Positions 1-64,000 of a stretch of 64,000 nucleotides of DNA are shown here, piece after piece. Within the stretch, counting starts at the first letter, position 1. Each line of letters starts with the position of its first letter. The DNA lies in the NCBI GenBank assembly GCA_018829465.1, contig JAHJTN010000019.1:248001-312000 (forward strand). Reading direction: 5' to 3'. The DNA is from Bacteroidota bacterium (GTDB lineage: Bacteria > Bacteroidota > Bacteroidia > Flavobacteriales > Flavobacteriaceae). The notes beneath the pieces are model-generated. The model made no database searches and was not told the DNA's origin. It saw only the letters and a program-made list of their open reading frames with translations. The position numbers and the translations under genes were made by a program.

Positions 1-1
1 C

Positions 2-628
2 GAACATATTGCAGATTTTGGCAAACCCGTCATTCTCAGCACCGGCATGAACAATTTGGAAAGCATCCGAAAAGCAGTCCGCATTTTTGACCAAAAAAAA
101 ATACCGGTGGCCTTGCTGCACACCACCAACTTATATCCGACGCCAACGCATTTGGTTCGGTTGGGCGCTATGCAACAATTGCAACAAGCCTTTCCCGATA
201 AGGTTTTTGGGTTAAGCGACCACACGCTAAACAACCACGCATGTTTGGCAGCTGTGGCACTTGGTGCCAGTATTTTAGAACGTCATTTTACAGATTATAT
301 GTCGCGCACCGGACCTGATATCGTCTGTAGTATGGACGAAAATGCCTGTAGAGACCTCGTTTTGGGATCTCGTGAAATTTGGCAGATGCGCGGAGGCGAA
401 AAAAAGGCAGCAGCCGAAGAAAAAGTGACTATCGATTTTGCTTTTGCTACGGTTTGTACCATTAGGCCTATTGCCAAGGGCGAAAACTTCACCAAGGAAA
501 ATATCTGGGTAAAACGCCCCGGAACGGGTGAGATTTTAGCGGAATTTTACGAAGATGTGTTAGGGAAAAAAGCATCGAGGGATTTGCATGTTGATGTGCA
601 ATTAAAAAAAGACGATGTGTTGAACTGA
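2..628 (+). CDS. neuB: N-acetylneuraminate (nonulosonate) synthase, 3' part
   Basis: The reading frame is open from the first base, so the 5' end lies outside the window. The visible 208 residues hold the second half of a NeuB TIM barrel (GKPVILSTGM near the start, LSDHT and the ALGA..LERHFT segment), then a C-terminal antifreeze-like SAF domain (RPIAKGENFTKENIWVKRPG). NeuB enzymes condense phosphoenolpyruvate with ManNAc or a related 6-deoxy sugar to give sialic, legionaminic or pseudaminic acid in the cytoplasm. The hydrolysing 2-epimerase downstream (neuC) favours sialic or legionaminic acid, but the exact sugar cannot be decided without the upstream genes. Family call is firm. Confidence 0.93.
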   Translation, partial: EHIADFGKPVILSTGMNNLESIRKAVRIFDQKKIPVALLHTTNLYPTPTHLVRLGAMQQLQQAFPDKVFGLSDHTLNNHACLAAVALGASILERHFTDYMSRTGPDIVCSMDENACRDLVLGSREIWQMRGGEKKAAAEEKVTIDFAFATVCTIRPIAKGENFTKENIWVKRPGTGEILAEFYEDVLGKKASRDLHVDVQLKKDDVLN

Positions 629-671
629 ATAAAAAATACTTTTTTTCCTCTTAAAAATGTAAAGTCAACAG

Positions 672-753
672 ATGAAACGCCCATGTAAAAATTTTACACA
701 CAGGCGGATGATTATATTCAATTAAATATCAATTACTTAAAAAATACAGACAG
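672..753 (+). repeat. MKRPC element, copy A (upstream of neuC)
   Basis: The unit starts ATGAAACGCCCATGT and encodes MKRPCKNFTHRRMIIFN followed by TAA at 723-725. An A-rich stretch then leads to a decayed second start (ATAAAA at 754). The core is an imperfect palindrome with AAAATTTT between CC.TGT and ACA.GG. The same unit recurs near 15969, 18903, 57810-57986 and 63018. Whether the peptide is translated is unknown. Confidence 0.75.
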
Positions 754-820
754 ATAAAAACATCAATACACCGATGCAGTTTCAGTTTAGGAGAAAGTAT
801 TTGTTTTAGAATTTAAGGTT

Positions 821-855
821 TAAACCTCACAGGTTTTCAAAACCTGTGAGGTTTA
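821..855. repeat. Perfect 35-bp palindrome (AAACCTCACAGGTTTT type)
   Basis: Two 17-bp arms starting TAAACCTCACAGGTTTT are exact reverse complements around one C. It lies between neuB and neuC. Related palindromes occur at 22248-22280 and inside the arrays at 35290 and 41735. As RNA it would make a strong hairpin, so it may act as a bidirectional terminator, but there is no clean U-tract. Palindromes of this sequence are, from memory, common between genes in Flavobacteriia. Confidence 0.8.
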
Positions 856-918
856 AAATGATAACATTTGGGTTTGATTAATAAAATGAACCCTATGCAA
901 AATATTTAAAAAAAACAG

Positions 919-963
919 ATGAAGGTATTAAATTGAATATGAATTACTTGAAAATATAAACAC
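919..963 (+). repeat. Degenerate MKRPC-type leader directly before neuC
   Basis: ATGAAGGTATTAAATTGA (919-936) encodes only four residues. It is followed by AATTACTTGAAAATATAAACAC and then the neuC start ATGAAA. The stretch matches the end of copy A (AATTACTTAAAAAATACAGACAG), so it looks like the worn tail of a second repeat unit that supplies the neuC leader. Confidence 0.5.
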
Positions 964-2085
964 ATGAAAAAAATCCTCTTCCTTACCGGCACGCGCGCCG
1001 ATTTCGGCAAAATAAAACCGTTAGTGCAAACGGTTGAAGATGAAATAGGTTTTGAAAGTTTTGTGTTCGTTACCGGTATGCATTTGCAACACACTTATGG
1101 CTACACGCTCATTGAAATAGAACGTTGTGGGTTTACAAACTTGCATACGTTTGACAACCAAACCCACGAAACCACCATGGATTTGACCCTCGCCAAAACC
1201 ATCGAAGGATTGTCTGCCTACGTCAAGGAAATACAACCGGATATGATTGTTATCCACGGTGATCGTGTCGAAACTTTGGCAGGTGCTATCGTCGGTTCGC
1301 TCAACAATATTTTGGTGGCACACATCGAAGGTGGCGAACTCTCGGGCACGGTCGATGAACTCATCAGGCATAGCGTGAGTAAGTTGAGTCACATCCATTT
1401 TGTAGCCAACAAAGAAGCCCAAAAACGCTTGCAACAGATGGGCGAATTGCCTTCTAGCATTTTTGTTATTGGTTCGCCCGATTTGGATGTCATGTTTTCA
1501 AAACATTTGCCCGATTTGCAAACGGTTCGCGACTATTATGAAATTCCGTTCGAGGACTATGCACTCGTGCTTTTTCATCCGGTGACCACCGAAGCGGCAC
1601 AAATGCAAGATTATGCAGACAATTTTGTAAAAGCCTTGCTGGGAGACACGTGCAATTATGTTGTGATTTATCCGAACAACGACCTCGGCAGCAAATCAAT
1701 CTTAAAAGCATATAAAAGGCTGGAAAACAACACGCGTTTCCGCGTTTTTCCATCTTTGCGGTTCGAATATTTTTTAACGCTGCTCAAAAATGCACAATTC
1801 ATCATCGGCAACAGCAGCGCCGGTATTCGCGAAGCACCGGCCTATGGCATTCCGGTTATCAACATCGGAACACGTCAACAAAACAGAGACCTGCAAGCCA
1901 ACATATTGAATGTAGATTACACAAGTAAAAACATCTCAGAAGCCATGCAAAGCATAAGGAAACATCCGGTTTCACCACCATCTAAACACTTTGGAAACGG
2001 AAACAGCGCAGCTTTGTTTTTATCTTGTTTGAAAAATGATGATATTTGGCAAATCAACCACCAGAAACAGTTTAGGGATAATTGA
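964..2085 (+). CDS. neuC: UDP-N-acetylglucosamine 2-epimerase (hydrolysing), NeuC type
   Basis: A 373-residue GT-B-fold epimerase of normal length. Motifs: start MKKILFLTGTRADFGKIKPL, HGDRVETLAGA (about 98-108), HIEGGELSGT (about 120-129) and the UDP-binding GNSSAGIREAP (about 281-291). NeuC-type enzymes hydrolyse UDP-GlcNAc, or a 6-deoxy variant, to the free ManNAc-type sugar used by NeuB, which fits the neighbouring neuB. The ATG is preceded by the A-rich leader AAAATATAAACAC that is shared with other repeat-derived leaders in the window. Sialic versus legionaminic pathway membership is open. Confidence 0.93.
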   Translation: MKKILFLTGTRADFGKIKPLVQTVEDEIGFESFVFVTGMHLQHTYGYTLIEIERCGFTNLHTFDNQTHETTMDLTLAKTIEGLSAYVKEIQPDMIVIHGDRVETLAGAIVGSLNNILVAHIEGGELSGTVDELIRHSVSKLSHIHFVANKEAQKRLQQMGELPSSIFVIGSPDLDVMFSKHLPDLQTVRDYYEIPFEDYALVLFHPVTTEAAQMQDYADNFVKALLGDTCNYVVIYPNNDLGSKSILKAYKRLENNTRFRVFPSLRFEYFLTLLKNAQFIIGNSSAGIREAPAYGIPVINIGTRQQNRDLQANILNVDYTSKNISEAMQSIRKHPVSPPSKHFGNGNSAALFLSCLKNDDIWQINHQKQFRDN

Positions 2086-2114
2086 TTGAGGAATTATGAA
2101 TGGTAAATTGTGAG

Positions 2115-2211
2115 TAACGAATAACAAATAACGTATAACGAATAACGAATAACAAATAACGTATAACGAATAACGTATAACGAATAACAAATAACGTATA
2201 ACGAATAACAA
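2115..2211. repeat. Heptanucleotide tandem array, about 14 units
   Basis: Units TAACGAA, TAACAAA and TAACGTA follow each other with a strict 7-bp period over 97 bp between neuC and the next glycosyltransferase gene. The array ends 39 bp before the proposed TTG start at 2251. A 7-bp unit shifts both spacing and frame when copy number changes, so slippage could alter expression of the downstream glycan genes; this is only a possibility. Confidence 0.9.
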
Positions 2212-2250
2212 TTTTTGGCCTGCAATCTTTAAGAAAAATTAATCTACCTC

Positions 2251-3660
2251 TTGCACAACAAAATCTACCTTCTACTTCCCGACGGCATCGGCCTGCGCAA
2301 TTTTGCGTTTACCCGCTTTCCCGAAATTGGGAAGCAAATGGGTTTTGACACCGTTTTTTGGAACCAAACCGATTTTCCGGTGTTGGACGAATTGGGGTTT
2401 GAGGAATTAAAAATTACAGCTGCCAAACTGCATCCGCTCACCACCGTTTACAGCCGCGCACGCAAACGCATCGAACTCAGGTTGTGGGAGCGTGAATTCA
2501 AAGACAAGGTCTATCAATCTTACAATTTTCCGCAAAGTTATAAGGGTCTTAAAAATTTGGCAAAGAGCCTTTTTGTCGATTATTTGACCGCTTCCAAAAC
2601 CAGCCCCAAAGGTTTAAAAAACATCATCGAACGAATAAAAAAACAAGAGCGAAGTACTTCAAAATACGCCTTGTGCAAACAACAATTGGAAACCCATCGT
2701 CCCGCACTTATTTTCTGCACCAACCAAAGGCCTACACAGGCCATCGCGCCCATCTTGGCCGCGCAAGATTTGGGTATCCCGACCGCTACCTTTATATTCA
2801 GTTGGGACAACTTGCCCAAAGCTACCATGGTGCTCGAAACCGATTACTATTTTGTGTGGAGCGATTATATGAAAGACGAGTTGCAACGCTACTATCCGCA
2901 CATTCCTGACACCCGTATTTTCGTGACCGGAACACCGCAATTTGAGCCGCATTTCGACCCAAGGTTGATAGCACCCAAGGCCGATTTTTTTAAAAACCAC
3001 GGTTTGGACACCGCCAAAAAATACATTTGTTTTTCCGGCGACGACGTGACGACTTCGCCCGATGATCCGCAATATCTGGAAGACACCGCCAAAGCCGTTC
3101 GGCAACTGAACGAATCGGGGCACAATTTAGGCTTGATTTTTCGCCGTTGCCCGGTCGATTTTTCGGGCAGATACGATGCGGTTGTAGAGCAATATAAAGC
3201 GGTCATCAAACCCATCGAACCTGTTTGGAAACCACTTGGCGGGTCATGGAACCAGGTTTTTCCGGCGCGCGAAGATATTTCGTTGCTTGCCAATACCGCT
3301 TTTCATTCCGAAATGGCCATCAACCTGGGCTCGTCGATGGCATTTGATTTTGCCTGCCACGGAAAGCCTTGCGCGTTTATCGATTACGATATCAAAAACA
3401 AAAAAGACGAAAAATGGTCGGTAGATACGATTTACAAATACGTTCATTTCCGATCCATGCCATCGGGCAAAGCGGTTTTGTGGATAAAGCACCCGGAAGA
3501 AATCGGTGCGGCCATTTCGCAAGCTTTGGGGCAACCCGTGCCGGTTGTCAACGAAGCGGAAAATTGGTTTAAAGTGGTTAACTTGCACCCACCCGAAAAA
3601 TCGTCAGAGAGAATTTGGGAAGCGATAAAAAAAACCACGATATGCACATCGGATTCCTAA
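2251..3660 (+). CDS. Putative GT-B-type glycosyltransferase of the surface glycan locus
   Basis: 469 residues, no signal peptide or membrane segment. The N-terminus (KIYLLLPDGIGLRNFAFTRF) and the central FIFSWDNLPKATMVLETDYY, FVWSDYMKDEL and VTGTPQFEP segments read like a nucleotide-sugar transferase with two Rossmann halves, distantly like CDP-glycerol/UDP-glycosyl transferases. No ATG exists between the upstream in-frame stop (2230) and the conserved N-terminus, so TTG at 2251 is chosen. The gene overlaps the next one by 19 bp, so they form one transcription unit. Donor and acceptor cannot be read from the sequence. Confidence 0.65.
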   Translation: MHNKIYLLLPDGIGLRNFAFTRFPEIGKQMGFDTVFWNQTDFPVLDELGFEELKITAAKLHPLTTVYSRARKRIELRLWEREFKDKVYQSYNFPQSYKGLKNLAKSLFVDYLTASKTSPKGLKNIIERIKKQERSTSKYALCKQQLETHRPALIFCTNQRPTQAIAPILAAQDLGIPTATFIFSWDNLPKATMVLETDYYFVWSDYMKDELQRYYPHIPDTRIFVTGTPQFEPHFDPRLIAPKADFFKNHGLDTAKKYICFSGDDVTTSPDDPQYLEDTAKAVRQLNESGHNLGLIFRRCPVDFSGRYDAVVEQYKAVIKPIEPVWKPLGGSWNQVFPAREDISLLANTAFHSEMAINLGSSMAFDFACHGKPCAFIDYDIKNKKDEKWSVDTIYKYVHFRSMPSGKAVLWIKHPEEIGAAISQALGQPVPVVNEAENWFKVVNLHPPEKSSERIWEAIKKTTICTSDS

Positions 3661-4787
3661 CCCCCGAATACCCGCATCCCAAGTTGGACACTTCCGGCGG
3701 TTTGGGTACCAGTATCAAAAACCTGGCGGAGGCTTTAATCGCTGAAAACCTAAAAGTGATGGTTTTTGTGTATGGCCAAAAACAGGATGAGGTTTTTTCC
3801 GAAAACGGCATTGTTTTTCACCGGATCAAACAACGCAGAACTCCTTTTCTAACTTGGTTTACCTACCGGAAATACCTGCAAAACTACCTAAACCGGGTGG
3901 CAAAGGCAGAACACATCGACCTGATTGAAGCCCCCGATTGGACAGGCATTACGGCGTTTATGAAACTTCGAGTGCCACTCGTCATCCGCTTTCACGGCAG
4001 CGATGCCTATTTTTGCCATTTGGAAGGGCGCAAACAAAAACGCAAAAATTTTTGGTTTGAAAAAACAGCGATGCAGCCTGCACAAGCATTCATCGCGCCT
4101 ACGGCATTTGCAGGAAACCTGAGCAAAGAAATTTTCGGGTTGAAAAATGAAACAGTCCGGACCATTCATTACGGTCTGAAACTTCCCGATTTTTCCAATC
4201 CCAACCCGGATGATTTTGAACCCGGGACCTTGCTCTACATCGGCACCATCATCCGGAAAAAAGGCGTGTTGGAATTGCCGGAGATTTTCAAAAAAGTGCT
4301 TTCCGGGTATCCCGGTGCCAAATTGATTTTGATTGGCGCAGATAGTCCGGATATCCAAACAAATGCACCATCGACCTGGAAAATCTTGGAAGAAAAATTG
4401 GAAGAATCCGTACGAGAAAAAGTGCAATATCTTGGCAAAATCCCTTATGCGGAGGTTCAAAACCACATCCGCAACGCGCAGGTTTGTCTGTTTCCAACCT
4501 TTGCCGAAACCCTTGGCATGGTCACCATCGAATCTATGGCGATGCAAAAACCTGTTGTCAACAGCAACATGGGTTGGGCGCAAGAACTGATTGAAGACGG
4601 GAAAAGCGGGTTTTTGATCCATCCGAAAGACCACGGTTTGTATGCAGAAAGAATTGTGGACTTGCTCAACCATCCGGAATTGTGCCGTGAAATGGGAAAA
4701 AATGCACGCCAACGCGTAGCAGAAAAATTTGACATCAAACAACTGGCCTTGGAAAACATCCGGTTTTATCAATCGCTCATATCATGA
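3642..4787 (+). CDS. Family 4 glycosyltransferase
   Basis: 381 residues from the ATG at 3642 (MHIGFLTPEYPHPKLDTSGG), preferred over an upstream TTG because it gives the normal GT4 N-terminus. Features: a glycine-rich acceptor loop (GGLGTS), LYIGTIIRKKGVLELPEIF at the start of the nucleotide-binding half, and the E-x7-E signature in FAETLGMVTIES. Retaining GT4 enzymes add a sugar to a lipid-linked or growing polysaccharide at the inner membrane. It overlaps the previous gene by 19 bp and the next by 4 bp (ATGA), indicating translational coupling in the glycan operon. The transferred sugar is unknown. Confidence 0.9.
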   Translation: MHIGFLTPEYPHPKLDTSGGLGTSIKNLAEALIAENLKVMVFVYGQKQDEVFSENGIVFHRIKQRRTPFLTWFTYRKYLQNYLNRVAKAEHIDLIEAPDWTGITAFMKLRVPLVIRFHGSDAYFCHLEGRKQKRKNFWFEKTAMQPAQAFIAPTAFAGNLSKEIFGLKNETVRTIHYGLKLPDFSNPNPDDFEPGTLLYIGTIIRKKGVLELPEIFKKVLSGYPGAKLILIGADSPDIQTNAPSTWKILEEKLEESVREKVQYLGKIPYAEVQNHIRNAQVCLFPTFAETLGMVTIESMAMQKPVVNSNMGWAQELIEDGKSGFLIHPKDHGLYAERIVDLLNHPELCREMGKNARQRVAEKFDIKQLALENIRFYQSLIS

Positions 4788-6331
4788 TAATCCTCTATCA
4801 TGACGGCTTACATGCAGTGGAAATTTCATCCGATTCGGATGTGAATAGTATCCGTATTCCTTTATCAGGCATTTCAAAAACACTGATATCGCTCGCCGAA
4901 ACAGCTACCGACGACTGGTTGATTTGGTGCCATATCGCTTTAAAAGACCACCTGAACATCAATGCCATTGAGGAAATTTTTCACCACCAAAAAATCATGG
5001 CTTCTTACCATCCGGGCGAAGCCAATTACCTACCCGAAGCCATTGGTTATGTAGAGGATTCGCCCTTTATAAACATTCGCAAAGCGGTGTGTTACCCAAC
5101 TTGGCGAATGAGTAGTTGGGTGGGTGGTGTGCATGCCGCTGTATGGTGTGCTTTAAAAGAAGAATTGGTGCCGGATCGCGATTTTGATTATTTTTTGCAT
5201 TCGCTGGCTAAAAGAGCGATGCAACAAGGATTGTTTTGCTATTCCGAACCTAAATTACTCAAAGCTAAACCGGCATTGGTATTTTCAAAACAAGCCAACC
5301 GCCGACTTCTATTCAGATTCGTCAACCAACACTTCAAAACCCGTTGGATGTTTTTGTTGCTGTTGAACTTTTTTATCTATGAAAAAAAATTGCCGCTTCG
5401 TTCTTTTTTGTCGGGATTCTGCTATCGAAAGAGGGTGTTTTCGCCGCAGTTGTTAGCCGACATTCCCATAAAATCTACACGGCAAATAGTTCAGCAAAAA
5501 ACCATAGATGTGATTATCCCCACCCTCGGAAGAAAAAAATATTTGTACGATGTTTTAAAAGATTTGGCTGCCCAAACCCACCGCCCCAAAAAGGTAATTA
5601 TCGTAGAACAAAACCCCGAACCCGGAAGTATATCAGAACTCAATTATTTGACCGACGAATCGTGGGCTTTTGAAATAAAACACTTTTTTATTCACCGGAC
5701 CGGTGCTTGCCATGCGCGCAACCTGGCCTTGGAAGAAGTGGCCTCCGAATGGGTGTTTTTGGCTGATGATGATATTCGAATGCATTCGAATTTTATGAGA
5801 GAGGCCCTCTCAGAAATCGAACAAACGGGAAATAAAGCCTTCACCTTAAATTGCTTACAGAAACACGAAACCAATCAAAACCCATACATCAGCCAAACCT
5901 CTATGTTTGGTTCAGGTTGCAGTTTTTTACACAGCAGTATTTTAAGTGAAAATATTCGATTCAGTAAAAGTTTTGAGCACGGCTATGGTGAAGATGCCGA
6001 TTTTGGGATGCAGTTGCGCAACAAGGGATTTGATGTGATTTTTTTACCAAAGCCCGAAATTCTTCACCTGAAAGCACCTTCAGGCGGGTTTCGAACAACA
6101 CCCAAACTTGCTTGGCAAGAAGATAAACCACAGCCAAAACCTTCACCTACGGTGATGTTGTTTAGAAAAACACATTACAGTGCTGAACAACTGTGGGGTT
6201 ATAAGACCGTTTTATTTTTTAAATTCTACCGTCAACAAGGTGTTAAAAACCCCATTGCGTATTTCAACACATTTAAGAACAGTTGGGAAAAGAGCCTGCA
6301 ATGGGCAAAATTATTGGCAAAAGAAACCTAA
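4784..6331 (+). CDS. Two-part protein: unknown N-terminal half plus family 2 glycosyltransferase
   Basis: 515 residues. Residues about 240-470 form a GT2 GT-A domain: IDVIIPTLGRKKYL, the HARNLAL segment and the metal-binding LADDDIR, then a galactosyltransferase-like GYGEDADFG region. Residues 1-230 are a separate piece with no motif I can name; SWVGGVHAAVW could be a worn second transferase fold. The start overlaps the GT4 stop as ATGA. It is the last gene of the glycan run and ends 3 bp before the convergent TPM gene. The GT2 call is firm; the N-terminal half is not identified. Confidence 0.82.
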   Translation: MIILYHDGLHAVEISSDSDVNSIRIPLSGISKTLISLAETATDDWLIWCHIALKDHLNINAIEEIFHHQKIMASYHPGEANYLPEAIGYVEDSPFINIRKAVCYPTWRMSSWVGGVHAAVWCALKEELVPDRDFDYFLHSLAKRAMQQGLFCYSEPKLLKAKPALVFSKQANRRLLFRFVNQHFKTRWMFLLLLNFFIYEKKLPLRSFLSGFCYRKRVFSPQLLADIPIKSTRQIVQQKTIDVIIPTLGRKKYLYDVLKDLAAQTHRPKKVIIVEQNPEPGSISELNYLTDESWAFEIKHFFIHRTGACHARNLALEEVASEWVFLADDDIRMHSNFMREALSEIEQTGNKAFTLNCLQKHETNQNPYISQTSMFGSGCSFLHSSILSENIRFSKSFEHGYGEDADFGMQLRNKGFDVIFLPKPEILHLKAPSGGFRTTPKLAWQEDKPQPKPSPTVMLFRKTHYSAEQLWGYKTVLFFKFYRQQGVKNPIAYFNTFKNSWEKSLQWAKLLAKET

Positions 6332-6334
6332 GCA

Positions 6335-7132
6335 TTACCAACTGCCGCCGGCACCACCGCCACTAAATCCGCCGCCGCCAAATCCGCCGCCAAATCCACC
6401 GCCTCCGCTGCTGCCAAAGCCGCCAGAACCCCCAAAACCACCACGGCCCATACGAGAGAGAATGATAACGTCCATCAAATCGGGACCGCCAAAATTGCCG
6501 TGATTACCTTTGTTGCCACCGCCTTTTTTAGAAAGAAAGGAGATGATCAAAAAAACAGCAACCAGCACAATCAGCACAAGACCAATAGGAACAGTTTGCT
6601 TTTTCCCGGCTGGCCTGCTTCCTTGGTATTGTCCGGTCAATACTTCAAAAATTGCGTCTGAACCTTTGTCTAAGCCGCGGTAGTAACTTCCTGCTTTAAA
6701 TTCGGGGATAATGATATTTCTGGTGATTTCACCAACAATGCCGGCCGTTAAAAATTCCTCTGTACCATAACCCGGTGAAATCAATATTTGGCGTTCCTTT
6801 TCCGCCAATAAAATAAACACACCGTTGTCGGTTTCGGCCTGTCCTATGCCCCACGCTTGTGCCCAACGAGGCGCCAACAAGCCAATGTTTTCACCCTTGA
6901 TGCTTGCTGTGGTCACCACAACAATCTGGGTTGAGGTGGTATCGGCATATCGAATGAGTTTTTGTTCTAAAGCCTGCGCTTCAGCGTCCGTAAGCACCTT
7001 AGCCATATCGTACAGACTGGTCTGTTTTTCCGGAATCGGCGGAATATTGAATTGGGCTAAAACCTGGCTGCTCAACAAGATAAACCCCAATAGCAAACTA
7101 GAACGAAAAAAGGCGGGCTTTAATTTTCTCAT
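6335..7132 (-). CDS. Exported TPM-domain protein with glycine-rich tail
   Basis: 265 residues: N-terminal signal peptide ending near SSQVLAQ, TPM domain (about 35-165; DMAKVLTDAEAQALEQKL, STQIVVVTT, DNGVFILLAEKERQ), one membrane segment (VPIGLVLIVLVAVFLIISFL, about 186-205) and a Gly/Ser/Phe tail ending GGAGGSW. TPM proteins of the YgcG group are membrane-anchored with the domain outside; some act in photosystem repair in plants, but the bacterial function is poorly known. It is the last of three linked genes (lemA, TPM, TPM) and overlaps the second by 4 bp. The pairing with LemA is a recurrent arrangement. Confidence 0.88.
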   Translation of the reverse strand: MRKLKPAFFRSSLLLGFILLSSQVLAQFNIPPIPEKQTSLYDMAKVLTDAEAQALEQKLIRYADTTSTQIVVVTTASIKGENIGLLAPRWAQAWGIGQAETDNGVFILLAEKERQILISPGYGTEEFLTAGIVGEITRNIIIPEFKAGSYYRGLDKGSDAIFEVLTGQYQGSRPAGKKQTVPIGLVLIVLVAVFLIISFLSKKGGGNKGNHGNFGGPDLMDVIILSRMGRGGFGGSGGFGSSGGGGFGGGFGGGGFSGGGAGGSW

Positions 7133-7566
7133 GTTTTTGAAATCGTGTCGGGGAGTTCGTTGGTATCATCCGACTGATAAGGAAAATATTTTTTAAGTTG
7201 AACACCGGCTTCCAATATACCGGCTATTAAACCGTCTTTGTACAAGCCTTTTTTGAACTGTGCGGCCATCAGGTTGCGGGTAGATGTCCAAAAATCGTTG
7301 CCCACCATTTTGTCGATGCCCACATCTCCGATGATATAAAACTTGTGATCCGCAACGGCTAGATAAATCAAAACCCCATTTCGGTTTTGTGTCAGGTGCA
7401 TGTCAAGTTCTTCAAAGACTTCTATGGCTCTGTCCAAGTGATCTTTGTCTGTGTGCGATTCTATATGCACGCGAATTTCGCCCGAAGTATTTATCTCAGC
7501 TTTTTGAATGGCTGCGACAATCTCGGCTTCTTCTTCCTGAGTTAAAAAGGCTTCGGTGGCAGACAT
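7129..7566 (-). CDS. Cytosolic TPM-domain protein
   Basis: 145 residues, essentially one TPM domain: EAEIVAAIQKAEINTSGEIR, RNGVLIYLAVADHKFYIIGD and the C-terminal helix LIAGILEAGVQLKKYFP. There is no signal peptide or membrane segment, unlike the paralogue it overlaps by 4 bp. It starts immediately after the LemA stop codon with zero spacing, so the three genes are co-translated. Role unknown; possibly a partner of LemA and the exported TPM protein at the membrane. Confidence 0.85.
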   Translation of the reverse strand: MSATEAFLTQEEEAEIVAAIQKAEINTSGEIRVHIESHTDKDHLDRAIEVFEELDMHLTQNRNGVLIYLAVADHKFYIIGDVGIDKMVGNDFWTSTRNLMAAQFKKGLYKDGLIAGILEAGVQLKKYFPYQSDDTNELPDTISKT

Positions 7567-8166
7567 TTATTTAAAATCAAAGTTGACATCTACAGGTTTT
7601 TCTGCACCGGGCTCTGAATCGAAATACGGTTTTGGTGCAAAACCAAACCAACCGGCGAAAAGGTTGTTAGGAAATGTTCGCACATGATTGTTATACGGTT
7701 CTATAGCCTCATTAAACCTGGTGCGTGCGGTCTGTATGGTGTTTTCTGTGCTGGTCAACTCGTCCTGGAGTTTTAAAAAATTCTGATTCGCTTTCAGGTC
7801 CGGATAGCGTTCAACGGTTACCAGCAAGCGAGACAAGGCACTGCTCAAACCGCCCTGTGCTTGGTTAAAAGCAGCCAGCTGCTCGGGTGTAATGTTTGCG
7901 GGGTCTATGGTTACTTGCGTGGCTTTTGCCCGGGCTTCTATCACTTGCGTTAATGTGGTGCGTTCGAAATCAGCTGCGCCTTGGACAGTTTTGACCAAAT
8001 TGCCGATCAAATCATTTCTGCGCTGGTAGGAAGTTTGCACATTTCCCCAAGCTTTGGATACGTTTTCTTCCATACCTACGGCCTTGTTATAAAAGCCTTT
8101 AACGCTGGAATAGATGATAATACCAACCACCACCAGGGCAATAATAGCGATGAGTCCTTTTTTCAT
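7567..8166 (-). CDS. lemA: LemA family membrane protein
   Basis: 199 residues with one N-terminal membrane helix (LIAIIALVVVGIIIYSSV) and the LemA helical domain: VSKAWGNVQTSYQRRNDLI, NLVKTVQGAADFE and the C-terminal NNHVRTFPNNLFAGWFGF. LemA proteins are widely paired with TPM proteins; the biochemical role is not established. First gene of the lemA-TPM-TPM unit, 24 bp downstream of the MerR gene on the same strand. Confidence 0.92.
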   Translation of the reverse strand: MKKGLIAIIALVVVGIIIYSSVKGFYNKAVGMEENVSKAWGNVQTSYQRRNDLIGNLVKTVQGAADFERTTLTQVIEARAKATQVTIDPANITPEQLAAFNQAQGGLSSALSRLLVTVERYPDLKANQNFLKLQDELTSTENTIQTARTRFNEAIEPYNNHVRTFPNNLFAGWFGFAPKPYFDSEPGAEKPVDVNFDFK

Positions 8167-8190
8167 AATGACAAAGAGTTAGAGTTAGAA

Positions 8191-8520
8191 TTAGAGTTCG
8201 TTTTTAATTTGGATGAGTTCACTTTTTACAAATTCGAGTTTGGAAATAATTTCCATTTTTTCTAAAGTCTGCTTTTTATTTGTTTTGAGATAGGCTTTGG
8301 CGCCCGCTATGGTATAACCTTTTTCTTTGAGCAGGTGGTAAATCAGCTCGAGAGATGTGATGTCATTTTTAGAAAATTTTCGATCGCCTTTGGCGTTTTT
8401 TTTGGGTTGCAATTCTTCAAATTCTTTTTCCCAAAAACGAATCAATGACGTATTGACGGAGAATGCTTCGGCCACTTCCCCTATTCCGTAATACAGCTTG
8501 TCGGGTAGCTTTGCGCGCAT
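8191..8520 (-). CDS. MerR-family transcriptional regulator
   Basis: 109 residues. Winged-helix DNA-binding part at about 10-75 (YGIGEVAEAFSVNTSLIRFW, EKEFEELQPKKNAKGDRKFS), then a short dimerisation helix. There is no ligand domain and no cysteine cluster, so it is not a metal or redox sensor of the classic type. The ATG overlaps the stop of the upstream M23 peptidase gene by one base (TGATG), so the two are co-expressed. This small MerR next to an M23 peptidase is typical of Bacteroidota; target genes are unknown. Confidence 0.88.
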   Translation of the reverse strand: MRAKLPDKLYYGIGEVAEAFSVNTSLIRFWEKEFEELQPKKNAKGDRKFSKNDITSLELIYHLLKEKGYTIAGAKAYLKTNKKQTLEKMEIISKLEFVKSELIQIKNEL

Positions 8521-9497
8521 CAGTCTAAAGATTGATTCTCCAAAGAAGCCTTGCGCAATATTTCTGCAAACTCGTCAGCCGTCAAACTGCCGTAGTAGAA
8601 ATTGATGGGGTTGATGCGCACGCCGTCTTTAAAAATTTCATAGTGCAAATGCGGCGCTTCCGAACGGCCTGTATTTCCCACAAAACCGATGAGATCACCT
8701 CTCTTGACACGCTGCCTGGGTCTTACGTTAAACTTGTAGAGGTGTGCGTAAAAACTTTGATATCCAAAACCGTGATCTATCAAAATATGATTACCATAGC
8801 CCGACATTTTGTTGTTTGCTTCTTTCACCACGCCATCACCCGTAGCATAAATAGGTGTCCCTCTGGGAGCAGTAAAATCCATACCCCAATGCATTTTTCT
8901 CACCTTGGTAAAAGGATCGGAACGCCAGCCAAAACCGGAGGCCATGCGTGTCAAATCTTCGTTGCTCACGGGTTGTATGGCAGGAATTGCGCGAAGCAAC
9001 TTCTCTTTTTCTGTAGCCAATAAGTAAATTTCATCCAAGGATTTAGACTGTACTTCCAATTGCTTGGTCAAAATATCCAAGCGCCGTTTGGTATTGATAA
9101 TCATTTCAGAATTCTGATAGCCTTCAAGATTTCTGTAGCGATTGACCCCGCCAAACCCGGCTTTTCGCTGTTCGTCCGGAATCGGATCTACCTCAAAATA
9201 CACGCGATACAAATTGTTGTCGCGTTCCTCTACATTCTGCAATACCCCTTCCAACAAGTCCAAACGGTTGTTGACTATCTTGTACTGAATTTTCATGTTT
9301 TCCAGTTCGCGCTGCAAAGACAATTCCTGCGGGGTTTTGAGTAGGTCTGTTTGAAGAAAAAAGAAAAGACCAATCAGGGCAAACAACAAAGAAGATAGCA
9401 CAAACAACAGGGTAAGTCGAAACTTTCGACCCGGTTTGGGATCAATTTTTCGATAGGACAAGGTTTCCGGATCGTAATAATATTTTACCTCTGCCAT
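8520..9497 (-). CDS. M23 family cell-wall endopeptidase, membrane-anchored
   Basis: 325 residues from the ATG at 9497 (MAEVKYYYDPETLSYRKI), chosen over an upstream start because this motif is the usual N-terminus of the group. Cytoplasmic stub, one membrane helix (about 26-48), periplasmic coiled coil, then the LytM domain at about 205-300 with zinc ligands in HWGMD and HLHYE. Such proteins cut peptidoglycan peptide crosslinks or, if inactive, activate amidases; here the metal ligands are kept. Divergent from alaS and upstream of the merR gene. Confidence 0.9.
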   Translation of the reverse strand: MAEVKYYYDPETLSYRKIDPKPGRKFRLTLLFVLSSLLFALIGLFFFLQTDLLKTPQELSLQRELENMKIQYKIVNNRLDLLEGVLQNVEERDNNLYRVYFEVDPIPDEQRKAGFGGVNRYRNLEGYQNSEMIINTKRRLDILTKQLEVQSKSLDEIYLLATEKEKLLRAIPAIQPVSNEDLTRMASGFGWRSDPFTKVRKMHWGMDFTAPRGTPIYATGDGVVKEANNKMSGYGNHILIDHGFGYQSFYAHLYKFNVRPRQRVKRGDLIGFVGNTGRSEAPHLHYEIFKDGVRINPINFYYGSLTADEFAEILRKASLENQSLD

Positions 9498-9611
9498 TGT
9501 GCGAATTATGCTATTTTTGCAAACGAAAGTAAATAACCCTACATTAACGAACAAATATAAAAATTGTTTCGGCTATAAACCTAATTAATTTAGAAACCCC
9601 TAGCGCGTCTC

Positions 9612-12260
9612 ATGAATTCAAAAGAAATTAGAGCATTATTTTTAGATTTTTTCAAACAAAAATCACACCAAATTGTCCCTTCTGCCCCACTGGTTTTGAA
9701 GAACGATCCTTCGCTGATGTTTGTCAACGCCGGTATGAATCCCTTCAAAAGTTACTTTTTAGGCAACGAAAAAGCACCCAGTGCGCGCATTGCCGACACG
9801 CAAAAATGCCTTCGGGTTTCGGGCAAACACAACGACTTGGAAGATGTGGGTATTGACACCTATCACCATACGCTATTTGAAATGCTGGGCAATTGGTCAT
9901 TTGGCGATCCGGCAGATCCTCGTGTGGGTTATTTTAAGAAGGAAGCCATAGCTTGGGCTTGGGAATTGCTGACGGAGGTTTACAAAATAGACAAAAACAG
10001 CTTGTATGTAACCATCTTTGAAGGTGACCAATCTGAAGGTTTGGAGAAAGATACCGAAGCCTACCAATATTGGAAGGAATGGATTTCGGAGGACCGCGTT
10101 TTATTGGGAAACAAGAAAGATAATTTTTGGGAAATGGGCGACCAAGGTCCTTGCGGTCCGTGTTCTGAAATTCACGTGGACATTCGTACCGATGCTGAAA
10201 AAGCGGAAGTGCCGGGACATCAATTGGTCAATCAAGACCATCCGCAAGTGGTAGAAATATGGAACTTGGTTTTCATTCAGTACAACCGAAAAGCGGATGG
10301 ACAGTTAGAAAACCTTCCGGCCAAACACATCGATACCGGCATGGGTTTTGAACGTTTGTGTATGGTGTTGCAAGGCAAAACTACCAACTACGAAACGGAT
10401 GTTTTCACACCCCTGATTCAAAAGATTGAAGCGGAAACGAATCAAAAATATACGTTTGGAAAAACGACTCCTGATGCCGAAAAAACCAATATTGCCATTC
10501 GGGTGATTGCCGACCACATTCGCGCGGTGTCTTTTGCAATTGCCGATGGACAGTTGCCCTCAAATACCGGTGCCGGATACGTCATTCGCCGCATTTTGAG
10601 GCGGGCCATTCGCTATGGATTTTCTTTTTTAAATGCCAAAGAGGCCTTTTTGCACAAATTGGTAGCCACGCTTACCTTACAAATGGGCGAAGCATTTCCC
10701 GAATTGACTTCTCAACAAAATTTTATAGAAAATGTCATTCGCGAGGAAGAAAATAATTTTCTCAGAACCCTTGAATTGGGTTTACAGCAGCTCGAAAATT
10801 TGATACAAAACGCAAACCACAAAACCCTTTCGGGACAAAAAGCATTCGAACTATTTGACACTTATGGTTTTCCAAAAGATTTGACGGCACTTATACTCAA
10901 GGAAAAAGGCTGGCAATTGGATGAATCCGGATTTGAAACTGAGATGGCGCAACAGAAAAGCCGCTCGCGTGCCGCTTCCCAAGTCTCCACAGAAGATTGG
11001 GTGGTGTTGCAAAAAGAGACCCAAACAGATTTTGTAGGCTACGACCACACAAATGCCCAAGCCAAAATATTGAGATACAGAAAGGTGGCTTCAAAAAAAG
11101 AAGGCATTTTCTATCAAATTGTTTTAGATAAAACACCTTTCTACCCGGAAGGTGGCGGACAAGTTGGCGACTGCGGAAAACTCATTTTTTCTGATGAAAC
11201 CATCGAGGTGTTGGACACCAAAAAAGAAAATAGCTTGGTGTTGCACATCACCCAAAAACTGCCCAAAAATCCGAAAGCGATTTTAACCGCCGAAATAGAC
11301 GTGGCCAAGCGGAATGACACCGCTAAAAACCACACGGCTACGCATTTGCTTCACCATGCTTTGCGCCAAGTATTGGGTGAACATGTTTCGCAAAAAGGCT
11401 CTTTGGTCAATGACCAACATCTGCGTTTTGACTTTGCACACTTTGCAAAATTATCCGTTGCAGAGATTGCCGAAGTGGAAAGGCTTGTCAATATGCAAAT
11501 AGCTCAAAAACTAGCCTTACAGGAACAGCGCGATGCTAGCTTTGAAGAAGCCGTGGCCGCCGGCGCGATGGCGCTTTTTGGCGAAAAATACGGCGATAAG
11601 GTTCGCAGCATTCAGTTTGGCAAAAGCGTGGAACTCTGCGGTGGCACTCACGTACCAAATTCCGGAGATATTTGGCATTTCAAAATTGTGTCGGAGGGTG
11701 CCGTGGCAGCGGGCATCAGGCGGATTGAAGCCATTACAGGGCGTCGTTTACAGCAATTTTATGAGGAACAGGAACAACAACTCAACCAAATCAAAAGCGC
11801 TTTAAAAAATCCGCAAGATCCGGAAAAAGCCATCGTACAACTGCAACTTGAAAACTTACAACTCAAAAAACAATTAGACGAATGGGCCCGGGAAAAAGCA
11901 TTATCTGTAAAATCTGATTTGGAAAAAGAATTCACCGAAATAAACGGGGTTTTGTTTCTTGCCAAAAAACTGGATTTGGCCCAACAATCTATTAAAGATT
12001 TGGCTTTTGAGTTGGGGCAAAACAGAGACAATCTCTTTGTTCTGATTGCTACGGAAACTGAAGGAAAAGCCATGTTGACTTGTTATATTTCCAAACCGCT
12101 GGCAGAAGCCCGACAGCTCGATGCCGGAAAAGTGGTTCGCGAGTTGGGCAAACTCATACACGGCGGCGGCGGCGGCCAACCGTTCTTTGCCACTGCCGGT
12201 GGAAAAAATCCTGGAGGAATTCCCAAGGCCTTAGAAAAGGCCAAAGATTACGTGCTGTAA
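9612..12260 (+). CDS. alaS: Alanyl-tRNA synthetase
   Basis: 882 residues, full length. The order is normal: class II catalytic core (start [20 protein letters not shown], motif 2 near [13 protein letters not shown]), tRNA-recognition helical domain, editing domain with zinc ligands HTATH (about 570-574) and CGGTH (about 676-680), and C-terminal DHHA1-like domain ending in the glycine-rich GGGGGQP. Charges tRNA-Ala and clears Ser/Gly mischarging. Single-gene unit, divergent from the M23 gene and convergent with the nucleotidyltransferase gene 22 bp away. Confidence 0.98.
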
Positions 12261-12282
12261 GTGTATTTGTCAGGAAAAATTG

Positions 12283-13179
12283 TTACCAAAGTTTGTCCGG
12301 ATATATTTTGGCCGCAACCAGTTGGTTTATTTGGTCTTGAACCCATGGTTTATCTTCCGGATAGGTAACACCAAACCAATCGCTCTGCGTAGGAATAACG
12401 TCAAATTGGGCCAATTTTTCGTCAAGTAAAGCCTGTACAAACAAGGCAATAAAATACTCTGCTTTGGAGTCGGGCGAGATGCTGTTTAAGAACACCAAAA
12501 ATCGCGCTTCAATAAATTGAAACACCTCGGGTGTAAATCCCCAGAAATTCATAGAAACCAAAGTATCATCGGGCAGTGGCGTACACCCCTGCTCTGTCTC
12601 AAAAACAATGTGTTCGTCTTGTCGGTAAATTTTGGTGCGCTCGGCAAAACCGGTGAGCGCGCCTGTCGCATCAAATTCGCATATTCCACGCGAAACGTGT
12701 CCAAACTCTGAAAGCGTGTTGCCAAGCCTAAATCCGACGAGGTTAAAATGCTTGGGGTTGGCTTTGGTATTCAGAAAATCTGCCATCACCTCAAAAGTGT
12801 TTTGCCCATAAAAATCATCCGCATTGACAACACAAAAAGGTGTATGAATGGCGTCTTTAGCGGCCAAAATGGCGTGTGCAGTTCCCCAGGGTTTTTGCCT
12901 GTCCGGAAACGAAAAACCGTAATGGGAAACATCGTTAGATTGGAATGCGAATTCAAAATCGATTTTTCCCGAAATTTTAGGTATGATAAAATCTTTGAAA
13001 GCGGTTTCAAAATCTTCTCGGATGACGAATACTACTTTGCCGAAACCGGCTCTGATGGCATCGTAAATACTGTATTCCAAAATGGTTTCGCCGTTGGGCC
13101 CAAAGCCATCCATTTGTTTGAGGCCGCCGTATCGGCTGCCCATACCGGCTGCCATAATGAGTAGCGTTGGTTTTTGCAT
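12283..13179 (-). CDS. Sugar-phosphate nucleotidyltransferase family protein
   Basis: 298 residues. N-terminal signature LLIMAAGMGSRYGGLKQMD is the nucleotide-binding loop of NTP-transferases, and FCVVNADDFYG carries the metal-binding aspartate pair. Such enzymes make NDP-sugars from a sugar-1-phosphate and NTP; the substrate here is not identifiable. The cupin gene upstream is 4 bp away, and the ATG-start cupin and lipoprotein genes follow on the same strand. May feed the surface glycan pathway at the left of the window, but that is only inference. Confidence 0.82.
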   Translation of the reverse strand: MQKPTLLIMAAGMGSRYGGLKQMDGFGPNGETILEYSIYDAIRAGFGKVVFVIREDFETAFKDFIIPKISGKIDFEFAFQSNDVSHYGFSFPDRQKPWGTAHAILAAKDAIHTPFCVVNADDFYGQNTFEVMADFLNTKANPKHFNLVGFRLGNTLSEFGHVSRGICEFDATGALTGFAERTKIYRQDEHIVFETEQGCTPLPDDTLVSMNFWGFTPEVFQFIEARFLVFLNSISPDSKAEYFIALFVQALLDEKLAQFDVIPTQSDWFGVTYPEDKPWVQDQINQLVAAKIYPDKLW

Positions 13180-13183
13180 AATT

Positions 13184-13552
13184 TTATTCGTTTTCGCGAT
13201 GCACCAAATTTAAGGAAAAAGCGGGGGTACAAACAGACACATAAGTCACCGGCTCATCAAAAGGGTTGGCGTATTGTACGCGCGTATTTTTGTTTATTTT
13301 TATAGACTCACCGGCATTTAAAATAATCTTTTGGCCGTCGATGGTAAATTGTTTTTTTCCGGAAATGACGAGTGTGTATTCATCAAATTCGGGGGTTTGA
13401 AAAGGCTCTTCCCAATGCGGTGGCGCTACCATAAAAGCTATACTTATCGGATTTCCGCCATGTGATGCCAAACCGAAATGTTCGGCGATGTGTTTGCCGT
13501 CTGTAGTAGGGACCACAAATGGTTTTTTTTGAATGAAAAATTTATCGGACAT
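13184..13552 (-). CDS. Small cupin-domain protein
   Basis: 122 residues from the ATG at 13552 (MSDKFFIQKKPFVVP), preferred over a TTG 12 bp upstream that would overlap the neighbouring gene. A single beta-barrel cupin: PHWEEPFQTPEFDEYTLVIS carries the His/Glu metal-ligand motif, and NAGESIKINKNTRVQYANP the second motif. Cupins of this size are sugar isomerases, dioxygenases or ligand sensors; the adjacent sugar nucleotidyltransferase suggests sugar metabolism. Specific substrate unknown. Confidence 0.75.
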   Translation of the reverse strand: MSDKFFIQKKPFVVPTTDGKHIAEHFGLASHGGNPISIAFMVAPPHWEEPFQTPEFDEYTLVISGKKQFTIDGQKIILNAGESIKINKNTRVQYANPFDEPVTYVSVCTPAFSLNLVHRENE

Positions 13553-13557
13553 AAGGC

Positions 13558-14109
13558 TTACCAACTTACGCTAAAATACTTTAAAGGTGCATCATCCGGA
13601 ATTTGAGTTTTGGAAACTTTGGTGGTCGTGTCAAACTTTAAATCGGCGGGTAGAAAGGCCTTGTCTATGACGATGTAAAAATCCTGACCCTCAAAGGAAA
13701 CCATGATATTATTAATCATGTTTTCGATGGATGAAATTTTATATTTTTTGGCAAATTCTCCAAAAGTACTTTTCACATTCAGTCCTTCGGCTGTTTTGTA
13801 GCGTTCGTCTAAAATCTCTACATAACTAATTTGTTGGTTGTTATCCGAAAATTTGGCAGGTATAATTTCCAATAACTTTTTGCCTCCTTTTTGGTAGATA
13901 AACAACTCGCTGGCTACTTTTAGATTGCCGGGCTGATAGCGTTTTACTATAGAATCGTTGGGAAAAAGAGAGTCTAACTTACTTATTTTGGTTTCTTTGG
14001 TAATTTTTCCTACTTGTCCGTTAGTTATCAAAAATTCGGTATCTTTTTGGCAGGAGATCAACATTACCGATAGTATTGAAAAAAAAAGTGTTTTGAGGCT
14101 GTTCTTCAT
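13558..14109 (-). CDS. Predicted lipoprotein of unknown function
   Basis: 183 residues from the ATG at 14109 (MKNSLKTLFFSILSVMLISC), chosen because the longer frame would put 43 unlikely residues before a clear lipoprotein signal. Cys20 is the predicted lipidation site. The mature part is a mixed alpha/beta protein with no motif I recognise (TKISKLDSLFPNDSIVKRY, EGQDFYIVIDKAFLP). Its pattern suggests a periplasmic beta-domain protein on the membrane. It precedes the cupin gene by 5 bp on the same strand. Confidence 0.7.
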   Translation of the reverse strand: MKNSLKTLFFSILSVMLISCQKDTEFLITNGQVGKITKETKISKLDSLFPNDSIVKRYQPGNLKVASELFIYQKGGKKLLEIIPAKFSDNNQQISYVEILDERYKTAEGLNVKSTFGEFAKKYKISSIENMINNIMVSFEGQDFYIVIDKAFLPADLKFDTTTKVSKTQIPDDAPLKYFSVSW

Positions 14110-14275
14110 TTGCTTATATTTATTTGTTTTGGTCAACTGTAGTGCCAAATCCTTTATTTTTGTTGATTTGATAAATGTTTCAACGGGCATTACATAACTG
14201 TAAAATAATGGTTGTACGCGTTTGTTTGTGGTTGGCAAACTTACTTAATTTTAAAAAAATTTTGTTGTAAAATAA

Positions 14276-15817
14276 TCATTTTCTCATAGCCCTTGTCAGA
14301 ATACCCATCACGCCCCTGATGAAAGTGGCACTGGTGAGTACCTTCAAAATGGGGTTGGTGGCGCTACTGCGCGTGGACGAACGCCTTCTGGAAAAAGTTT
14401 CTGTGGGTTTTCTTTTGAGTTCGGTTTCTTTTTGGCGTTGTGCTTCTCTGGCAAATTGTTCGGCACGTGCAATCTTGTCATTTAGTATTTCGTAGGCGCT
14501 TTCGCGGTCTATGGTTTTGTTGTATTTTTTACTGAGTTTGGAAACCGCAACCAAACCCGTTATTTCAGTTGGACTGAGAATATCCATTCTACTTTTGGGT
14601 GCGCGGAGCATGGTGGCCGCCAGTGGTGTCGGGATGCCTTTTTCATTGAGTGCAGAAACTAGGGCTTCACCGATGCCAAGCGAGGTCAACACTTCGTCAG
14701 TTTTATAAAACTCGGAGATGGGATAATTTTCTGCGGTAAGTTTAATCGCTTTTCGGTCTTTGGCCGTAAATGCGCGCAAAGCGTGCTGGATTTTTAAACC
14801 CAATTGGCTCAAAACTGCATCGGGCACATCTGTGGGGTTTTGGGTTACGAAATACAAGCCGACACCTTTAGAACGTATGAGTTTTACAATGTTTTCAATC
14901 TGATTGAGCAGTTCCGCCGAAGCCTGGTCAAAGATGAGATGGGCTTCATCCAAAAAAATAACGAGTTCGGGCCTTCCGGTGTCGCCCTGTTCCGGAAAAG
15001 TGCTGTAGATTTCAGCCAAAAGCCCGAGCATAAAAGTCGAAAAAAGATGGGGCTTGTCTTGTATATCTGTCAGCCGAACAATATTGATGTAGCCCTGTCC
15101 TTTTTCGTTGAGCCTGAGTAAATCTGACACGTCAAAAGAAGGTTCGCCAAAAAACACATCAGCGCCTTGTTGCTCGAGGGCTACAATATTTCGCATGATG
15201 GCACCGGTAGAAGTGGTGGAGATCCGACCGTATTCGCGTTCGAGTTCTTCTTTGCCTTCTTCTGTTGCATACTGCAATAATTTTCGCAAATCTTTCAAGT
15301 CTAAAAGCGGGAGGCTGTTGTCGTCGGCATATTTGAAAATGACCGATATGATACCCGCTTGCACCTCCGATAGGTTGAGCATACGCGAAAACAAGACCGG
15401 CCCAAACTCTGAAACTGTAGATCGAAGCCTTGCGCCGGGTTCGGCAGAGAGGCTCAGGAGTTCCACCGGGTATGCTGCCGGTTCGTAGGGAATTTGCAAC
15501 TTTTCGTGCCGTTCTCTTATCTTCGGATTTTCTGCTGCGGCTGTTGCAATGCCGCTTAAATCACCCTTGATGTCCATCATCAGAACCGGAATGCCTTTTT
15601 CTGACAATAGTTCGGAGATAATTTGCAGCGTTTTGGTTTTTCCGGTTCCGGTAGCACCGGCAATCAAACCGTGTCTGTTGAGCGTTTTTAGCGGTACACG
15701 CACGGGTGCATCGGGTATCGGAACGCCCGCCAACATCCCTTTGCCCAACTCGATGTAGTCGCCTTTAAAAGTATAACCTTTGGATAAGGTATCTGTAAAT
15801 TTTTCTAACTGAGTCAT
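14276..15817 (-). CDS. HerA-like / DUF853 ATPase (YjgR type)
   Basis: 513 residues. Walker A GATGTGKTK (about 53-61), a MMDIKGDLSG segment, Walker B LVIFLDEAHLIF (about 263-274), sensor region YFVTQNPTDVP and a basic C-terminal tail (KRKPTETFSRRRSS). Members of this helicase-HerA-like family are cytosolic P-loop ATPases; the biological role in bacteria is unclear. The length is normal. It is a monocistronic minus-strand gene; 150 bp of AT-rich sequence separate its start from the repeat element at 15969. Confidence 0.88.
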   Translation of the reverse strand: MTQLEKFTDTLSKGYTFKGDYIELGKGMLAGVPIPDAPVRVPLKTLNRHGLIAGATGTGKTKTLQIISELLSEKGIPVLMMDIKGDLSGIATAAAENPKIRERHEKLQIPYEPAAYPVELLSLSAEPGARLRSTVSEFGPVLFSRMLNLSEVQAGIISVIFKYADDNSLPLLDLKDLRKLLQYATEEGKEELEREYGRISTTSTGAIMRNIVALEQQGADVFFGEPSFDVSDLLRLNEKGQGYINIVRLTDIQDKPHLFSTFMLGLLAEIYSTFPEQGDTGRPELVIFLDEAHLIFDQASAELLNQIENIVKLIRSKGVGLYFVTQNPTDVPDAVLSQLGLKIQHALRAFTAKDRKAIKLTAENYPISEFYKTDEVLTSLGIGEALVSALNEKGIPTPLAATMLRAPKSRMDILSPTEITGLVAVSKLSKKYNKTIDRESAYEILNDKIARAEQFAREAQRQKETELKRKPTETFSRRRSSTRSSATNPILKVLTSATFIRGVMGILTRAMRK

Positions 15818-15968
15818 CCATTCAAATTTTTGTCTAAATTTATGCTTATTTTTACATTACACAAATGGATTAGTAAAACAAAACACAATGAGGAAGTTTT
15901 AGAAACGAGTTGTATATTGATTTATGAAAAATTAGAAAAATCTATTTTAAACAAACACTTTCCTATAT

Positions 15969-16082
15969 ATGAAACGCCCATGTGAAAATTTTGCACACAG
16001 GAGCATGATTATCCTAGGGCGTTCCAAGCCTGTGCTGAGCACAGTCGAAGCATGACCGTTGAAAACTAATAATTATATACAC
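15969..16082 (+). repeat. MKRPC element, copy B, with inserted CTGAGCACAGTCGAAGCA segment
   Basis: Starts ATGAAACGCCCATGT and has a 28-codon frame beginning MKRPCENFAHRSMIILGRS and ending with TGA at 16053-16055. Compared with the copies at 57810 and 63018 it carries an extra segment after GTTCC, which includes the perfect palindrome CTGTGCTGAGCACAG. It ends in AATTATATACAC directly before the ATG of the Rid lipoprotein gene at 16083. Confidence 0.78.
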
Positions 16083-16529
16083 ATGAAATCTCTTATTGCT
16101 TTTCTACTCGTTTTTTTATTGGGGTTGGTTGGGGTCAACTCTTGCGAGCAAACGCCAAAGGCCGAGTTTATCAAATCGCAACACCCCAAGCGTCAAAACA
16201 CACCTTTTTCGGCTGCGGTACGCAGTGGAAATTTGCTGTTTTTATCCGGTCAAATTGGACGGAATCACGACACAGGTATTTTACCGGAAGGCATCGCAGC
16301 ACAAACAAGGCAAGCCATTCAAAATATTGAAGCGGTTTTAAAACACAACAACAGCTCGTTGGACAAAGTAATTAAATGCACAGTAATCCTATCAGATATT
16401 AGTGATTTTGAAGCTTTTAACGCTGAGTACGTCAAATATTTCCCAAACAAACCGGCGCGAACTACCTTTGCCGCTTCCGGCTTGGCCGGCCAAGCACTTA
16501 TTGAAATTGATGTCATAGCTGAGCCTTAA
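16083..16529 (+). CDS. Rid (YjgF/YER057c) family protein, predicted lipoprotein
   Basis: 148 residues from the ATG at 16083. A lipoprotein signal (LLGLVGVNSC, Cys about 20) precedes a standard Rid domain: GNLLFLSGQIG, and NKPARTTFAASGL with the Arg that binds the carboxylate in active RidA enzymes, ending IEIDVIAEP. RidA hydrolyses reactive enamines/imines and is normally cytosolic, so an exported copy is unusual. Its start codon is the terminal ATGAAA of repeat copy B. A second exported Rid protein lies at 50333. Confidence 0.88.
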   Translation: MKSLIAFLLVFLLGLVGVNSCEQTPKAEFIKSQHPKRQNTPFSAAVRSGNLLFLSGQIGRNHDTGILPEGIAAQTRQAIQNIEAVLKHNNSSLDKVIKCTVILSDISDFEAFNAEYVKYFPNKPARTTFAASGLAGQALIEIDVIAEP

Positions 16530-16675
16530 TTTTTCCAGAATCTTCTTAATCAGACATTTGGCAGTAATTCTAAACTTTGAAACTTGGCATTTTAATTGTT
16601 ATACCCTTTGTTTGAATACGCAAAATCTTAGAACATTTTGGGATTCCCTAGCGGATATTTACAAATATTGACAAA

Positions 16676-17773
16676 ATGAATAAATTAAAATTCTCAAAGG
16701 ACGAAGGCTCTGACTTCTACAAAGAATTGAACGGAAGAATCGAACAGTACTTTTCTGAAAAAGGAATTCGTAAGACAGGAAACAAGAAAATGATTTTTAA
16801 AATCATACTCTATTTCAGTCTTGATATCTTGTTTTATGGACTTATGGTTACCTGCAATACGACTTTAGGCTTTTTCATTTTTTATTTATTAATGGGACTT
16901 TCAGTACTTTTGACCGCTTTTAATATTTCGCACGATGCTGCACACGGAGTGGCAGTAAAAAGTAAATTTTGGAACAAAGTACTGTTTTCAATAAGTTTTA
17001 ATCTACAAGGTAACAATGCTTACGTATGGGGAAAGAATCACAACGAGTCACATCATTTATATACCAATGTAGAAGGAAGTGACATAGATGTTTTAAACAA
17101 CCCATTATTCCGAATGACTGAAAGCCAAAAATTAAAATGGTTTCATCGGTATCAGTTCATTTATGCTCCATTTTTATATCTACTTTATTCTTTGAATTGG
17201 TTCTTCTTTAGAGAAACTTTGATGCTTTTAAATTATTCTAGCAGGACTATAAAAGTTGAAATCCCAAGAAATGAAGTAGTCAAATTGGTTTTTTATAAAC
17301 TTCTCTATATAGGGTATATGATTATTCTCCCTATTTACTTATTGCCCTTTGGATGGGAAACCGTTTTGTTAGCATTCTTATTAAATCATTTTATGGTGTC
17401 TTTGTTGTTTGTGGGAGTTTTAGGTGTTTCTCATTTATCGGATTATGTTGAACATCCTGTGCCTGACCAGAATAATAAATTGAATATGAGTTGGCCAAAA
17501 TTACAAATGTGTACTTCGGTTGACTATAATGCAGACAGTAAATTTTTTAATTGGACATTAGGCGGTTTTAATGCCCACGCACTGCACCATTTGTTACCGA
17601 ACATTTCTCATGTTCACTATTTAGAAATTCTTCCAATATTTAGAGCGTTGGCTCAAAAACACGGTCTGAACTATATGGAAATGCCTTACAGGAAATCATT
17701 GGCATCACATTTCAGATTTTTAAAGGGAATGGGAACTCGGCAAAAATTTAAACCAATACCTTTTGCGAGATAA
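16676..17773 (+). CDS. Membrane fatty acid desaturase (first of a pair)
   Basis: 365 residues with four or more membrane helices and the three histidine boxes of di-iron desaturases: HDAAH (about 86-90), HNESHH (about 122-127) and HALHH (about 301-305). Such enzymes introduce a double bond into acyl-CoA or lipid-bound acyl chains in the inner membrane. The gene is AT-rich (15-20 G/C per 60 bases in the two lines counted) and overlaps the next desaturase gene by 11 bp. Chain position specificity is unknown. The module is bounded by MKRPC repeats on both sides. Confidence 0.92.
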   Translation: MNKLKFSKDEGSDFYKELNGRIEQYFSEKGIRKTGNKKMIFKIILYFSLDILFYGLMVTCNTTLGFFIFYLLMGLSVLLTAFNISHDAAHGVAVKSKFWNKVLFSISFNLQGNNAYVWGKNHNESHHLYTNVEGSDIDVLNNPLFRMTESQKLKWFHRYQFIYAPFLYLLYSLNWFFFRETLMLLNYSSRTIKVEIPRNEVVKLVFYKLLYIGYMIILPIYLLPFGWETVLLAFLLNHFMVSLLFVGVLGVSHLSDYVEHPVPDQNNKLNMSWPKLQMCTSVDYNADSKFFNWTLGGFNAHALHHLLPNISHVHYLEILPIFRALAQKHGLNYMEMPYRKSLASHFRFLKGMGTRQKFKPIPFAR

Positions 17774-18842
17774 ACACATTTATATCGCCCAACACAGTGA
17801 ATTACTCAAATCTATTTACACTCAAGTAGATGAGCAGCTTGTTATAGACAAGAAAATGTTTCTGTTGAAGATTTGGGCTAAGTTTATCTTCTACTTTTTA
17901 TTTTTCGTTTCTGCTTATTCACTTTTATTTTTGCTTGACTCTCCTAATTATTTCATTTGCAGCTTTGTGCTTTACGGATTTGTGTCATTACTATTTGCTT
18001 TCAATTTTTCACACGATTTTTCTCACAACACTATTTTCAAAAATAAAAAACTGAATAACCTTTGTTTTATTATTATTTACACCATTGTTGGTGCACATGC
18101 AGAAGCTTGGAAGCAAAGACACATCAAATCACATCACTACGCGCCAAATGTGAAAGACTATGATTCTGATTTGAAAATAACTAAATTGATAAGGGTCATT
18201 CCAAACAGCGAGCACTTTTGGTATCATAAGTTTCAACACTTTTATGCTCCTTTTGCATACACCACTTATTCGCTTTTCTGGGTTTTCATCAAGGATTTTG
18301 TAATTCTATTTTCAAAAGACGAATACACAGAAAAGAAAGGGTTCAAATATCATCTTTCATTTTGGACGCAAAAGACTTTTTATCTGACCTTCATACTTGT
18401 TTTACCAATGCTTTTCTCAGGACAAGCTTGGTTTATTGTTTTGACAGGTTTTTTTCTGATGCACTTAACTCAGTCTTTGTTCTTACTCTTCACATTCTTT
18501 ATGACGCATCACGTTGAAGAAACTGAATATCCTACGACAGATGATAACGGTTATATCCAGACATCTTGGCTAATGAACCAAATAAAAAGTTCAAATGATA
18601 TGCACCCATTTAGCGAAACTGCGAACTTCATACTAGGCGGATTCAACAATCACATTGCACATCATTTGTTTCCACATATTCATCACATTCATTACCCCAA
18701 ACTCAATAGAATATTGTATGACACTTTACTTGAGAATAATATAAAACCAAATCAAACAACTTATTGGGGTGGTATTGTATCTCACATGAAACTACTAAAA
18801 CACATGGGTATTGTGAAAAACATTGACAATGAAAACACTTGA
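17763..18842 (+). CDS. Membrane fatty acid desaturase (second of a pair)
   Basis: 359 residues, paralogue of the upstream gene, with the histidine boxes HDFSH (about 80-84), RHIKSHH (about 118-124) and HIAHH. The start is set at TTG 17763: no ATG exists upstream before the in-frame stop at 17721, and the segment before the first internal ATG (17856) aligns with the paralogue's N-terminus. It overlaps the previous stop by 11 bp, so translation is coupled. Probably acts on the product or a related acyl chain of the first enzyme, but this is inference. Confidence 0.88.
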   Translation: MRDKHIYIAQHSELLKSIYTQVDEQLVIDKKMFLLKIWAKFIFYFLFFVSAYSLLFLLDSPNYFICSFVLYGFVSLLFAFNFSHDFSHNTIFKNKKLNNLCFIIIYTIVGAHAEAWKQRHIKSHHYAPNVKDYDSDLKITKLIRVIPNSEHFWYHKFQHFYAPFAYTTYSLFWVFIKDFVILFSKDEYTEKKGFKYHLSFWTQKTFYLTFILVLPMLFSGQAWFIVLTGFFLMHLTQSLFLLFTFFMTHHVEETEYPTTDDNGYIQTSWLMNQIKSSNDMHPFSETANFILGGFNNHIAHHLFPHIHHIHYPKLNRILYDTLLENNIKPNQTTYWGGIVSHMKLLKHMGIVKNIDNENT

Positions 18843-18902
18843 AGTACACCTAGACGTAAGTAAGGATTAAATCTCATTATGAATCAATTTGTGATTTGTA
18901 AG

Positions 18903-19013
18903 ATAAAACAACCATATAAGAATTTTACACACAAGAGAATGATTATTAGTGAGTTCCATGCCTGTGCTTAGCGCAGTCGAAGCATGACCAAAAAAAACAA
19001 TAAAAATAGACAC
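18903..19013 (+). repeat. Decayed MKRPC element, copy C
   Basis: Aligned with copy B over its whole length, including AATTTTACACACAAGAGAAT, the GAGTTCC box, the GCGCAGTCGAAGCATGACC insert and the A-rich tail. The leading ATG has become ATA (18903) and the terminal one TTG (19014), followed two codons later by a stop, so no gene is served by it. It closes the Rid-desaturase module on the right, as copy B opens it on the left. Confidence 0.7.
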
Positions 19014-19103
19014 TTGAAAAAGTAGTGAACTCAACTTTTCGTTCTTCACAGAAAATTCAGTAATCAAAAGCCTTGCTTGCCTGCTTGCAGGCTCGAACCG
19101 TCG

Positions 19104-19226
19104 ATGGGTGATGAAACCATTAGCCCGGATAAATTATTTTGCTTCAAAACAAACATGGGGTTCTCAAAAAAACCAAGAATTGCAAAAAACAACTATAACA
19201 ATTTCTTAGAAAACGTGTCAAGCTGA
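19104..19226 (+). CDS. Possible 40-residue ORF, or gene remnant
   Basis: ATG at 19104 opens a 40-codon frame (MGDETISPDKLFCFKTNMGF...) in an otherwise empty 441-bp gap between the desaturases and rluF. The same frame is open further upstream (KPCLPACRLEPS). I recognise no family; it may be chance or a leftover of a lost gene. Apart from this frame and repeat copy C the gap shows nothing. Confidence 0.15.
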   Translation: MGDETISPDKLFCFKTNMGFSKKPRIAKNNYNNFLENVSS

Positions 19227-19283
19227 TTTTTTATGCAGCCATGTTGTGCAAAATATCCAACCAAACAGGCCTCATTGTTACTT

Positions 19284-19988
19284 TTAACCAGCTTGCTCCC
19301 GGTTAAATACCGCTACTTCTGCTTTGCTAAGATGGCGCCATTTGCCTACACTTACGTCTAAGGTGACGTGCATAATGCGTACTCTTTTCAGTTTGACTAC
19401 CCGGTAGCCCAAGTATTCACACATCCTTCTTATTTGCCTATTGAGGCCTTGCGTCAGTACAATTTTAAACTGTTTCTTTCCGCTTTGTTTGACTTGGCAT
19501 TTGCGGGTGACCGTGTCCAAAATAGGTACACCGTTTTGCATACTTTCAATAAACTCTTTGGTAACAGGCTTGTCCACCTCTACCCAATATTCCTTTTCAT
19601 GAAAATGTCTGGCCCGCAAAATTTTGTTTACAATTTCACCGTCGTTGGTCAGTAAAATTAAGCCTTCACTGTTTTTATCGAGACGGCCAATCGGGTAGAT
19701 ACGCTCCGGATAGTTGATATAGTCTATAATGTTGTTCTTTTCAACCGTCGCATCTGTAGTGCAAACCACGCCCACAGGCTTGTTGAAAGCCAAATAGACT
19801 GCTTTTTTCTCAGTTTTTCCCAAGGGTTTTCCATCTATGCTTATGACATCGGTCTCAGAGACTTTGACGCCCATTTCGGGTGCTTTTCCGTTGACCAACA
19901 CACGCCCCTCTTCGATGAGTTTGTCTGCCTGCCGGCGCGAACAATAACCAATGTCGCTTAGATATTTATTGATTCGGATACCTTCCAC
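19284..19988 (-). CDS. rluF: 23S rRNA pseudouridine synthase, RluF type
   Basis: 234 residues from a GTG start. N-terminal S4 RNA-binding domain (RINKYLSDIGYCSRRQADKL), then the RsuA/RluB/E/F-type catalytic domain with the active-site Asp in PIGRLDKNSEGL, plus HEKEYWVEVDKPVTKEFI, GVPILDTVTRKCQV and LNRQIRRMCEYLGY. These match RluF, which isomerises U2604 in helix 74 of 23S rRNA. RluB/RluE are less likely because of the KILRA and VPILDTVT blocks. Monocistronic. Confidence 0.88.
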   Translation of the reverse strand: MEGIRINKYLSDIGYCSRRQADKLIEEGRVLVNGKAPEMGVKVSETDVISIDGKPLGKTEKKAVYLAFNKPVGVVCTTDATVEKNNIIDYINYPERIYPIGRLDKNSEGLILLTNDGEIVNKILRARHFHEKEYWVEVDKPVTKEFIESMQNGVPILDTVTRKCQVKQSGKKQFKIVLTQGLNRQIRRMCEYLGYRVVKLKRVRIMHVTLDVSVGKWRHLSKAEVAVFNREQAG

Positions 19989-20053
19989 AAATAGGGTGAA
20001 TTAGGCTACAAAGATAGTTGAGATTATTTGTTTTCAAGTTTTTTCTGCTTCAC

Positions 20054-20218
20054 CTATGCGGATCTGTTGGTATTTTCAATAAAAAAACTGTCAAGATTTG
20101 ACCATTCTATGATGCACATCCTCAATGAGGAATGCTTTGTACATAGATTCACTTCAAATTCTAGCCAATCCTCGAGAGGTTCAGCGCTGCCTAAATGATA
20201 TGCTAACATCTGTTGCAT
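20054..20218 (-). CDS. Possible 54-residue ORF, or gene remnant
   Basis: Minus-strand frame from ATG 20218 (or GTG 20233) to a stop at 20054: MQQMLAYHLGSAEPLEDWLE and onwards. The composition (acidic, Trp and Phe present, few rare residues) looks more protein-like than chance, but no family is recognised and it lies right after the GapN terminator with no clear promoter. It could be a remnant. It occupies most of the 316-bp gap between rluF and the dehydrogenase gene. Confidence 0.22.
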   Translation of the reverse strand: MQQMLAYHLGSAEPLEDWLEFEVNLCTKHSSLRMCIIEWSNLDSFFIENTNRSA

Positions 20219-20244
20219 CAACAGACTACTCACAAGTCAAATTC

Positions 20245-20286
20245 AAAAAAAAAAGCCGAAACCATCTGTAAACAAAGTGTTTCGGC
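20245..20286 (-). terminator. Intrinsic terminator of the GapN gene
   Basis: On the minus strand GCCGAAAC and GTTTCGGC form an 8-bp stem with a 16-nt loop, followed by a run of nine to ten T with one interruption. It sits 18 bp after the dehydrogenase stop codon. Confidence 0.88.
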
Positions 20287-20304
20287 CTCAGGTAAGACTT
20301 CAAC

Positions 20305-21912
20305 TTATAAAATATAATGCGTGTTCAAGAAATTAGAGGTTTGTTTGTCCAACAATTCATTTAAGATTTCTTTGTTCAACGGATTGTCTTTAGCAGCCAC
20401 CAGGGTTCGTATAGAAAACGAACGCAGGGCGTCGTTCACGCTCAGGGTACTCACCGCCGAGTCTTTTCTACCCACAAACGGATATACATCCGGTCCGCGT
20501 TGGCATTGGCTGTTGATGTTGACACGACAAACCTGATTGACCAGCGGATCTATCAATTGTGCCAAAATTTCAGAATTGGTACTAAACAAGCTCACCTGCT
20601 GCCCGTAGTTTGACTCCGATACAGCATTTATGGGCTCTTCTATGTCTTTAAAAGGTATGATGGGCACCACAGGGCCAAACTGTTCTTCTTGGTAGATCTT
20701 CATATCCTTGTGCACCGGATATAAAATCGCAGGAAAATAGAAGGTTTCATCTTCCCAACCGCCATCCTCGTTAATGACTTTGGCACCTTTGGCTTCGGCA
20801 TCTGTCACTAATGATCGCAGGTATTCTACTTTTCCGGGTTCAGGCAATGGCGTCAGTGCTACACCCTCTTCCCAAGGCAAACCACCTTTGAGTTGGTTCA
20901 CCTTTTCTACAAACTTCTTGTTAAAGGCATCCACCACCGCCTCGTGTACAAACAAGAGTTTCAATGCGGTACAACGCTGTCCGTTGAAAGACAAACTGCC
21001 CAGCACACATTCGCTCACCGCCAAATCCAAATCGGCATCAGGCATTACTATGGCCGGATTTTTAGCCTCCAAGCCCAACACCAAGCGCAAGCGATTTTGC
21101 TTCGGATGCAAAGTTTGCAACGCATTGGCAGCCGTGCTCGTCCCAATCAAAGCCAACACATCTACATCACCCGTTTTCATAATTGGGGTAGAAACGACTC
21201 TTCCACGTCCGTACAATATGTTTACAACCCCTTTCGGAAACGCTTCCTTAAAAGCTTCCAGCAAGGGAGACATCAGTAAAATACCGTGTTTGGCAGGCTT
21301 AAAAATAGCCGTGTTGCCCATGATCAAGGCCGGTATCAAAAGGCAAAAAGTTTCGTTGAGCGGATAGTTATACGGCCCCATACAAAGCACCACGCCCAGG
21401 GGTCCGCGGCGAATTTGTGCATATACACCTTCCGTCAGTAAAATGCGAGCCGAACTCCGGTCTATCTCTTTGTACTCTTCAATAGTGTCATAAATATACT
21501 GTATGGTGCGGTCAAATTCTTTGCGCGAATCACCAAGGGTTTTACCGATTTCCCACATCAACAAATTGACTACTTCTTCGCGCTTGGTTTTCATAATTTC
21601 TACAAACTTCAGCAGGCAATCTATCCGGTCTTTCACCTGCATAGTCGGCCACAAACCGCGCCCCAAATTATAAGCCGCTTTAGCTTTTTCCAAAGCTTCC
21701 AAGGCTTCTTTTTCGCTCATATCGGGTACGCTGCCCAAAAGTTTTTTAACGCGTTTTCCGTTTTCTTCTACAAAAATCGGCGACACAATCTGCGTCATTT
21801 TGCCCGTCCAAGGTCGCAATTCTCCATCTATCAAATAATGGCTTTGTACGATAGGCGTTTTTATATCAAAGGCTTCGGGAATCTGCTGGTCCCTAAAAAT
21901 CTGTTTTTTCAT
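20305..21912 (-). CDS. NADP-dependent glyceraldehyde-3-phosphate dehydrogenase-like aldehyde dehydrogenase
   Basis: 535 residues, ALDH superfamily. Motifs: [11 protein letters not shown] (cofactor-binding/active-site loop), [34 protein letters not shown] with the general-base Glu, and [11 protein letters not shown] with the catalytic Cys. The layout and length fit the GapN group, which oxidises glyceraldehyde-3-phosphate directly to 3-phosphoglycerate with NADP, bypassing ATP formation but giving NADPH. Another aldehyde cannot be excluded. It has its own terminator and a long structured leader region (21936-22088). Confidence 0.8.
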
Positions 21913-21935
21913 TTTTCAAAATTAATGGTTCTTAA

Positions 21936-22088
21936 GTAGCTATTCCTGCTGTCCGTTTCAAGCTTTTCTGTGCCTTGCTCTTTTTTTTAAACGCATTTCA
22001 AAAAGAGTTTCCGCCGGTCACTTTTTTGAAACGCAAAAAAAAGGCAAGCCATAATAAAAGGCTTTCCACTGCCATCAGGGCTATTTTT
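21936..22088 (-). ncRNA. Candidate structured RNA upstream of the GapN gene
   Basis: Read on the minus strand, the region starts AAATAGCCCTGATGGCAG and ends GGACAGCAGGAATAGCTA; TAGC/GCTA and CCTG/CAGG can pair as a closing stem. Inside, CTTGCCTTTTTTTT pairs with AAAAAAAAGAGCAAG, and GCGTTTCAAAAA with TTTTTGAAATGC, giving one long nested hairpin around a GGCGGAAAC loop. From memory, elements beginning TAGCCCTGAT..CCTTTTAT and ending GCAGGA..AGCT recur between genes in Flavobacteriia. Riboswitch, leader or 3'-UTR function is undecided. The rest of the 456-bp gap holds only the palindrome at 22248. Confidence 0.45.
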
Positions 22089-22247
22089 TGTTAGGTCCAA
22101 AGATAATCGTTTCTGTGCGATTTGTCTTTTAAAACAAACTCTAAACCGCCACAATTTTGTTAAAAAACATAAACTCTAAACAGCTAAAATCATAGATGGT
22201 GTGGTTTTAATAATGCAGGTTATTGGTATAAATCACCCATTCCGGGC

Positions 22248-22280
22248 AGACCTCACAGGTTTTTAAAACCTGCGAGGTCT
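22248..22280. repeat. Palindrome GACCTCACAGG type, downstream of ilvA
   Basis: AGACCTCACAGGTTTT and AAAACCTGCGAGGTCT form a hairpin with one G-T mismatch, 89 bp after the ilvA stop codon. Same family as the element at 821 and the arrays at 35290 and 41735. It may terminate the ilv operon transcript, though no long T-run follows. Confidence 0.75.
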
Positions 22281-22368
22281 TAGAAAGAAACTGATAATAC
22301 TGCGATAGACATCCGAGTCCGGGTACCTCAACTCCAAAAGAAAAAACATCAGGGACAAATGCCACCTA

Positions 22369-23646
22369 TCAAATCAAGAGTTGAAACAAATCCGGTTTTT
22401 CGTTCAGGTATTCTCCAAAGAAATTGAGTGCCTTCATCCGAGACACCAGCGGTTCAAAATCAGCCTTATGTTTGATTTCAACACCCACCAAAGCCGGACC
22501 GATTTCACGGTTGTGCTTCTTGGTATATTCAAAATGTGTAATATCGTCATTCGGCCCTAAAACCTCATCTACAAATTCTCTCAAAGCACCAGCACGCTGT
22601 GGGAATCGAATGATAAAATAGTGCTTCAACCCGGCATACAACAAAGCGCGCTCGCGGATTTCCTCTGTACGGGTGATGTCGCTGTTGCCGCCACTCACCA
22701 CACACACTACATTTTTTCCTTTAATCTCCTCTTTCAAAAAAGACATGGCAGCTATAGACATGGCACCCGCCGGCTCTACAACCATCGCACTTTTGTTATA
22801 AAGCGACAATATGGTTTGGCAGATTTTGCCTTCGGGCAACACGATCATTTTGTGTAGGTTTTGCTTACAAATGGCAAAATTCCTATCGCCCACCCGTTTG
22901 ACTGATGCGCCATCAACAAATTTATCTATTTGGGCTAAGGTGGTGTTCTTACCTTTGTCCAAAGAAGTTTTCATGGAGGGTGCGCCTTCTGGCTCCACTC
23001 CTATAATCGTTGTGTTGGGCGACTTTTGCCTGAAAACTTCAGACACTCCGGCGGCCAAGCCCCCACCACCTATGGGCAGAATCAGGTAATCTATGGGCAC
23101 TGTTGCTTGGTTGATGATTTCCAATCCCACAGTGGCTTGTCCTTCAATAATTTTTTCATCGTCAAAAGGATGCACATAAACTTTATTTTCAACTTCACAA
23201 AAATGGTGGGCCAATTTGGAGGCATCGTCATAAGTATCGCCTTCCAACACTATTTTTACAGCGTCTTTGCCGAACATTTTCACTTGTTGAATTTTTTGCT
23301 TAGGCGTGGTTGCCGGCATGTATATGTGGCCCTGAATCCCCAGCTTATAGCAAGAGTATGCCACACCTTGCGCATGGTTTCCTGCACTCGCACAGACCAC
23401 ACCTCTGCTTTGCTCCTCTTTGTTTAATGAACAAATTTTATTGTACGCGCCTCTAATTTTATAGGAACGAACCACTTGCAAATCTTCGCGCTTGAGCAGG
23501 ATATTGGCATCGAATTTTTCTGACAAAAAGAAATTGTGCATCAAAGGAGTTTCTTGCGAAACTCCTTTTAGCACTTGGGCAGCTTGTTCCACATCCCCAA
23601 GATCGGGAAAATAATCTGTCTGCTTTTGTTTAACTAAAAATTTCAA
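22369..23646 (-). CDS. ilvA: Threonine ammonia-lyase (threonine deaminase)
   Basis: 425 residues. PLP-binding lysine in VRSYKIRGAYNKI (about 61), ASAGNHAQGVAYS, phosphate-binding GGGGLAAG, then a single C-terminal ACT-like regulatory region (FIIRFPQRAGALREFVDEVL). Converts threonine to 2-oxobutanoate, the first isoleucine-specific step. The start is TTG at 23646 overlapping the ilvC stop as TTGA; no ATG is available nearby, which implies translational coupling. Last gene of the ilv operon. The shorter regulatory part than in E. coli IlvA is normal for this group. Confidence 0.93.
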   Translation of the reverse strand: MKFLVKQKQTDYFPDLGDVEQAAQVLKGVSQETPLMHNFFLSEKFDANILLKREDLQVVRSYKIRGAYNKICSLNKEEQSRGVVCASAGNHAQGVAYSCYKLGIQGHIYMPATTPKQKIQQVKMFGKDAVKIVLEGDTYDDASKLAHHFCEVENKVYVHPFDDEKIIEGQATVGLEIINQATVPIDYLILPIGGGGLAAGVSEVFRQKSPNTTIIGVEPEGAPSMKTSLDKGKNTTLAQIDKFVDGASVKRVGDRNFAICKQNLHKMIVLPEGKICQTILSLYNKSAMVVEPAGAMSIAAMSFLKEEIKGKNVVCVVSGGNSDITRTEEIRERALLYAGLKHYFIIRFPQRAGALREFVDEVLGPNDDITHFEYTKKHNREIGPALVGVEIKHKADFEPLVSRMKALNFFGEYLNEKPDLFQLLI

Positions 23647-24689
23647 TTGTTTTGCGGTCTTAGTTTACGGACAGTGGCACCTGCTTGCCATAATTCTGAT
23701 TCTCTGATTTCTTTTAATTCGGCATCCAATTTTTCTCTGTAATCGGCTTTTGAAGCTGTGGTGATGACGCGTTCGGCTTCCTTACCACTCGCTACACTCT
23801 TGTACAATTCGTCAAATACGGGTGCGGTGGCTTCCCTGAATTTATGACGCCAATCCAAAGCGCCGCGTTGGGCCGTCACCGAGGTATTGGCATACATCCA
23901 GTCCATGCCGTTTTCGGCTACCAAAGGCATCAAACTCTCGGTGAGTTCCTCCACAGTTTCGTTGAAAGCTTCTGAGGGCGAGTGACCGTTTTTGCGCAGT
24001 ACATTGTATTGGGCTTCAAACAAGCCGGCGAGTGCGCCCATCAAAATGCCGCGCTCACCCGTTAAGTCAGAATAGACTTCTTTTTTGAAATCGGTTTCAA
24101 ACAAATATCCCGATCCCACGGCAATGCCAAGTGCCAACACCCGGTCTTTGGCTTTCCCGGTGGCGTCCTGATAAATGGCATAACTGGAGTTTAGTCCTTT
24201 TCCGGCCACAAACAGCCTTCTGAGTGAAGTACCCGAGCCTTTGGGTGCTACCAAAATCACATCAACATCTGCCGGTGGTACGATACCTGTTTTGTCATGA
24301 AAGGTGACGCCAAAGCCATGGGAAAAATAGAGGGCTTTACCAGGCTTCAAATGTTTTTTGATGGTGGGCCATGTGGCAATTTGTCCGGCATCGGACAACA
24401 GGTATTGAATAATCGTTGCGCGCTCAGCGGCTTCTTCTATGTCGAACAGCGTTTCGCCGGGCACCCAACCGTCTGCAACAGCTTTGTCCCATGTTTTAGA
24501 ATTTTTACGTTGCCCGACTATCACATGGATGCCATTGTCTTTTAAGTTGAGTGATTGGCCGGGACCTTGCACCCCGTAACCGATGACGGCAACAACTTCG
24601 TCTTTGAGAACCTCACGGGCTTTTGCCAGTGGAAACTCTTCGCGAGTCACTACATTTTCTTCAACGCCGCCAAAATTTAACTTTGCCAT
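23643..24689 (-). CDS. ilvC: Ketol-acid reductoisomerase
   Basis: 348 residues, class I length. Rossmann motif VIGYGVQGPGQSLNLKDNG and cofactor loop VGQRKNSKTWDKA, catalytic domain with the metal-binding SDLTGERGILMGALAGLFEA and a C-terminal knotted helical region. Isomerises and reduces acetolactate/acetohydroxybutyrate. The VGQR..S pattern suggests NADPH use. Flanked by ilvN and ilvA in the operon. Confidence 0.96.
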   Translation of the reverse strand: MAKLNFGGVEENVVTREEFPLAKAREVLKDEVVAVIGYGVQGPGQSLNLKDNGIHVIVGQRKNSKTWDKAVADGWVPGETLFDIEEAAERATIIQYLLSDAGQIATWPTIKKHLKPGKALYFSHGFGVTFHDKTGIVPPADVDVILVAPKGSGTSLRRLFVAGKGLNSSYAIYQDATGKAKDRVLALGIAVGSGYLFETDFKKEVYSDLTGERGILMGALAGLFEAQYNVLRKNGHSPSEAFNETVEELTESLMPLVAENGMDWMYANTSVTAQRGALDWRHKFREATAPVFDELYKSVASGKEAERVITTASKADYREKLDAELKEIRESELWQAGATVRKLRPQNN

Positions 24690-24716
24690 AATAAGTGTTT
24701 TTAAAAAAGATTTGAT

Positions 24717-25229
24717 TTATTGTTTTAATATTTCTGAGATGAGCATTTTGGGTCTGGTCACCGCAATCCTACCCGAACGCACAAATTGCATAAGACCATA
24801 AGGCACCAAAGCTTCGTACAGGGCTTTGGTATCTTCATAAGTGCCGGCCTTTTCTATAACGACAAAATCGGGTTCTATCTCTACCATTTGGGCGGCATGT
24901 TTTTTAAACAACTGCTGGAGTTTGCTCGAATACAAATGTTCGGTTGAAATTTTGTACATGGCTATTTCCTGAAAAATAATTTCATCAACTTTGTGGTAAT
25001 ACGCCCGCACTACCTCTACTTGTTTTTCGAGTTGAAGCACTATTTTTTGGATTTGTTCTTCGGTGGTGTTTACCACGATGGTGAATCTGTGTACATGAGA
25101 GATTTCAGATTCGGAGACCGTGAGACTCTCAATATTAATATGTCTTTTCAGGAAAATGGAAGTCACGCGGTTAAGCAGACCTATATTATTCTCTGTATAA
25201 ACGGAAACGGTGAAAGATTGTGCTTGCAT
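24717..25229 (-). CDS. ilvN: Acetolactate synthase small (regulatory) subunit
   Basis: 170 residues from the ATG at 25229 (MQAQSFTVSVYTENNIGLLN), preferred over a TTG 15 bp upstream because the ACT domain begins immediately. Two ACT-type halves: TVSVYTENNIGLLNRVTSIF and the second around EPDFVVIEKAGTYEDTKALY. It binds valine and regulates the large subunit encoded just upstream (11-bp gap). Could also be named ilvH; the two names are used for the same family. Confidence 0.93.
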   Translation of the reverse strand: MQAQSFTVSVYTENNIGLLNRVTSIFLKRHINIESLTVSESEISHVHRFTIVVNTTEEQIQKIVLQLEKQVEVVRAYYHKVDEIIFQEIAMYKISTEHLYSSKLQQLFKKHAAQMVEIEPDFVVIEKAGTYEDTKALYEALVPYGLMQFVRSGRIAVTRPKMLISEILKQ

Positions 25230-25240
25230 AAAATAGGGGT

Positions 25241-26974
25241 TCAACTTAAACGAATATCAGAAACAGATGCGCCGGAAGGTATCATCGGAAAAACGTTGTC
25301 TTCCTTTTGCACCACGACTTCCAGAAAATAGGGGCCGTCCGTCTCAAGCATTTCCTGAATTGCGGCTCTCAAGTCCCCTCTTTCGCTCACTTTCTTGGCA
25401 GGTATGTGATAGCCTTTGGCAATGGTGACAAAGTCGGGGTTAATCAATTCGGTTGAGGAGTATCGCTTGTCAAAAAACAACTGTTGCCACTGCCGAACCA
25501 TACCCAGAAAATCATTGTTAAGCACAACAATCTTTACGGCGGCTCTGGTTTGAAAAATAGTGCCCAATTCTTGTATGGTCATTTGATAGCCACCATCGCC
25601 AATGATGGCAATCACTTCTCTGTCGGGTGCACCCATTTTGGCTCCTATGGCTGCGGGCAAAGCAAAGCCCATAGTGCCCAATCCGCCGGAGGTGATATTG
25701 CTTCTACTTTTCGAAAACTTGGCATAGCGACAAGCCACCATTTGATGTTGGCCGACATCGGTCACAATCACAGCGTCGCCATCGGTCTCTTGATTGATGT
25801 TGTAGATTACTTCACCCATAGAAAGACCGGCGCCCTTGGGATGCAGATCCTGTTCTATGACTTTTTCAAGTTCTATGGCATCGAGTTTTTTAAACTCAGC
25901 CAACCAATCTGTATGGCTGTTTGAGTTGACCAATGGCAAAATATCTTTGAGTGTGTGTTTGACGTTACCCATGACGGCAACATCAACTTTTACGTTTTTG
26001 TTGACTTCTGCCGGGTCTATTTCAAAGTGAATAATTTTAGCTTGTTTGGCATAGGTATTCAAATTTCCTGTAACCCTGTCATCAAAGCGCATACCGATGG
26101 CTATGAGCAGATCGCACTGGTTGGTAAGCATGTTGGGTGCGTAGTTTCCGTGCATACCGACCATGCCCACATTAAGCGGATGGTTGGTTGGAAGTGCAGA
26201 CAGTCCTAAAATTGTCCAGGCGGCGGGAATACCCGTTTTTTCAACAAAATGCTTCAAAGCTTCCTCCGCATTTCCCAATATGGTACCTTGGCCAAAAACG
26301 ATTAAGGGTTTTTGGGCTTGATTTATAAGTTCGGCAGCACTTTCCAGGGTTTGTGGATCTGTTTTGGGAACAGGTTTATAACTTCTAACGGCAGTACATT
26401 TGTGATATGTAAAATCCGTCAATCCGAATTGGGCATCTTTGGTGATATCTATCAAAACAGGTCCCGGACGTCCCGAACGGGCAATGTAGAAGGCTTTGGC
26501 AATGACTTCCGGAATTTCGGATGCCTTGGTAATTTGGTGGTTCCACTTGGTTACCGGTGTAGAAATACTGATGATATCCGTTTCTTGAAAGGCGTCTGAT
26601 CCCAAAAGATGAGAGGGCACTTGTCCTGTAATACACACCAAAGGCGTGGAATCTATTTGTGCATCGGCTATGCCCGTAACAAGATTGGTAGCGCCCGGTC
26701 CGGACGTAGCAAAGACAACCCCAACTTCATTGCGCACCCTTGCAAAACCTTGGGCTGCGTGAATAGCACCCTGTTCGTGGCGCGTAAGTACGTGATGAAT
26801 ATCTTCTTTGAATTTGTAGAGTTCATCATATATAGGCATGATTGCACCCCCGGGATAGCCGTAAATAATCTTCACATTTTCTGCAATCAAGCAACGCATT
26901 AGGGCTTCCGAACCCGATATTTGAGTGGCTACATCTGCAGTTTGTGCTATGTTTTTTTCTAAAGTCTTTTCCAT
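25241..26974 (-). CDS. ilvB: Acetolactate synthase large (catalytic) subunit
   Basis: 577 residues. Thiamine diphosphate enzyme: catalytic Glu in GGAIMPIYDELY..RHEQGAIHAAQG, FAD/central domain, and the ThDP signature GDGGYQMTIQELGTIFQTR..NND. Makes acetolactate and acetohydroxybutyrate from pyruvate. Second gene of the ilv operon, 6 bp after ilvD. Length and motif order are normal. Confidence 0.96.
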   Translation of the reverse strand: MEKTLEKNIAQTADVATQISGSEALMRCLIAENVKIIYGYPGGAIMPIYDELYKFKEDIHHVLTRHEQGAIHAAQGFARVRNEVGVVFATSGPGATNLVTGIADAQIDSTPLVCITGQVPSHLLGSDAFQETDIISISTPVTKWNHQITKASEIPEVIAKAFYIARSGRPGPVLIDITKDAQFGLTDFTYHKCTAVRSYKPVPKTDPQTLESAAELINQAQKPLIVFGQGTILGNAEEALKHFVEKTGIPAAWTILGLSALPTNHPLNVGMVGMHGNYAPNMLTNQCDLLIAIGMRFDDRVTGNLNTYAKQAKIIHFEIDPAEVNKNVKVDVAVMGNVKHTLKDILPLVNSNSHTDWLAEFKKLDAIELEKVIEQDLHPKGAGLSMGEVIYNINQETDGDAVIVTDVGQHQMVACRYAKFSKSRSNITSGGLGTMGFALPAAIGAKMGAPDREVIAIIGDGGYQMTIQELGTIFQTRAAVKIVVLNNDFLGMVRQWQQLFFDKRYSSTELINPDFVTIAKGYHIPAKKVSERGDLRAAIQEMLETDGPYFLEVVVQKEDNVFPMIPSGASVSDIRLS

Positions 26975-26980
26975 AATTGA

Positions 26981-28657
26981 TTAAAAAATATCCGTTACAC
27001 AACCCTCTGAGGCAGAGGATACACATTTTGCATATTTGTACAACACACCGGAAGTGAACTTCAACGGAGGCTGTTCCCATCGCTTTCTTCTGTATTCTAT
27101 TTCTTTGGGATCTATATCTGCTGAAATACTGTTCTTTTCGGCATCTATGGTTATCAAATCCCCATCTTTCAGCAAGGCCAGTAAACCGCCTTCTTGTGCT
27201 TCGGGTGTGATGTGTCCTACCACAAAACCGTGTGTACCACCCGAAAATCGACCGTCAGTAATCAGCGCAACGTCTTTTCCCAAACCTGCACCGATAATAG
27301 CGGCCGTAGGCTTGAGCATTTCGGGCATGCCCGGCCCGCCTTTTGGCCCTTCATATCGAATGACCACTACGTCACCTTTTTTTACCTTGCCGTTTTTAAT
27401 GCCGTCATTTGCGGCGTATTCACCGTCAAAAACACGTGCAGTTCCTTTAAAAACGAGTCCTTCTTTGCCGGTGATTTTAGCCACTGAGCCTTGCTCAGCA
27501 ATGTTTCCGTACAGAATGCGAATATGTCCGGTGGCCTTAATCGGGTTTTCAATCGGTCGAATGATGTCTTGATCTTCTGATAAATCTGGTACGTTTTCTA
27601 AATTTTCGGCTAGTGTTTTACCGGTTACGGTTAAGCAACTGCCGTCTAACAAACCTTTTTTAAGCATGTATTTCATCACAGCCGGTACACCGCCCAATTC
27701 GTGTAAATCTTCCATGAGGTACTTGCCGCTGGGTTTTAAATCGGCCAAAAACGGAGTTTGGTCAGAAATTCTTTGAAAATCATCTAAAGTGAAAGATATG
27801 CCGGCTGCTTTGGCAATTGCCATAAAGTGCAAAACCGCATTGGTAGAACCTCCCAGGACTGTTACCAATCTAAAAGCGTTCTCCATAGATGTTTTGGTGA
27901 GTATGTCTTTAGGTTTTAAATCGCGTTCCAACAAGCTACGCAAAGCCTTGCCCACTGCAAGACATTCCTGTTCTTTGTATCCGCCTACGGCCGGATTTGA
28001 AGCGTTGTAAGGCAGCGAAAGACCCATGGCTTCAATAGCTGAGGCCATAGTGTTGGCTGTGTACATCCCACCGCAGGCACCGGGTCCGGGACAGGCTTTG
28101 TGGACTACATTTTTAAATTCTCTTTCTGTAATGGTTCCGGCTACTTTTTCGCCCCAAGCTTCAAAAGCGGAAACTACATCTAATTTTTTATCGTTGTGGC
28201 ATCCGGAAGCTATAGTGCCTCCATAGACCAAAATAGCGGGTCTGTTGAGACGCAACATGGCCATCAGAGCGCCGGGCATATTTTTATCGCAACCCACTAC
28301 GGTGACCACGCCGTCGTAGCTCATGGCCTGTACGACTGTTTCTACGGAATCGGCGATGACATCGCGCGAAGGCAGGGAAAACCGCATACCTGGTGTGCCC
28401 ATCGAAATACCGTCACTAACGCCAATGGTATTAAAAATAAGCCCCAACATTTCTGTCTTTTGGATACCTTCTTTGATAATTTTGGCCAGATCGTTTAGAT
28501 GCATATTACAAGGGTTGCCTTCGTAACCTGTACTGGCAATACCGATCATGGGTTTTTGTAAATCATCGTCTGTAAGACCCAAGGCGTGCAACATGGCTTG
28601 AGCGGCAGGCTGGGTTTCGTCTTGTGTTACAGTTTTGCTATATTTATTTAAAATCAT
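26981..28657 (-). CDS. ilvD: Dihydroxy-acid dehydratase
   Basis: 558 residues. Iron-sulfur cysteines in [27 protein letters not shown] and near the N-terminal GNPCNMHL, and the C-terminal [22 protein letters not shown] block. Dehydrates dihydroxyisovalerate and dihydroxymethylvalerate. First gene of the ilvD-ilvB-ilvN-ilvC-ilvA operon; no clear attenuator with runs of Leu/Val/Ile codons was found in the leader. Confidence 0.96.
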
Positions 28658-29058
28658 CTGATTTTTTGAAAATTGCTATGTTTAATTTAAGTTTACCTAT
28701 CTAATTATTCATAAAAACTGTTGCAATGTTAGGTAATCTTCAATTCCTTTGACACCTTCTCTTTTTTCTTCTACAATATTCAATACTTTGTAAAGCGAAT
28801 TTTAACATTGATTATCAGTGAAATATGCTTTGTTTTTTTACAATCATGAGGATATTTATTTTTTTAAAACAAGTAACTTTCAAGAAAAAAGGTTTGTTTA
28901 AATGCATTAGCGTGGTGTTGTAAAACTGCTATAAACGACCCAACGTTTTTTGACAGGACAGACACCTTGTCTGACGTAAAAAACGAATTTAAAAAAGTGC
29001 TTGTGTGAAAAGATAAAAAAAACTACTTTGGTGTACTTTTTTTTTAAACAAACTAACA
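28658..29058. other. Intergenic region between ilvD and the S9 peptidase gene
   Basis: 401 bp, AT-rich, serving two divergent genes. On the minus strand 28709-28800 is an open 30-codon stretch without ATG (NSLYKVLNIVEEKREGVKGI...), possibly a remnant or a non-canonical leader for ilvD. At 28944-28985 there is an inverted repeat (see separate entry). No confident promoter was recognised. Confidence 0.4.
28944..28985. terminator. Inverted repeat with A/T outer arms
   Basis: CGTTTTTT and AAAAAACG flank an inner CAGAC/GTCTG stem. The symmetric shape could terminate transcription from either side, but both neighbouring genes are transcribed away from it, so a regulatory role in the S9 peptidase leader is equally possible. 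Confidence 0.3.
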
Positions 29059-31194
29059 ATGAAAAAAATTGCCGCTTTTCTTGCCCTTTCCCTTATTTTT
29101 GCGACCGCTTGTAAAAACGATCAATCAGAAAACCCTATGCCAACTTACACGCCACCTGTGGCTGAGAAAAAAGAGACTGTTTTAGAAAAACACGGAGACA
29201 TCCGAATAGACAACTATTATTGGATGAACGAGCGCGACCACCCGGAAGTCATTGATTATTTGGAACGCGAAAATGATTACTTCGATAAAATGACCGCGCA
29301 CACTCAAGGTTTGCAAACGTTACTTTTTGACGAGATCAAATCGCGCATCAAAGAAGATGACCAAAGCGTTCCGTACAAGAAAAATGGTTATTGGTATATG
29401 ACGCGCTACGAAGTTGGTAAAGACTATCCGATTTACACCAGAAAAAAAGGGTCACAGGAAGCAGAAGAAGAAATTTTGTTCAATGTAAACGAACTGGCTG
29501 TGGGCCACAACTATTACCAATTGGGTGGTCTCAATGTGAGTCCGGACAACCGCATGGTCGCTTTTGGGGTTGATACCGTGAGCCGAAGAAAATACACCAT
29601 CCAAATCAAAAATCTGGAGACCGGTGACTTGTATCCGGAGAAAATAGAAACCACCACAGGCGGGTCTGTTTGGGCAAACGACAACAAAACCTTGTTCTAC
29701 ACCCGAAAAGATGAAGTAACCTTGCGTTCTAATAAAATTTACAAACACATACTCGGTACTGACCCTGCAACAGATGCGTTGGTTTATGAAGAAACCGACG
29801 AAACTTTCAGTACCTATATTTATAAAACAAAATCTGAAAAATATTTGGTGATTGGCTCACAAAGCACCCTTACATCTGAATTTAGAATTTTGGAAGCCGA
29901 TAAACCCGGCGGTAATTTTAGAATCTTTCAACCCAGAGAACGCGGATTGGAATACTCATTTTCGCATTATAAAGATCACTTTTACGTTTTGACGAACAAG
30001 GATGGTGCTACGAATTTTAAATTGATGAAAACACCCATTGCCAAAACCAACAAAGGCCATTGGGAAGATGTAATTCCGCACCGCGAAGATGTTTTGTTGG
30101 AAGATGTGGATATTTTCAAAGATTTTTTAGTGCTTAATGAACGTAACAACGGTTTAAACAAAATTCGCATCATTCGTTGGGACGGTAAGGAAGATTATTA
30201 CCTGCCTTTCGACATCGAAACCTACACAGCGGGCAGCAATGTAAACGTAGAATTTGACACAGATTGGTATCGGTACAGCTATACTTCTTTGGCAACGCCA
30301 ACATCCACTGTCGAATTCAACATGAACACCCGCGAAACACGTGTTTTAAAAGAGCAAGAGGTTTTGGGTGGCACCTTCGATAAAAACAACTACGAAGAAA
30401 AAAGAGTTTGGGCAACCGCTGCAGACGGAACCAAAATTCCCATTTCGATGGTTTATAAGAAAGGAATGGTTCAAGACGGCAAAAATCCGCTTTTGATATA
30501 CGGCTATGGCTCGTATGGCTCAACCATCGATCCCACCTTTTCCATTTCAAGGCTCAGCCTGCTCGACCGCGGTTTTATTTATGCCATTGCCCATGTAAGA
30601 GGCGGCGAATACTTGGGACGATCATGGTATGAAAACGGAAAATTGCTGCACAAGAAAAACACTTTTAGCGACTTTGTAGATGCTTCAAAATTTCTTATCG
30701 CAGAAAAATACACCTCTCCGGAACACTTATATGCCCAAGGCGGTTCGGCCGGAGGCTTGCTAATGGGTGCGGTACTCAATTTAGCTCCTGAAATATACAA
30801 AGGTGTCATCGCAGAAGTTCCTTTCGTAGATGTCGTCACCACCATGCTCGACGATAGCATTCCGCTGACGACTTCAGAATATGACGAATGGGGCAACCCG
30901 AACGATTCGGTTTATTATCAATACATGAAATCTTACTCTCCGTATGACCAAGTAGAAGCCAAAGCCTATCCAAACATCATGGTTACGACAGGTTATCACG
31001 ATTCGCAAGTACAATATTGGGAACCCGCAAAATGGGTAGCCAAGTTGCGTGAATTCAAAACAGACACGAACAAATTACTGTTTCACACCAACATGGAAGC
31101 GGGACACAGCGGGAGTTCGGCAAGGTTTGAGTCCATCAAAGAAACTGCCAGAGAATATGCGTTTTTTCTAGACTTAGAGAATATTAAGCAATAA
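29059..31194 (+). CDS. Prolyl oligopeptidase-family (S9A, oligopeptidase B-like) lipoprotein
   Basis: 711 residues. Lipoprotein signal with Cys18 (LIFATACKND), seven-bladed propeller (about 60-430) and a C-terminal alpha/beta hydrolase with nucleophile in QGGSAGGLLMG, Asp in TGYHDSQVQYWEPA and His in EAGHSGSS. Such enzymes cut short peptides after proline or basic residues; the membrane anchor places it in the periplasm, in keeping with peptide scavenging. The motif set is closer to oligopeptidase B than to proline-specific POP, but specificity is inferred. Confidence 0.92.
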   Translation: MKKIAAFLALSLIFATACKNDQSENPMPTYTPPVAEKKETVLEKHGDIRIDNYYWMNERDHPEVIDYLERENDYFDKMTAHTQGLQTLLFDEIKSRIKEDDQSVPYKKNGYWYMTRYEVGKDYPIYTRKKGSQEAEEEILFNVNELAVGHNYYQLGGLNVSPDNRMVAFGVDTVSRRKYTIQIKNLETGDLYPEKIETTTGGSVWANDNKTLFYTRKDEVTLRSNKIYKHILGTDPATDALVYEETDETFSTYIYKTKSEKYLVIGSQSTLTSEFRILEADKPGGNFRIFQPRERGLEYSFSHYKDHFYVLTNKDGATNFKLMKTPIAKTNKGHWEDVIPHREDVLLEDVDIFKDFLVLNERNNGLNKIRIIRWDGKEDYYLPFDIETYTAGSNVNVEFDTDWYRYSYTSLATPTSTVEFNMNTRETRVLKEQEVLGGTFDKNNYEEKRVWATAADGTKIPISMVYKKGMVQDGKNPLLIYGYGSYGSTIDPTFSISRLSLLDRGFIYAIAHVRGGEYLGRSWYENGKLLHKKNTFSDFVDASKFLIAEKYTSPEHLYAQGGSAGGLLMGAVLNLAPEIYKGVIAEVPFVDVVTTMLDDSIPLTTSEYDEWGNPNDSVYYQYMKSYSPYDQVEAKAYPNIMVTTGYHDSQVQYWEPAKWVAKLREFKTDTNKLLFHTNMEAGHSGSSARFESIKETAREYAFFLDLENIKQ

Positions 31195-31210
31195 ATTGAG
31201 ATAAATCTTA

Positions 31211-31218
31211 TAAATTTG
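31211..31218 (+). promoter_or_regulatory. Possible Bacteroidota -7 promoter box
   Basis: TAAATTTG fits the TAnnTTTG consensus and lies 47 bp before the ATG at 31266. No well-spaced TTG at -33 was found, so this is weak. Confidence 0.28.
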
Positions 31219-31265
31219 CAGCGTTTTGCGTTAGGGTTAACACAAAGCTAACTAAATATGCTTAG

Positions 31266-32306
31266 ATGGAAGACTGTTCAAAAGTTTACAACAGTGTATT
31301 GGAATTGATTGGTGACACACCGCTAATTAAGCTCCAAAGAATTACAGAAAACTTACCCGGTAACTTTTTTGCCAAAGTTGAGGCTTTCAATCCCGGACAC
31401 TCTACCAAAGACAGAATTGCTTTGCATATTATTGAGACTTTTGAAAAGCAAGGCATCCTGAAACCCGGTAGCACCATCATAGAAACCACTTCCGGAAATA
31501 CCGGATTTAGCGTAGCTATGGTGAGTATCATCAAAGGATACGAATGCGTATTGGCAGTCACCTCCAAGTCTTCCAAAGATAAAATAGAAATGTTGCAAAA
31601 CATGGGCGCCAAGGTCTATGTGTGTCCGGCAAATGTAAGTGCAGACGATTCCCGTTCCTACTATCAGGTGGCTAAAAGGTTGAATGAAGAAATCAAAGGT
31701 TCTGTTTATATCAACCAGTATTTTAATCCGCTAAATACCGATGCGCACTACCTGACTACCGGGCCTGAAATTTGGAAACAAACCCAAGGTGCCATTACGC
31801 ATTTGGTGGCTTGTAGCGGTACAGGAGGCACCATCTCGGGTACGGCTCGTTTTTTGAAGGAGCAAAATCCAAACATCAGAATATTGGGCGTGGATGCCTT
31901 TGGTTCTGTCTTGAAAAAATTTCACGAAACCAAAGAGTTAGATCCCGATGAAATATACCCCTATCGCATAGAGGGATTGGGGAAAAATCTAATTCCGGAT
32001 GCTACCGACTTTGACATTATCGATCACTTTGAAAAAGTGACCGACGAGGAAAGTGCACACCGTGCGCGCGAATTGGCTTGTAAAGAGGGCTTGTTTGTCG
32101 GCTATACCAGTGGTGCAGCAACACAAGCACTGTTTCAATTGGCCCAAAAAGGTGAATTTGACGCAAACAGCCACGTAGTAGTGATATTTCCAGATCACGG
32201 TTCGCGCTATCTTTCTAAAATTTACAATGAACGCTGGATGCAAGAACAGGGGTTTTTCGACAGCCAGCATACAGAAGCCGAGAAACGCGTTGAGTACATC
32301 CGCTGA
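31266..32306 (+). CDS. PLP-dependent cysteine synthase / cystathionine beta-synthase family enzyme
   Basis: 346 residues. PLP lysine in [12 protein letters not shown] (about 45), [12 protein letters not shown], phosphate loop [15 protein letters not shown], and [11 protein letters not shown]. The family covers O-acetylserine sulfhydrylase (CysK/CysM) and the catalytic core of cystathionine beta-synthase. The C-terminus stops without CBS domains. IEGLGKN and GHSTKDR lean to the CBS-like group, but activity cannot be fixed by reading. Separate unit, 67 bp before the aromatic hydroxylase gene. Confidence 0.85.
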
Positions 32307-32373
32307 TATTTTATCATTCTTTTAATAAGCCGTCAGGTCATTTTTTTTTACATTTAGGCAAAATCTATATGTC

Positions 32374-34131
32374 ATGGACACTGCCTACGTTTCCAACCCG
32401 GTTTTAGACAAGTTACCGCCCCACCTGAGGCAATTCATAAAACCGCAAAATTACGACGACTACGCCCCTATAGACCAAGCCGTATGGCGCTATGTGATGC
32501 GCCGAAATGTGGATTACCTAAGTCGTGTAGCGCATGAATCCTATTTAAACGGTTTACAAAAAACCGGTATTTCCATCGATTCCATTCCTAATATGTATGG
32601 CATGAATCGAATTTTAAAAGAAATCGGTTGGGCGGCTGTGGCAGTTGACGGTTTTATTCCACCCAACGCATTTATGGAATTTCAGGCCTACAACGTGTTG
32701 GTCATTGCATCAGACATTCGTCAGCTCGAACATATAGAATACACACCCGCACCCGACATCATACACGAAGGAGCCGGCCACGCTCCCATCATAGCCAATC
32801 CGGAATATGCAGAATACTTGCGACGGTTTGGAGAAATTGGTTGTAAAGCCATCTCCAGCGCGAAAGACTACGAAATGTACGAAGCCATTCGTCATTTGTC
32901 CATTATCAAAGAAGCCGAAGGCACTTCCGAAGAAGACATCAAAGAAGCCGAAGCACGTGTAGCATATTTACAAGAAAACATGGGCGAAACCAGCGAGATG
33001 GCTCGTATTCGCAACCTGCATTGGTGGACTGTAGAATACGGACTCATAGGCACACTCGAGAACCCCAAAATTTACGGCGCAGGATTGTTGTCTTCCATAG
33101 GCGAAAGCGCTTGGTGCTTAACCGAAAAAGTCGAAAAGTTACCCTACACACTTGCTGCGGCAGACGTATCTTTTGATATCACAAAACCCCAACCTCAATT
33201 GTTTGTCACACCGGATTTTGCACATCTGAGTTTGGTTTTGGAAGAATTTGCCAACAGCATGTCGCTTCGCAAAGGCGGCTTAGCAGGTATTAAAAAATTG
33301 ATACAATCAAAGTCACTCGGCACTATCGAATTGAGCACGGGCATTCAAATTTCCGGCTTTTTCAGCAGGGTTTTGGAGCACGATGGCAAACCCATCTACT
33401 TTCAAACATCTGGCTCCACTGCACTGAGCAACCGAGACAGAGAATTGGTAGGACACGGCACGGCCACACATGCCAATGGTTTTGGAAGCCCCGTGGGCAA
33501 ACTCAAAGGCATCAACCTGGCCATAGAAGACATGAGCCCTAGAGATCTTCGCGCATATGGCATTTATGAAGGAGAACGTGTGACACTCAATTTTGAAGGA
33601 GACATCCGTATATCGGGTGAAATTATCACCGGAAAAAGAAATTTACAGGGAAAAATCATACTCATCAGTCTTCAGGATTGCTTGGTCAAACACAATGACG
33701 AGGTGCTCTTTGAACCCGATTGGGGTATTTTTGATATGGCCGTAGGCAAGGAAGTGATTTCGGCCTATGCCGGACCTGCAGACAATAAGAGTTTTGACAG
33801 AATTACACACCTGCCTTCAGAACAAACCATCAAGATAAAAAAATCTAAAAAACGATTGGCACTTGAAAAACTCTATCAGCAAGTTCGAGATTTTCGCGAA
33901 GGAAAAAACAAAACGGTATCGCGTAGCAAAATTCTCTCCGAATTGCAAGAAAACCATCATGGCGACTGGCTTTTGGCGGTAGAACTCTTTGAATTGGCCA
34001 GCCTGGCCGGCGAATCTGCTTTAGGTCAAAAAATTCTCGACTACTTGGAATCGGTTAAATTGTCGCGTCCGCAGGTGGGCCATCTTATCGATGCCGGTAT
34101 AAAACTTATGGCTCCGGCAAATCAAAGTTGA
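32374..34131 (+). CDS. Aromatic amino acid hydroxylase with long C-terminal extension
   Basis: 585 residues. The catalytic iron ligands of the biopterin-dependent hydroxylases are recognisable: DIIHEGAGHAPII (two His, about 130-135) and the Glu in HWWTVEYGLIGT. The N-terminal 300 residues correspond to bacterial phenylalanine hydroxylase; the remaining 280 residues (SGSTALSNRDREL onwards, ending in a helical tail) are an extension of unknown function seen in a long-form subgroup. Likely converts phenylalanine to tyrosine with a pterin cofactor; tryptophan or tyrosine as substrate is possible. The stop overlaps the convergent GSCFA gene by 26 bp. Confidence 0.88.
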   Translation: MDTAYVSNPVLDKLPPHLRQFIKPQNYDDYAPIDQAVWRYVMRRNVDYLSRVAHESYLNGLQKTGISIDSIPNMYGMNRILKEIGWAAVAVDGFIPPNAFMEFQAYNVLVIASDIRQLEHIEYTPAPDIIHEGAGHAPIIANPEYAEYLRRFGEIGCKAISSAKDYEMYEAIRHLSIIKEAEGTSEEDIKEAEARVAYLQENMGETSEMARIRNLHWWTVEYGLIGTLENPKIYGAGLLSSIGESAWCLTEKVEKLPYTLAAADVSFDITKPQPQLFVTPDFAHLSLVLEEFANSMSLRKGGLAGIKKLIQSKSLGTIELSTGIQISGFFSRVLEHDGKPIYFQTSGSTALSNRDRELVGHGTATHANGFGSPVGKLKGINLAIEDMSPRDLRAYGIYEGERVTLNFEGDIRISGEIITGKRNLQGKIILISLQDCLVKHNDEVLFEPDWGIFDMAVGKEVISAYAGPADNKSFDRITHLPSEQTIKIKKSKKRLALEKLYQQVRDFREGKNKTVSRSKILSELQENHHGDWLLAVELFELASLAGESALGQKILDYLESVKLSRPQVGHLIDAGIKLMAPANQS

Positions 34132-35083
34132 TGTGTGGCCATTCTTTTTGTAGCGCATCTACTTTTAGATAAAGTTCCTGCTGAAATTTTTTATACATTT
34201 CGGTGTTTCTATCAAAGGGTCTGTGTTGCAATCGCTTTTGAATGTCAGACACCTTTTGCATGGTTGCATGCCCATCAGTACTGATGTATTTTTCCGTAAA
34301 CCGTGCCCAAATATAATCGATAGCCACTGTACTAGGATGTAGCAGATCCGGTGCGTAGAAACGATAATCGCGAAGTTCATCCATCACCAATTCATAAGCC
34401 GGAAAATAGGAAATATTCGGGTTTTGGTTTATTGCTAAAAAATGATGCAAAGCACTGATTAAATGCGACTTGCTTCGTTGATTTTCGACAAAGCCATCTT
34501 TGAGATGCCTAACTGGAGAGATGGTGAAAATAACCCTGAGATGCGGGTTCAGCATTTGTAAATACTCGCAAATATGCCCGAGGGATTGTTCCACCTCAGA
34601 AATACCCAACAGGCATTTTTCAAAATGATGTTGCGACACTTTATGGCAATTGGCAACGACTTGGTTGCGCTGCTTAAGCTTGTAAACCCAAGCTGTTCCA
34701 AGAGTGATAATACAAACTGAAGCCATTTGCAATTCCTGCCTGGTCTGCTGTAGTTTTGTATTGACCAAAGCCAACAAATCAGCTTCCGAGTGGTGGTGAA
34801 TATCAGAGTGAGCATGCCAGCAAAACCATTTTTCGTTTTGAAAAACCAAGTCTTCCTTATTAAACGACACATTGGTTGCGGCGTATTTAAAAAGCTTTTC
34901 TATAGCCAACGGGTGAAACAAAATGCCCAACGGATTGACACATTGTTGAAATTTATAAAAAGTAAATTTTTGACTCATGTGCACGGCAAAACAAGAGCCA
35001 ATACCGAAGATTTTATCGCGATAGCTCAACGGATTCAGATAAGTCGCAATAGGGACAATAGTTTGAAGTTTTATCGGTTTCAA
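34106..35083 (-). CDS. GSCFA-domain protein
   Basis: 325 residues. The family signature is clear at the N-terminus: KIFGIGSCFAVHMSQKF, with further blocks PLGILFHP and VIFTISPVRHLKDGF, and DLLHPSTVAIDYIW near the C-terminus. The fold is SGNH-hydrolase-like: the Ser in GSCF, and Asp/His in DLLHPS. Substrate unknown. The start is TTG at 35083, as no ATG precedes the signature. Overlaps the aromatic hydroxylase gene tail to tail. Confidence 0.88.
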   Translation of the reverse strand: MKPIKLQTIVPIATYLNPLSYRDKIFGIGSCFAVHMSQKFTFYKFQQCVNPLGILFHPLAIEKLFKYAATNVSFNKEDLVFQNEKWFCWHAHSDIHHHSEADLLALVNTKLQQTRQELQMASVCIITLGTAWVYKLKQRNQVVANCHKVSQHHFEKCLLGISEVEQSLGHICEYLQMLNPHLRVIFTISPVRHLKDGFVENQRSKSHLISALHHFLAINQNPNISYFPAYELVMDELRDYRFYAPDLLHPSTVAIDYIWARFTEKYISTDGHATMQKVSDIQKRLQHRPFDRNTEMYKKFQQELYLKVDALQKEWPHINFDLPEP

Positions 35084-35289
35084 ATACTTACATTTTTAAG
35101 GATTAAGGCTTTTATAACTAAATCGTGCATTGAAACCGTAAAGGTAAAAAGATTTAAGTAGTGCTTACTCACAGAATTTAACGAAACACAGTTGATGTTG
35201 TATGATGCGCTTTAACAAACAGGTTGTAGCGTAATCGCTGAGCAAACTGCGTGTAATGACCCCAACCTATTTGTTGATTTTAAAAACAA

Positions 35290-35421
35290 GACCTCACAGG
35301 TTTTAAAAACCTGTGAGGTCTACCCCGTAAAATAATCTCAATCTAAGCAGTTTTAGAAACCTGTGAGGTCTACCCCGTAAAATAATCTCAATCTAAGCAG
35401 TTTTAAAAACCTGTGAGGTCT
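35290..35421. repeat. 50-bp tandem repeat array, short copy (left of efflux cassette)
   Basis: Opens with the palindrome GACCTCACAGGTTTT/AAAAACCTGTGAGGTC, then two full 50-bp units of the form TTTTAAAAACCTGTGAGGTC + TACCCCGTAAAATAATCTCA + ATCTAAGCAG and a partial third ending GAGGTCTATTGCATTTTAG. Flanks (AAAAACAAG before, TATTGCATTTTAG after) are the same as in the longer array at 41735. The rest of the 477-bp gap (35084-35560) shows nothing else except a TACTTTTG box at 35549 just before the next start. Confidence 0.9.
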
Positions 35422-35560
35422 ATTGCATTTTAGATTACCGAATGATGTCATTTCTTAGCTATTTTAGGATTCTAGGAGAAGAGAATTAAAATTCAATTAA
35501 ATTCTATGCCTATTTTTTTCAACACAGGAGATCTTCGTAAATTTAATTTACTTTTGTCTT

Positions 35561-35947
35561 GTGAAAACGTCGGCTTCCATTTTTTTATTGACCATTTATC
35601 TTTTTGCTAGCACCCCGTTTTGTGAATTGATAAAAATAAGTGTTTTCGTCAATCATTTAACGGAACATCAATCTGAAAATGAAGACATTACCCTCTCCCG
35701 TTTTGTGACCATCCATTATTTTTCAGGAAATGTAAAGGATGCGGACTACGACCGGGACATGGAGTTACCTTTCAAATCGCACGACATCAGCCCATCCTTT
35801 TCCGTTGTTTTATTAACTCCAACCTTCGAATACATTCTTATCGGGCCGGTTAGATATTCAAAACAAGATTTTAACACCTACAAGTTTTCAAACATCCCGG
35901 CTTCTTATTTGTCTGAAATATGGCAACCGCCCAAATATTTAAGCTAG
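35561..35947 (+). CDS. Small exported protein of unknown function before the metal efflux genes
   Basis: 128 residues from GTG 35561. N-terminal hydrophobic signal (SIFLLTIYLFASTPFCELIK); mature part about 100 residues with HLTEHQSENEDITLSRFVTI and an HYFSG segment, no motif known to me. Small His/Asp-rich exported proteins often precede CusA-type pumps in Bacteroidota, so a role in metal handling is plausible but unproven. A TAnnTTTG-like box (TACTTTTG, 35549-35556) lies too close to the start for a normal leader. Confidence 0.6.
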   Translation: MKTSASIFLLTIYLFASTPFCELIKISVFVNHLTEHQSENEDITLSRFVTIHYFSGNVKDADYDRDMELPFKSHDISPSFSVVLLTPTFEYILIGPVRYSKQDFNTYKFSNIPASYLSEIWQPPKYLS

Positions 35948-36133
35948 TTCTATTTTTGTTACGGGTTTTATCATATTCCGATTAGGATATTATTGTTTAT
36001 TCTGATTAATTTTATACATCGCTTTGAACAGAATTCGTTCGAGCTAGTCTTATAAATAAACCGTAACTTTTCTTCAATTATTTCAAAATTGGGCTTGTCG
36101 ATAGCATCGATGAGCTGGCTTAAAAATTTAAAA

Positions 36134-39100
36134 ATGTTAAATCATATCATTCAATTTTCCATCAAAAACAAACTTGTTATCGGTTTGTTGACCCTTGGTT
36201 TGATACTGTATGGAGTCTATGAAGCAACCAAGCTTCCTATTGATGCCGTACCGGACATCACAGACAATCAAGTGCAAATCATTACTTCTGCACCATCGTT
36301 AGGTGCGACCGATATTGAACTGCTCATTACTGCGCCGATTGAACAAGCCAGTAACAATATTCCCGGGCTGAAGCAAATCAGGAGTTTCTCCCGATTTGGA
36401 CTTTCCTTGGTCACTTTGGTGTTCAACGACGATGTAGATGTATATTGGGCAAGACAGCAGGTCAGCGAGCGGATGCAAATTATTCAGGCCAATATTCCGA
36501 TGGGTGCAGAAATGCCTTATATGGCTCCTGTTACTACCGGATTGGGTGAAATCTACCAATATGTTGTCAAAGCTAAAAAAGGTTACGAAAACAAATATTC
36601 CCTGGCCGATTTGCGCACCATACAGGATTGGAACGTGAGGCGTCAACTCATCGGTACGGTTGGTGTGGCAGATGTTTCTACTTTCGGCGGTAACTTAAAA
36701 CAATATGAAGTTGCAGTCAATCCGAGCAGGCTTAAAGCCTTTGACTTGACCATTACAGATATTTTCAACGCTTTGGAAAAAAACAACGCAAACACAGGCG
36801 GCGCATATATCGAAAAAGGGCCAACTGTACTTTATATTCGAAGTGAGGGGATGGCAAAAAAACTCGAAGATTTAGAAAGCATCGTTGTGAAATCTGTTGA
36901 TGGTGTGCCGATATTGATTAGGGACGTTGCCCAAGTAGGTTTCGGGTCTGCCATTCGATACGGCGCAGTAACCTACAACGGCGAGCAGGAGGTCGTTGCC
37001 GCTATTGTGATGATGCTCAAAGGCGGAAATTCGTCACAAGTTATCAAAGACATCAAAGCTCGTATAGTAGAAATTCAGAAAACACTTCCCGAAGGGGTTG
37101 TGATCGAGCCTTTTTTAGACCGCACAAAAATGGTCAACAATGCCATCAGTACAGTAAAGACAAACCTTATAGAAGGCGCACTGATTGTATTGTTTGTTCT
37201 GGTTTTCTTTTTGGGGAATATTAGGGCCGGATTTTTGGTAGCTTCTGTGATACCTTTATCCTTGTTGTTTGCCATCATCATGATGAATATGTTCGGCGTA
37301 GGTGGAAACCTGATGAGCATGGGTGCTTTGGATTTTGGGTTGATAGTGGACGGCGCTGTCATCATAGTAGAAGCTATTTTGCACCAATTGACCCATTCCA
37401 AGCACTTTGCAGGCATCAGTCGAATTTCTCAAAAAGAAATGGACAAAACCGTTAAAGATTCTTCTTCACGTATGATGAATGCGGCCGTTTTCGGTCAGAT
37501 TATTATCTTGATAGTTTATTTACCTATACTCACTTTGGAAGGAATTGAAGGAAAGATGTTCGGTCCTATGGCCAAAACAGTCGGGTTTGCAATCTTGGGT
37601 GCGTTCCTCCTTTCGCTTACTTATGTGCCGATGATGAGCGCGTTGTTTTTAAGTAAAAAACTCAACCATCAACCCAACTGGTCAGACAGAATTATGTTAC
37701 TGGTTGAAAAACATTATCAACACCAATTGGAACGATTTTTAAATTATAAAAAAGCGGTATTGACCGTTGCGCTTGCCGTTTTTCTGATTTCCGTCTACAT
37801 CCTTTCGACTTTCGGGGGTGAGTTTATTCCAAAACTGGAAGAAGGTGATTTTGCCGTTGACACGCGTGTTTTGACAGGCAGCAACCTGTCAAAAACCATC
37901 GAATCGACCAAGCAAACGGCCAGGGTATTGATTGACAATTTTCCTGAAGTCGAAAAAGTGGTCACCAAAATAGGAAGTGGCGAAATTCCTACCGACCCGA
38001 TGCCAATAGAAGCAAGTGACATGATGGTTATTCTCAAAGATAAAAAAGAATGGACTTCCGCGAAAAGTTTTGACGAATTGGCCGAAAAGATGAGCGAAAA
38101 AATAGCCACAATTCCCGGGGTTACGGCCGGTTTCCAGTTTCCGGTTCAGATGCGGTTCAACGAATTGATGACCGGCGCAAGGCAAGATGTGGTCTGTAAA
38201 ATTTTTGGGGAAGATTTGGACACATTGGCGCTATATGCAGAAAAACTGGGCGAAATAGTCAAAAAAATTGACGGCGCTAAAGATTTGTATGTAGAAAAAG
38301 TACAAGGGATGCCGCAAATTGTAATTCACTACAAAAGAAATGTTTTGGCACAATTTGGCATCAACATAGATGATGTAAACAAGGCTGTCAATACTGCATT
38401 TGCCGGTGGAATTGCAGGACAAATTTACGAAGGTGAAAAAAGGTTTGACCTAGTGGTTCGGTTTAGCGGAAATCAACGCAAGAACTTACAAGACGTTCAA
38501 AACCTACTCATCCCAACGCCAACAGGCATGCAAGTTTCGTTGCGCCAATTGGCAGATGTGAAAGAGATAGAAGGTCCTAACCAAGTTCAAAGGGAAAATT
38601 CGTTCAGGCGCATCATTGTCGGGTTTAATGTAAGGGGAAAAGACGTTCAGTCCGTTGTAAACGAATTGGAGCAAAAAGTAACCCAATCTGTTAAATTTCC
38701 GCCCGGCTACAGAATTACTTATGGAGGTGCTTTCGAAAATTTGCAAGCGGCCAAACAGCGGTTACTCATTGCCGTACCTGTAGCCATGTTGCTGATTTTT
38801 TTGATGCTTTATTTCGCATTTAGCTCTATCAAAGAAGGCCTTTTGATTTTCTCTGCGATTCCGCTTTCTGCCATCGGTGGCATTTTGGCACTTTGGACAC
38901 GAGGTATGCCTTTTAGCATCTCGGCAGGCGTTGGTTTTATTGCGCTATTTGGTGTAGCAGTCTTAAACGGTATCGTTTTAATCTCAGAATTTAATAGGCT
39001 CAAAAAAGAAGGTTGGACCGATTTGAGAAAAATTGTCATTATGGGTACAAAAATCAGGCTTCGACCCGTATTGATGACAGCGGCAGTTGCTTCTCTGGGT

Positions 39101-40501
39101 TTTTTGCCCATGGCACTCAGCAACGGTGCCGGCGCCGAAGTACAACGGCCATTGGCAACCGTGGTTATCGGTGGGCTTATTTCAGCTACCGTCCTCACCC
39201 TGATGGTATTGCCTGTACTGTATGTACTCTTTGAAAATGTACAAATTAAAGTTAAAAACAAAAACATGAAAAAAGGATTGACCATCTGTCTGTTACTGAT
39301 TTCTTTATCTGGTATTTCACAAACCGCAACACATGAAATCGGGTTGGATTCGGCACTTAAAATCGCGGAAACAAACAACCTGAATTTCAAAAACAGTTCC
39401 TTGGACGCAAGGGAAATGGAAGCGAGAAGAAAAACTTGGTTCGATGCACAGAAAACCGATTTCGGTTTTGAGTATGGCGATTTTAATTCCTCCGAAACCG
39501 ACACCAGGTTTTCTGTATCTCAAACTTTTGCCTTCCCAACGGTTTACAGCCACCAAAAACAGATGCTCAACGAGCGTTTTTTGGCCGCCAAGGCTATGCA
39601 CGAGCTGTCTTTGGTAGAATTGAAAGGAGCTGTGATGAAGAGATATTATGAGATTCTCATGCTAAAAAACAAGCAAAAATTGCTGAGAAAATCGGATAGT
39701 CTGTACGCTGCTTTTGAAGAAAAATCGAACTATCGTTTTGAAGCCGGAGAAACCAATATCCTTGAGAAAACCACTGCCGAAAGTCTGCGTCAGCAAATCA
39801 ATATTCAGCTAGAAATGTTGAACAAAGATTTGTCTGTAAGTCTTCAAGAATTTAATTACTTACTAAACGACAGTGTTTTGTACAGTCCTGACAGCAAAAC
39901 AAACCCTGTTTTATTGACAGCGACAACCGATACGCTCGGGATAAGTGCCCACCCTGTTTTGCAAGCAAAAGACCACCTACGGCTTGCCGATAAAGCAGCC
40001 TGGAAAACAGCGGGTTCAAAATTATTGCCGGATATCAAGCTGGGATACAACAACATGAGTTTTGCGGGCACGCAAAATATCAATGGACAAACCCAAATTT
40101 ACGACCGCAGCCAACGATTTTCCTCCTTCAGTTTTGGCTTGGGAATTCCGTTGTTTTTTGGCGCTCAAACGGCTCAAAAAAAAGCGGCACAGGTCCAATA
40201 TCTAAAAGCTGACAATGATTATGCAGCAACCAAGCAGCGTTTACTGTCTGATATTGAAATAGCCCAAAAGAAAGTTCAACAATCCCAAATAGAATTTGAT
40301 TATTATGCCAACAAAGGGCTTCAGCAAGCCAAAACGCTAATTTCTGTGGCAAATCAACAGCTTGAAGAGGGTGAAATAGACTTTCTGCAATATACTTTGT
40401 TGCTTAACAGAGGTATTGAGATTCAAGCCGGATATTGGGAAGCTTTAAACAAAATGAATCTTTCAAAAATCGATTTACAAATTTTACACAACCAACTTTA
40501 A
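36134..40501 (+). CDS. CusA/CzcA heavy-metal RND pump fused to an outer-membrane efflux factor
   Basis: 1455 residues from the ATG at 36134 (MLNHIIQFSIKNKLVIGLL). Residues 1-1040 are a full heavy-metal RND transporter: 12 membrane helices in two blocks, the proton-relay MGALDFGLIVDGAVIIVE segment and two large periplasmic loops. From residue 1045 a second protein begins in frame with its own signal-like MKKGLTICLLLISLSGISQ, then a CzcC/TolC-type helical domain (SALKIAETNNLNFKNSSLDA). RND pumps of this group export Cu, Ag, Co, Zn or Cd; the metal is not readable. Fusions of this kind occur in Bacteroidota. Confidence 0.9.
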   Translation: MLNHIIQFSIKNKLVIGLLTLGLILYGVYEATKLPIDAVPDITDNQVQIITSAPSLGATDIELLITAPIEQASNNIPGLKQIRSFSRFGLSLVTLVFNDDVDVYWARQQVSERMQIIQANIPMGAEMPYMAPVTTGLGEIYQYVVKAKKGYENKYSLADLRTIQDWNVRRQLIGTVGVADVSTFGGNLKQYEVAVNPSRLKAFDLTITDIFNALEKNNANTGGAYIEKGPTVLYIRSEGMAKKLEDLESIVVKSVDGVPILIRDVAQVGFGSAIRYGAVTYNGEQEVVAAIVMMLKGGNSSQVIKDIKARIVEIQKTLPEGVVIEPFLDRTKMVNNAISTVKTNLIEGALIVLFVLVFFLGNIRAGFLVASVIPLSLLFAIIMMNMFGVGGNLMSMGALDFGLIVDGAVIIVEAILHQLTHSKHFAGISRISQKEMDKTVKDSSSRMMNAAVFGQIIILIVYLPILTLEGIEGKMFGPMAKTVGFAILGAFLLSLTYVPMMSALFLSKKLNHQPNWSDRIMLLVEKHYQHQLERFLNYKKAVLTVALAVFLISVYILSTFGGEFIPKLEEGDFAVDTRVLTGSNLSKTIESTKQTARVLIDNFPEVEKVVTKIGSGEIPTDPMPIEASDMMVILKDKKEWTSAKSFDELAEKMSEKIATIPGVTAGFQFPVQMRFNELMTGARQDVVCKIFGEDLDTLALYAEKLGEIVKKIDGAKDLYVEKVQGMPQIVIHYKRNVLAQFGINIDDVNKAVNTAFAGGIAGQIYEGEKRFDLVVRFSGNQRKNLQDVQNLLIPTPTGMQVSLRQLADVKEIEGPNQVQRENSFRRIIVGFNVRGKDVQSVVNELEQKVTQSVKFPPGYRITYGGAFENLQAAKQRLLIAVPVAMLLIFLMLYFAFSSIKEGLLIFSAIPLSAIGGILALWTRGMPFSISAGVGFIALFGVAVLNGIVLISEFNRLKKEGWTDLRKIVIMGTKIRLRPVLMTAAVASLGFLPMALSNGAGAEVQRPLATVVIGGLISATVLTLMVLPVLYVLFENVQIKVKNKNMKKGLTICLLLISLSGISQTATHEIGLDSALKIAETNNLNFKNSSLDAREMEARRKTWFDAQKTDFGFEYGDFNSSETDTRFSVSQTFAFPTVYSHQKQMLNERFLAAKAMHELSLVELKGAVMKRYYEILMLKNKQKLLRKSDSLYAAFEEKSNYRFEAGETNILEKTTAESLRQQINIQLEMLNKDLSVSLQEFNYLLNDSVLYSPDSKTNPVLLTATTDTLGISAHPVLQAKDHLRLADKAAWKTAGSKLLPDIKLGYNNMSFAGTQNINGQTQIYDRSQRFSSFSFGLGIPLFFGAQTAQKKAAQVQYLKADNDYAATKQRLLSDIEIAQKKVQQSQIEFDYYANKGLQQAKTLISVANQQLEEGEIDFLQYTLLLNRGIEIQAGYWEALNKMNLSKIDLQILHNQL

Positions 40502-40512
40502 TTTCTACACCC

Positions 40513-41685
40513 ATGAAAAATACAATCTCAAAACATAATTACCTCAAATTTATATCGGCCCCGGCCTTGCTTTTGGTCGTGCTGCTCCAAACTGCCTGCG
40601 GTTCAAAAGAAGCAGAAAAACAACCAACGGCTGCTGATACCGACATTTCTTTGGTAGAATTAAGCGAACTTCAGATTAAAAATGCCGGAATTGTATCCGG
40701 AAAACCGGAAAGAAAGGCCATTTCTGCCACTATCAAATTAAATGGAAAAGTAGATGTGCCACCACAAAACCGCATCAGTGTCAGTTTCCCGATGGGAGGC
40801 TATGTGGTTTCAACCAAGCTTTTGCCCGGCATGCAGGTCAAAAAAGGAGAGGTGATGGCCGTATTAGAAGACGCGCAATTTGTACAATTGCAGCAAGAAT
40901 ATCTGACTGCAAAATCCAGATTGTCCTATGCCGAATTAGAATTTAAAAGACAACAATCGCTCAATCAAAACAAAGCGAGCAGTGATAAAGTCTTTCAAAT
41001 TGCCAAAACCGAATTTGAAACCTTGAGCTATACCGAACGGGCCCTTTCCGAAAAATTAAGGTTGATCGGTGTCAACCCAAATACTTTAAACCAAGCTAAT
41101 TTGTCGCGAAAAGTTAATTTGTACGCGCCCATATCGGGTTTCGTTTCCCAAGTGATGGTCAATGTAGGTAAATACGTGATGCCCACCGATGTGTTGTTCG
41201 AGTTGGTCAATCCGGATGATTTGCACTTGTCCTTAATTGCCTTCGAAGAAGATATCGCCAAACTCAAAATAGGCCAGCAAATCAAAGCTCACACCAACAC
41301 CAATACAGATCAACTGATCGAGGGTGAAATTTACATCATCAACCGAAACATAGACCAAAACAACGCGGCTGAAGTTCATGTGCATATTCATCACACGGAG
41401 GCTGAATTATCGCCCGGGATGTTCGTCAGTGCGGAAATAGAAACCCTGTCCCACGAGGCTCTGACTGTCCCAAATGATGCTGTCGTGCGATGGCAAAACG
41501 AACATTTTGTGTTTGTGGAACGTTCGTCAGGAGTTTATGAAATGAAGAAGGTAAAATTAGGTGTTTCAGAAAATGACTTTGTAGAAATCGTTCAGGTAGA
41601 TGATGAAAAACTGGAGCACCTCACAATTGTCGTCAAAAACGCTTACATTCTTTTGATGCAGATGAAAAACACGGGGGAAGAATAA
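40513..41685 (+). CDS. Periplasmic adaptor (membrane fusion) lipoprotein of the metal efflux system
   Basis: 390 residues from the ATG at 40513. Lipoprotein signal with LLQTACGSKE (Cys about 28), lipoyl-like half-motif GGYVVSTKLLPGMQVKKGEV, an alpha-hairpin (VQLQQEYLTAKSRLSYAELE) and a second half-motif VNLYAPISGFVSQVMVNVG. CusB/CzcB-type adaptors bridge the RND pump and the outer-membrane factor. Eleven bp after the fused pump gene. No CusF-like metal chaperone domain is present. Confidence 0.93.
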   Translation: MKNTISKHNYLKFISAPALLLVVLLQTACGSKEAEKQPTAADTDISLVELSELQIKNAGIVSGKPERKAISATIKLNGKVDVPPQNRISVSFPMGGYVVSTKLLPGMQVKKGEVMAVLEDAQFVQLQQEYLTAKSRLSYAELEFKRQQSLNQNKASSDKVFQIAKTEFETLSYTERALSEKLRLIGVNPNTLNQANLSRKVNLYAPISGFVSQVMVNVGKYVMPTDVLFELVNPDDLHLSLIAFEEDIAKLKIGQQIKAHTNTNTDQLIEGEIYIINRNIDQNNAAEVHVHIHHTEAELSPGMFVSAEIETLSHEALTVPNDAVVRWQNEHFVFVERSSGVYEMKKVKLGVSENDFVEIVQVDDEKLEHLTIVVKNAYILLMQMKNTGEE

Positions 41686-41734
41686 TTTATATCCCGTAAA
41701 TAAAAAGACCCTACAGGTTTTTGATTAAAAACAA

Positions 41735-41966
41735 GACCTCACAGGTTTTAGAAACCTGTGAGGTCTACCCTGTAAAATAATCTCAATCTAAGCAGTTTTA
41801 GAAACCTGTGAGGTCTACCCCGTAAAATAATCTCAATCTAAGCAGTTTTAAAAACCTGTGAGGTCTACCCCGTAAAATAATCTCAATCTAAGCAGTTTTA
41901 AAAACCTGTGAGGTCTACCCCGTAAAATAATCTCAATCTAAGCAGTTTTAGAAACCTGTGAGGTCT
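41735..41966. repeat. 50-bp tandem repeat array, long copy (right of efflux cassette)
   Basis: Four complete 50-bp units starting at 41746, 41796, 41846 and 41896 plus a partial fifth at 41946, opened by GACCTCACAGG and closed by GAGGTCTATTGCATTTTAG, as in the short array at 35290. Units are nearly identical (TTTTAGAAAC/TTTTAAAAAC, one CCCTG for CCCCG), so it is a recently amplified tandem repeat. It fills the 312-bp gap after the adaptor gene; the half-palindrome CCTACAGGTTTTTG at 41709 is a worn extra piece. Confidence 0.92.
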
Positions 41967-41997
41967 ATTGCATTTTAGGTTATAAAATGTTGGGCAT

Positions 41998-42351
41998 TTA
42001 GGGCAAGCTTCGCCTGACAAACTGCATAGAGACATCTAGTTTTTTCAATTCAGACTTAATATTTCGCAACCTACCCAAGCGGGTTTCTTCGTGTGTATGA
42101 AGATGGAAAACCAATTTTCCCTGCGCATTGTGCAACATGCGACTTCTGAAAGAAGTTGATAAGTTTTTGATGGGTAAGTCTATATTTTCAATTCGAACAA
42201 AGGAATCGGTTGGGTTTTGCAAATACACGTGATACGTAGTGACCTTATCGGCAGAAACTATCTGTGTGTCTTTTAAATACAAACGGTAAGAAACATACAA
42301 AATCATTGAAAGCAGGAAGGCAAGTTTTGCGATGTTTCGAAACTTCATCAT
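41998..42351 (-). CDS. Small membrane-anchored protein of unknown function
   Basis: 117 residues, start ATGATG at 42351 or 42348. One N-terminal membrane helix (LAFLLSMILYVSYRLYL), then about 85 residues outside the cytoplasm. The strand-helix-strand pattern GKLVFHLHTHEETRLGRL..LKKLDVSMQFVRRSLP faintly recalls the ExbD/TolR periplasmic fold, but the key Asp of ExbD is absent. Sits alone between the repeat array and the accessory region. Confidence 0.5.
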   Translation of the reverse strand: MMKFRNIAKLAFLLSMILYVSYRLYLKDTQIVSADKVTTYHVYLQNPTDSFVRIENIDLPIKNLSTSFRSRMLHNAQGKLVFHLHTHEETRLGRLRNIKSELKKLDVSMQFVRRSLP

Positions 42352-42454
42352 ATCGACTAGGGCTCTTTCTATGTTATTTTGGAAATTTTAAAACCCGCAC
42401 CCAAAAGCATTTAAAATCTTCTCTGTAAAAATAAGGTTATTCTTCTGTTGAGGC

Positions 42455-42481
42455 AAAAAAAACTCCCATTTCCATGAGAGT
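42455..42481 (-). terminator. Intrinsic terminator of the Lys/Pro repeat gene
   Basis: Minus strand: ACTCTCAT-GGAA-ATGGGAGT, an 8-bp stem (one G-T pair) with a GGAA tetraloop, followed by eight T. It lies 25 bp after the stop codon at 42506 and supports the view that the small minus-strand gene is real. Confidence 0.88.
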
Positions 42482-42505
42482 CAAAAATTTAGAATATGAA
42501 CCGAT

Positions 42506-42691
42506 TTACTTAGGCTTAATGACGATGCCGCGTTTGGCAGTAGCTTGGGTCTTCGGTTGGATGTCAGCACCCGGTTTTGAGGTAGCTTGTGTTTTGGGCT
42601 GGATGTTTGCACCCGGTTTTGAGGTAGCTTGTGTTTTGGGTTGGATGTTTGCACCCGGTTTGGCAGTTGTTTTTTTAGTTGACTTTTTCAT
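42506..42691 (-). CDS. Short Lys/Pro/Thr-rich protein made of 14-residue repeats
   Basis: 61 residues: a basic head (MKKSTKKTTA), then three copies of KPGANIQPKTQATS (third copy KPGADIQPKTQATA) and a shortened last unit KRGIVIKPK. The DNA is a 42-bp tandem repeat. No cysteine, no signal peptide, no membrane helix; strongly basic and probably unfolded. A clear intrinsic terminator follows on the same strand, so this strand rather than the open frame on the plus strand is taken as coding. No family recognised. Divergent, 111 bp from the caspase-TIR operon. Nucleic-acid binding or a cell-wall role are mere guesses. Confidence 0.6.
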   Translation of the reverse strand: MKKSTKKTTAKPGANIQPKTQATSKPGANIQPKTQATSKPGADIQPKTQATAKRGIVIKPK

Positions 42692-42802
42692 TTGATAAAG
42701 ATTTATGTTAAAAATTTTATATTTTAGTGCAAAATTTAAAATAATATTTTAACAAATATACTTAATATTTATAAAACTTTGACAAATAGATAAATAACTT
42801 CA

Positions 42803-44782
42803 ATGAAATTTAATTCATTTTTAAAAGCTTGCCACGAAAAGGGCGTTTTGAGTAAACTTTCTATTTACATCGTTGTTACTTGGGTGCTTTTGCAGGTGAT
42901 GTCTGTTACCGCAGAGCCTTTGGGATTGCCTAAAAAATCGGTGACTTTTCTCATCATTATTTTACTTATTGGTTTTCCGGTTTATATTTTTTTGGTTTGG
43001 AAATATTATTTGGCAACGGCTGAATCTAAACCGGAATCCTTAGATGAGAACGGAAATCCCATCAAAGGAAAAATCTTAAAAAGTCCGTTTTACAAAATGT
43101 ATTTTGCCATGTTGACGACCGTAAGTTTGGTTATTTCCTTGCTCGTGTTTTTGATTATCGAAAACAACTTCGGCAAAAGTATTAAGCTTAAAAAACTGGA
43201 AGCCGGAGATAAGATAGGTGTTTTAAAATTTGGCAACAATACCGGGGATGAAAAATTTGACATCGTAGGCAAAATGGCAGCCGATTGGATTATTCACGGC
43301 ATCACCGAAAACAACCTTGCACAGGTGGTCTCTCAGGAAGTAGTGAACAACTATTCCAGTATCATCAAAACGAAAAGTACAGCTGACACAGGTGGAAATG
43401 TGTTGGAAACCTACTTTCAACCCTCCAAAATTATCAGCGGAAATTATTATTTAGCCAACAATCGGCTTATTTTTCAATGTACCGTTACGGATGGTGAATT
43501 GGACAAAACCTATATCTCACTCAAACCGGTTGACTGCGACCTTAACAATCCTCTAGGTTGCATAGAATTGATCAAACAGCGGATTTTGGGTTATTTAATC
43601 ACGGAGGGGCAAGAAGAACTCAACTTACAAGAATCGCCACCTATTTACGAGGCCTACCAGGATTTGCTGAACGCAAAAGAGTTAAACTCCAATACGCAGG
43701 CATACATAGATTTATTGAACCTAGCCGTTGAAAAAGACAGCTCCTTTTTTGAGCCCAAAGTGCTGCGGGTAGCCTACTACTATAACCAAGGAGATTATCA
43801 AAAGTCAGATTCGCTGCGCATGGCTATTGAGTCCTACGCCAAAACCAACAAGAGGCAAGCAAATCTTTTGAGTATGTACGAGGACCTCATCAAAGGAAAC
43901 AACAAGCAGGCCTATTACCACCTCAAAAAAGAATACGACTTGGCACCGTTCGATTTGCAATCCAATGCCAGTATGATGGTGGTTGCGCTTCAATTTGTTT
44001 ACAAACCTGAAGAAATAGACAACATATTCAATGAAATTTCTATGTCCGGTATGGACATCGAAAACTGCAACGCCTGCATAAACCGTATCTATGTAAAAGC
44101 ATTGGCCGACATCGAATTGAAAAAATACAACCAAGTGGTTGCGCTTTTGGAGCCCCTTTTTCAGATAAACAACATTGCTTTGATGAAGAGACCTTTGTTA
44201 TCCGCCTACATCCGTTTGGGAAATGATGATGCTGTGCATGCATTTCTATCTAAGCAAGAATTAATTGCAACACAATCCGATTGGGCCTATTTGTTGTTAC
44301 ACGCGGCGAATGAATACGTCTTGAAAAACGAAAAAGACAAAGCAAACATTTTATTTGATCAAATCATCTTGGCGTATGAGGGAAAAGAGATGAACGTTCA
44401 GCTCGCAAAGGCACTCTATTATAAGGGCGATTATGATGCGTCTGAAAATGCATTTGTAGAACTGCTCAAAAACAATCAAAAAAACATAGAAAACAACGCA
44501 TTGTTGGCCATTTCATATTACCAAAATGGAAAAGTAAGAGAGTCGCAGATGATGGTAGAAAAACTCAATCAACTGAGAAGCAAATATCAATTTGGAGAAG
44601 TCGATTATCAATTGGCCAGATATTACGCCGCAGTTGATAAAGATCAAAAAGCGCTGCAGTACCTTTTGAAAGCCATTGCTGACGGACAGAACTACACTTC
44701 AGCAACTTTTCAAAACGACCCGCATTTTATCCACTTGAAAGAAACTGATGATTTTACTAAAATCATGAACTTTTGGCATTGA
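42803..44782 (+). CDS. Membrane protein with TolB/FlgO-like domain and TPR repeats
   Basis: 659 residues. Three membrane helices (about 19-35, 46-70, 98-121); the segment YIVVTWVLLQV..LGLPKKSVTFLIIILLIGFP is the type found in adenylate-cyclase-like and kinase-like TPR proteins. Then a TolB/FlgO-like domain (about 137-265, KIGVLKFGNNTGDEKFDIVG...IIHGITEN) and TPR-type helical repeats (about 280-655; NALLAISYYQNGKVRESQMM). No kinase or cyclase domain is attached. First gene of the caspase-TIR operon (23 bp to the next gene), so it is a candidate scaffold or sensor. Its function is not known. Confidence 0.7.
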   Translation: MKFNSFLKACHEKGVLSKLSIYIVVTWVLLQVMSVTAEPLGLPKKSVTFLIIILLIGFPVYIFLVWKYYLATAESKPESLDENGNPIKGKILKSPFYKMYFAMLTTVSLVISLLVFLIIENNFGKSIKLKKLEAGDKIGVLKFGNNTGDEKFDIVGKMAADWIIHGITENNLAQVVSQEVVNNYSSIIKTKSTADTGGNVLETYFQPSKIISGNYYLANNRLIFQCTVTDGELDKTYISLKPVDCDLNNPLGCIELIKQRILGYLITEGQEELNLQESPPIYEAYQDLLNAKELNSNTQAYIDLLNLAVEKDSSFFEPKVLRVAYYYNQGDYQKSDSLRMAIESYAKTNKRQANLLSMYEDLIKGNNKQAYYHLKKEYDLAPFDLQSNASMMVVALQFVYKPEEIDNIFNEISMSGMDIENCNACINRIYVKALADIELKKYNQVVALLEPLFQINNIALMKRPLLSAYIRLGNDDAVHAFLSKQELIATQSDWAYLLLHAANEYVLKNEKDKANILFDQIILAYEGKEMNVQLAKALYYKGDYDASENAFVELLKNNQKNIENNALLAISYYQNGKVRESQMMVEKLNQLRSKYQFGEVDYQLARYYAAVDKDQKALQYLLKAIADGQNYTSATFQNDPHFIHLKETDDFTKIMNFWH

Positions 44783-44805
44783 ACAACTAACTATACACTA
44801 TCACT

Positions 44806-45345
44806 ATGAACGAAAATTTAGGATCTAACCAAACCTTTGAGCTGATCATCAAGTTGGTTGAAGTCATTATTTGGCCTCTGTGCCTATTTGTCGTCTTGTT
44901 GATTTACAAGCAACATTTTGCCAAAGCTTTTCAGCGTTTGGGATCCATCAAAGCCGACACCACAGGCATTTCAATGGTATTTGACCAAAAAATAGAAACC
45001 GCAAAAAAAATGGCACAGCAAATTGCTCCCAAACCCACACAAAAGTCAGTTGCCGACATTTTGGTGGCCGATGAAAATTTAAACCATCTACCCTTCGACC
45101 ATTTGAAGAAAATGCAATTTGAACTGGAAAACAAACTCAAAACATTTGCGGAAAACTACAAAATACCGTTTGCCAACTTCAACCCCATTCAACTCTCCAA
45201 CAAACTCAAAGAAATCGGTGTCATATCAATCCAAAATGCAAAACTCATCGAATCGTTTATGGACATCGCTGACACCGCTGACAAACACATGACTCCAAAA
45301 CATTTGGTGGATTGTAAAACCATTTACGATGCTATTCAACTTTAA
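44806..45345 (+). CDS. One-TM protein of unknown function in the caspase-TIR operon
   Basis: 179 residues. Membrane helix at about 13-34 (LIIKLVEVIIWPLCLFVVLL), a juxtamembrane segment RLGSIKADTTGISMVFDQKI, a Lys/Gln linker and a C-terminal all-helical domain (about 100-179; NKLKEIGVISIQNAKLIESF). The layout resembles membrane-bound DUF4145-like helical proteins, but I cannot assign it. Gaps of 23 and 18 bp to its neighbours put it in the operon. Confidence 0.65.
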   Translation: MNENLGSNQTFELIIKLVEVIIWPLCLFVVLLIYKQHFAKAFQRLGSIKADTTGISMVFDQKIETAKKMAQQIAPKPTQKSVADILVADENLNHLPFDHLKKMQFELENKLKTFAENYKIPFANFNPIQLSNKLKEIGVISIQNAKLIESFMDIADTADKHMTPKHLVDCKTIYDAIQL

Positions 45346-45363
45346 AAAATTATTCACCACACT

Positions 45364-47568
45364 ATGGGAAATTTACACAACGCACATGCCCTGTTGATTG
45401 GCGTCGGTAATGATTTACCCGTCACCGTTTTAGATGCCATGGCCATTTACAATTTGCTGGCAGACGAAACACTGGCGGGTTACAATCCGGAAAACATCAT
45501 TTTGCTGACCGAAAAAAATGCAACGCGACAAGGAATTCTTGATGGTTTCGACCAGTTGATTTCTAAAATAGATGAAGATTCCTCCGTACTTTTATTCTAT
45601 TCCGGGCATGGCGGGCTTTACAAACCCTGGAATCAATTTTATTTGGTACCCAACAATTTCGATCCGGTTGAATATGAAGACTCTTGGGTTACAGCAGAAG
45701 AATTGAAAGAAAAAATCTCGCAGATTAAATCGAGACGCCTCGTTTTTTTCCTCGATTGTTGCCATGCCGCCGGCCTCACACAATCTATAGAAGCCAACAA
45801 AGCGCCAGCCTCAGAAAAACCCATTACCGAATTGAAACACGCGGAAGGTTTGGCCCAAAAAATAGACGATGGCAGGGGCATGTCTATCGTATCGTCCTGC
45901 CGTGAAGACCAGCTTTCTTATATCATGGAAGGCGACTTCAACAGTTTGTACACCAAATGCTTGCAAGAGGTTTTGCGCGGCGAACACAAAAAGTATTTTG
46001 AAGAACCTTACATCAGAATTTCCGAAGTGGTTCAATACGTTTTTAAAAAGGTGCCCGAACGCCAACCGCTACAAAATCCGTTTGCCAATTTGCAGATTTA
46101 TGACGATTTTATCCTGAGTCGTATCCCGGACAATCTATTGGCAAACCAACCTGAAATTGCTGAAAAGCAACCAGCAGAAAACAGCAAAGAAATTACAAAA
46201 GAAGTGGTTACCGTTTTCAGGGAAACCGAAACCGCCAACAACGCCATTTTGTTTGTACACGGGTTTTCGGGAGAGGCCGCCAAAACTTTCGGAAAAATTC
46301 CCGAATTTTTGATGGAAGAATCAAAAATGGACGGTTGGGATATGTTTCCTTTCGGTTACAGCGAAAACGTAAATCCCTACCTCGGAAAAGGCATTTGGGC
46401 ATCGGTTGAAGACATTACACGCATCGCAGACTTTTTAAAAACATCCATCAAATACAAATTCGGAAAATACAAACGAATCGCTGTTATTGCTCACGGTTTG
46501 GGCGGTTTGGTTGCACAAAGGGCCATCCTCGACTTGGACGATGCAAACTTAGATCGCATCAGCCATTTCATTTTGTTTGGAACACCTAGCAACGGTTTGG
46601 AAATCAACACCGCTTCAAAAATGTGGAGCAAACGCTTGCAAGATTTGCTGAGTGCGTCTCCATTTATCAAAAACCTAAGATCGGGCTGGAACCAAAGATT
46701 CGGAAAAAATCTGCCCTTTGCTTTCAAAACCGTTGTCGGAACCAAAGATAATTATGTGACCCCCTCAAGCGCGTTGTCTCCTTATGACGAAAAGGATCGG
46801 GCAACTGTAGCCGGCGACCATTTTACAATGATAAACCCCGAAAGCACTCAAAACGATGCCTATCACCTTATTTTAGATACACTCAACAACCATACTTTCT
46901 GCAACCAATTTACCAACGAAGAAGAAATCAACAACACGCTGGGCGAATACGAAGCCACTGTAAAAAAACTGTTGCCCAATGTAGATGAAATAGATATCAA
47001 AGGTCTCAAATTATTGATTTTTGCCTTAGAAGGCCTGGGACGACGCCCCGAAGTCATGGACATTTTATTACGCCACCCCTTGGCCAAAGAAAATTCAGAC
47101 ATTATGGGGCTTATAGCCGGGCGTTATAAAAGAGAATATTTAGCCAACTATAAACGAAGCGATGGCGAACAAGCCCGGTTTTTTTATCAATTGGGATTGC
47201 AAACTGCTGAAAAACAAGAAAACACAGGGCAAATTTTCTACCACGCCATCAACTTGGCTTTTATGAATTTGGTTTTTGAAGACGACTTCCAAAATATGCG
47301 AAGCCATGCCTTAAAAGCACTATCGGCCGCAGAAAAACACGAAATGGACAACCTTTGGAAATGGGCAACCATAGCCGAAGCCAATATGTATCTAAACGAT
47401 TTCGGCAAAGCCAAAAGCTTTTATGAAAAAGCCGCCAAACTGGCGGGAATTAGGGAAAAAATATCCATTCACATCAATGCCGATACCGCCTATACTTGCC
47501 TGAAAAACATCTGTCAAACCAAGGATGATAATTTTAGAAGTTTTTTAAAAACTACTTTTTTATCCTAA
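45364..47568 (+). CDS. Caspase-like protease fused to a degenerate alpha/beta hydrolase and a TPR (TRAFs-binding-like) domain
   Basis: 734 residues, no membrane helix. (1) Caspase domain, about 8-250: catalytic His82 in FYSGHGG and Cys133 in FFLDCCHAAG. (2) Alpha/beta hydrolase fold, about 290-510: FVHGFSGEA; the nucleophile elbow reads IAHGLGG, Gly378 where GxSxG has Ser, while the late His is kept (AGDHFTM, His486). (3) Helical repeats, about 545-715 (MGLIAGRYKREYLANYKRSD, WKWATIAEANMYLNDFGKA), resembling the TRAFs-binding domain of MAP3K-type and CHAT proteins. Bacterial caspases act in immunity and programmed death. It is probably the protease effector of the operon; the hydrolase part is likely a binding module. 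Confidence 0.85.
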   Translation: MGNLHNAHALLIGVGNDLPVTVLDAMAIYNLLADETLAGYNPENIILLTEKNATRQGILDGFDQLISKIDEDSSVLLFYSGHGGLYKPWNQFYLVPNNFDPVEYEDSWVTAEELKEKISQIKSRRLVFFLDCCHAAGLTQSIEANKAPASEKPITELKHAEGLAQKIDDGRGMSIVSSCREDQLSYIMEGDFNSLYTKCLQEVLRGEHKKYFEEPYIRISEVVQYVFKKVPERQPLQNPFANLQIYDDFILSRIPDNLLANQPEIAEKQPAENSKEITKEVVTVFRETETANNAILFVHGFSGEAAKTFGKIPEFLMEESKMDGWDMFPFGYSENVNPYLGKGIWASVEDITRIADFLKTSIKYKFGKYKRIAVIAHGLGGLVAQRAILDLDDANLDRISHFILFGTPSNGLEINTASKMWSKRLQDLLSASPFIKNLRSGWNQRFGKNLPFAFKTVVGTKDNYVTPSSALSPYDEKDRATVAGDHFTMINPESTQNDAYHLILDTLNNHTFCNQFTNEEEINNTLGEYEATVKKLLPNVDEIDIKGLKLLIFALEGLGRRPEVMDILLRHPLAKENSDIMGLIAGRYKREYLANYKRSDGEQARFFYQLGLQTAEKQENTGQIFYHAINLAFMNLVFEDDFQNMRSHALKALSAAEKHEMDNLWKWATIAEANMYLNDFGKAKSFYEKAAKLAGIREKISIHINADTAYTCLKNICQTKDDNFRSFLKTTFLS

Positions 47569-47580
47569 AAAATAACAAAC

Positions 47581-47805
47581 ATGCGCGTCATCAAGCCTGA
47601 ACATCTCGAAGTTTTGCCTTTTAAAAAAGCTGTAAAAAAACCTATTCCCGTGAGATGTGTGCAAATGCACGAAGCCTTTGAAGTAGAGACTATGGAAGGC
47701 ACTCTAAGAGGAAAAAAAGACGACTGGCTTATGATTGGTATCAGTGGAGAAATGTACCCATGCGACAACGAAATTTTTCATAAAACCTATGATATCATTG
47801 AATAA
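47581..47805 (+). CDS. PGDYG-like small protein
   Basis: 74 residues, 12 bp after the caspase gene and 22 bp before the first TIR gene. One small beta domain: VRCVQMHEAFEVETMEGTLR, then DDWLMIGISGEMYPCDNEIF and HKTYDIIE. This pattern is the PGDYG-type family (GD..i.g..GE.Y...F...Y), usually found as stand-alone proteins in phages and bacteria; molecular role unknown. Family assignment is from memory of the pattern. Confidence 0.7.
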   Translation: MRVIKPEHLEVLPFKKAVKKPIPVRCVQMHEAFEVETMEGTLRGKKDDWLMIGISGEMYPCDNEIFHKTYDIIE

Positions 47806-47827
47806 AATTAACCAAAACTAACTAAAC

Positions 47828-48811
47828 ATGCCAAACCAAACTATTTTTATCAGCTATGCACATGCCAACTCGGAAGAAGTTTTAGATATTATAAAAAAAC
47901 TGACCGACGCCGGCTTAACCATTTGGTACGATGCCTTTATCAAACCGGGTTCCGACTGGGATACATCTATCGAAAACGCCATCAAAAGTGCCGATGTGGT
48001 ACTGGTTTTCCTCTCCAAGGCTGCCAACGACTCTAAAAATGTGAAGCAAGAATATTCTTTTGCCATCGACCAGCACAAAACCATCATTCCTATTTTTATA
48101 GAATCGGTTGAAGCACCTTTTAGGCTGCGACTCAATCAATCTTTCTATTTTACGGAAAACAAAAATTTGGCCGTTCAAAACCTCATCCTTCGGCTACAAT
48201 CGCCCGATGGGATTTATAAAGCCAAACAGGCTTCTGCCTTGTCAAAATTAATTTCAAAATTGAAAGCATCCATCCGTTATGTGGTGGGTGTTTTGGTGTT
48301 GTTTCTACTACTCGTCATCTACCTTGTTTTTTTTACCGATGACACTGCTACAGATGAACCTACACAATCGGCAGAAACCACCCAAACAGAAGAACTTGCC
48401 ACGGAAAATTGGGAAACAACAACCTCAGAAGATACTGTAGATGCATATTACGACTACATTATCAATCACGGTGTTTCAGATGTGCACTTTGAAGCTGCCC
48501 TCGATTCCATCAACCTGTTTTTTACACATGAAGGTTATGTGGAATATCGAAATCAAAACGACGTATTTTCTTTTTACAGAGCTGTCTTTTGGGAAGACAA
48601 TCAATATTTTATTAGCGAAGATTACAAAAAGCCTGAAGAAGGAGATTTACTTGTTGCCCTCAACAGCAAAAATGTGTACATGGTTGTTGATGGCCAATAT
48701 GTAACAGTGCATGACGAAATCATCAGCGTTGATCAAATCGTGCGTGTGGTAGAAGTCTTAAAATACATCAACAGTGCTGCCATATGGCTGAAAGTTGCCT
48801 ATGCAAAGTAA
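47828..48811 (+). CDS. TIR-domain protein with one membrane helix and extracytoplasmic C-terminus (TIR-1)
   Basis: 327 residues. TIR domain at 1-130: TIFISYAHANSEEVLDIIKK, WYDAFIKPGSDWDTSIENAI, and Glu75 in NVKQEYSFAI, the position of the catalytic Glu in NADase TIRs. Membrane helix about 150-169 (VVGVLVLFLLLVIYLVFF), acidic Thr-rich linker, one W..A..-type helical repeat (AYYDYIINHG, about 205-230), then a small beta domain (GDLLVALNSKNVYMVV...VRVVEVLKY) resembling bacterial SH3. TIR is predicted cytoplasmic, the C-terminus outside. Confidence 0.85.
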   Translation: MPNQTIFISYAHANSEEVLDIIKKLTDAGLTIWYDAFIKPGSDWDTSIENAIKSADVVLVFLSKAANDSKNVKQEYSFAIDQHKTIIPIFIESVEAPFRLRLNQSFYFTENKNLAVQNLILRLQSPDGIYKAKQASALSKLISKLKASIRYVVGVLVLFLLLVIYLVFFTDDTATDEPTQSAETTQTEELATENWETTTSEDTVDAYYDYIINHGVSDVHFEAALDSINLFFTHEGYVEYRNQNDVFSFYRAVFWEDNQYFISEDYKKPEEGDLLVALNSKNVYMVVDGQYVTVHDEIISVDQIVRVVEVLKYINSAAIWLKVAYAK

Positions 48812-48847
48812 AACCCGTTTACTATCCACCAACTAAAACCAACTACG

Positions 48848-50296
48848 ATGTCAACCGAAACTATATTTTTCAGCTACTCGAGAGACGATTCGGAGTTTGT
48901 ACTCCAATTGGCTAAAAATTTGAGACAAGCAGGTGCCAATATTTGGCTAGACCAATTAGATATTTCCGCCGGATCGCGTTGGGATAAATCGATTGAACAA
49001 GCTTTGACGCGTTCAAAAACCTTGTTGGTTATTTTGTCTAAAACTTCGGTTGCATCAGACAATGTACTCGATGAAGTTTCTTTCGCACTGGAAGAAGGAA
49101 AAACAGTGGTTCCGGTTTTGCTTGAAGACTGTGAAATACCGTTCAGATTAAGAAGGTTGCAATACGCAGATTTCACGGAAAACAGAGAAAAGGGCATTCA
49201 AACCTTGATTCATGCACTTCATCTGGATGCAGATGTCGCTTCTAAACTAAGCGATTACGCAGAGAAAAAAACAACAGCTTATGATGAAGCTGAAAAAAAC
49301 AAAATAGCTGAAAGTGAGAAAGAAACAGAAAATGAGCTTCGCCCGCCAGCTGGTAACAAACCCACCCTTAAAACCCATAGTGAACTCACCAACAAGCATG
49401 TGCCAAGTGCAAACATAACGCAGCCAAAAAGCGTTTCGCCTAAAGCAAAACCAACACAAAAAACTTCGGCTGAACCCACCAAAAAAGGAAAAGCAAAAAA
49501 AACCATCATTGTCTTACTCTCCATCACCGTATTAGCAGTTGGCGCATGGTCGGCCCAATTCCTTTTAGTTGATGAAGACACCAAATGGTATAATGACACC
49601 CTACAAAGAAATACTGTTCAAGATTTCGAATTTTACATCAGTCGGTTTCCTAACGGGAAATTTATTGACCAGGCGAGTGACAGCATTCATGCTAAAACAA
49701 GCCGTGAGAGAAGAAAAAAAGAACAAGAATTAAAAGAAAAAGAAAGTCAAGATTGGGAAAACGCACTTGCTGCCGACAATATTGAAGCCTATCAAAATTA
49801 TATTAACCATTATCCAAACGGAAACCACATCGTGGAAGCACGCCAAAAAATGGCTGTTTTTTCAGAAAACATCGAAAACCAAAGACTAGATGATGAATTC
49901 TGGAATACATCGGTTTCTGTAGGTTCGGTAACCGCGCTTTTAGATTATTACACCAACCCTCAACTGTTGGGCAATCACCGCGAAGAAGCACTTCAAAAAA
50001 TAAAAGAAACAGGCCAAAAAGGATGGTTGTATTGCGGAAGGTTCTCCGGTGAATTTATGACCGAAAGTATTTTTGATCTGATATGGAGAGCCCAAGATTT
50101 TACGCAAAAAGACACCCTCAAACCCCATGATGTAGTGATGCTAAAAACCAATGAATCTGCCAGAAGAACCTACCGATACGCGGACAACAGAAACTCCAAT
50201 AACGCCAACCAAACGCTTGTTGAAAAAAACAAGAAAATGTATATTTTGGCGGTAAAAAAAGAAGGTGACGCGTTAATAGTTCACGTTATTTATTGA
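48848..50296 (+). CDS. TIR-domain protein with linker, membrane helix and repeat domain (TIR-2)
   Basis: 482 residues. TIR domain at 1-128 (TIFFSYSRDDSEFVLQLAKN, WLDQLDISAGSRWDKSIEQA, Glu76 in NVLDEVSFAL), a long charged Lys/Glu/Pro linker (130-216), membrane helix about 217-240 (KKTIIVLLSITVLAVGAW), then repeats of the form W....T..YE.YI..FPNG (247-285, 303-335 with YQNYINHYPNGNH, and a weaker third about 351-390) and a C-terminal SH3-like beta domain (LKPHDVVMLKTN...MYILAVKKEGDALIVHV). Same plan as TIR-1 with more repeats. Last gene of the operon. Confidence 0.85.
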   Translation: MSTETIFFSYSRDDSEFVLQLAKNLRQAGANIWLDQLDISAGSRWDKSIEQALTRSKTLLVILSKTSVASDNVLDEVSFALEEGKTVVPVLLEDCEIPFRLRRLQYADFTENREKGIQTLIHALHLDADVASKLSDYAEKKTTAYDEAEKNKIAESEKETENELRPPAGNKPTLKTHSELTNKHVPSANITQPKSVSPKAKPTQKTSAEPTKKGKAKKTIIVLLSITVLAVGAWSAQFLLVDEDTKWYNDTLQRNTVQDFEFYISRFPNGKFIDQASDSIHAKTSRERRKKEQELKEKESQDWENALAADNIEAYQNYINHYPNGNHIVEARQKMAVFSENIENQRLDDEFWNTSVSVGSVTALLDYYTNPQLLGNHREEALQKIKETGQKGWLYCGRFSGEFMTESIFDLIWRAQDFTQKDTLKPHDVVMLKTNESARRTYRYADNRNSNNANQTLVEKNKKMYILAVKKEGDALIVHVIY

Positions 50297-50332
50297 TATT
50301 TCTTTTTACTATCTTCACTCAAATTTTTAATC

Positions 50333-50785
50333 GTGACAAATTATTGGCTTTCCTTTGTCGTCGTTTTTATGTTAAGCACCCCGCACTATGCACAAAAAAC
50401 GCGCGTCAACCCCGACGGCAGTAAGCCCGATGGTTTTTCGCAACTCGTTATTGCCGAACCGGGAAAGACGGTGTACATTTCCGGTCAAGTTCCCGTTGAT
50501 GAAAACGGCCAAATGGCAAACCCAAACGACTTTGAAAAACAAGTAGAACAAGTATATAAAAACCTGCAAAAAGCTTTGAAAACAGCCGGCGGAGATTTTT
50601 CAGACCTCGTTAAAATAAATATTTACGTGGTGGATTACACACCCGAAAAATTAACTGTTTTACGTAAAATAAGAAAACAATACGTGCCCGAAGATGCACC
50701 GCCGGCCACAACCTTGTTGGGCGTTGAAAAACTCTTCAGACCCGATGTTCTTATCGAAATTGATGCCGTAGCCATTATTCACTAA
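50333..50785 (+). CDS. Exported Rid-family protein lacking the catalytic Arg
   Basis: 150 residues from a GTG start, which is needed to include the signal peptide (YWLSFVVVFMLSTPHYAQK). Rid domain with KTVYISGQVPVDENG and IEIDAVAIIH. At the site where active RidA has PART the sequence is DAPPATTLLGV, without Arg, so imine hydrolysis in the RidA manner is unlikely; such Rid subgroups have no settled role. Follows the TIR-2 gene by 36 bp and precedes a hydrolase by 13 bp, so it could be read through from the operon, but its function looks unrelated. Confidence 0.85.
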   Translation: MTNYWLSFVVVFMLSTPHYAQKTRVNPDGSKPDGFSQLVIAEPGKTVYISGQVPVDENGQMANPNDFEKQVEQVYKNLQKALKTAGGDFSDLVKINIYVVDYTPEKLTVLRKIRKQYVPEDAPPATTLLGVEKLFRPDVLIEIDAVAIIH

Positions 50786-50798
50786 AAACGTTATTCAC

Positions 50799-51731
50799 AT
50801 GACAAAAAAGATATACCTGCTGCTCGGATTTTTCTGGACTGCCCTCGCTTTTGCACAAACACATACGCACCAAACACAGGAAGTACAGGTGGGAAGCCTA
50901 ATTCACGGAACCTTGCTCACACCCGATCAAGTAGAAAAACCGCCCTTGGCTATTATCATCGCAGGCTCCGGGCCTACAGACCGAAACGGCAACCAACCCA
51001 TGATTCAAAACAACTCGCTCAAATATTTGGCAGAGGCTTTAACTAACAAAGGCGTAGCTACTTATCGGTTCGACAAACGGATTCTTACACAGATGAAAGC
51101 AGGCACTTTGCGAGAGGAAGACCTTTCTTTTGACGATTTTGTAACTGATGTACGAAACATTGTGGCGCATTTTAAAAATGAGTTTTCAAAGATTTATCTC
51201 ATAGGACACAGTCAAGGATCGCTCGTAGGCATGCTGGCCGCTCAAGAAAATGTAACCGGCTTTGTTTCCATTTCGGGTCCGGCACAATCTATAGACCAGG
51301 TCTTACAAAAACAAATTGGCCAACAAGCACCTTTTTTGGTCGAAGAAATGCGCGTCAATTTTGCCAAACTTAGAGACAACAAGCCCATAGAACAAGTAAA
51401 TCCGAATTTGTATTCCATTTTCAAACCATCCGTACAAAATTTTATGCGTTCGTGGATGGTTTACAACCCTACCGAAGAAATCGCCAAACTTCATATTCCG
51501 GTGCTGATAATAAGCGGCGAAAATGATTTGCAAGTGCCCATGGCCGATGGCGATTTGCTCTACGGAGCCAATCAAAATGCCGAATGGGTTCTTATCAGCG
51601 GCATGAATCACGTATTGAAAATTGTATCAGAAGCATACGGCGAAAACATCCAATCTTACAACAAAACCGACCTTCCTATTTCTGAAGACCTGGTCAGCGA
51701 AATCATTGCATTTATCCAAAAACAATCATAA
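50799..51731 (+). CDS. Exported alpha/beta hydrolase (serine aminopeptidase type)
   Basis: 310 residues. Signal peptide (LLLGFFWTALAFAQ), then a full alpha/beta hydrolase: nucleophile elbow IYLIGHSQGSLVG, IIAGSGPTDRNGNQ near the oxyanion hole, the Asp in SGENDLQVP and the His in SGMNHVLKI. The catalytic triad is intact, unlike the hydrolase part of the caspase protein. Probably a periplasmic peptidase or esterase; substrate unknown. 13 bp after the Rid gene. Confidence 0.87.
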   Translation: MTKKIYLLLGFFWTALAFAQTHTHQTQEVQVGSLIHGTLLTPDQVEKPPLAIIIAGSGPTDRNGNQPMIQNNSLKYLAEALTNKGVATYRFDKRILTQMKAGTLREEDLSFDDFVTDVRNIVAHFKNEFSKIYLIGHSQGSLVGMLAAQENVTGFVSISGPAQSIDQVLQKQIGQQAPFLVEEMRVNFAKLRDNKPIEQVNPNLYSIFKPSVQNFMRSWMVYNPTEEIAKLHIPVLIISGENDLQVPMADGDLLYGANQNAEWVLISGMNHVLKIVSEAYGENIQSYNKTDLPISEDLVSEIIAFIQKQS

Positions 51732-51795
51732 AAAACAACATTTCCACTACAAGACTTCGTGTAACCTCTTATTTTTGTTCAAACAAATCAAACTT

Positions 51796-54294
51796 ATGAA
51801 ACGCAAATACTATTTCTGGTTCATTTTACTTGTCGCTTTTTCACTACAAAGCATCGCACAACTCAAAACTCCTGCAGAATTTCTCGGTTACGAACTCGGT
51901 ACACGGTTTACGCGCCATCATCAAATGGAAGCGTATTTTAACCACGTGGCCGATGTTTCGCCCAACATCAAACTGCAGTATTATGGCGAAACTTACGAAC
52001 ACCGACCCTTATTTGTCGCCTTTGTCGCATCCGACAAAAATTTTGCCCGACTCGATGACATCAGACAATCCAACCTCAGCCGTACCGGCTTGGAAAAAAA
52101 CAGCATTTTGCCCGACCAACCGGCACTCGTATGGCTAAGCTACAACGTACACGGCAACGAAGCCGTCAGTATGGAAGCTGCTATGCAAACCCTCTATGAC
52201 TTGGCAAACAAAAACAACAGCAAAACGCAAGCTTGGCTCGATGATGCTGTTGTCATTATGGATCCTTGCATCAATCCGGACGGACGCGATCGGTATGCCA
52301 ATTGGTACAATCAATATGTGAATTTCCCCAATAACCCCGACCCCAACAGCAAAGAACATCGTGAACCTTGGATTAGCGGACGCCCCAATCACTATATGTT
52401 TGACCTCAACCGCGATTGGGCTTGGTTGACACAAAAAGAATCGCAAGCTCGCATCAAACTATACAACCAATGGATGCCTCAAGTACATGTTGATTTTCAT
52501 GAACAAGGGGTAGATTCTCCTTATTATTTTGCCCCCGCCGCTGAGCCTTACCACGAAGTCATTTCAGCTTGGCAAAGAGAATTTCAAGTGATGATAGGTA
52601 AAAATCATGCCAAATATTTTGATGAAAATGCTTGGCTATACTTTACCAAAGAGCGTTTTGATTTGCTCTATCCCAGCTATGGCGACACCTATCCGGTGTA
52701 TTCGGGTGCCATAGGTATGACCTATGAGCAAGGCGGAAGCGGGCGTGCAGGTTTGGAAATATATACCCAAGAAGGTAATATTTTATCGCTCAAAGACAGA
52801 ATTGCACACCACCATGCCACAGGGCTTTCCACTATAGAAGTTTCTGCTAAAAATGCCGGGAAACTGCTGTCCGAATTTGAAAAATATTACAAAAATCCGG
52901 TGGCTTCACCCTATCAGTCCTACGTCATCAAAGCGGATAACAATCCGGATGTGCTAAAAAGGTTGACGCAGCTTTTTGATGCACATAAAATTGTTTACGG
53001 AAAAGCAACCTCAAATATTTCGACCAAAGGTTTTAGTTATACAAATGGGCAAGAAACAGCGCGTATTCCGGTTTCCAACCAAGATTTGATTGTGAATCTC
53101 AACCAACCCAAAGCCAATTTGGTGCGCGTGTTGTTTGAACCCAAAACCAAAGTTACCGACACGCTTACGTATGACATTACGGCCTGGACGCTTCCTTATG
53201 CCTACAACCTCAATGCGTTTGCGGTTGAAGCAAGTTTGAACCACGACGGAAATTTTTCCATCTCGGAAAACAAAAATCCAGTAGTCGGGAAGCCTTATGC
53301 ATACATAGGAAAATGGAACGATGTGGCCGACGCAACATTCCTGAGTGCGCTGCTCAATCAGCATATCAAAGTCCGTTTTGCAGAGAATGATTTTGCCGTG
53401 GACGGTAAATCCTTCAAACGTGGCTCGTTAATCATCGCGCGTGCAAACAACCAAAACAATGTCGATTTCGACAAGACCCTACAGGAATTGGCAAGCCGAC
53501 ACAACCGAAACCTATTTGGTGCATCAACCGGATTTGTGGACAGCGGAAATGATTTTGGCTCCGGCACCGTAAAATACATACAACCGCCAAAAGTGGCTGT
53601 GCTGAGTGGCGAAGGTTCATCAACATTGTCTTTCGGCGAAGTGTGGCACTTTTTTGAACAAGAACTTGGCTATCCTGTAGCTGTGATAGACACAGACTAT
53701 TTCAACAGCATAGATCTTGACAAATACAACACCTTAGTGATTCCTAACGGAAACTACGGTGGTATTTTACAAGGTAGCACTTTAGAAAAAATACGAAATT
53801 GGGTACGCGCCGGCAACAAATTGATTTTGATGCAAAACGCGCTTAGAAGTGTTGCCGACAAAGAAGGATTCGGATTGGAAAGATTGACCGAAAAAGAAAA
53901 CGACACGGCCAATTTGGTTTCCTATGAAAATGAAGAGCGGTCTCAGCTGTCTTCGTTCACCGCCGGAAGTATTTTTAAACTTTCTACGGATTTTTCAAAC
54001 CCTTTGATGTTTGGTTTGCGTCATGATTACTTTACTTTAAAACTATCTAACAGCCAATACAAATTGCTGAAAGATGGAGAAAATGCCGGCTACATCAAAA
54101 ATAAAAATGACCTTATGAATGGTTTTGCCGGAGCAGCATTACTGAAAAATGTGGACAACACCCTGGTTTTTGGCGTAGAAAATTTAGGCCGTGGGGCGGT
54201 GGTATATATGGCCGACAACCCCTTGTTTCGCGAGTTTTGGCACAGTGGCAAACTGCTGTTTAGCAATGCGCTTTTTTTGGTGAACCAGCGGTGA
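51796..54294 (+). CDS. Large exported M14 family zinc carboxypeptidase
   Basis: 832 residues from the ATG at 51796 (MKRKYYFWFILLVAFSLQSI), chosen because it starts with a signal peptide; the longer frame overlaps the upstream gene. M14 catalytic domain at about 40-400: zinc ligands in NVHGNEAVSMEAA and VDFHEQG, substrate-binding CINPDGRDR, catalytic Glu region YEQGGSGRAG. The C-terminal half is a long beta/alpha extension ending LFREFWHSGKLLF, with a DJ-1/GATase-like segment (KVAVLSGEGSSTLSFGEVWH). Likely trims peptides outside the inner membrane. Confidence 0.9.
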   Translation: MKRKYYFWFILLVAFSLQSIAQLKTPAEFLGYELGTRFTRHHQMEAYFNHVADVSPNIKLQYYGETYEHRPLFVAFVASDKNFARLDDIRQSNLSRTGLEKNSILPDQPALVWLSYNVHGNEAVSMEAAMQTLYDLANKNNSKTQAWLDDAVVIMDPCINPDGRDRYANWYNQYVNFPNNPDPNSKEHREPWISGRPNHYMFDLNRDWAWLTQKESQARIKLYNQWMPQVHVDFHEQGVDSPYYFAPAAEPYHEVISAWQREFQVMIGKNHAKYFDENAWLYFTKERFDLLYPSYGDTYPVYSGAIGMTYEQGGSGRAGLEIYTQEGNILSLKDRIAHHHATGLSTIEVSAKNAGKLLSEFEKYYKNPVASPYQSYVIKADNNPDVLKRLTQLFDAHKIVYGKATSNISTKGFSYTNGQETARIPVSNQDLIVNLNQPKANLVRVLFEPKTKVTDTLTYDITAWTLPYAYNLNAFAVEASLNHDGNFSISENKNPVVGKPYAYIGKWNDVADATFLSALLNQHIKVRFAENDFAVDGKSFKRGSLIIARANNQNNVDFDKTLQELASRHNRNLFGASTGFVDSGNDFGSGTVKYIQPPKVAVLSGEGSSTLSFGEVWHFFEQELGYPVAVIDTDYFNSIDLDKYNTLVIPNGNYGGILQGSTLEKIRNWVRAGNKLILMQNALRSVADKEGFGLERLTEKENDTANLVSYENEERSQLSSFTAGSIFKLSTDFSNPLMFGLRHDYFTLKLSNSQYKLLKDGENAGYIKNKNDLMNGFAGAALLKNVDNTLVFGVENLGRGAVVYMADNPLFREFWHSGKLLFSNALFLVNQR

Positions 54295-54319
54295 GTCGAA
54301 CCTCTTATCCACTAAAACC

Positions 54320-55153
54320 ATGCACCTCAACTGTCTTGGCCGATTGATAGACCTGAGCACCCCACGTGTAATGGGCATCTTGAACCTCACACCCGATTCT
54401 TTCTTTGACGGTGGCCGATATACCGATGAAAGTGCCGTGCTGCGTCAGGTGGAAAAAATGCTGCAAGAAGGTGCCGATTTCATCGATTTGGGTGCCTACT
54501 CTACCCGGCCAAAAGCCGATTTTGTAGAGGAAGGAGAAGAAGCCAAAAGGTTGTTACCCATCATATCGCTACTTCTAAAAAATTTCCCGGAAATTCTACT
54601 ATCTGTGGATACTTTTCGGCACGGTATTGCCCAAAAAGCTGTGGAAGCCGGTGTTGCGATAATCAACGATATTTCCGGTGGCCGCTTTGACAGGCAGATG
54701 TTTGAAACGGTTGCCAAGCTTAAAGTGCCCTACATTGCCATGCACCTGCAAGGAACGCCCCATACCATGCACGAGGCCTACGACTACGCGCAAATTGACA
54801 TCGACATTGTGGAAGATTTTTCAAGTACAATTCAAAAACTGAAATTACTTGGTGCAAACGACATCATCATAGACCCGGGTTTTGGTTTTTCCAAAAATAT
54901 ATCGCAAAATTTTGAATTGCTCTACCGACTCGATCAATTTAAAATATTAGATACACCCATCTTAGTAGGTATTTCGCGAAAATCAATGATTTGGAAAACC
55001 TTGCAAACCACTCCCGAAGCTGCGCTCAACGGTACTACGGTACTTCACTGCATAGCATTGCTAAAAGGCGCTCACATCTTACGGGTACACGACGTAAAAG
55101 AGGCGAAAGAATGTATTGCGCTTGTGGGAGCGGTGAACGGAAAATCGTTATAA
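54320..55153 (+). CDS. folP: Dihydropteroate synthase
   Basis: 277 residues. TIM-barrel signatures: PRVMGILNLTPDSFFDGGRY, IDLGAYSTRP (STRP phosphate loop), VDTFRHGIAQKA, IINDISGG, IAMHLQGTP and IDPGFGFSKN. Joins 4-aminobenzoate with dihydropterin pyrophosphate in folate synthesis; target of sulfonamides. Normal length. 25 bp after the M14 gene, convergent with the lipoprotein gene at 55211. Confidence 0.96.
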   Translation: MHLNCLGRLIDLSTPRVMGILNLTPDSFFDGGRYTDESAVLRQVEKMLQEGADFIDLGAYSTRPKADFVEEGEEAKRLLPIISLLLKNFPEILLSVDTFRHGIAQKAVEAGVAIINDISGGRFDRQMFETVAKLKVPYIAMHLQGTPHTMHEAYDYAQIDIDIVEDFSSTIQKLKLLGANDIIIDPGFGFSKNISQNFELLYRLDQFKILDTPILVGISRKSMIWKTLQTTPEAALNGTTVLHCIALLKGAHILRVHDVKEAKECIALVGAVNGKSL

Positions 55154-55210
55154 AAAAGAGGACTTCACGGGTCAAAATGTTCTCAAGCAAATCAAAATCT
55201 TCCGCGCTGT

Positions 55211-55987
55211 CTAATCCGGCTGTTGGACAGCCAAATTTAGGGCCGTTGGCATAACCAAATGCGGCACTTTTTCCAAATTCCAATCGATAACCAAGCCTCC
55301 GGCCAAACTTCTCGCGATTTCTTTGCCATAAAGAATTTCACTCAAATACAAAGCGGCATCAAAAGAGCGGGCGCCACCGGCCGAGGTAATAAACTTGCCG
55401 TCGTGAACAAAAAGCAAGTTTTCGCGTACGTCTAAATGGGGAAACTTTTCTCTGTATACATCAATGTCTGAAGGAAACGTAGTGGACACATGCCCGTCTA
55501 AAACCCCGGCTTGTGCTAAAACGAAAGCACCATCGCAGTGTGAGGTTACAAACAAGGCGTTTTTTGAAACGCGCCTTACAAATTGAATCATCAAACTGTC
55601 TTGTAAATCCGTATCTAAATGATGTTCGGCACTCGGCACCACCAAGATGTCGATTTTTGGTAGGGTATCATGGGTGTAATCAAAATCGGGCAGGATGCGT
55701 ACGCCTTCAAAAGTAGTAACCGGTTCGGTGGTATTGGCCACCGTAAACACATTCATTTGTTTGATATTGGGGCGGTATTGGGTGTGCTGAAAAATATCGA
55801 ACGGAGCCGTAAATTCTGTATTAAAGGTGCCGTCCATAACCAGAAAGGCCACATTGTAACGGCCTTCCTTCAACTTAGGTGTTTGGCGTTCGGTTTCAGT
55901 TTCGTGAGGCCCTACGGCTTGATGTGTGGTTTGCTTGCAACCTAACATACCAAGGATGAAAGCAAAAGCGATCAAGGAATACTTCAT
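55211..55987 (-). CDS. DJ-1/PfpI-family lipoprotein
   Basis: 258 residues from the ATG at 55987, which starts a lipoprotein signal (FAFILGMLGCKQ, Cys about 17). Mature part is a DJ-1/PfpI (class I glutamine amidotransferase-like) domain: YNVAFLVMDGTFNTEFTAPF, ILVVPSAEHHL and nucleophile-type FVTSHCDGAFVLAQAG with Cys, then TSAGGARSFDAALYL. Cytosolic relatives are chaperones, proteases or isonitrile hydratases; a membrane-anchored version is unusual and its role unknown. Confidence 0.85.
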   Translation of the reverse strand: MKYSLIAFAFILGMLGCKQTTHQAVGPHETETERQTPKLKEGRYNVAFLVMDGTFNTEFTAPFDIFQHTQYRPNIKQMNVFTVANTTEPVTTFEGVRILPDFDYTHDTLPKIDILVVPSAEHHLDTDLQDSLMIQFVRRVSKNALFVTSHCDGAFVLAQAGVLDGHVSTTFPSDIDVYREKFPHLDVRENLLFVHDGKFITSAGGARSFDAALYLSEILYGKEIARSLAGGLVIDWNLEKVPHLVMPTALNLAVQQPD

Positions 55988-56119
55988 AAGGCCATAATTT
56001 TTACAAACATAGACAGGTTTTTTGTGGTGTCCAAAACGTTTCGAAACATTATTTTGTATATAAATTTTAGACGTTATAGAATAAATGGCTAGTAAAAACC
56101 AATGTATAAAAAATGTCAA

Positions 56120-56701
56120 TCAACCGTGAACCAAACCTTCGTTGCCTAAGTTTTTCATAATTTGTGCTTCAAAAATAAGCAGTTGTTGCCATTTTCGATC
56201 TACTTCGTCTTTGTCGCCAAAATTTCGGGCAAATTGTAAAAACAGGGTATAGTGATTGGCTTCGCTCACCATGAGTTTTCTGTAGAACGCTCGGAGTTCG
56301 GCGTCCTTCAGGTTTTCGGACAGCAGCCGAAAACGCTCACAACTTCTGGCTTCTATCAGTGCTGCATAGAGTAATTTTTGAATAAGATGGGTGTCTCTAC
56401 TGCCACCCTTTGGAAAAAAAGACATCAGTTTGTGCACATAGGCATCTTTGCGCTCCCTGCCTAACGTCCAACCCCGTTGGACCATGAGGTCGTGTACCAT
56501 TTTAAAATGGCTGATTTCTTCTTTAGCCAGTGCTGTCATGGCTTGAACCAATGCCGTACGTTCGGGAAATTGCACAATTAGAGAAATGGCCATACTGGCA
56601 GCTTTTTGCTCACAAAAAGCGTGATCTGTCAGGATTTCTTCCAAATTCATTTCAGCAATTTTTACCCATCGGGGATCGGTAGGCAGTTTGAGTCCGAGCA
56701 T
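56120..56701 (-). CDS. miaE: tRNA-(ms2io6A)-hydroxylase-like di-iron protein
   Basis: 193 residues, four-helix di-iron fold: DHAFCEQKAASMA, KEEISHFKMVHDLM and EARSCERFRLLSE, SEANHYTLFLQFA supply Glu and His ligands. Closest to MiaE, which hydroxylates ms2i6A37 of tRNAs for UNN codons. Many Bacteroidota carry it. Two bp separate it from the MazG-like gene upstream; the SDR gene joins the unit. Confidence 0.88.
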   Translation of the reverse strand: MLGLKLPTDPRWVKIAEMNLEEILTDHAFCEQKAASMAISLIVQFPERTALVQAMTALAKEEISHFKMVHDLMVQRGWTLGRERKDAYVHKLMSFFPKGGSRDTHLIQKLLYAALIEARSCERFRLLSENLKDAELRAFYRKLMVSEANHYTLFLQFARNFGDKDEVDRKWQQLLIFEAQIMKNLGNEGLVHG

Positions 56702-56703
56702 GT

Positions 56704-57084
56704 TTAAAAAAATGGTTTCAGGTTGGGTTTTTCATAGTTTGGGCCTTTCATTACTTTGCCGTCTTCTCGGTAAATGGGTTTGCCGTCAACTCCCAATTTA
56801 CTCATATTACTGCGTTGAATTTCGTTAAAAACGGCTTCTATTTTGTGTTGCATACCGTGTTCGAGCATCGTCCCGCAAAGAATATACAACATATCGCCCA
56901 AGGCATCTGCCACCTCTATCAGGTTGTTTTCCAAGGCAGCCTCCAAGTATTCTTCATTTTCCTCTTTCATCAGGTTGAAACGAAGTTGTATCAAATCTTT
57001 TCCTAAAAAAGCTGTCGGGATTTGCCGAACGCCCAAACCAAAAGCGTTGTGAAACTTTTCGACGGATTCCAATTGTTTTTGCAT
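56704..57084 (-). CDS. MazG / PRA-PH-type nucleotide pyrophosphohydrolase
   Basis: 126 residues, all-alpha. The metal site is formed by KEENEEYLEAALENNLIEVA and DALGDMLYILCGTM (E-x2-E ... E-x3-D). Family members hydrolyse NTPs or phosphoribosyl-ATP to the monophosphate. The context (tRNA modification, SDR) gives no substrate; house-cleaning of non-canonical nucleotides is the likely role. Confidence 0.82.
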   Translation of the reverse strand: MQKQLESVEKFHNAFGLGVRQIPTAFLGKDLIQLRFNLMKEENEEYLEAALENNLIEVADALGDMLYILCGTMLEHGMQHKIEAVFNEIQRSNMSKLGVDGKPIYREDGKVMKGPNYEKPNLKPFF

Positions 57085-57086
57085 AG

Positions 57087-57809
57087 TTATTTAACCCATT
57101 TGATGAGTTGCGAAGGTACAATTTTTAAGACAAATGCGACCAGTGCCCATCGATGGGAAATATAGACTTTGCGCTTCTTATGAGCTATGGCACTGTAAAT
57201 TTGCCTCACGGCTTTGGGCAATGGAGTCAACCAAAAAATTTCGTTGCCAAGTGCCATTTTGGTATCGACAAAGCCGGGTCTGATATCTGTGACATACACT
57301 TTGCCGCTTTTAATTTCCTTGGTTTTAAAATACAACGATTCCAAATAGTTTACTTGAAAGGCTTTGGAAGCAAAATAGGCTGGTGCATGTCGGTTGCCCC
57401 TCAGGGAAGCTATGGACGAAATGGCAACCAAATGGCCCGATTGCTGCTTTTGAAATTGCTTAAAAACTAGCCCGTAAATGTGAGTTGCCGCCCACACATT
57501 GGTTTTGAGTGTTTCCGCTTCTACAGACCAATCGAGCTTGTGATTTTCGGCACCGATGCCCGAGCAGTGAACCACCGTATCTAAGGTGCCGTGTTTGGCG
57601 ATAAGTTGGTGAAACAATTTCTCTGTTTCTTCGATTTGAACCACATCGTTCTGGTAAATTTCTATTTTATCCTGAGCCGTTTCGCGAAGTGCTTCCAAGA
57701 GCGGAAACCTTCTGCCGGTAGCAATTACATAAGCACCTTCTGAAACAAATTTTTCTGCCAACATTTTCCCGATTCCGGATGTGGCGCCAAAAATGAGAAT
57801 TTTTTTCAT
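57087..57809 (-). CDS. Short-chain dehydrogenase/reductase
   Basis: 240 residues, classical SDR: cofactor loop IFGATSGIGKMLAEKF, catalytic Ser in LVAISSIASLRG and YxxxK in APAYFASKAFQ. C-terminal amphipathic helix (HRWALVAFVLKIVPSQLIKW) may bind the membrane. Substrate unknown. The start codon overlaps by ATGA the stop of the small frame in repeat copy D, and is itself the terminal ATGAAA of that repeat. Followed by the MazG-like and miaE genes with 2-bp gaps. Confidence 0.88.
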   Translation of the reverse strand: MKKILIFGATSGIGKMLAEKFVSEGAYVIATGRRFPLLEALRETAQDKIEIYQNDVVQIEETEKLFHQLIAKHGTLDTVVHCSGIGAENHKLDWSVEAETLKTNVWAATHIYGLVFKQFQKQQSGHLVAISSIASLRGNRHAPAYFASKAFQVNYLESLYFKTKEIKSGKVYVTDIRPGFVDTKMALGNEIFWLTPLPKAVRQIYSAIAHKKRKVYISHRWALVAFVLKIVPSQLIKWVK

Positions 57810-57898
57810 CTGTTTATATTATTTTTTTTATCGGTCAGATGGAACTCGCTAATAATCATCCTCTTGTGTGTTAAACTTTTTAGCATGGCTCGTTTCAT
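57810..57898 (-). repeat. MKRPC element, copy D (leader of the SDR gene)
   Basis: Minus strand: ATGAAACGAGCC at 57898 opens a 30-codon frame (MKRAMLKSLTHKRMIISEFH...), which runs through TGACCGATAAAAAAAATAAT and ends with TGA at 57806-57808. That stop overlaps the SDR ATG (57807-57809) as ATGA. It is 89 bp from the SDR start and follows copy E without a gap. Confidence 0.82.
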
Positions 57899-57986
57899 CT
57901 GTTTATATTATTTTTTTTTATCGGTCAGATGGAACACCCTAACTCATCATACCCCTGTGTGCGAATTTTTTACATGGCTGTTTCAT
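57899..57986 (-). repeat. MKRPC element, copy E (tandem with copy D)
   Basis: Minus strand: ATGAAACAGCCATGT at 57986 encodes MKQPCKKFAHRGMMS and a stop (57939). It ends in CTGACCGATAAAAAAAAATAATATAAACAG directly before the ATGAAA of copy D (sequence shown in parts: CTGACCGATAAAA, then AATATAAACAG). Period 88 bp. Copies D and E and the SDR start form three successive ATGAAA steps. Confidence 0.82.
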
Positions 57987-58041
57987 GTAATTATAGGTTG
58001 AAAACTAAGGTTAAAAATCCTTTTTAACAAAACAGATGCTG

Positions 58042-59580
58042 CTATCTGTCTGCCACTTTTTTGCGGATAATTTCTTCCACCGTTTTGTTTTCTATCTTGC
58101 TTTCCAACCACGACAAAACATCCAAGTACAAAAATGCCCTGCTCTCATACGGATGCGTTTCGTATTGTTTTAAATTGTTGTACAAATCCTGAAAAGCCTG
58201 CTTGAGTTCGCTTGGAAAGATGTCGCCCAACTTGCGCAAAAATTTTATCATTTCTTTTTGTACTTCATGCAAATCATTCATCTGAATTAAAAACCGATAG
58301 GTAGATCGAATTTGTATTTCCAAGTTATAGTCCAATCCGGCTTCGTAGTGCGCTACCAAGTTGAGCACCCTGGAAAAGCAAAGCAAATCTTCGCGTAGCG
58401 ACAATTCTTTGTTTTGAATGATTTTCTGTAAATAAACAATACAGTTTTTATTATCGCCCGAACCGAAATACAGGCAGGCGATTTTATAGTAAAAAAGCAT
58501 CACGTGGTGGCTGTCTATCTTGCCTTGAAACGTTTTCAGCATTTGTAAAATCTCCGGAATTTCAGCCACCCCCAATTTGAACTGACCTGCCAAGAAACGC
58601 GCGTTGATTTTGTTATTGTAAAGGTATAAATGGCTCAACGTTTCTGTGTTGTCGTCAATAATGGCCGTTCGCCTGTGCACGTATTGCTCAAAAGTATCGA
58701 GTGTTTCTTTAAATTTTTTATGTCTGCGCAAATAGAACAAAGACTCAAGCAGGTAGTTGTATCCTTTGATAAAAAAAACGGGGTTGAGTCCAATCATGTC
58801 TTCACGTATCAAGAACAAATCGACCCATTTTTGGGAATATCTGTAGCAAGACACAAAATCCTGTAACAAAAAACCGCGCCACAAGTAGGCTTTGTATAAA
58901 AATAATTTTTCTCGAAACCCCATGTCACACCATTGATACTGTGGCAAACGGGCATTAAAATAACTGACAACGCGTTCGTAATCTTCGTTGTTGCGCACAT
59001 AACCGGATTTTAGCAACAGGCTGTATAATTGTAGTGACAAATTGGAAAGCTTGCTAGCAATCACATTTTTAACACTTAGCGTTTTTGACTCTACCGCGAG
59101 TTCGTCTGCACGGGTAATCAGGCTTCGGGTAATAAATTGAGACTCGATGACCTTCTCGAGCTCTACAATTTCATAAGCCAGGTTGTTTTCATCAAACTGC
59201 TTTGCGAGTTCTTTGGCTTTATCAAGTATTTTCAGGCTTTGATAATAAAGTCCTTTGTGGTAAAGTATGGATGCAAAATCCATTTGTTCGCGCAATTGTG
59301 CTCGTAGGTTTTGATGTTGTGGTGTGAGCCGGAGACTGATGAGAATTTGCTTGTACAGATGCGCCTTCAAGTTTGAAAGCTGTTCTTTCTTCACAATTTT
59401 GTCGCGCAAAATAGAAGCTTCATCGTATTTGGTGCTTTTATCCAAAAAATTGAAAAGCAACATAAATTTTGCTTCAGTGTTGCCCCCCAACCTACCGGCA
59501 TATAGCTTAAATTGACGCTTTTCTGACTTCGAGAGTGATTTGACCAACTCGAAGAGCGGTTCTTTTTTCTCTGTAACCAT
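58042..59580 (-). CDS. Conserved 512-residue all-helical protein, function unknown
   Basis: 512 residues with TPR-like helical repeats throughout, no signal peptide, no membrane helix. Start region [20 protein letters not shown] and a long series of helices ([39 protein letters not shown]). I recall proteins of this layout in Bacteroidota genomes, but without a named function; a scaffold role is a guess. Divergent from leuA; 149 bp lie between. Confidence 0.7.
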
Positions 59581-59728
59581 CGTAAAAAAAATGCTTTATT
59601 TAATTGATTTTAAATATGTTAATAAAATCAAACGAAAAATTAACATTGTAAAACACATTTCTGGAGTAAAATCCATGCTTATGCGAAGTTATACATTCGT
59701 GGACAATAAATCACAAAAAGATAGCCAA

Positions 59729-60904
59729 ATGAGCAAAAATCAAGTCTATATATTTGATACCACTTTGAGAGACGGTGAGCAGGTTCCCGGATGCAAATTG
59801 GACACCCACCAAAAGCTTGTTATTGCAGAAAGACTAGACCAACTTGGCGTGGACGTACTCGAAGCCGGGTTTCCTATTTCGAGCCCGGGCGATTTTAAAT
59901 CGGTTGAAGCCATTGCAAAACTGATAAAAAACGCAACCGTTTGCGGCCTCACACGCGCCAACAAAAGAGACATAGAAGTAGCCGCAGAAGCCTTGCGATA
60001 TGCCAAAAAGCCTCGTATCCACACCGGAATCGGAACTTCGGCCTCACATATAAAATTCAAGTTCAATTCCACGCCCGAACAAATATTGGAGCGGGCAGTA
60101 GAAGCTGTCAAATACGCCAAATCATTTGTAGAAGACGTCGAATTTTACGCAGAAGACGCCGGCCGAACAGACAACGAATATCTGGCACGCGTGTGTGAAG
60201 CAGTCATCAAAGCAGGCGCAACCGTTCTAAATATTCCGGATACCACAGGCTATTGCCTACCTTCGGAATACGGCGACAAAATCAAATACTTGCGCGAAAA
60301 CGTAAAAGGCATAGACAAAGCAATCTTGTCATGCCACTGCCATAACGATTTGGGTTTGGCCACGGCCAACTCTATAGAAGGCGTTATCAACGGAGCCAGA
60401 CAAATAGAATGTACCATTAACGGCATCGGTGAACGCGCCGGAAACACAGCGCTTGAAGAAGTAGTAATGATTCTCAAGCAACACCCATATCTCGATCTTC
60501 ATACAAACATCAATACGCGTATGCTAAACCAAGTAAGCCGATTGGTGTCTGAAAGCATGGGCATGCCGGTGCAGCCAAACAAAGCCATTGTAGGTGCCAA
60601 TGCTTTTGCCCACAGCTCCGGCATACATCAGGACGGTGTAATCAAGAAAAGAGAAACTTATGAAATTATCGACCCTAAAGAGGTGGGTGTCGATCATTCA
60701 TCCATCGTGTTAACGGCAAGAAGTGGCCGAGCCGCTTTGGCATATCGCGCCAAAAACATTGGCTACGAACTCACCAAAATCGAATTGGACGAAGCTTATA
60801 AAGCATTTTTAAGCTGTGCCGATTGCCAAAAAGAAGTAAAAGACGAAGACATTCACAAAATCATGGAAGATGTTTTTGAAGGTAAAAAAATTAACGTAGC
60901 CTAA
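59729..60904 (+). CDS. leuA: 2-isopropylmalate synthase
   Basis: 391 residues from the ATG at 59729 ([20 protein letters not shown]), chosen over a far upstream ATG because the conserved barrel starts here. Metal site in [25 protein letters not shown] with the HxH pair, and [13 protein letters not shown]. It lacks the C-terminal allosteric LeuA dimer domain, consistent with the short form; feedback by leucine is thus uncertain. Homocitrate or citramalate synthase is possible by fold, but leuC/leuD/leuB downstream fix the role. First of the leu operon. Confidence 0.93.
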
Positions 60905-60906
60905 AT

Positions 60907-62289
60907 ATGGGAAAGACCCTGTTTGAAAAAGTGTGGGATGCACATGTTATACATGTCGTAGAAAACGGTCCGCAAGTATTGTATATAGACAAACACCTCA
61001 TCCACGAAGTCACAAGTCCACAAGCTTTTGAGGAGCTCCGTCAGCGAAAACTACCGCTCTTTCGCAAAGACCAAATTGTAGCAACCGCAGACCACAATGT
61101 GCCCACCATCAACCAACATCTGCCCATACAAGAAGCCCTTTCGCGCAAGCAAGTACAGACACTTACGGACAATTGCAAAGCCTTTGATGTTAATTTGTAC
61201 GGTTTGGGACACCCTTATCAAGGCATTGTACATGTTATAGGGCCGGAATTGGGCATTACCCAACCGGGCATGACTATTGTTTGCGGCGATAGCCATACTT
61301 CTACGCACGGAGCCTTTGGCAGTATTGCTTTCGGCATAGGCACCAGCCAAGTAGCACAAGTTTTTGCCAGCCAATGCCTTTTGCTTGACAAGCCCAAAAA
61401 AATGAGAATTAAGGTTGAAGGAAAACTCAAAAAAGGGGTGCAAGCCAAAGATGTGATTCTCTACATTATCGCCAAGCTCGGCACCAATTCCGGCACGGGT
61501 TACTTTGTAGAATATGCCGGAGAAGTTTTTGAAAACATGTCTATGGAAGGCAGGATGACTGTTTGTAATATGAGCATAGAAATGGGTGCGCGTGGCGGTA
61601 TGATTGCTCCGGATGAGACCACGTTCGACTATGTAAAAGGCAGAACATTTGCACCCAAAGGGGCTGCATTTGAAGCCAAGAAAGCCTATTGGAGGTCTCT
61701 CAAAACTGATGCAGATGCCGTTTTTGACAAAGAATACACCTTTGACGGCACCGATATAGAGCCCATGATTACCTACGGAACCCATCCGGGCATGGGCATC
61801 AAAATAACAGAAACCATCCCCGATTTGGATGATGAATCTTTTGAAAAGTCGCTCAATTATATGGGACTGCAAAAAAACGCATCGTTGGTTGGAACGCCCA
61901 TTAATCACGTTTTTATAGGAAGTTGCACCAACTCTCGTATAGAAGATTTTCGCTTAGCAGCAAGTGTCATCAAAGGGCGAAAAAAAGCAGCAAACGTACA
62001 AGCACTGATTGTACCCGGATCGCAACAGGTAGCCAAGCGCATCAAAGAAGAAGGCATTCAAGATATTTTTGAAGCTGCCGGTTTTGAAATCAGACAAGCG
62101 GGATGTTCTGCTTGCTTGGGCATGAATGAAGATAAAATTCCTGCCGGAGAATACTGTGTTTCCACATCCAACCGCAATTTTGAAGGCAGACAAGGCCCGG
62201 GTGCCCGAACGCTATTGGCCAGCCCACTCGTTGCTGCCATCACAGCCATAGAAGGAAAAATAACCCCCGTAGATGCATACCTAAACTGA
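60907..62289 (+). CDS. leuC: 3-isopropylmalate dehydratase large subunit
   Basis: 460 residues. Aconitase-type 4Fe-4S protein: [19 protein letters not shown], cysteines in [13 protein letters not shown] and [12 protein letters not shown]. Isomerises 2- to 3-isopropylmalate with LeuD. Two bp after leuA, one bp before leuD. Full length, normal. Confidence 0.97.
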
Positions 62290-62290
62290 T

Positions 62291-62890
62291 ATGGAAAAGT
62301 TTGTAACCCTACAATCGAAAGCCGTACCGCTGCCGATTCAAAACATAGATACCGATCAAATTATCCCTGCGCGATTCCTCAAAGCAACAGACAGAAAAGG
62401 ATTTGGCGAAAACCTCTTCCGGGATTGGCGATACAAAAACGGCGGATTGGAAACCAACAAAGATTTTGTGCTAAACAAACCAGAATACAGCGGTAAAATC
62501 TTAATTGCCGGCGAAAATTTCGGTTGTGGATCCAGTCGCGAACACGCCGCTTGGGCCTTGTTTGACTACGGATTTCGCGTGGTGATTTCCAGTTTTTTTG
62601 CCGATATTTTTAGAGGAAACGCCCTCAACAATGGTTTGTTGCCCATACAAGTGAGTGAGGCCTTTCTGAAGCCTATGTTGCAGACCATCAAATCGTATCC
62701 GGATACTTTGGTAGCTGTTGATTTAGAACACCAAACAGTTTCCTATGCGAATCAACAAACGCATTTTGAGATTGATTCCTTTAAAAAGGAATGTTTATTA
62801 AAGGGATATGACGATATCGATTACTTGGTCAATTTGAAAGATAAAATCATCGCCTTTGAAGAATCAAGACCGGAAGTACAAAAGTATTGA
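62291..62890 (+). CDS. leuD: 3-isopropylmalate dehydratase small subunit
   Basis: 199 residues, swivel domain: [28 protein letters not shown] and [20 protein letters not shown]. Partner of LeuC. One bp separates the two genes. A 217-bp spacer with repeats then follows before leuB. Confidence 0.97.
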
Positions 62891-62958
62891 AATCACAATT
62901 GGTGATATGTTCATGTAATAAGTATTGAAACAATCCGATTTGAGTAACAAAACCATAA

Positions 62959-63017
62959 AAACACTTGTATTGAGCGCAGTCGAAGCATGACCGCTAAAAA
63001 ACAATAAATATAAACAC
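62959..63017 (+). repeat. Truncated MKRPC element with the GCGCAGTCGAAGCATGACC insert
   Basis: Only the tail of a unit is present: TGTATTGAGCGCAGTCGAAG, CATGACC and AAACAATAAATATAAACAC, ending immediately before the ATGAAA of copy F. The insert matches those in copies B and C. Confidence 0.7.
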
Positions 63018-63107
63018 ATGAAACGCCCATGTAATAATTTTGCACACAGGAGTATGATTATCCTAGGGCGTTCCGTCTGACCTTTGAAAAACAATAAATA
63101 TAAACAG
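63018..63107 (+). repeat. MKRPC element, copy F (leader of leuB)
   Basis: ATGAAACGCCCATGT at 63018 opens a 20-codon frame (MKRPCNNFAHRSMIILGRSV) with TGA at 63078-63080; the tail CTTTGAAAAACAATAAATAT and AAACAG leads straight to the leuB ATGAAA at 63108. Period 90 bp. TAATTTTG at 63035 fits a -7 promoter box but no -33 was seen. Confidence 0.8.
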
Positions 63108-64000
63108 ATGAAACTAGAGATAGCCGTATTGGCAGGTGATGGCATTGGGCCGGAAGTAACCAAACAAGCCCAAAACGTTTTGAATGCCATAGCAAAAGAA
63201 TATCAACATGAGTTCAAGTATCAATCGGCTTTGGTCGGTGCCGCCGCAATAGACGACAGTGGCGATCCGCTACCTGATGACACCATAAAAATAGTCCAAA
63301 ATGCTGATGCCGTGCTTTTTGGTGCCATTGGCGATCCGAAATACGACAACGATCCCTCGGCAAAGGTTAGGCCGGAGCAAGGTTTATTGAAACTGCGCAA
63401 AATTTTGGGGCTATATGCAAATGTACGACCCGTGCAGGCTTTCAAGCCATTGTTGCATCATTCAAACTTAAAAGAAGCCGTCATAGAAGGTGTTGACTTT
63501 GTCATTTATCGGGAGCTCACCGGAGGTATCTATTTTGGTGAAAAGAAAAAAAGTGAAGACGGTAAGTCCGCTTCAGATTTGTGCGAATACGCCACCTATG
63601 AAATAGCGCGCATTTTACATCCGGCTTTTAAAGCTGCCATGCAACGCAACAAGAAACTCACACTTGTTGACAAAGCCAACGTTTTGGAAACTTCCAGATT
63701 GTGGCGCAGTGTAGCCAAAGAAATCGCCAAAGAATACCCGGAAGTAACACTCGAATTCCTGTTTGTGGACAATGCAGCCATGCAAATCATCCTCAATCCG
63801 AAACAATTTGATGTGGTGGTCACCGAAAATATGTTTGGCGATATCCTTTCGGACGAAGCGAGTGTCATTGCGGGCTCCATCGGTTTGTTGGCATCTGCAT
63901 CTATTGGAGATACATCTGCCTTATTTGAACCCATACACGGATCCTATCCGCAGGCCACGGGCAAAAACATAGCCAATCCTTTGGCAGCCATCCTGTCGGC
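63108..64000 (+). CDS. leuB: 3-isopropylmalate dehydrogenase, 5' part
   Basis: The frame runs off the window end after 297 codons. [20 protein letters not shown] start, [20 protein letters not shown], substrate motif [17 protein letters not shown], metal-binding [40 protein letters not shown] and cofactor loop [20 protein letters not shown]. Oxidatively decarboxylates 3-isopropylmalate with NAD. The start codon is the terminal ATGAAA of repeat copy F. Confidence 0.95.

Follow-up and report, generated by a model that had tools for sequence, protein, structure and literature searches.

A long-arm copy of the structured element Flavo-1 between ilvA and a GapN-like gene, probably one of the interspersed palindromic repeats of Flavobacteriales

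A full-length Flavo-1 match upstream of a GapN-like gene

The window analyzed here, a 64-kb stretch of a Flavobacteriaceae contig, carries on its minus strand ilvA, encoding threonine ammonia-lyase (positions 22369 to 23646; NCBIfam, 631 bits against a cut-off of 421), and downstream, in the same direction, a gene for a GapN-like aldehyde dehydrogenase (20305 to 21912). The name GapN is that of the original prediction, and no NCBIfam model attains its own cut-off for this dehydrogenase. Between the two genes, the minus strand of positions 21938 to 22086 matches the Rfam family Flavo-1 (RF01705) with 55.5 bits against a gathering score of 42 (cmscan). The match spans positions 1 to 76 of the 76-position model, both ends included, and Flavo-1 is the sole family above its cut-off in the window. 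The Rfam scan that the original prediction had proposed as a check thus returned a match over the entire model and above the curated cut-off, and its impression that the ends were familiar from other flavobacterial intergenic regions is borne out. Flavo-1 is a previously catalogued, unexplained structured element of Bacteroidetes; in the excerpts consulted, Weinberg et al. (2010) describe it as probably RNA and not cis-regulatory (PMC2864571).

Folded as RNA, the minus strand of the element reaches -45.9 kcal/mol (z = -2.69; 2 of 200 shuffles as good), with a similar departure when the flanks are included (z = -2.72; 0 of 200 shuffles as good) and a z of -4.95 when it is folded as DNA (0 of 200 shuffles as good). 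The departure from shuffled sequence is therefore moderate as RNA and larger as DNA. Since the plus strand folds nearly as well (-42.2 kcal/mol, z = -3.63), the fold by itself picks no strand. From base to tip, the structure comprises closing AGC/GCU and CCUG/CAGG pairs (5' side, AGC CCUG, at 22076 to 22082 on the minus strand, with partners at 21938 to 21940 and 21946 to 21949), internal loops, and a long arm in which a stem pairing a U-run with an A-run is followed by an inner stem with GUGACCGGCGGAAAC at its tip. It reproduces the nested hairpin that had been drawn on paper from the sequence, with its TAGC/GCTA and CCTG/CAGG closing stems and its U8/A8 arm. The copy in the window is thus like RF01705 in sequence and structure, but differs in its apical arm of about 80 nt (21972 to 22051, minus strand), which stands where the Rfam model has a short variable loop; in the alignment, this variable part measures 84 nt compared to 11 in the model. 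At the tip of the arm lies the motif GTGACCGGCGGAAA (22008 to 22021, minus strand; pattern GYGACCnnCGGAAR), which pattern scans also detect in long Flavo-1 copies of the genome labeled G035.

The 3' end of the element is 25 nt away from the downstream ATG at 21912, close to the 24 bp first reported. Eleven nucleotides upstream of the element, TATCTTTG (22098 to 22105, minus strand) resembles the flavobacterial -7 box, given as TAnnTTTG in the consulted part of a study of Flavobacterium psychrophilum (PMC9723704). Boxes of this kind are common in the window (89 observed versus 72 expected by chance), so that this pattern match is weak promoter evidence, and it is no more than plausible that Flavo-1 forms the 5' leader of the GapN-like transcript. 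The likeliest outcome at this locus would be a hairpin in that leader with no specific sensor.

The same intergenic region holds a separate 31-bp palindrome at 22249 to 22279. Its sequence, GACCTCACAGGTTTTTAAAACCTGTGAGGTC, recurs in the window with at most three mismatches at 823 to 853, 35290 to 35320, and 41735 to 41765, where none would be expected by chance, and it is another intergenic repeat of this genome.

Two architectures with covarying pairs

Thirty-six Flavo-1 loci were sampled from the window's genome and its relatives, and 31 of them entered two alignments, one of 21 type 2 copies (A1) and one of 10 type 1 copies (A2); loci with long or unusual arms (L003, L025, L028, L031, and L033) were left out. 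Type 2 copies have an outer stem, GCGTT/AACGC, followed by the core and a side hairpin, and in many of these relatives the outer stem and side hairpin fall outside the 76-position Rfam match, while type 1 copies have the ends TAGCCC ... GCT. In the core, short stems alternate with purine-rich internal loops, whose bases are strictly conserved in A1. With its type 1 ends, the window copy scores 48.2 bits with our own type 1 model (R1) against 27.1 with the type 2 model (R2).

The pairing of Flavo-1 is well supported. Paired positions match in 90.5% of cells in A1, compared to 35 to 50% when the partner is slid, and A1 has 101 double changes where shuffles have 26. In a larger type 1 alignment (A6; 68 matches, 64 distinct), 99.0% of cells pair and 201 double changes occur, counts that are biased toward pairing because A6 was fitted to the structure of the Rfam model. 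In A1, A6, and a G035 set (A3), none of 500 shuffles reached the covariation score. Covariation among copies, named beforehand as a check, is therefore strong, and the earlier suggestion of a widespread structured RNA holds in that the element is widespread, structured, and covarying, with conserved ends; whether RNA is the form in which it acts is weighed next and in the interpretation below.

It could be argued that Flavo-1 acts as DNA, in the manner of REP elements, with a hairpin or cruciform of which one strand is recognized by a DNA-binding or strand-transfer protein and the RNA fold a by-product. The DNA fold of the window copy does depart more strongly from shuffled sequence than its RNA fold does (z of -4.95 versus -2.69), and G-U pairs are few in A6 (11 of 1171 paired cells, 0.9%) and in the mixed type 2 alignment A1 (6 of 475, 1.3%). 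Taken as proof of a DNA hairpin, the lack of wobble pairs looked strong on the first two alignments and on A6, but it was undone by two G035 sets (A3, 45 of 864, 5.2%; A5, 22 of 474, 4.6%) and by RNA controls from the same clade. In these controls, G-U pairs account for 68 of 925 cells in SRP RNA (7.4%, mostly at three positions; 29 of 30 loci, with L189 omitted) and for 10 of 300 in the TPP riboswitch (3.3%; first 21 of 30 loci), a range within which the G035 counts fall. No DNA-recognizing protein was found, and we regard an action of Flavo-1 as DNA as quite improbable.

The tip of the long arm

The pattern GYGACCnnCGGAAR occurs at 8 of 213 loci, three of them being the window itself and the other five lying in G035, two in one and the same stretch and three elsewhere. 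The pattern GNGACCNNCGGAAR matches 17 of 328 loci, three of them again the window and the rest from G035 (13 distinct), although nine of these loci had been fetched for their likeness to a long copy and only the three from a 394-kb sample of G035 were free of this selection. Twelve of the 13 distinct loci lie inside Flavo-1 matches, and the remaining one (L181) lies outside the scanned set. Eight long copies from a second genome, G060, contain no exact match to the tip motif, yet align with the same region. The cap singled out in the original prediction is thus a recurrent feature of long Flavo-1 copies, in two genera here. Several long copies of G035 and G060 (L215, L226, L227, L232, and L233) are no more than about 1.3 kb away from a contig end, which would suit a position beside large repeats such as rRNA operons.

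Dispersal, orientation, and neighboring genes

Flavo-1 is matched at E <= 0.001 in 32 of 60 genomes, the window's own included, and above the cut-off in 28 of 60. The number of matches per genome ranges from 0 to at least 65, the highest being in G035, where 65 candidates were scored and all of them matched; in 394 kb of G035, a sample picked around known matches, 36 copies were found with the type 2 model. In the genus of G040, 39 of 40 genomes hold between 2 and 53 matches and one holds none. A search with one copy from G072 returned matches at many unrelated places in 19 genomes, 80 to 97% identical and similarly bounded, many of them 90 to 97% identical over about 75 to 90 nt; a second query likewise returned many scattered matches that start at its TAGC and end near one point. 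Many dispersed intergenic copies per genome are thus found in G035 and in the genus of G040, whereas the window's genome has merely seven matches to the Rfam model at E <= 1, of which four exceed the cut-off, and BLAST with the element finds itself as the only full-length match in that genome.

Copies lie in both orientations relative to their neighbors. Across 100 copies (39 type 1, 26 type 2, and 35 from G035), all four arrangements of neighboring genes occur; the first two sets are the best-scoring copies per genome, with orthologues included. In G035, 29 of the 36 copies could be placed, with 11 between convergent genes, 2 between divergent genes, and 16 between tandem genes (11 antisense, 5 sense), where the intergenic DNA of the three classes amounts to 5.3, 9.8, and 26.9 kb, respectively (about 42 kb in total). 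In two genera (G019 and G008), an antisense Flavo-1 lies between sufD and sufS of the suf operon, 8 nt before sufS; copies elsewhere adjoin unrelated genes. Rfam files RF01705 as "Gene; sRNA," a label for which we found no support here and against which the mixed orientation argues.

These neighborhoods bear on the tie to a central-metabolism gene that had been suggested for the window copy. A protein search yielded 80 GapN-like loci from other named genomes (one, L050, with just 82 nt upstream; L149 and L150, whose contigs are of equal length to those of L048 and L049 and apparently identical with them, were not added to the count), and Flavo-1 was present at none of the 80 when their flanks were examined with the type 1 and type 2 models at E <= 0.1. 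The two species of the window's own genus are among these loci, and the only match was the window's own locus. At the two nearest GapN-like loci (86% protein identity), the order ilvA-gapN is kept and the element is absent; the intergenic DNA there fails to align with that of the window copy, so that an insertion point is unreadable at these loci. A leader specific to gapN is therefore rejected, as the element is missing from the 80 other GapN-like loci and its other copies adjoin unrelated genes, and the window offers no case for a GapN-specific switch.

Site-by-site occupancy

At the site represented by locus L239, Flavo-1 is present in 6 of 19 genomes (G072, G078, G092, G073, G053, and, with extra DNA, G040), a remnant of its 3' half is found in G098, and 8 genomes lack the element while keeping both flanks on one locus; the other 4 are unclassed. 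The orthologous copies differ by a pair-keeping double change, from AGCGG/AGCGG in G072 to AGTGG/AACGG in G092 and G073, with a wobble state in G078. Double changes of this kind resemble the outcome of selection on individual copies, or of gene conversion, more than that of decaying dead inserts, and to that extent they count against a repeat.

A second site is the gap after purM (NCBIfam, 411 bits against a cut-off of 236), which precedes a gene read by eye as purN and contains Flavo-1 in 7 of 30 genomes. The element is present in G082 and missing in G062, which is 91% identical to it over the query, and is present again in G061 and G099, both 79% identical to G082. Between G082 and G061, a T-A pair has changed to C-G, and G099 has a different tip arm, a pattern as compatible with exchange among copies or across species as with selection. 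Occupied and empty sites between near relatives are thus seen both at L239 and in the purM gap, with exact insertion points not drawable.

The 23 purM gaps without Flavo-1 include 21 short ones, whose fold z scores range from -1.23 to -5.60 and reach -2 or lower in 16 (60 shuffles each). At least four kinds of inverted repeat can be told apart by eye in the gaps without Flavo-1. The one kind that was tested, which looks unrelated to Flavo-1 by eye and lies at several places in one stretch around the pur genes of G064 (L323, G064:C5:122683-124509), gives 7 to 25 matches in each of 8 genomes, a figure that overstates the number of places since a palindromic place can appear on both strands, and it is therefore a dispersed repeat as well; in the purM gap of G040, it lies beside Flavo-1. 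Among the seven gaps with Flavo-1, fold z scores include 0.08 in G082, -0.85 in G040, and -1.51 in G084. Two of the seven (0.08 and -0.85) thus fold no better than shuffled sequence, which counts against a simple rule that this gap holds a hairpin, and against the repeat reading. In five genomes (L294, L296, L298, L306, and L308), the Flavo-1 of the purM gap has a palindrome of the kind AGCCTTGTCAAGGTTTNAAACCTTGACAAGGCT next to it, whereas G066 and G067 (L317 and L319) have this palindrome and an additional short open frame but no Flavo-1.

An interspersed repeat or a regulatory RNA

ERIC and REP/BIME elements are interspersed palindromic repeats of bacteria that occupy intergenic and intercistronic DNA, and hairpins between cistrons can protect mRNA ends and space cistrons. 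A copy number that varies between 0 and at least 65, the sharing of similar copies by unrelated loci, both orientations, and patchy occupancy of orthologous sites are the behavior of an interspersed repeat, and we consider it probable that Flavo-1 is such an ERIC/REP-like element of Flavobacteriales, with the window holding one long-arm copy between ilvA and the GapN-like gene. The likeness to ERIC and REP/BIME is one of habit (many imperfect palindromes in intergenic and intercistronic DNA, patchy occupancy, and a bias toward gene ends), whereas Flavo-1 differs in sequence and clade, has a multi-loop core and a free tip arm, and is not tracked by a Y1 (RAYT-type) transposase. Positions shared by different genera, such as the sufD-sufS gap of G019 and G008, indicate that many copies are old, which counts against the repeat reading, as does the fact that no insertion event was seen at base resolution among the sites compared.

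The main competitor is a regulatory RNA, with a conserved core whose purine-rich internal loops are part of what a protein binds and with the copies forming a regulon of sRNAs or leaders, of which the window copy would be the leader of the GapN-like mRNA. The strong covariation, which 0 of 500 shuffles matched, would agree with this, as would the strictly conserved internal-loop bases, the pair-keeping changes at the L239 site, and the placement of the window copy shortly before a start codon and downstream of a TAnnTTTG-like box; in the consulted part of the F. psychrophilum study, several Flavo-1 matches also coincide with 5' transcribed regions (PMC9723704). On the same showing, however, Guerin et al. 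(2021) report F. psychrophilum matches in sense and antisense alike, many of them outside transcribed regions (PMC9723704), and this mixed orientation, together with neighboring genes that are not constant and a copy number that varies from none to at least 65, makes a regulatory RNA unlikely in our view. The comparison with a riboswitch or other mRNA leader runs the same way: the window copy is a covarying structure shortly before a start codon, but Flavo-1 has no constant gene class, and its copies are antisense, intercistronic, or between convergent genes.

As a dispersed repeat, Flavo-1 would be a unit of about 75 to 180 nt, with a fixed core of stems and internal loops and a freely varying tip arm, that spreads and comes to rest at the least harmful places: downstream of stop codons, between convergent genes, and in operon gaps. 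Where transcribed, its hairpin might serve as an ordinary, exchangeable RNA structure that protects mRNA ends or spaces cistrons, so that any effect on mRNA would be of this general kind. The best reading is that Flavo-1 ends up in transcripts and is no dedicated sRNA or riboswitch. We further suggest, tentatively and as a possibility that falls somewhat short of even, that Flavo-1 is no sRNA family at all. It would instead be one among several hairpin repeats that stock the gene gaps of Flavobacteriales interchangeably, so that an operon gap filled by Flavo-1 in one species is filled by palindromic repeats unrelated to it in another, and selection or gene conversion would preserve the pairing of single copies.

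Among the titles and abstracts found, mostly from open literature and with supplements excluded, none calls Flavo-1 a dispersed repeat, and a 2022 review, in the part consulted, places it among the 20 bacterial sRNAs of highest prevalence (PMC9029176). Should Flavo-1 be a dispersed hairpin repeat, prevalence figures of this kind and automatic annotations would be misleading, and it would be better to ask by what route the unit spreads and for what reason a hairpin is so common in the operon gaps of this order. The purM gap, with its different hairpins in different species, makes the latter question directly testable.

How the unit might spread

From its distribution, we infer that Flavo-1 has spread as a unit and was mobile in the past. 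No target-site duplication, in the form of a consistent direct repeat at the ends, was found among 91 copies (38 of type 1, 53 of type 2); a MITE or other DNA transposon derivative would show one. A RAYT/Y1 transposase as a general carrier was rejected, as four genomes with 13 to 23 Flavo-1 matches (G005, G007, G019, and G037) gave no match to a Y1 transposase. No carrying enzyme was identified among the genomes compared, and all three of these negative results count against the repeat reading. A reading as an integron attC site was rejected by eye on the order of the outer GTT/AAC boxes under the attC rules. A viral collection gave no match, a result that says little about carriage by phages since the search used a single exact 23-letter pattern. 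At one place in G035 (L138:5340-8489), two copies in the same direction enclose a stretch of about 3.1 kb, with three open frames, that the syntenic place in G060 lacks. This might be a composite transposon, but the extra G035 DNA reaches about 35 nt past the Flavo-1 pair, and G060 keeps no copy.
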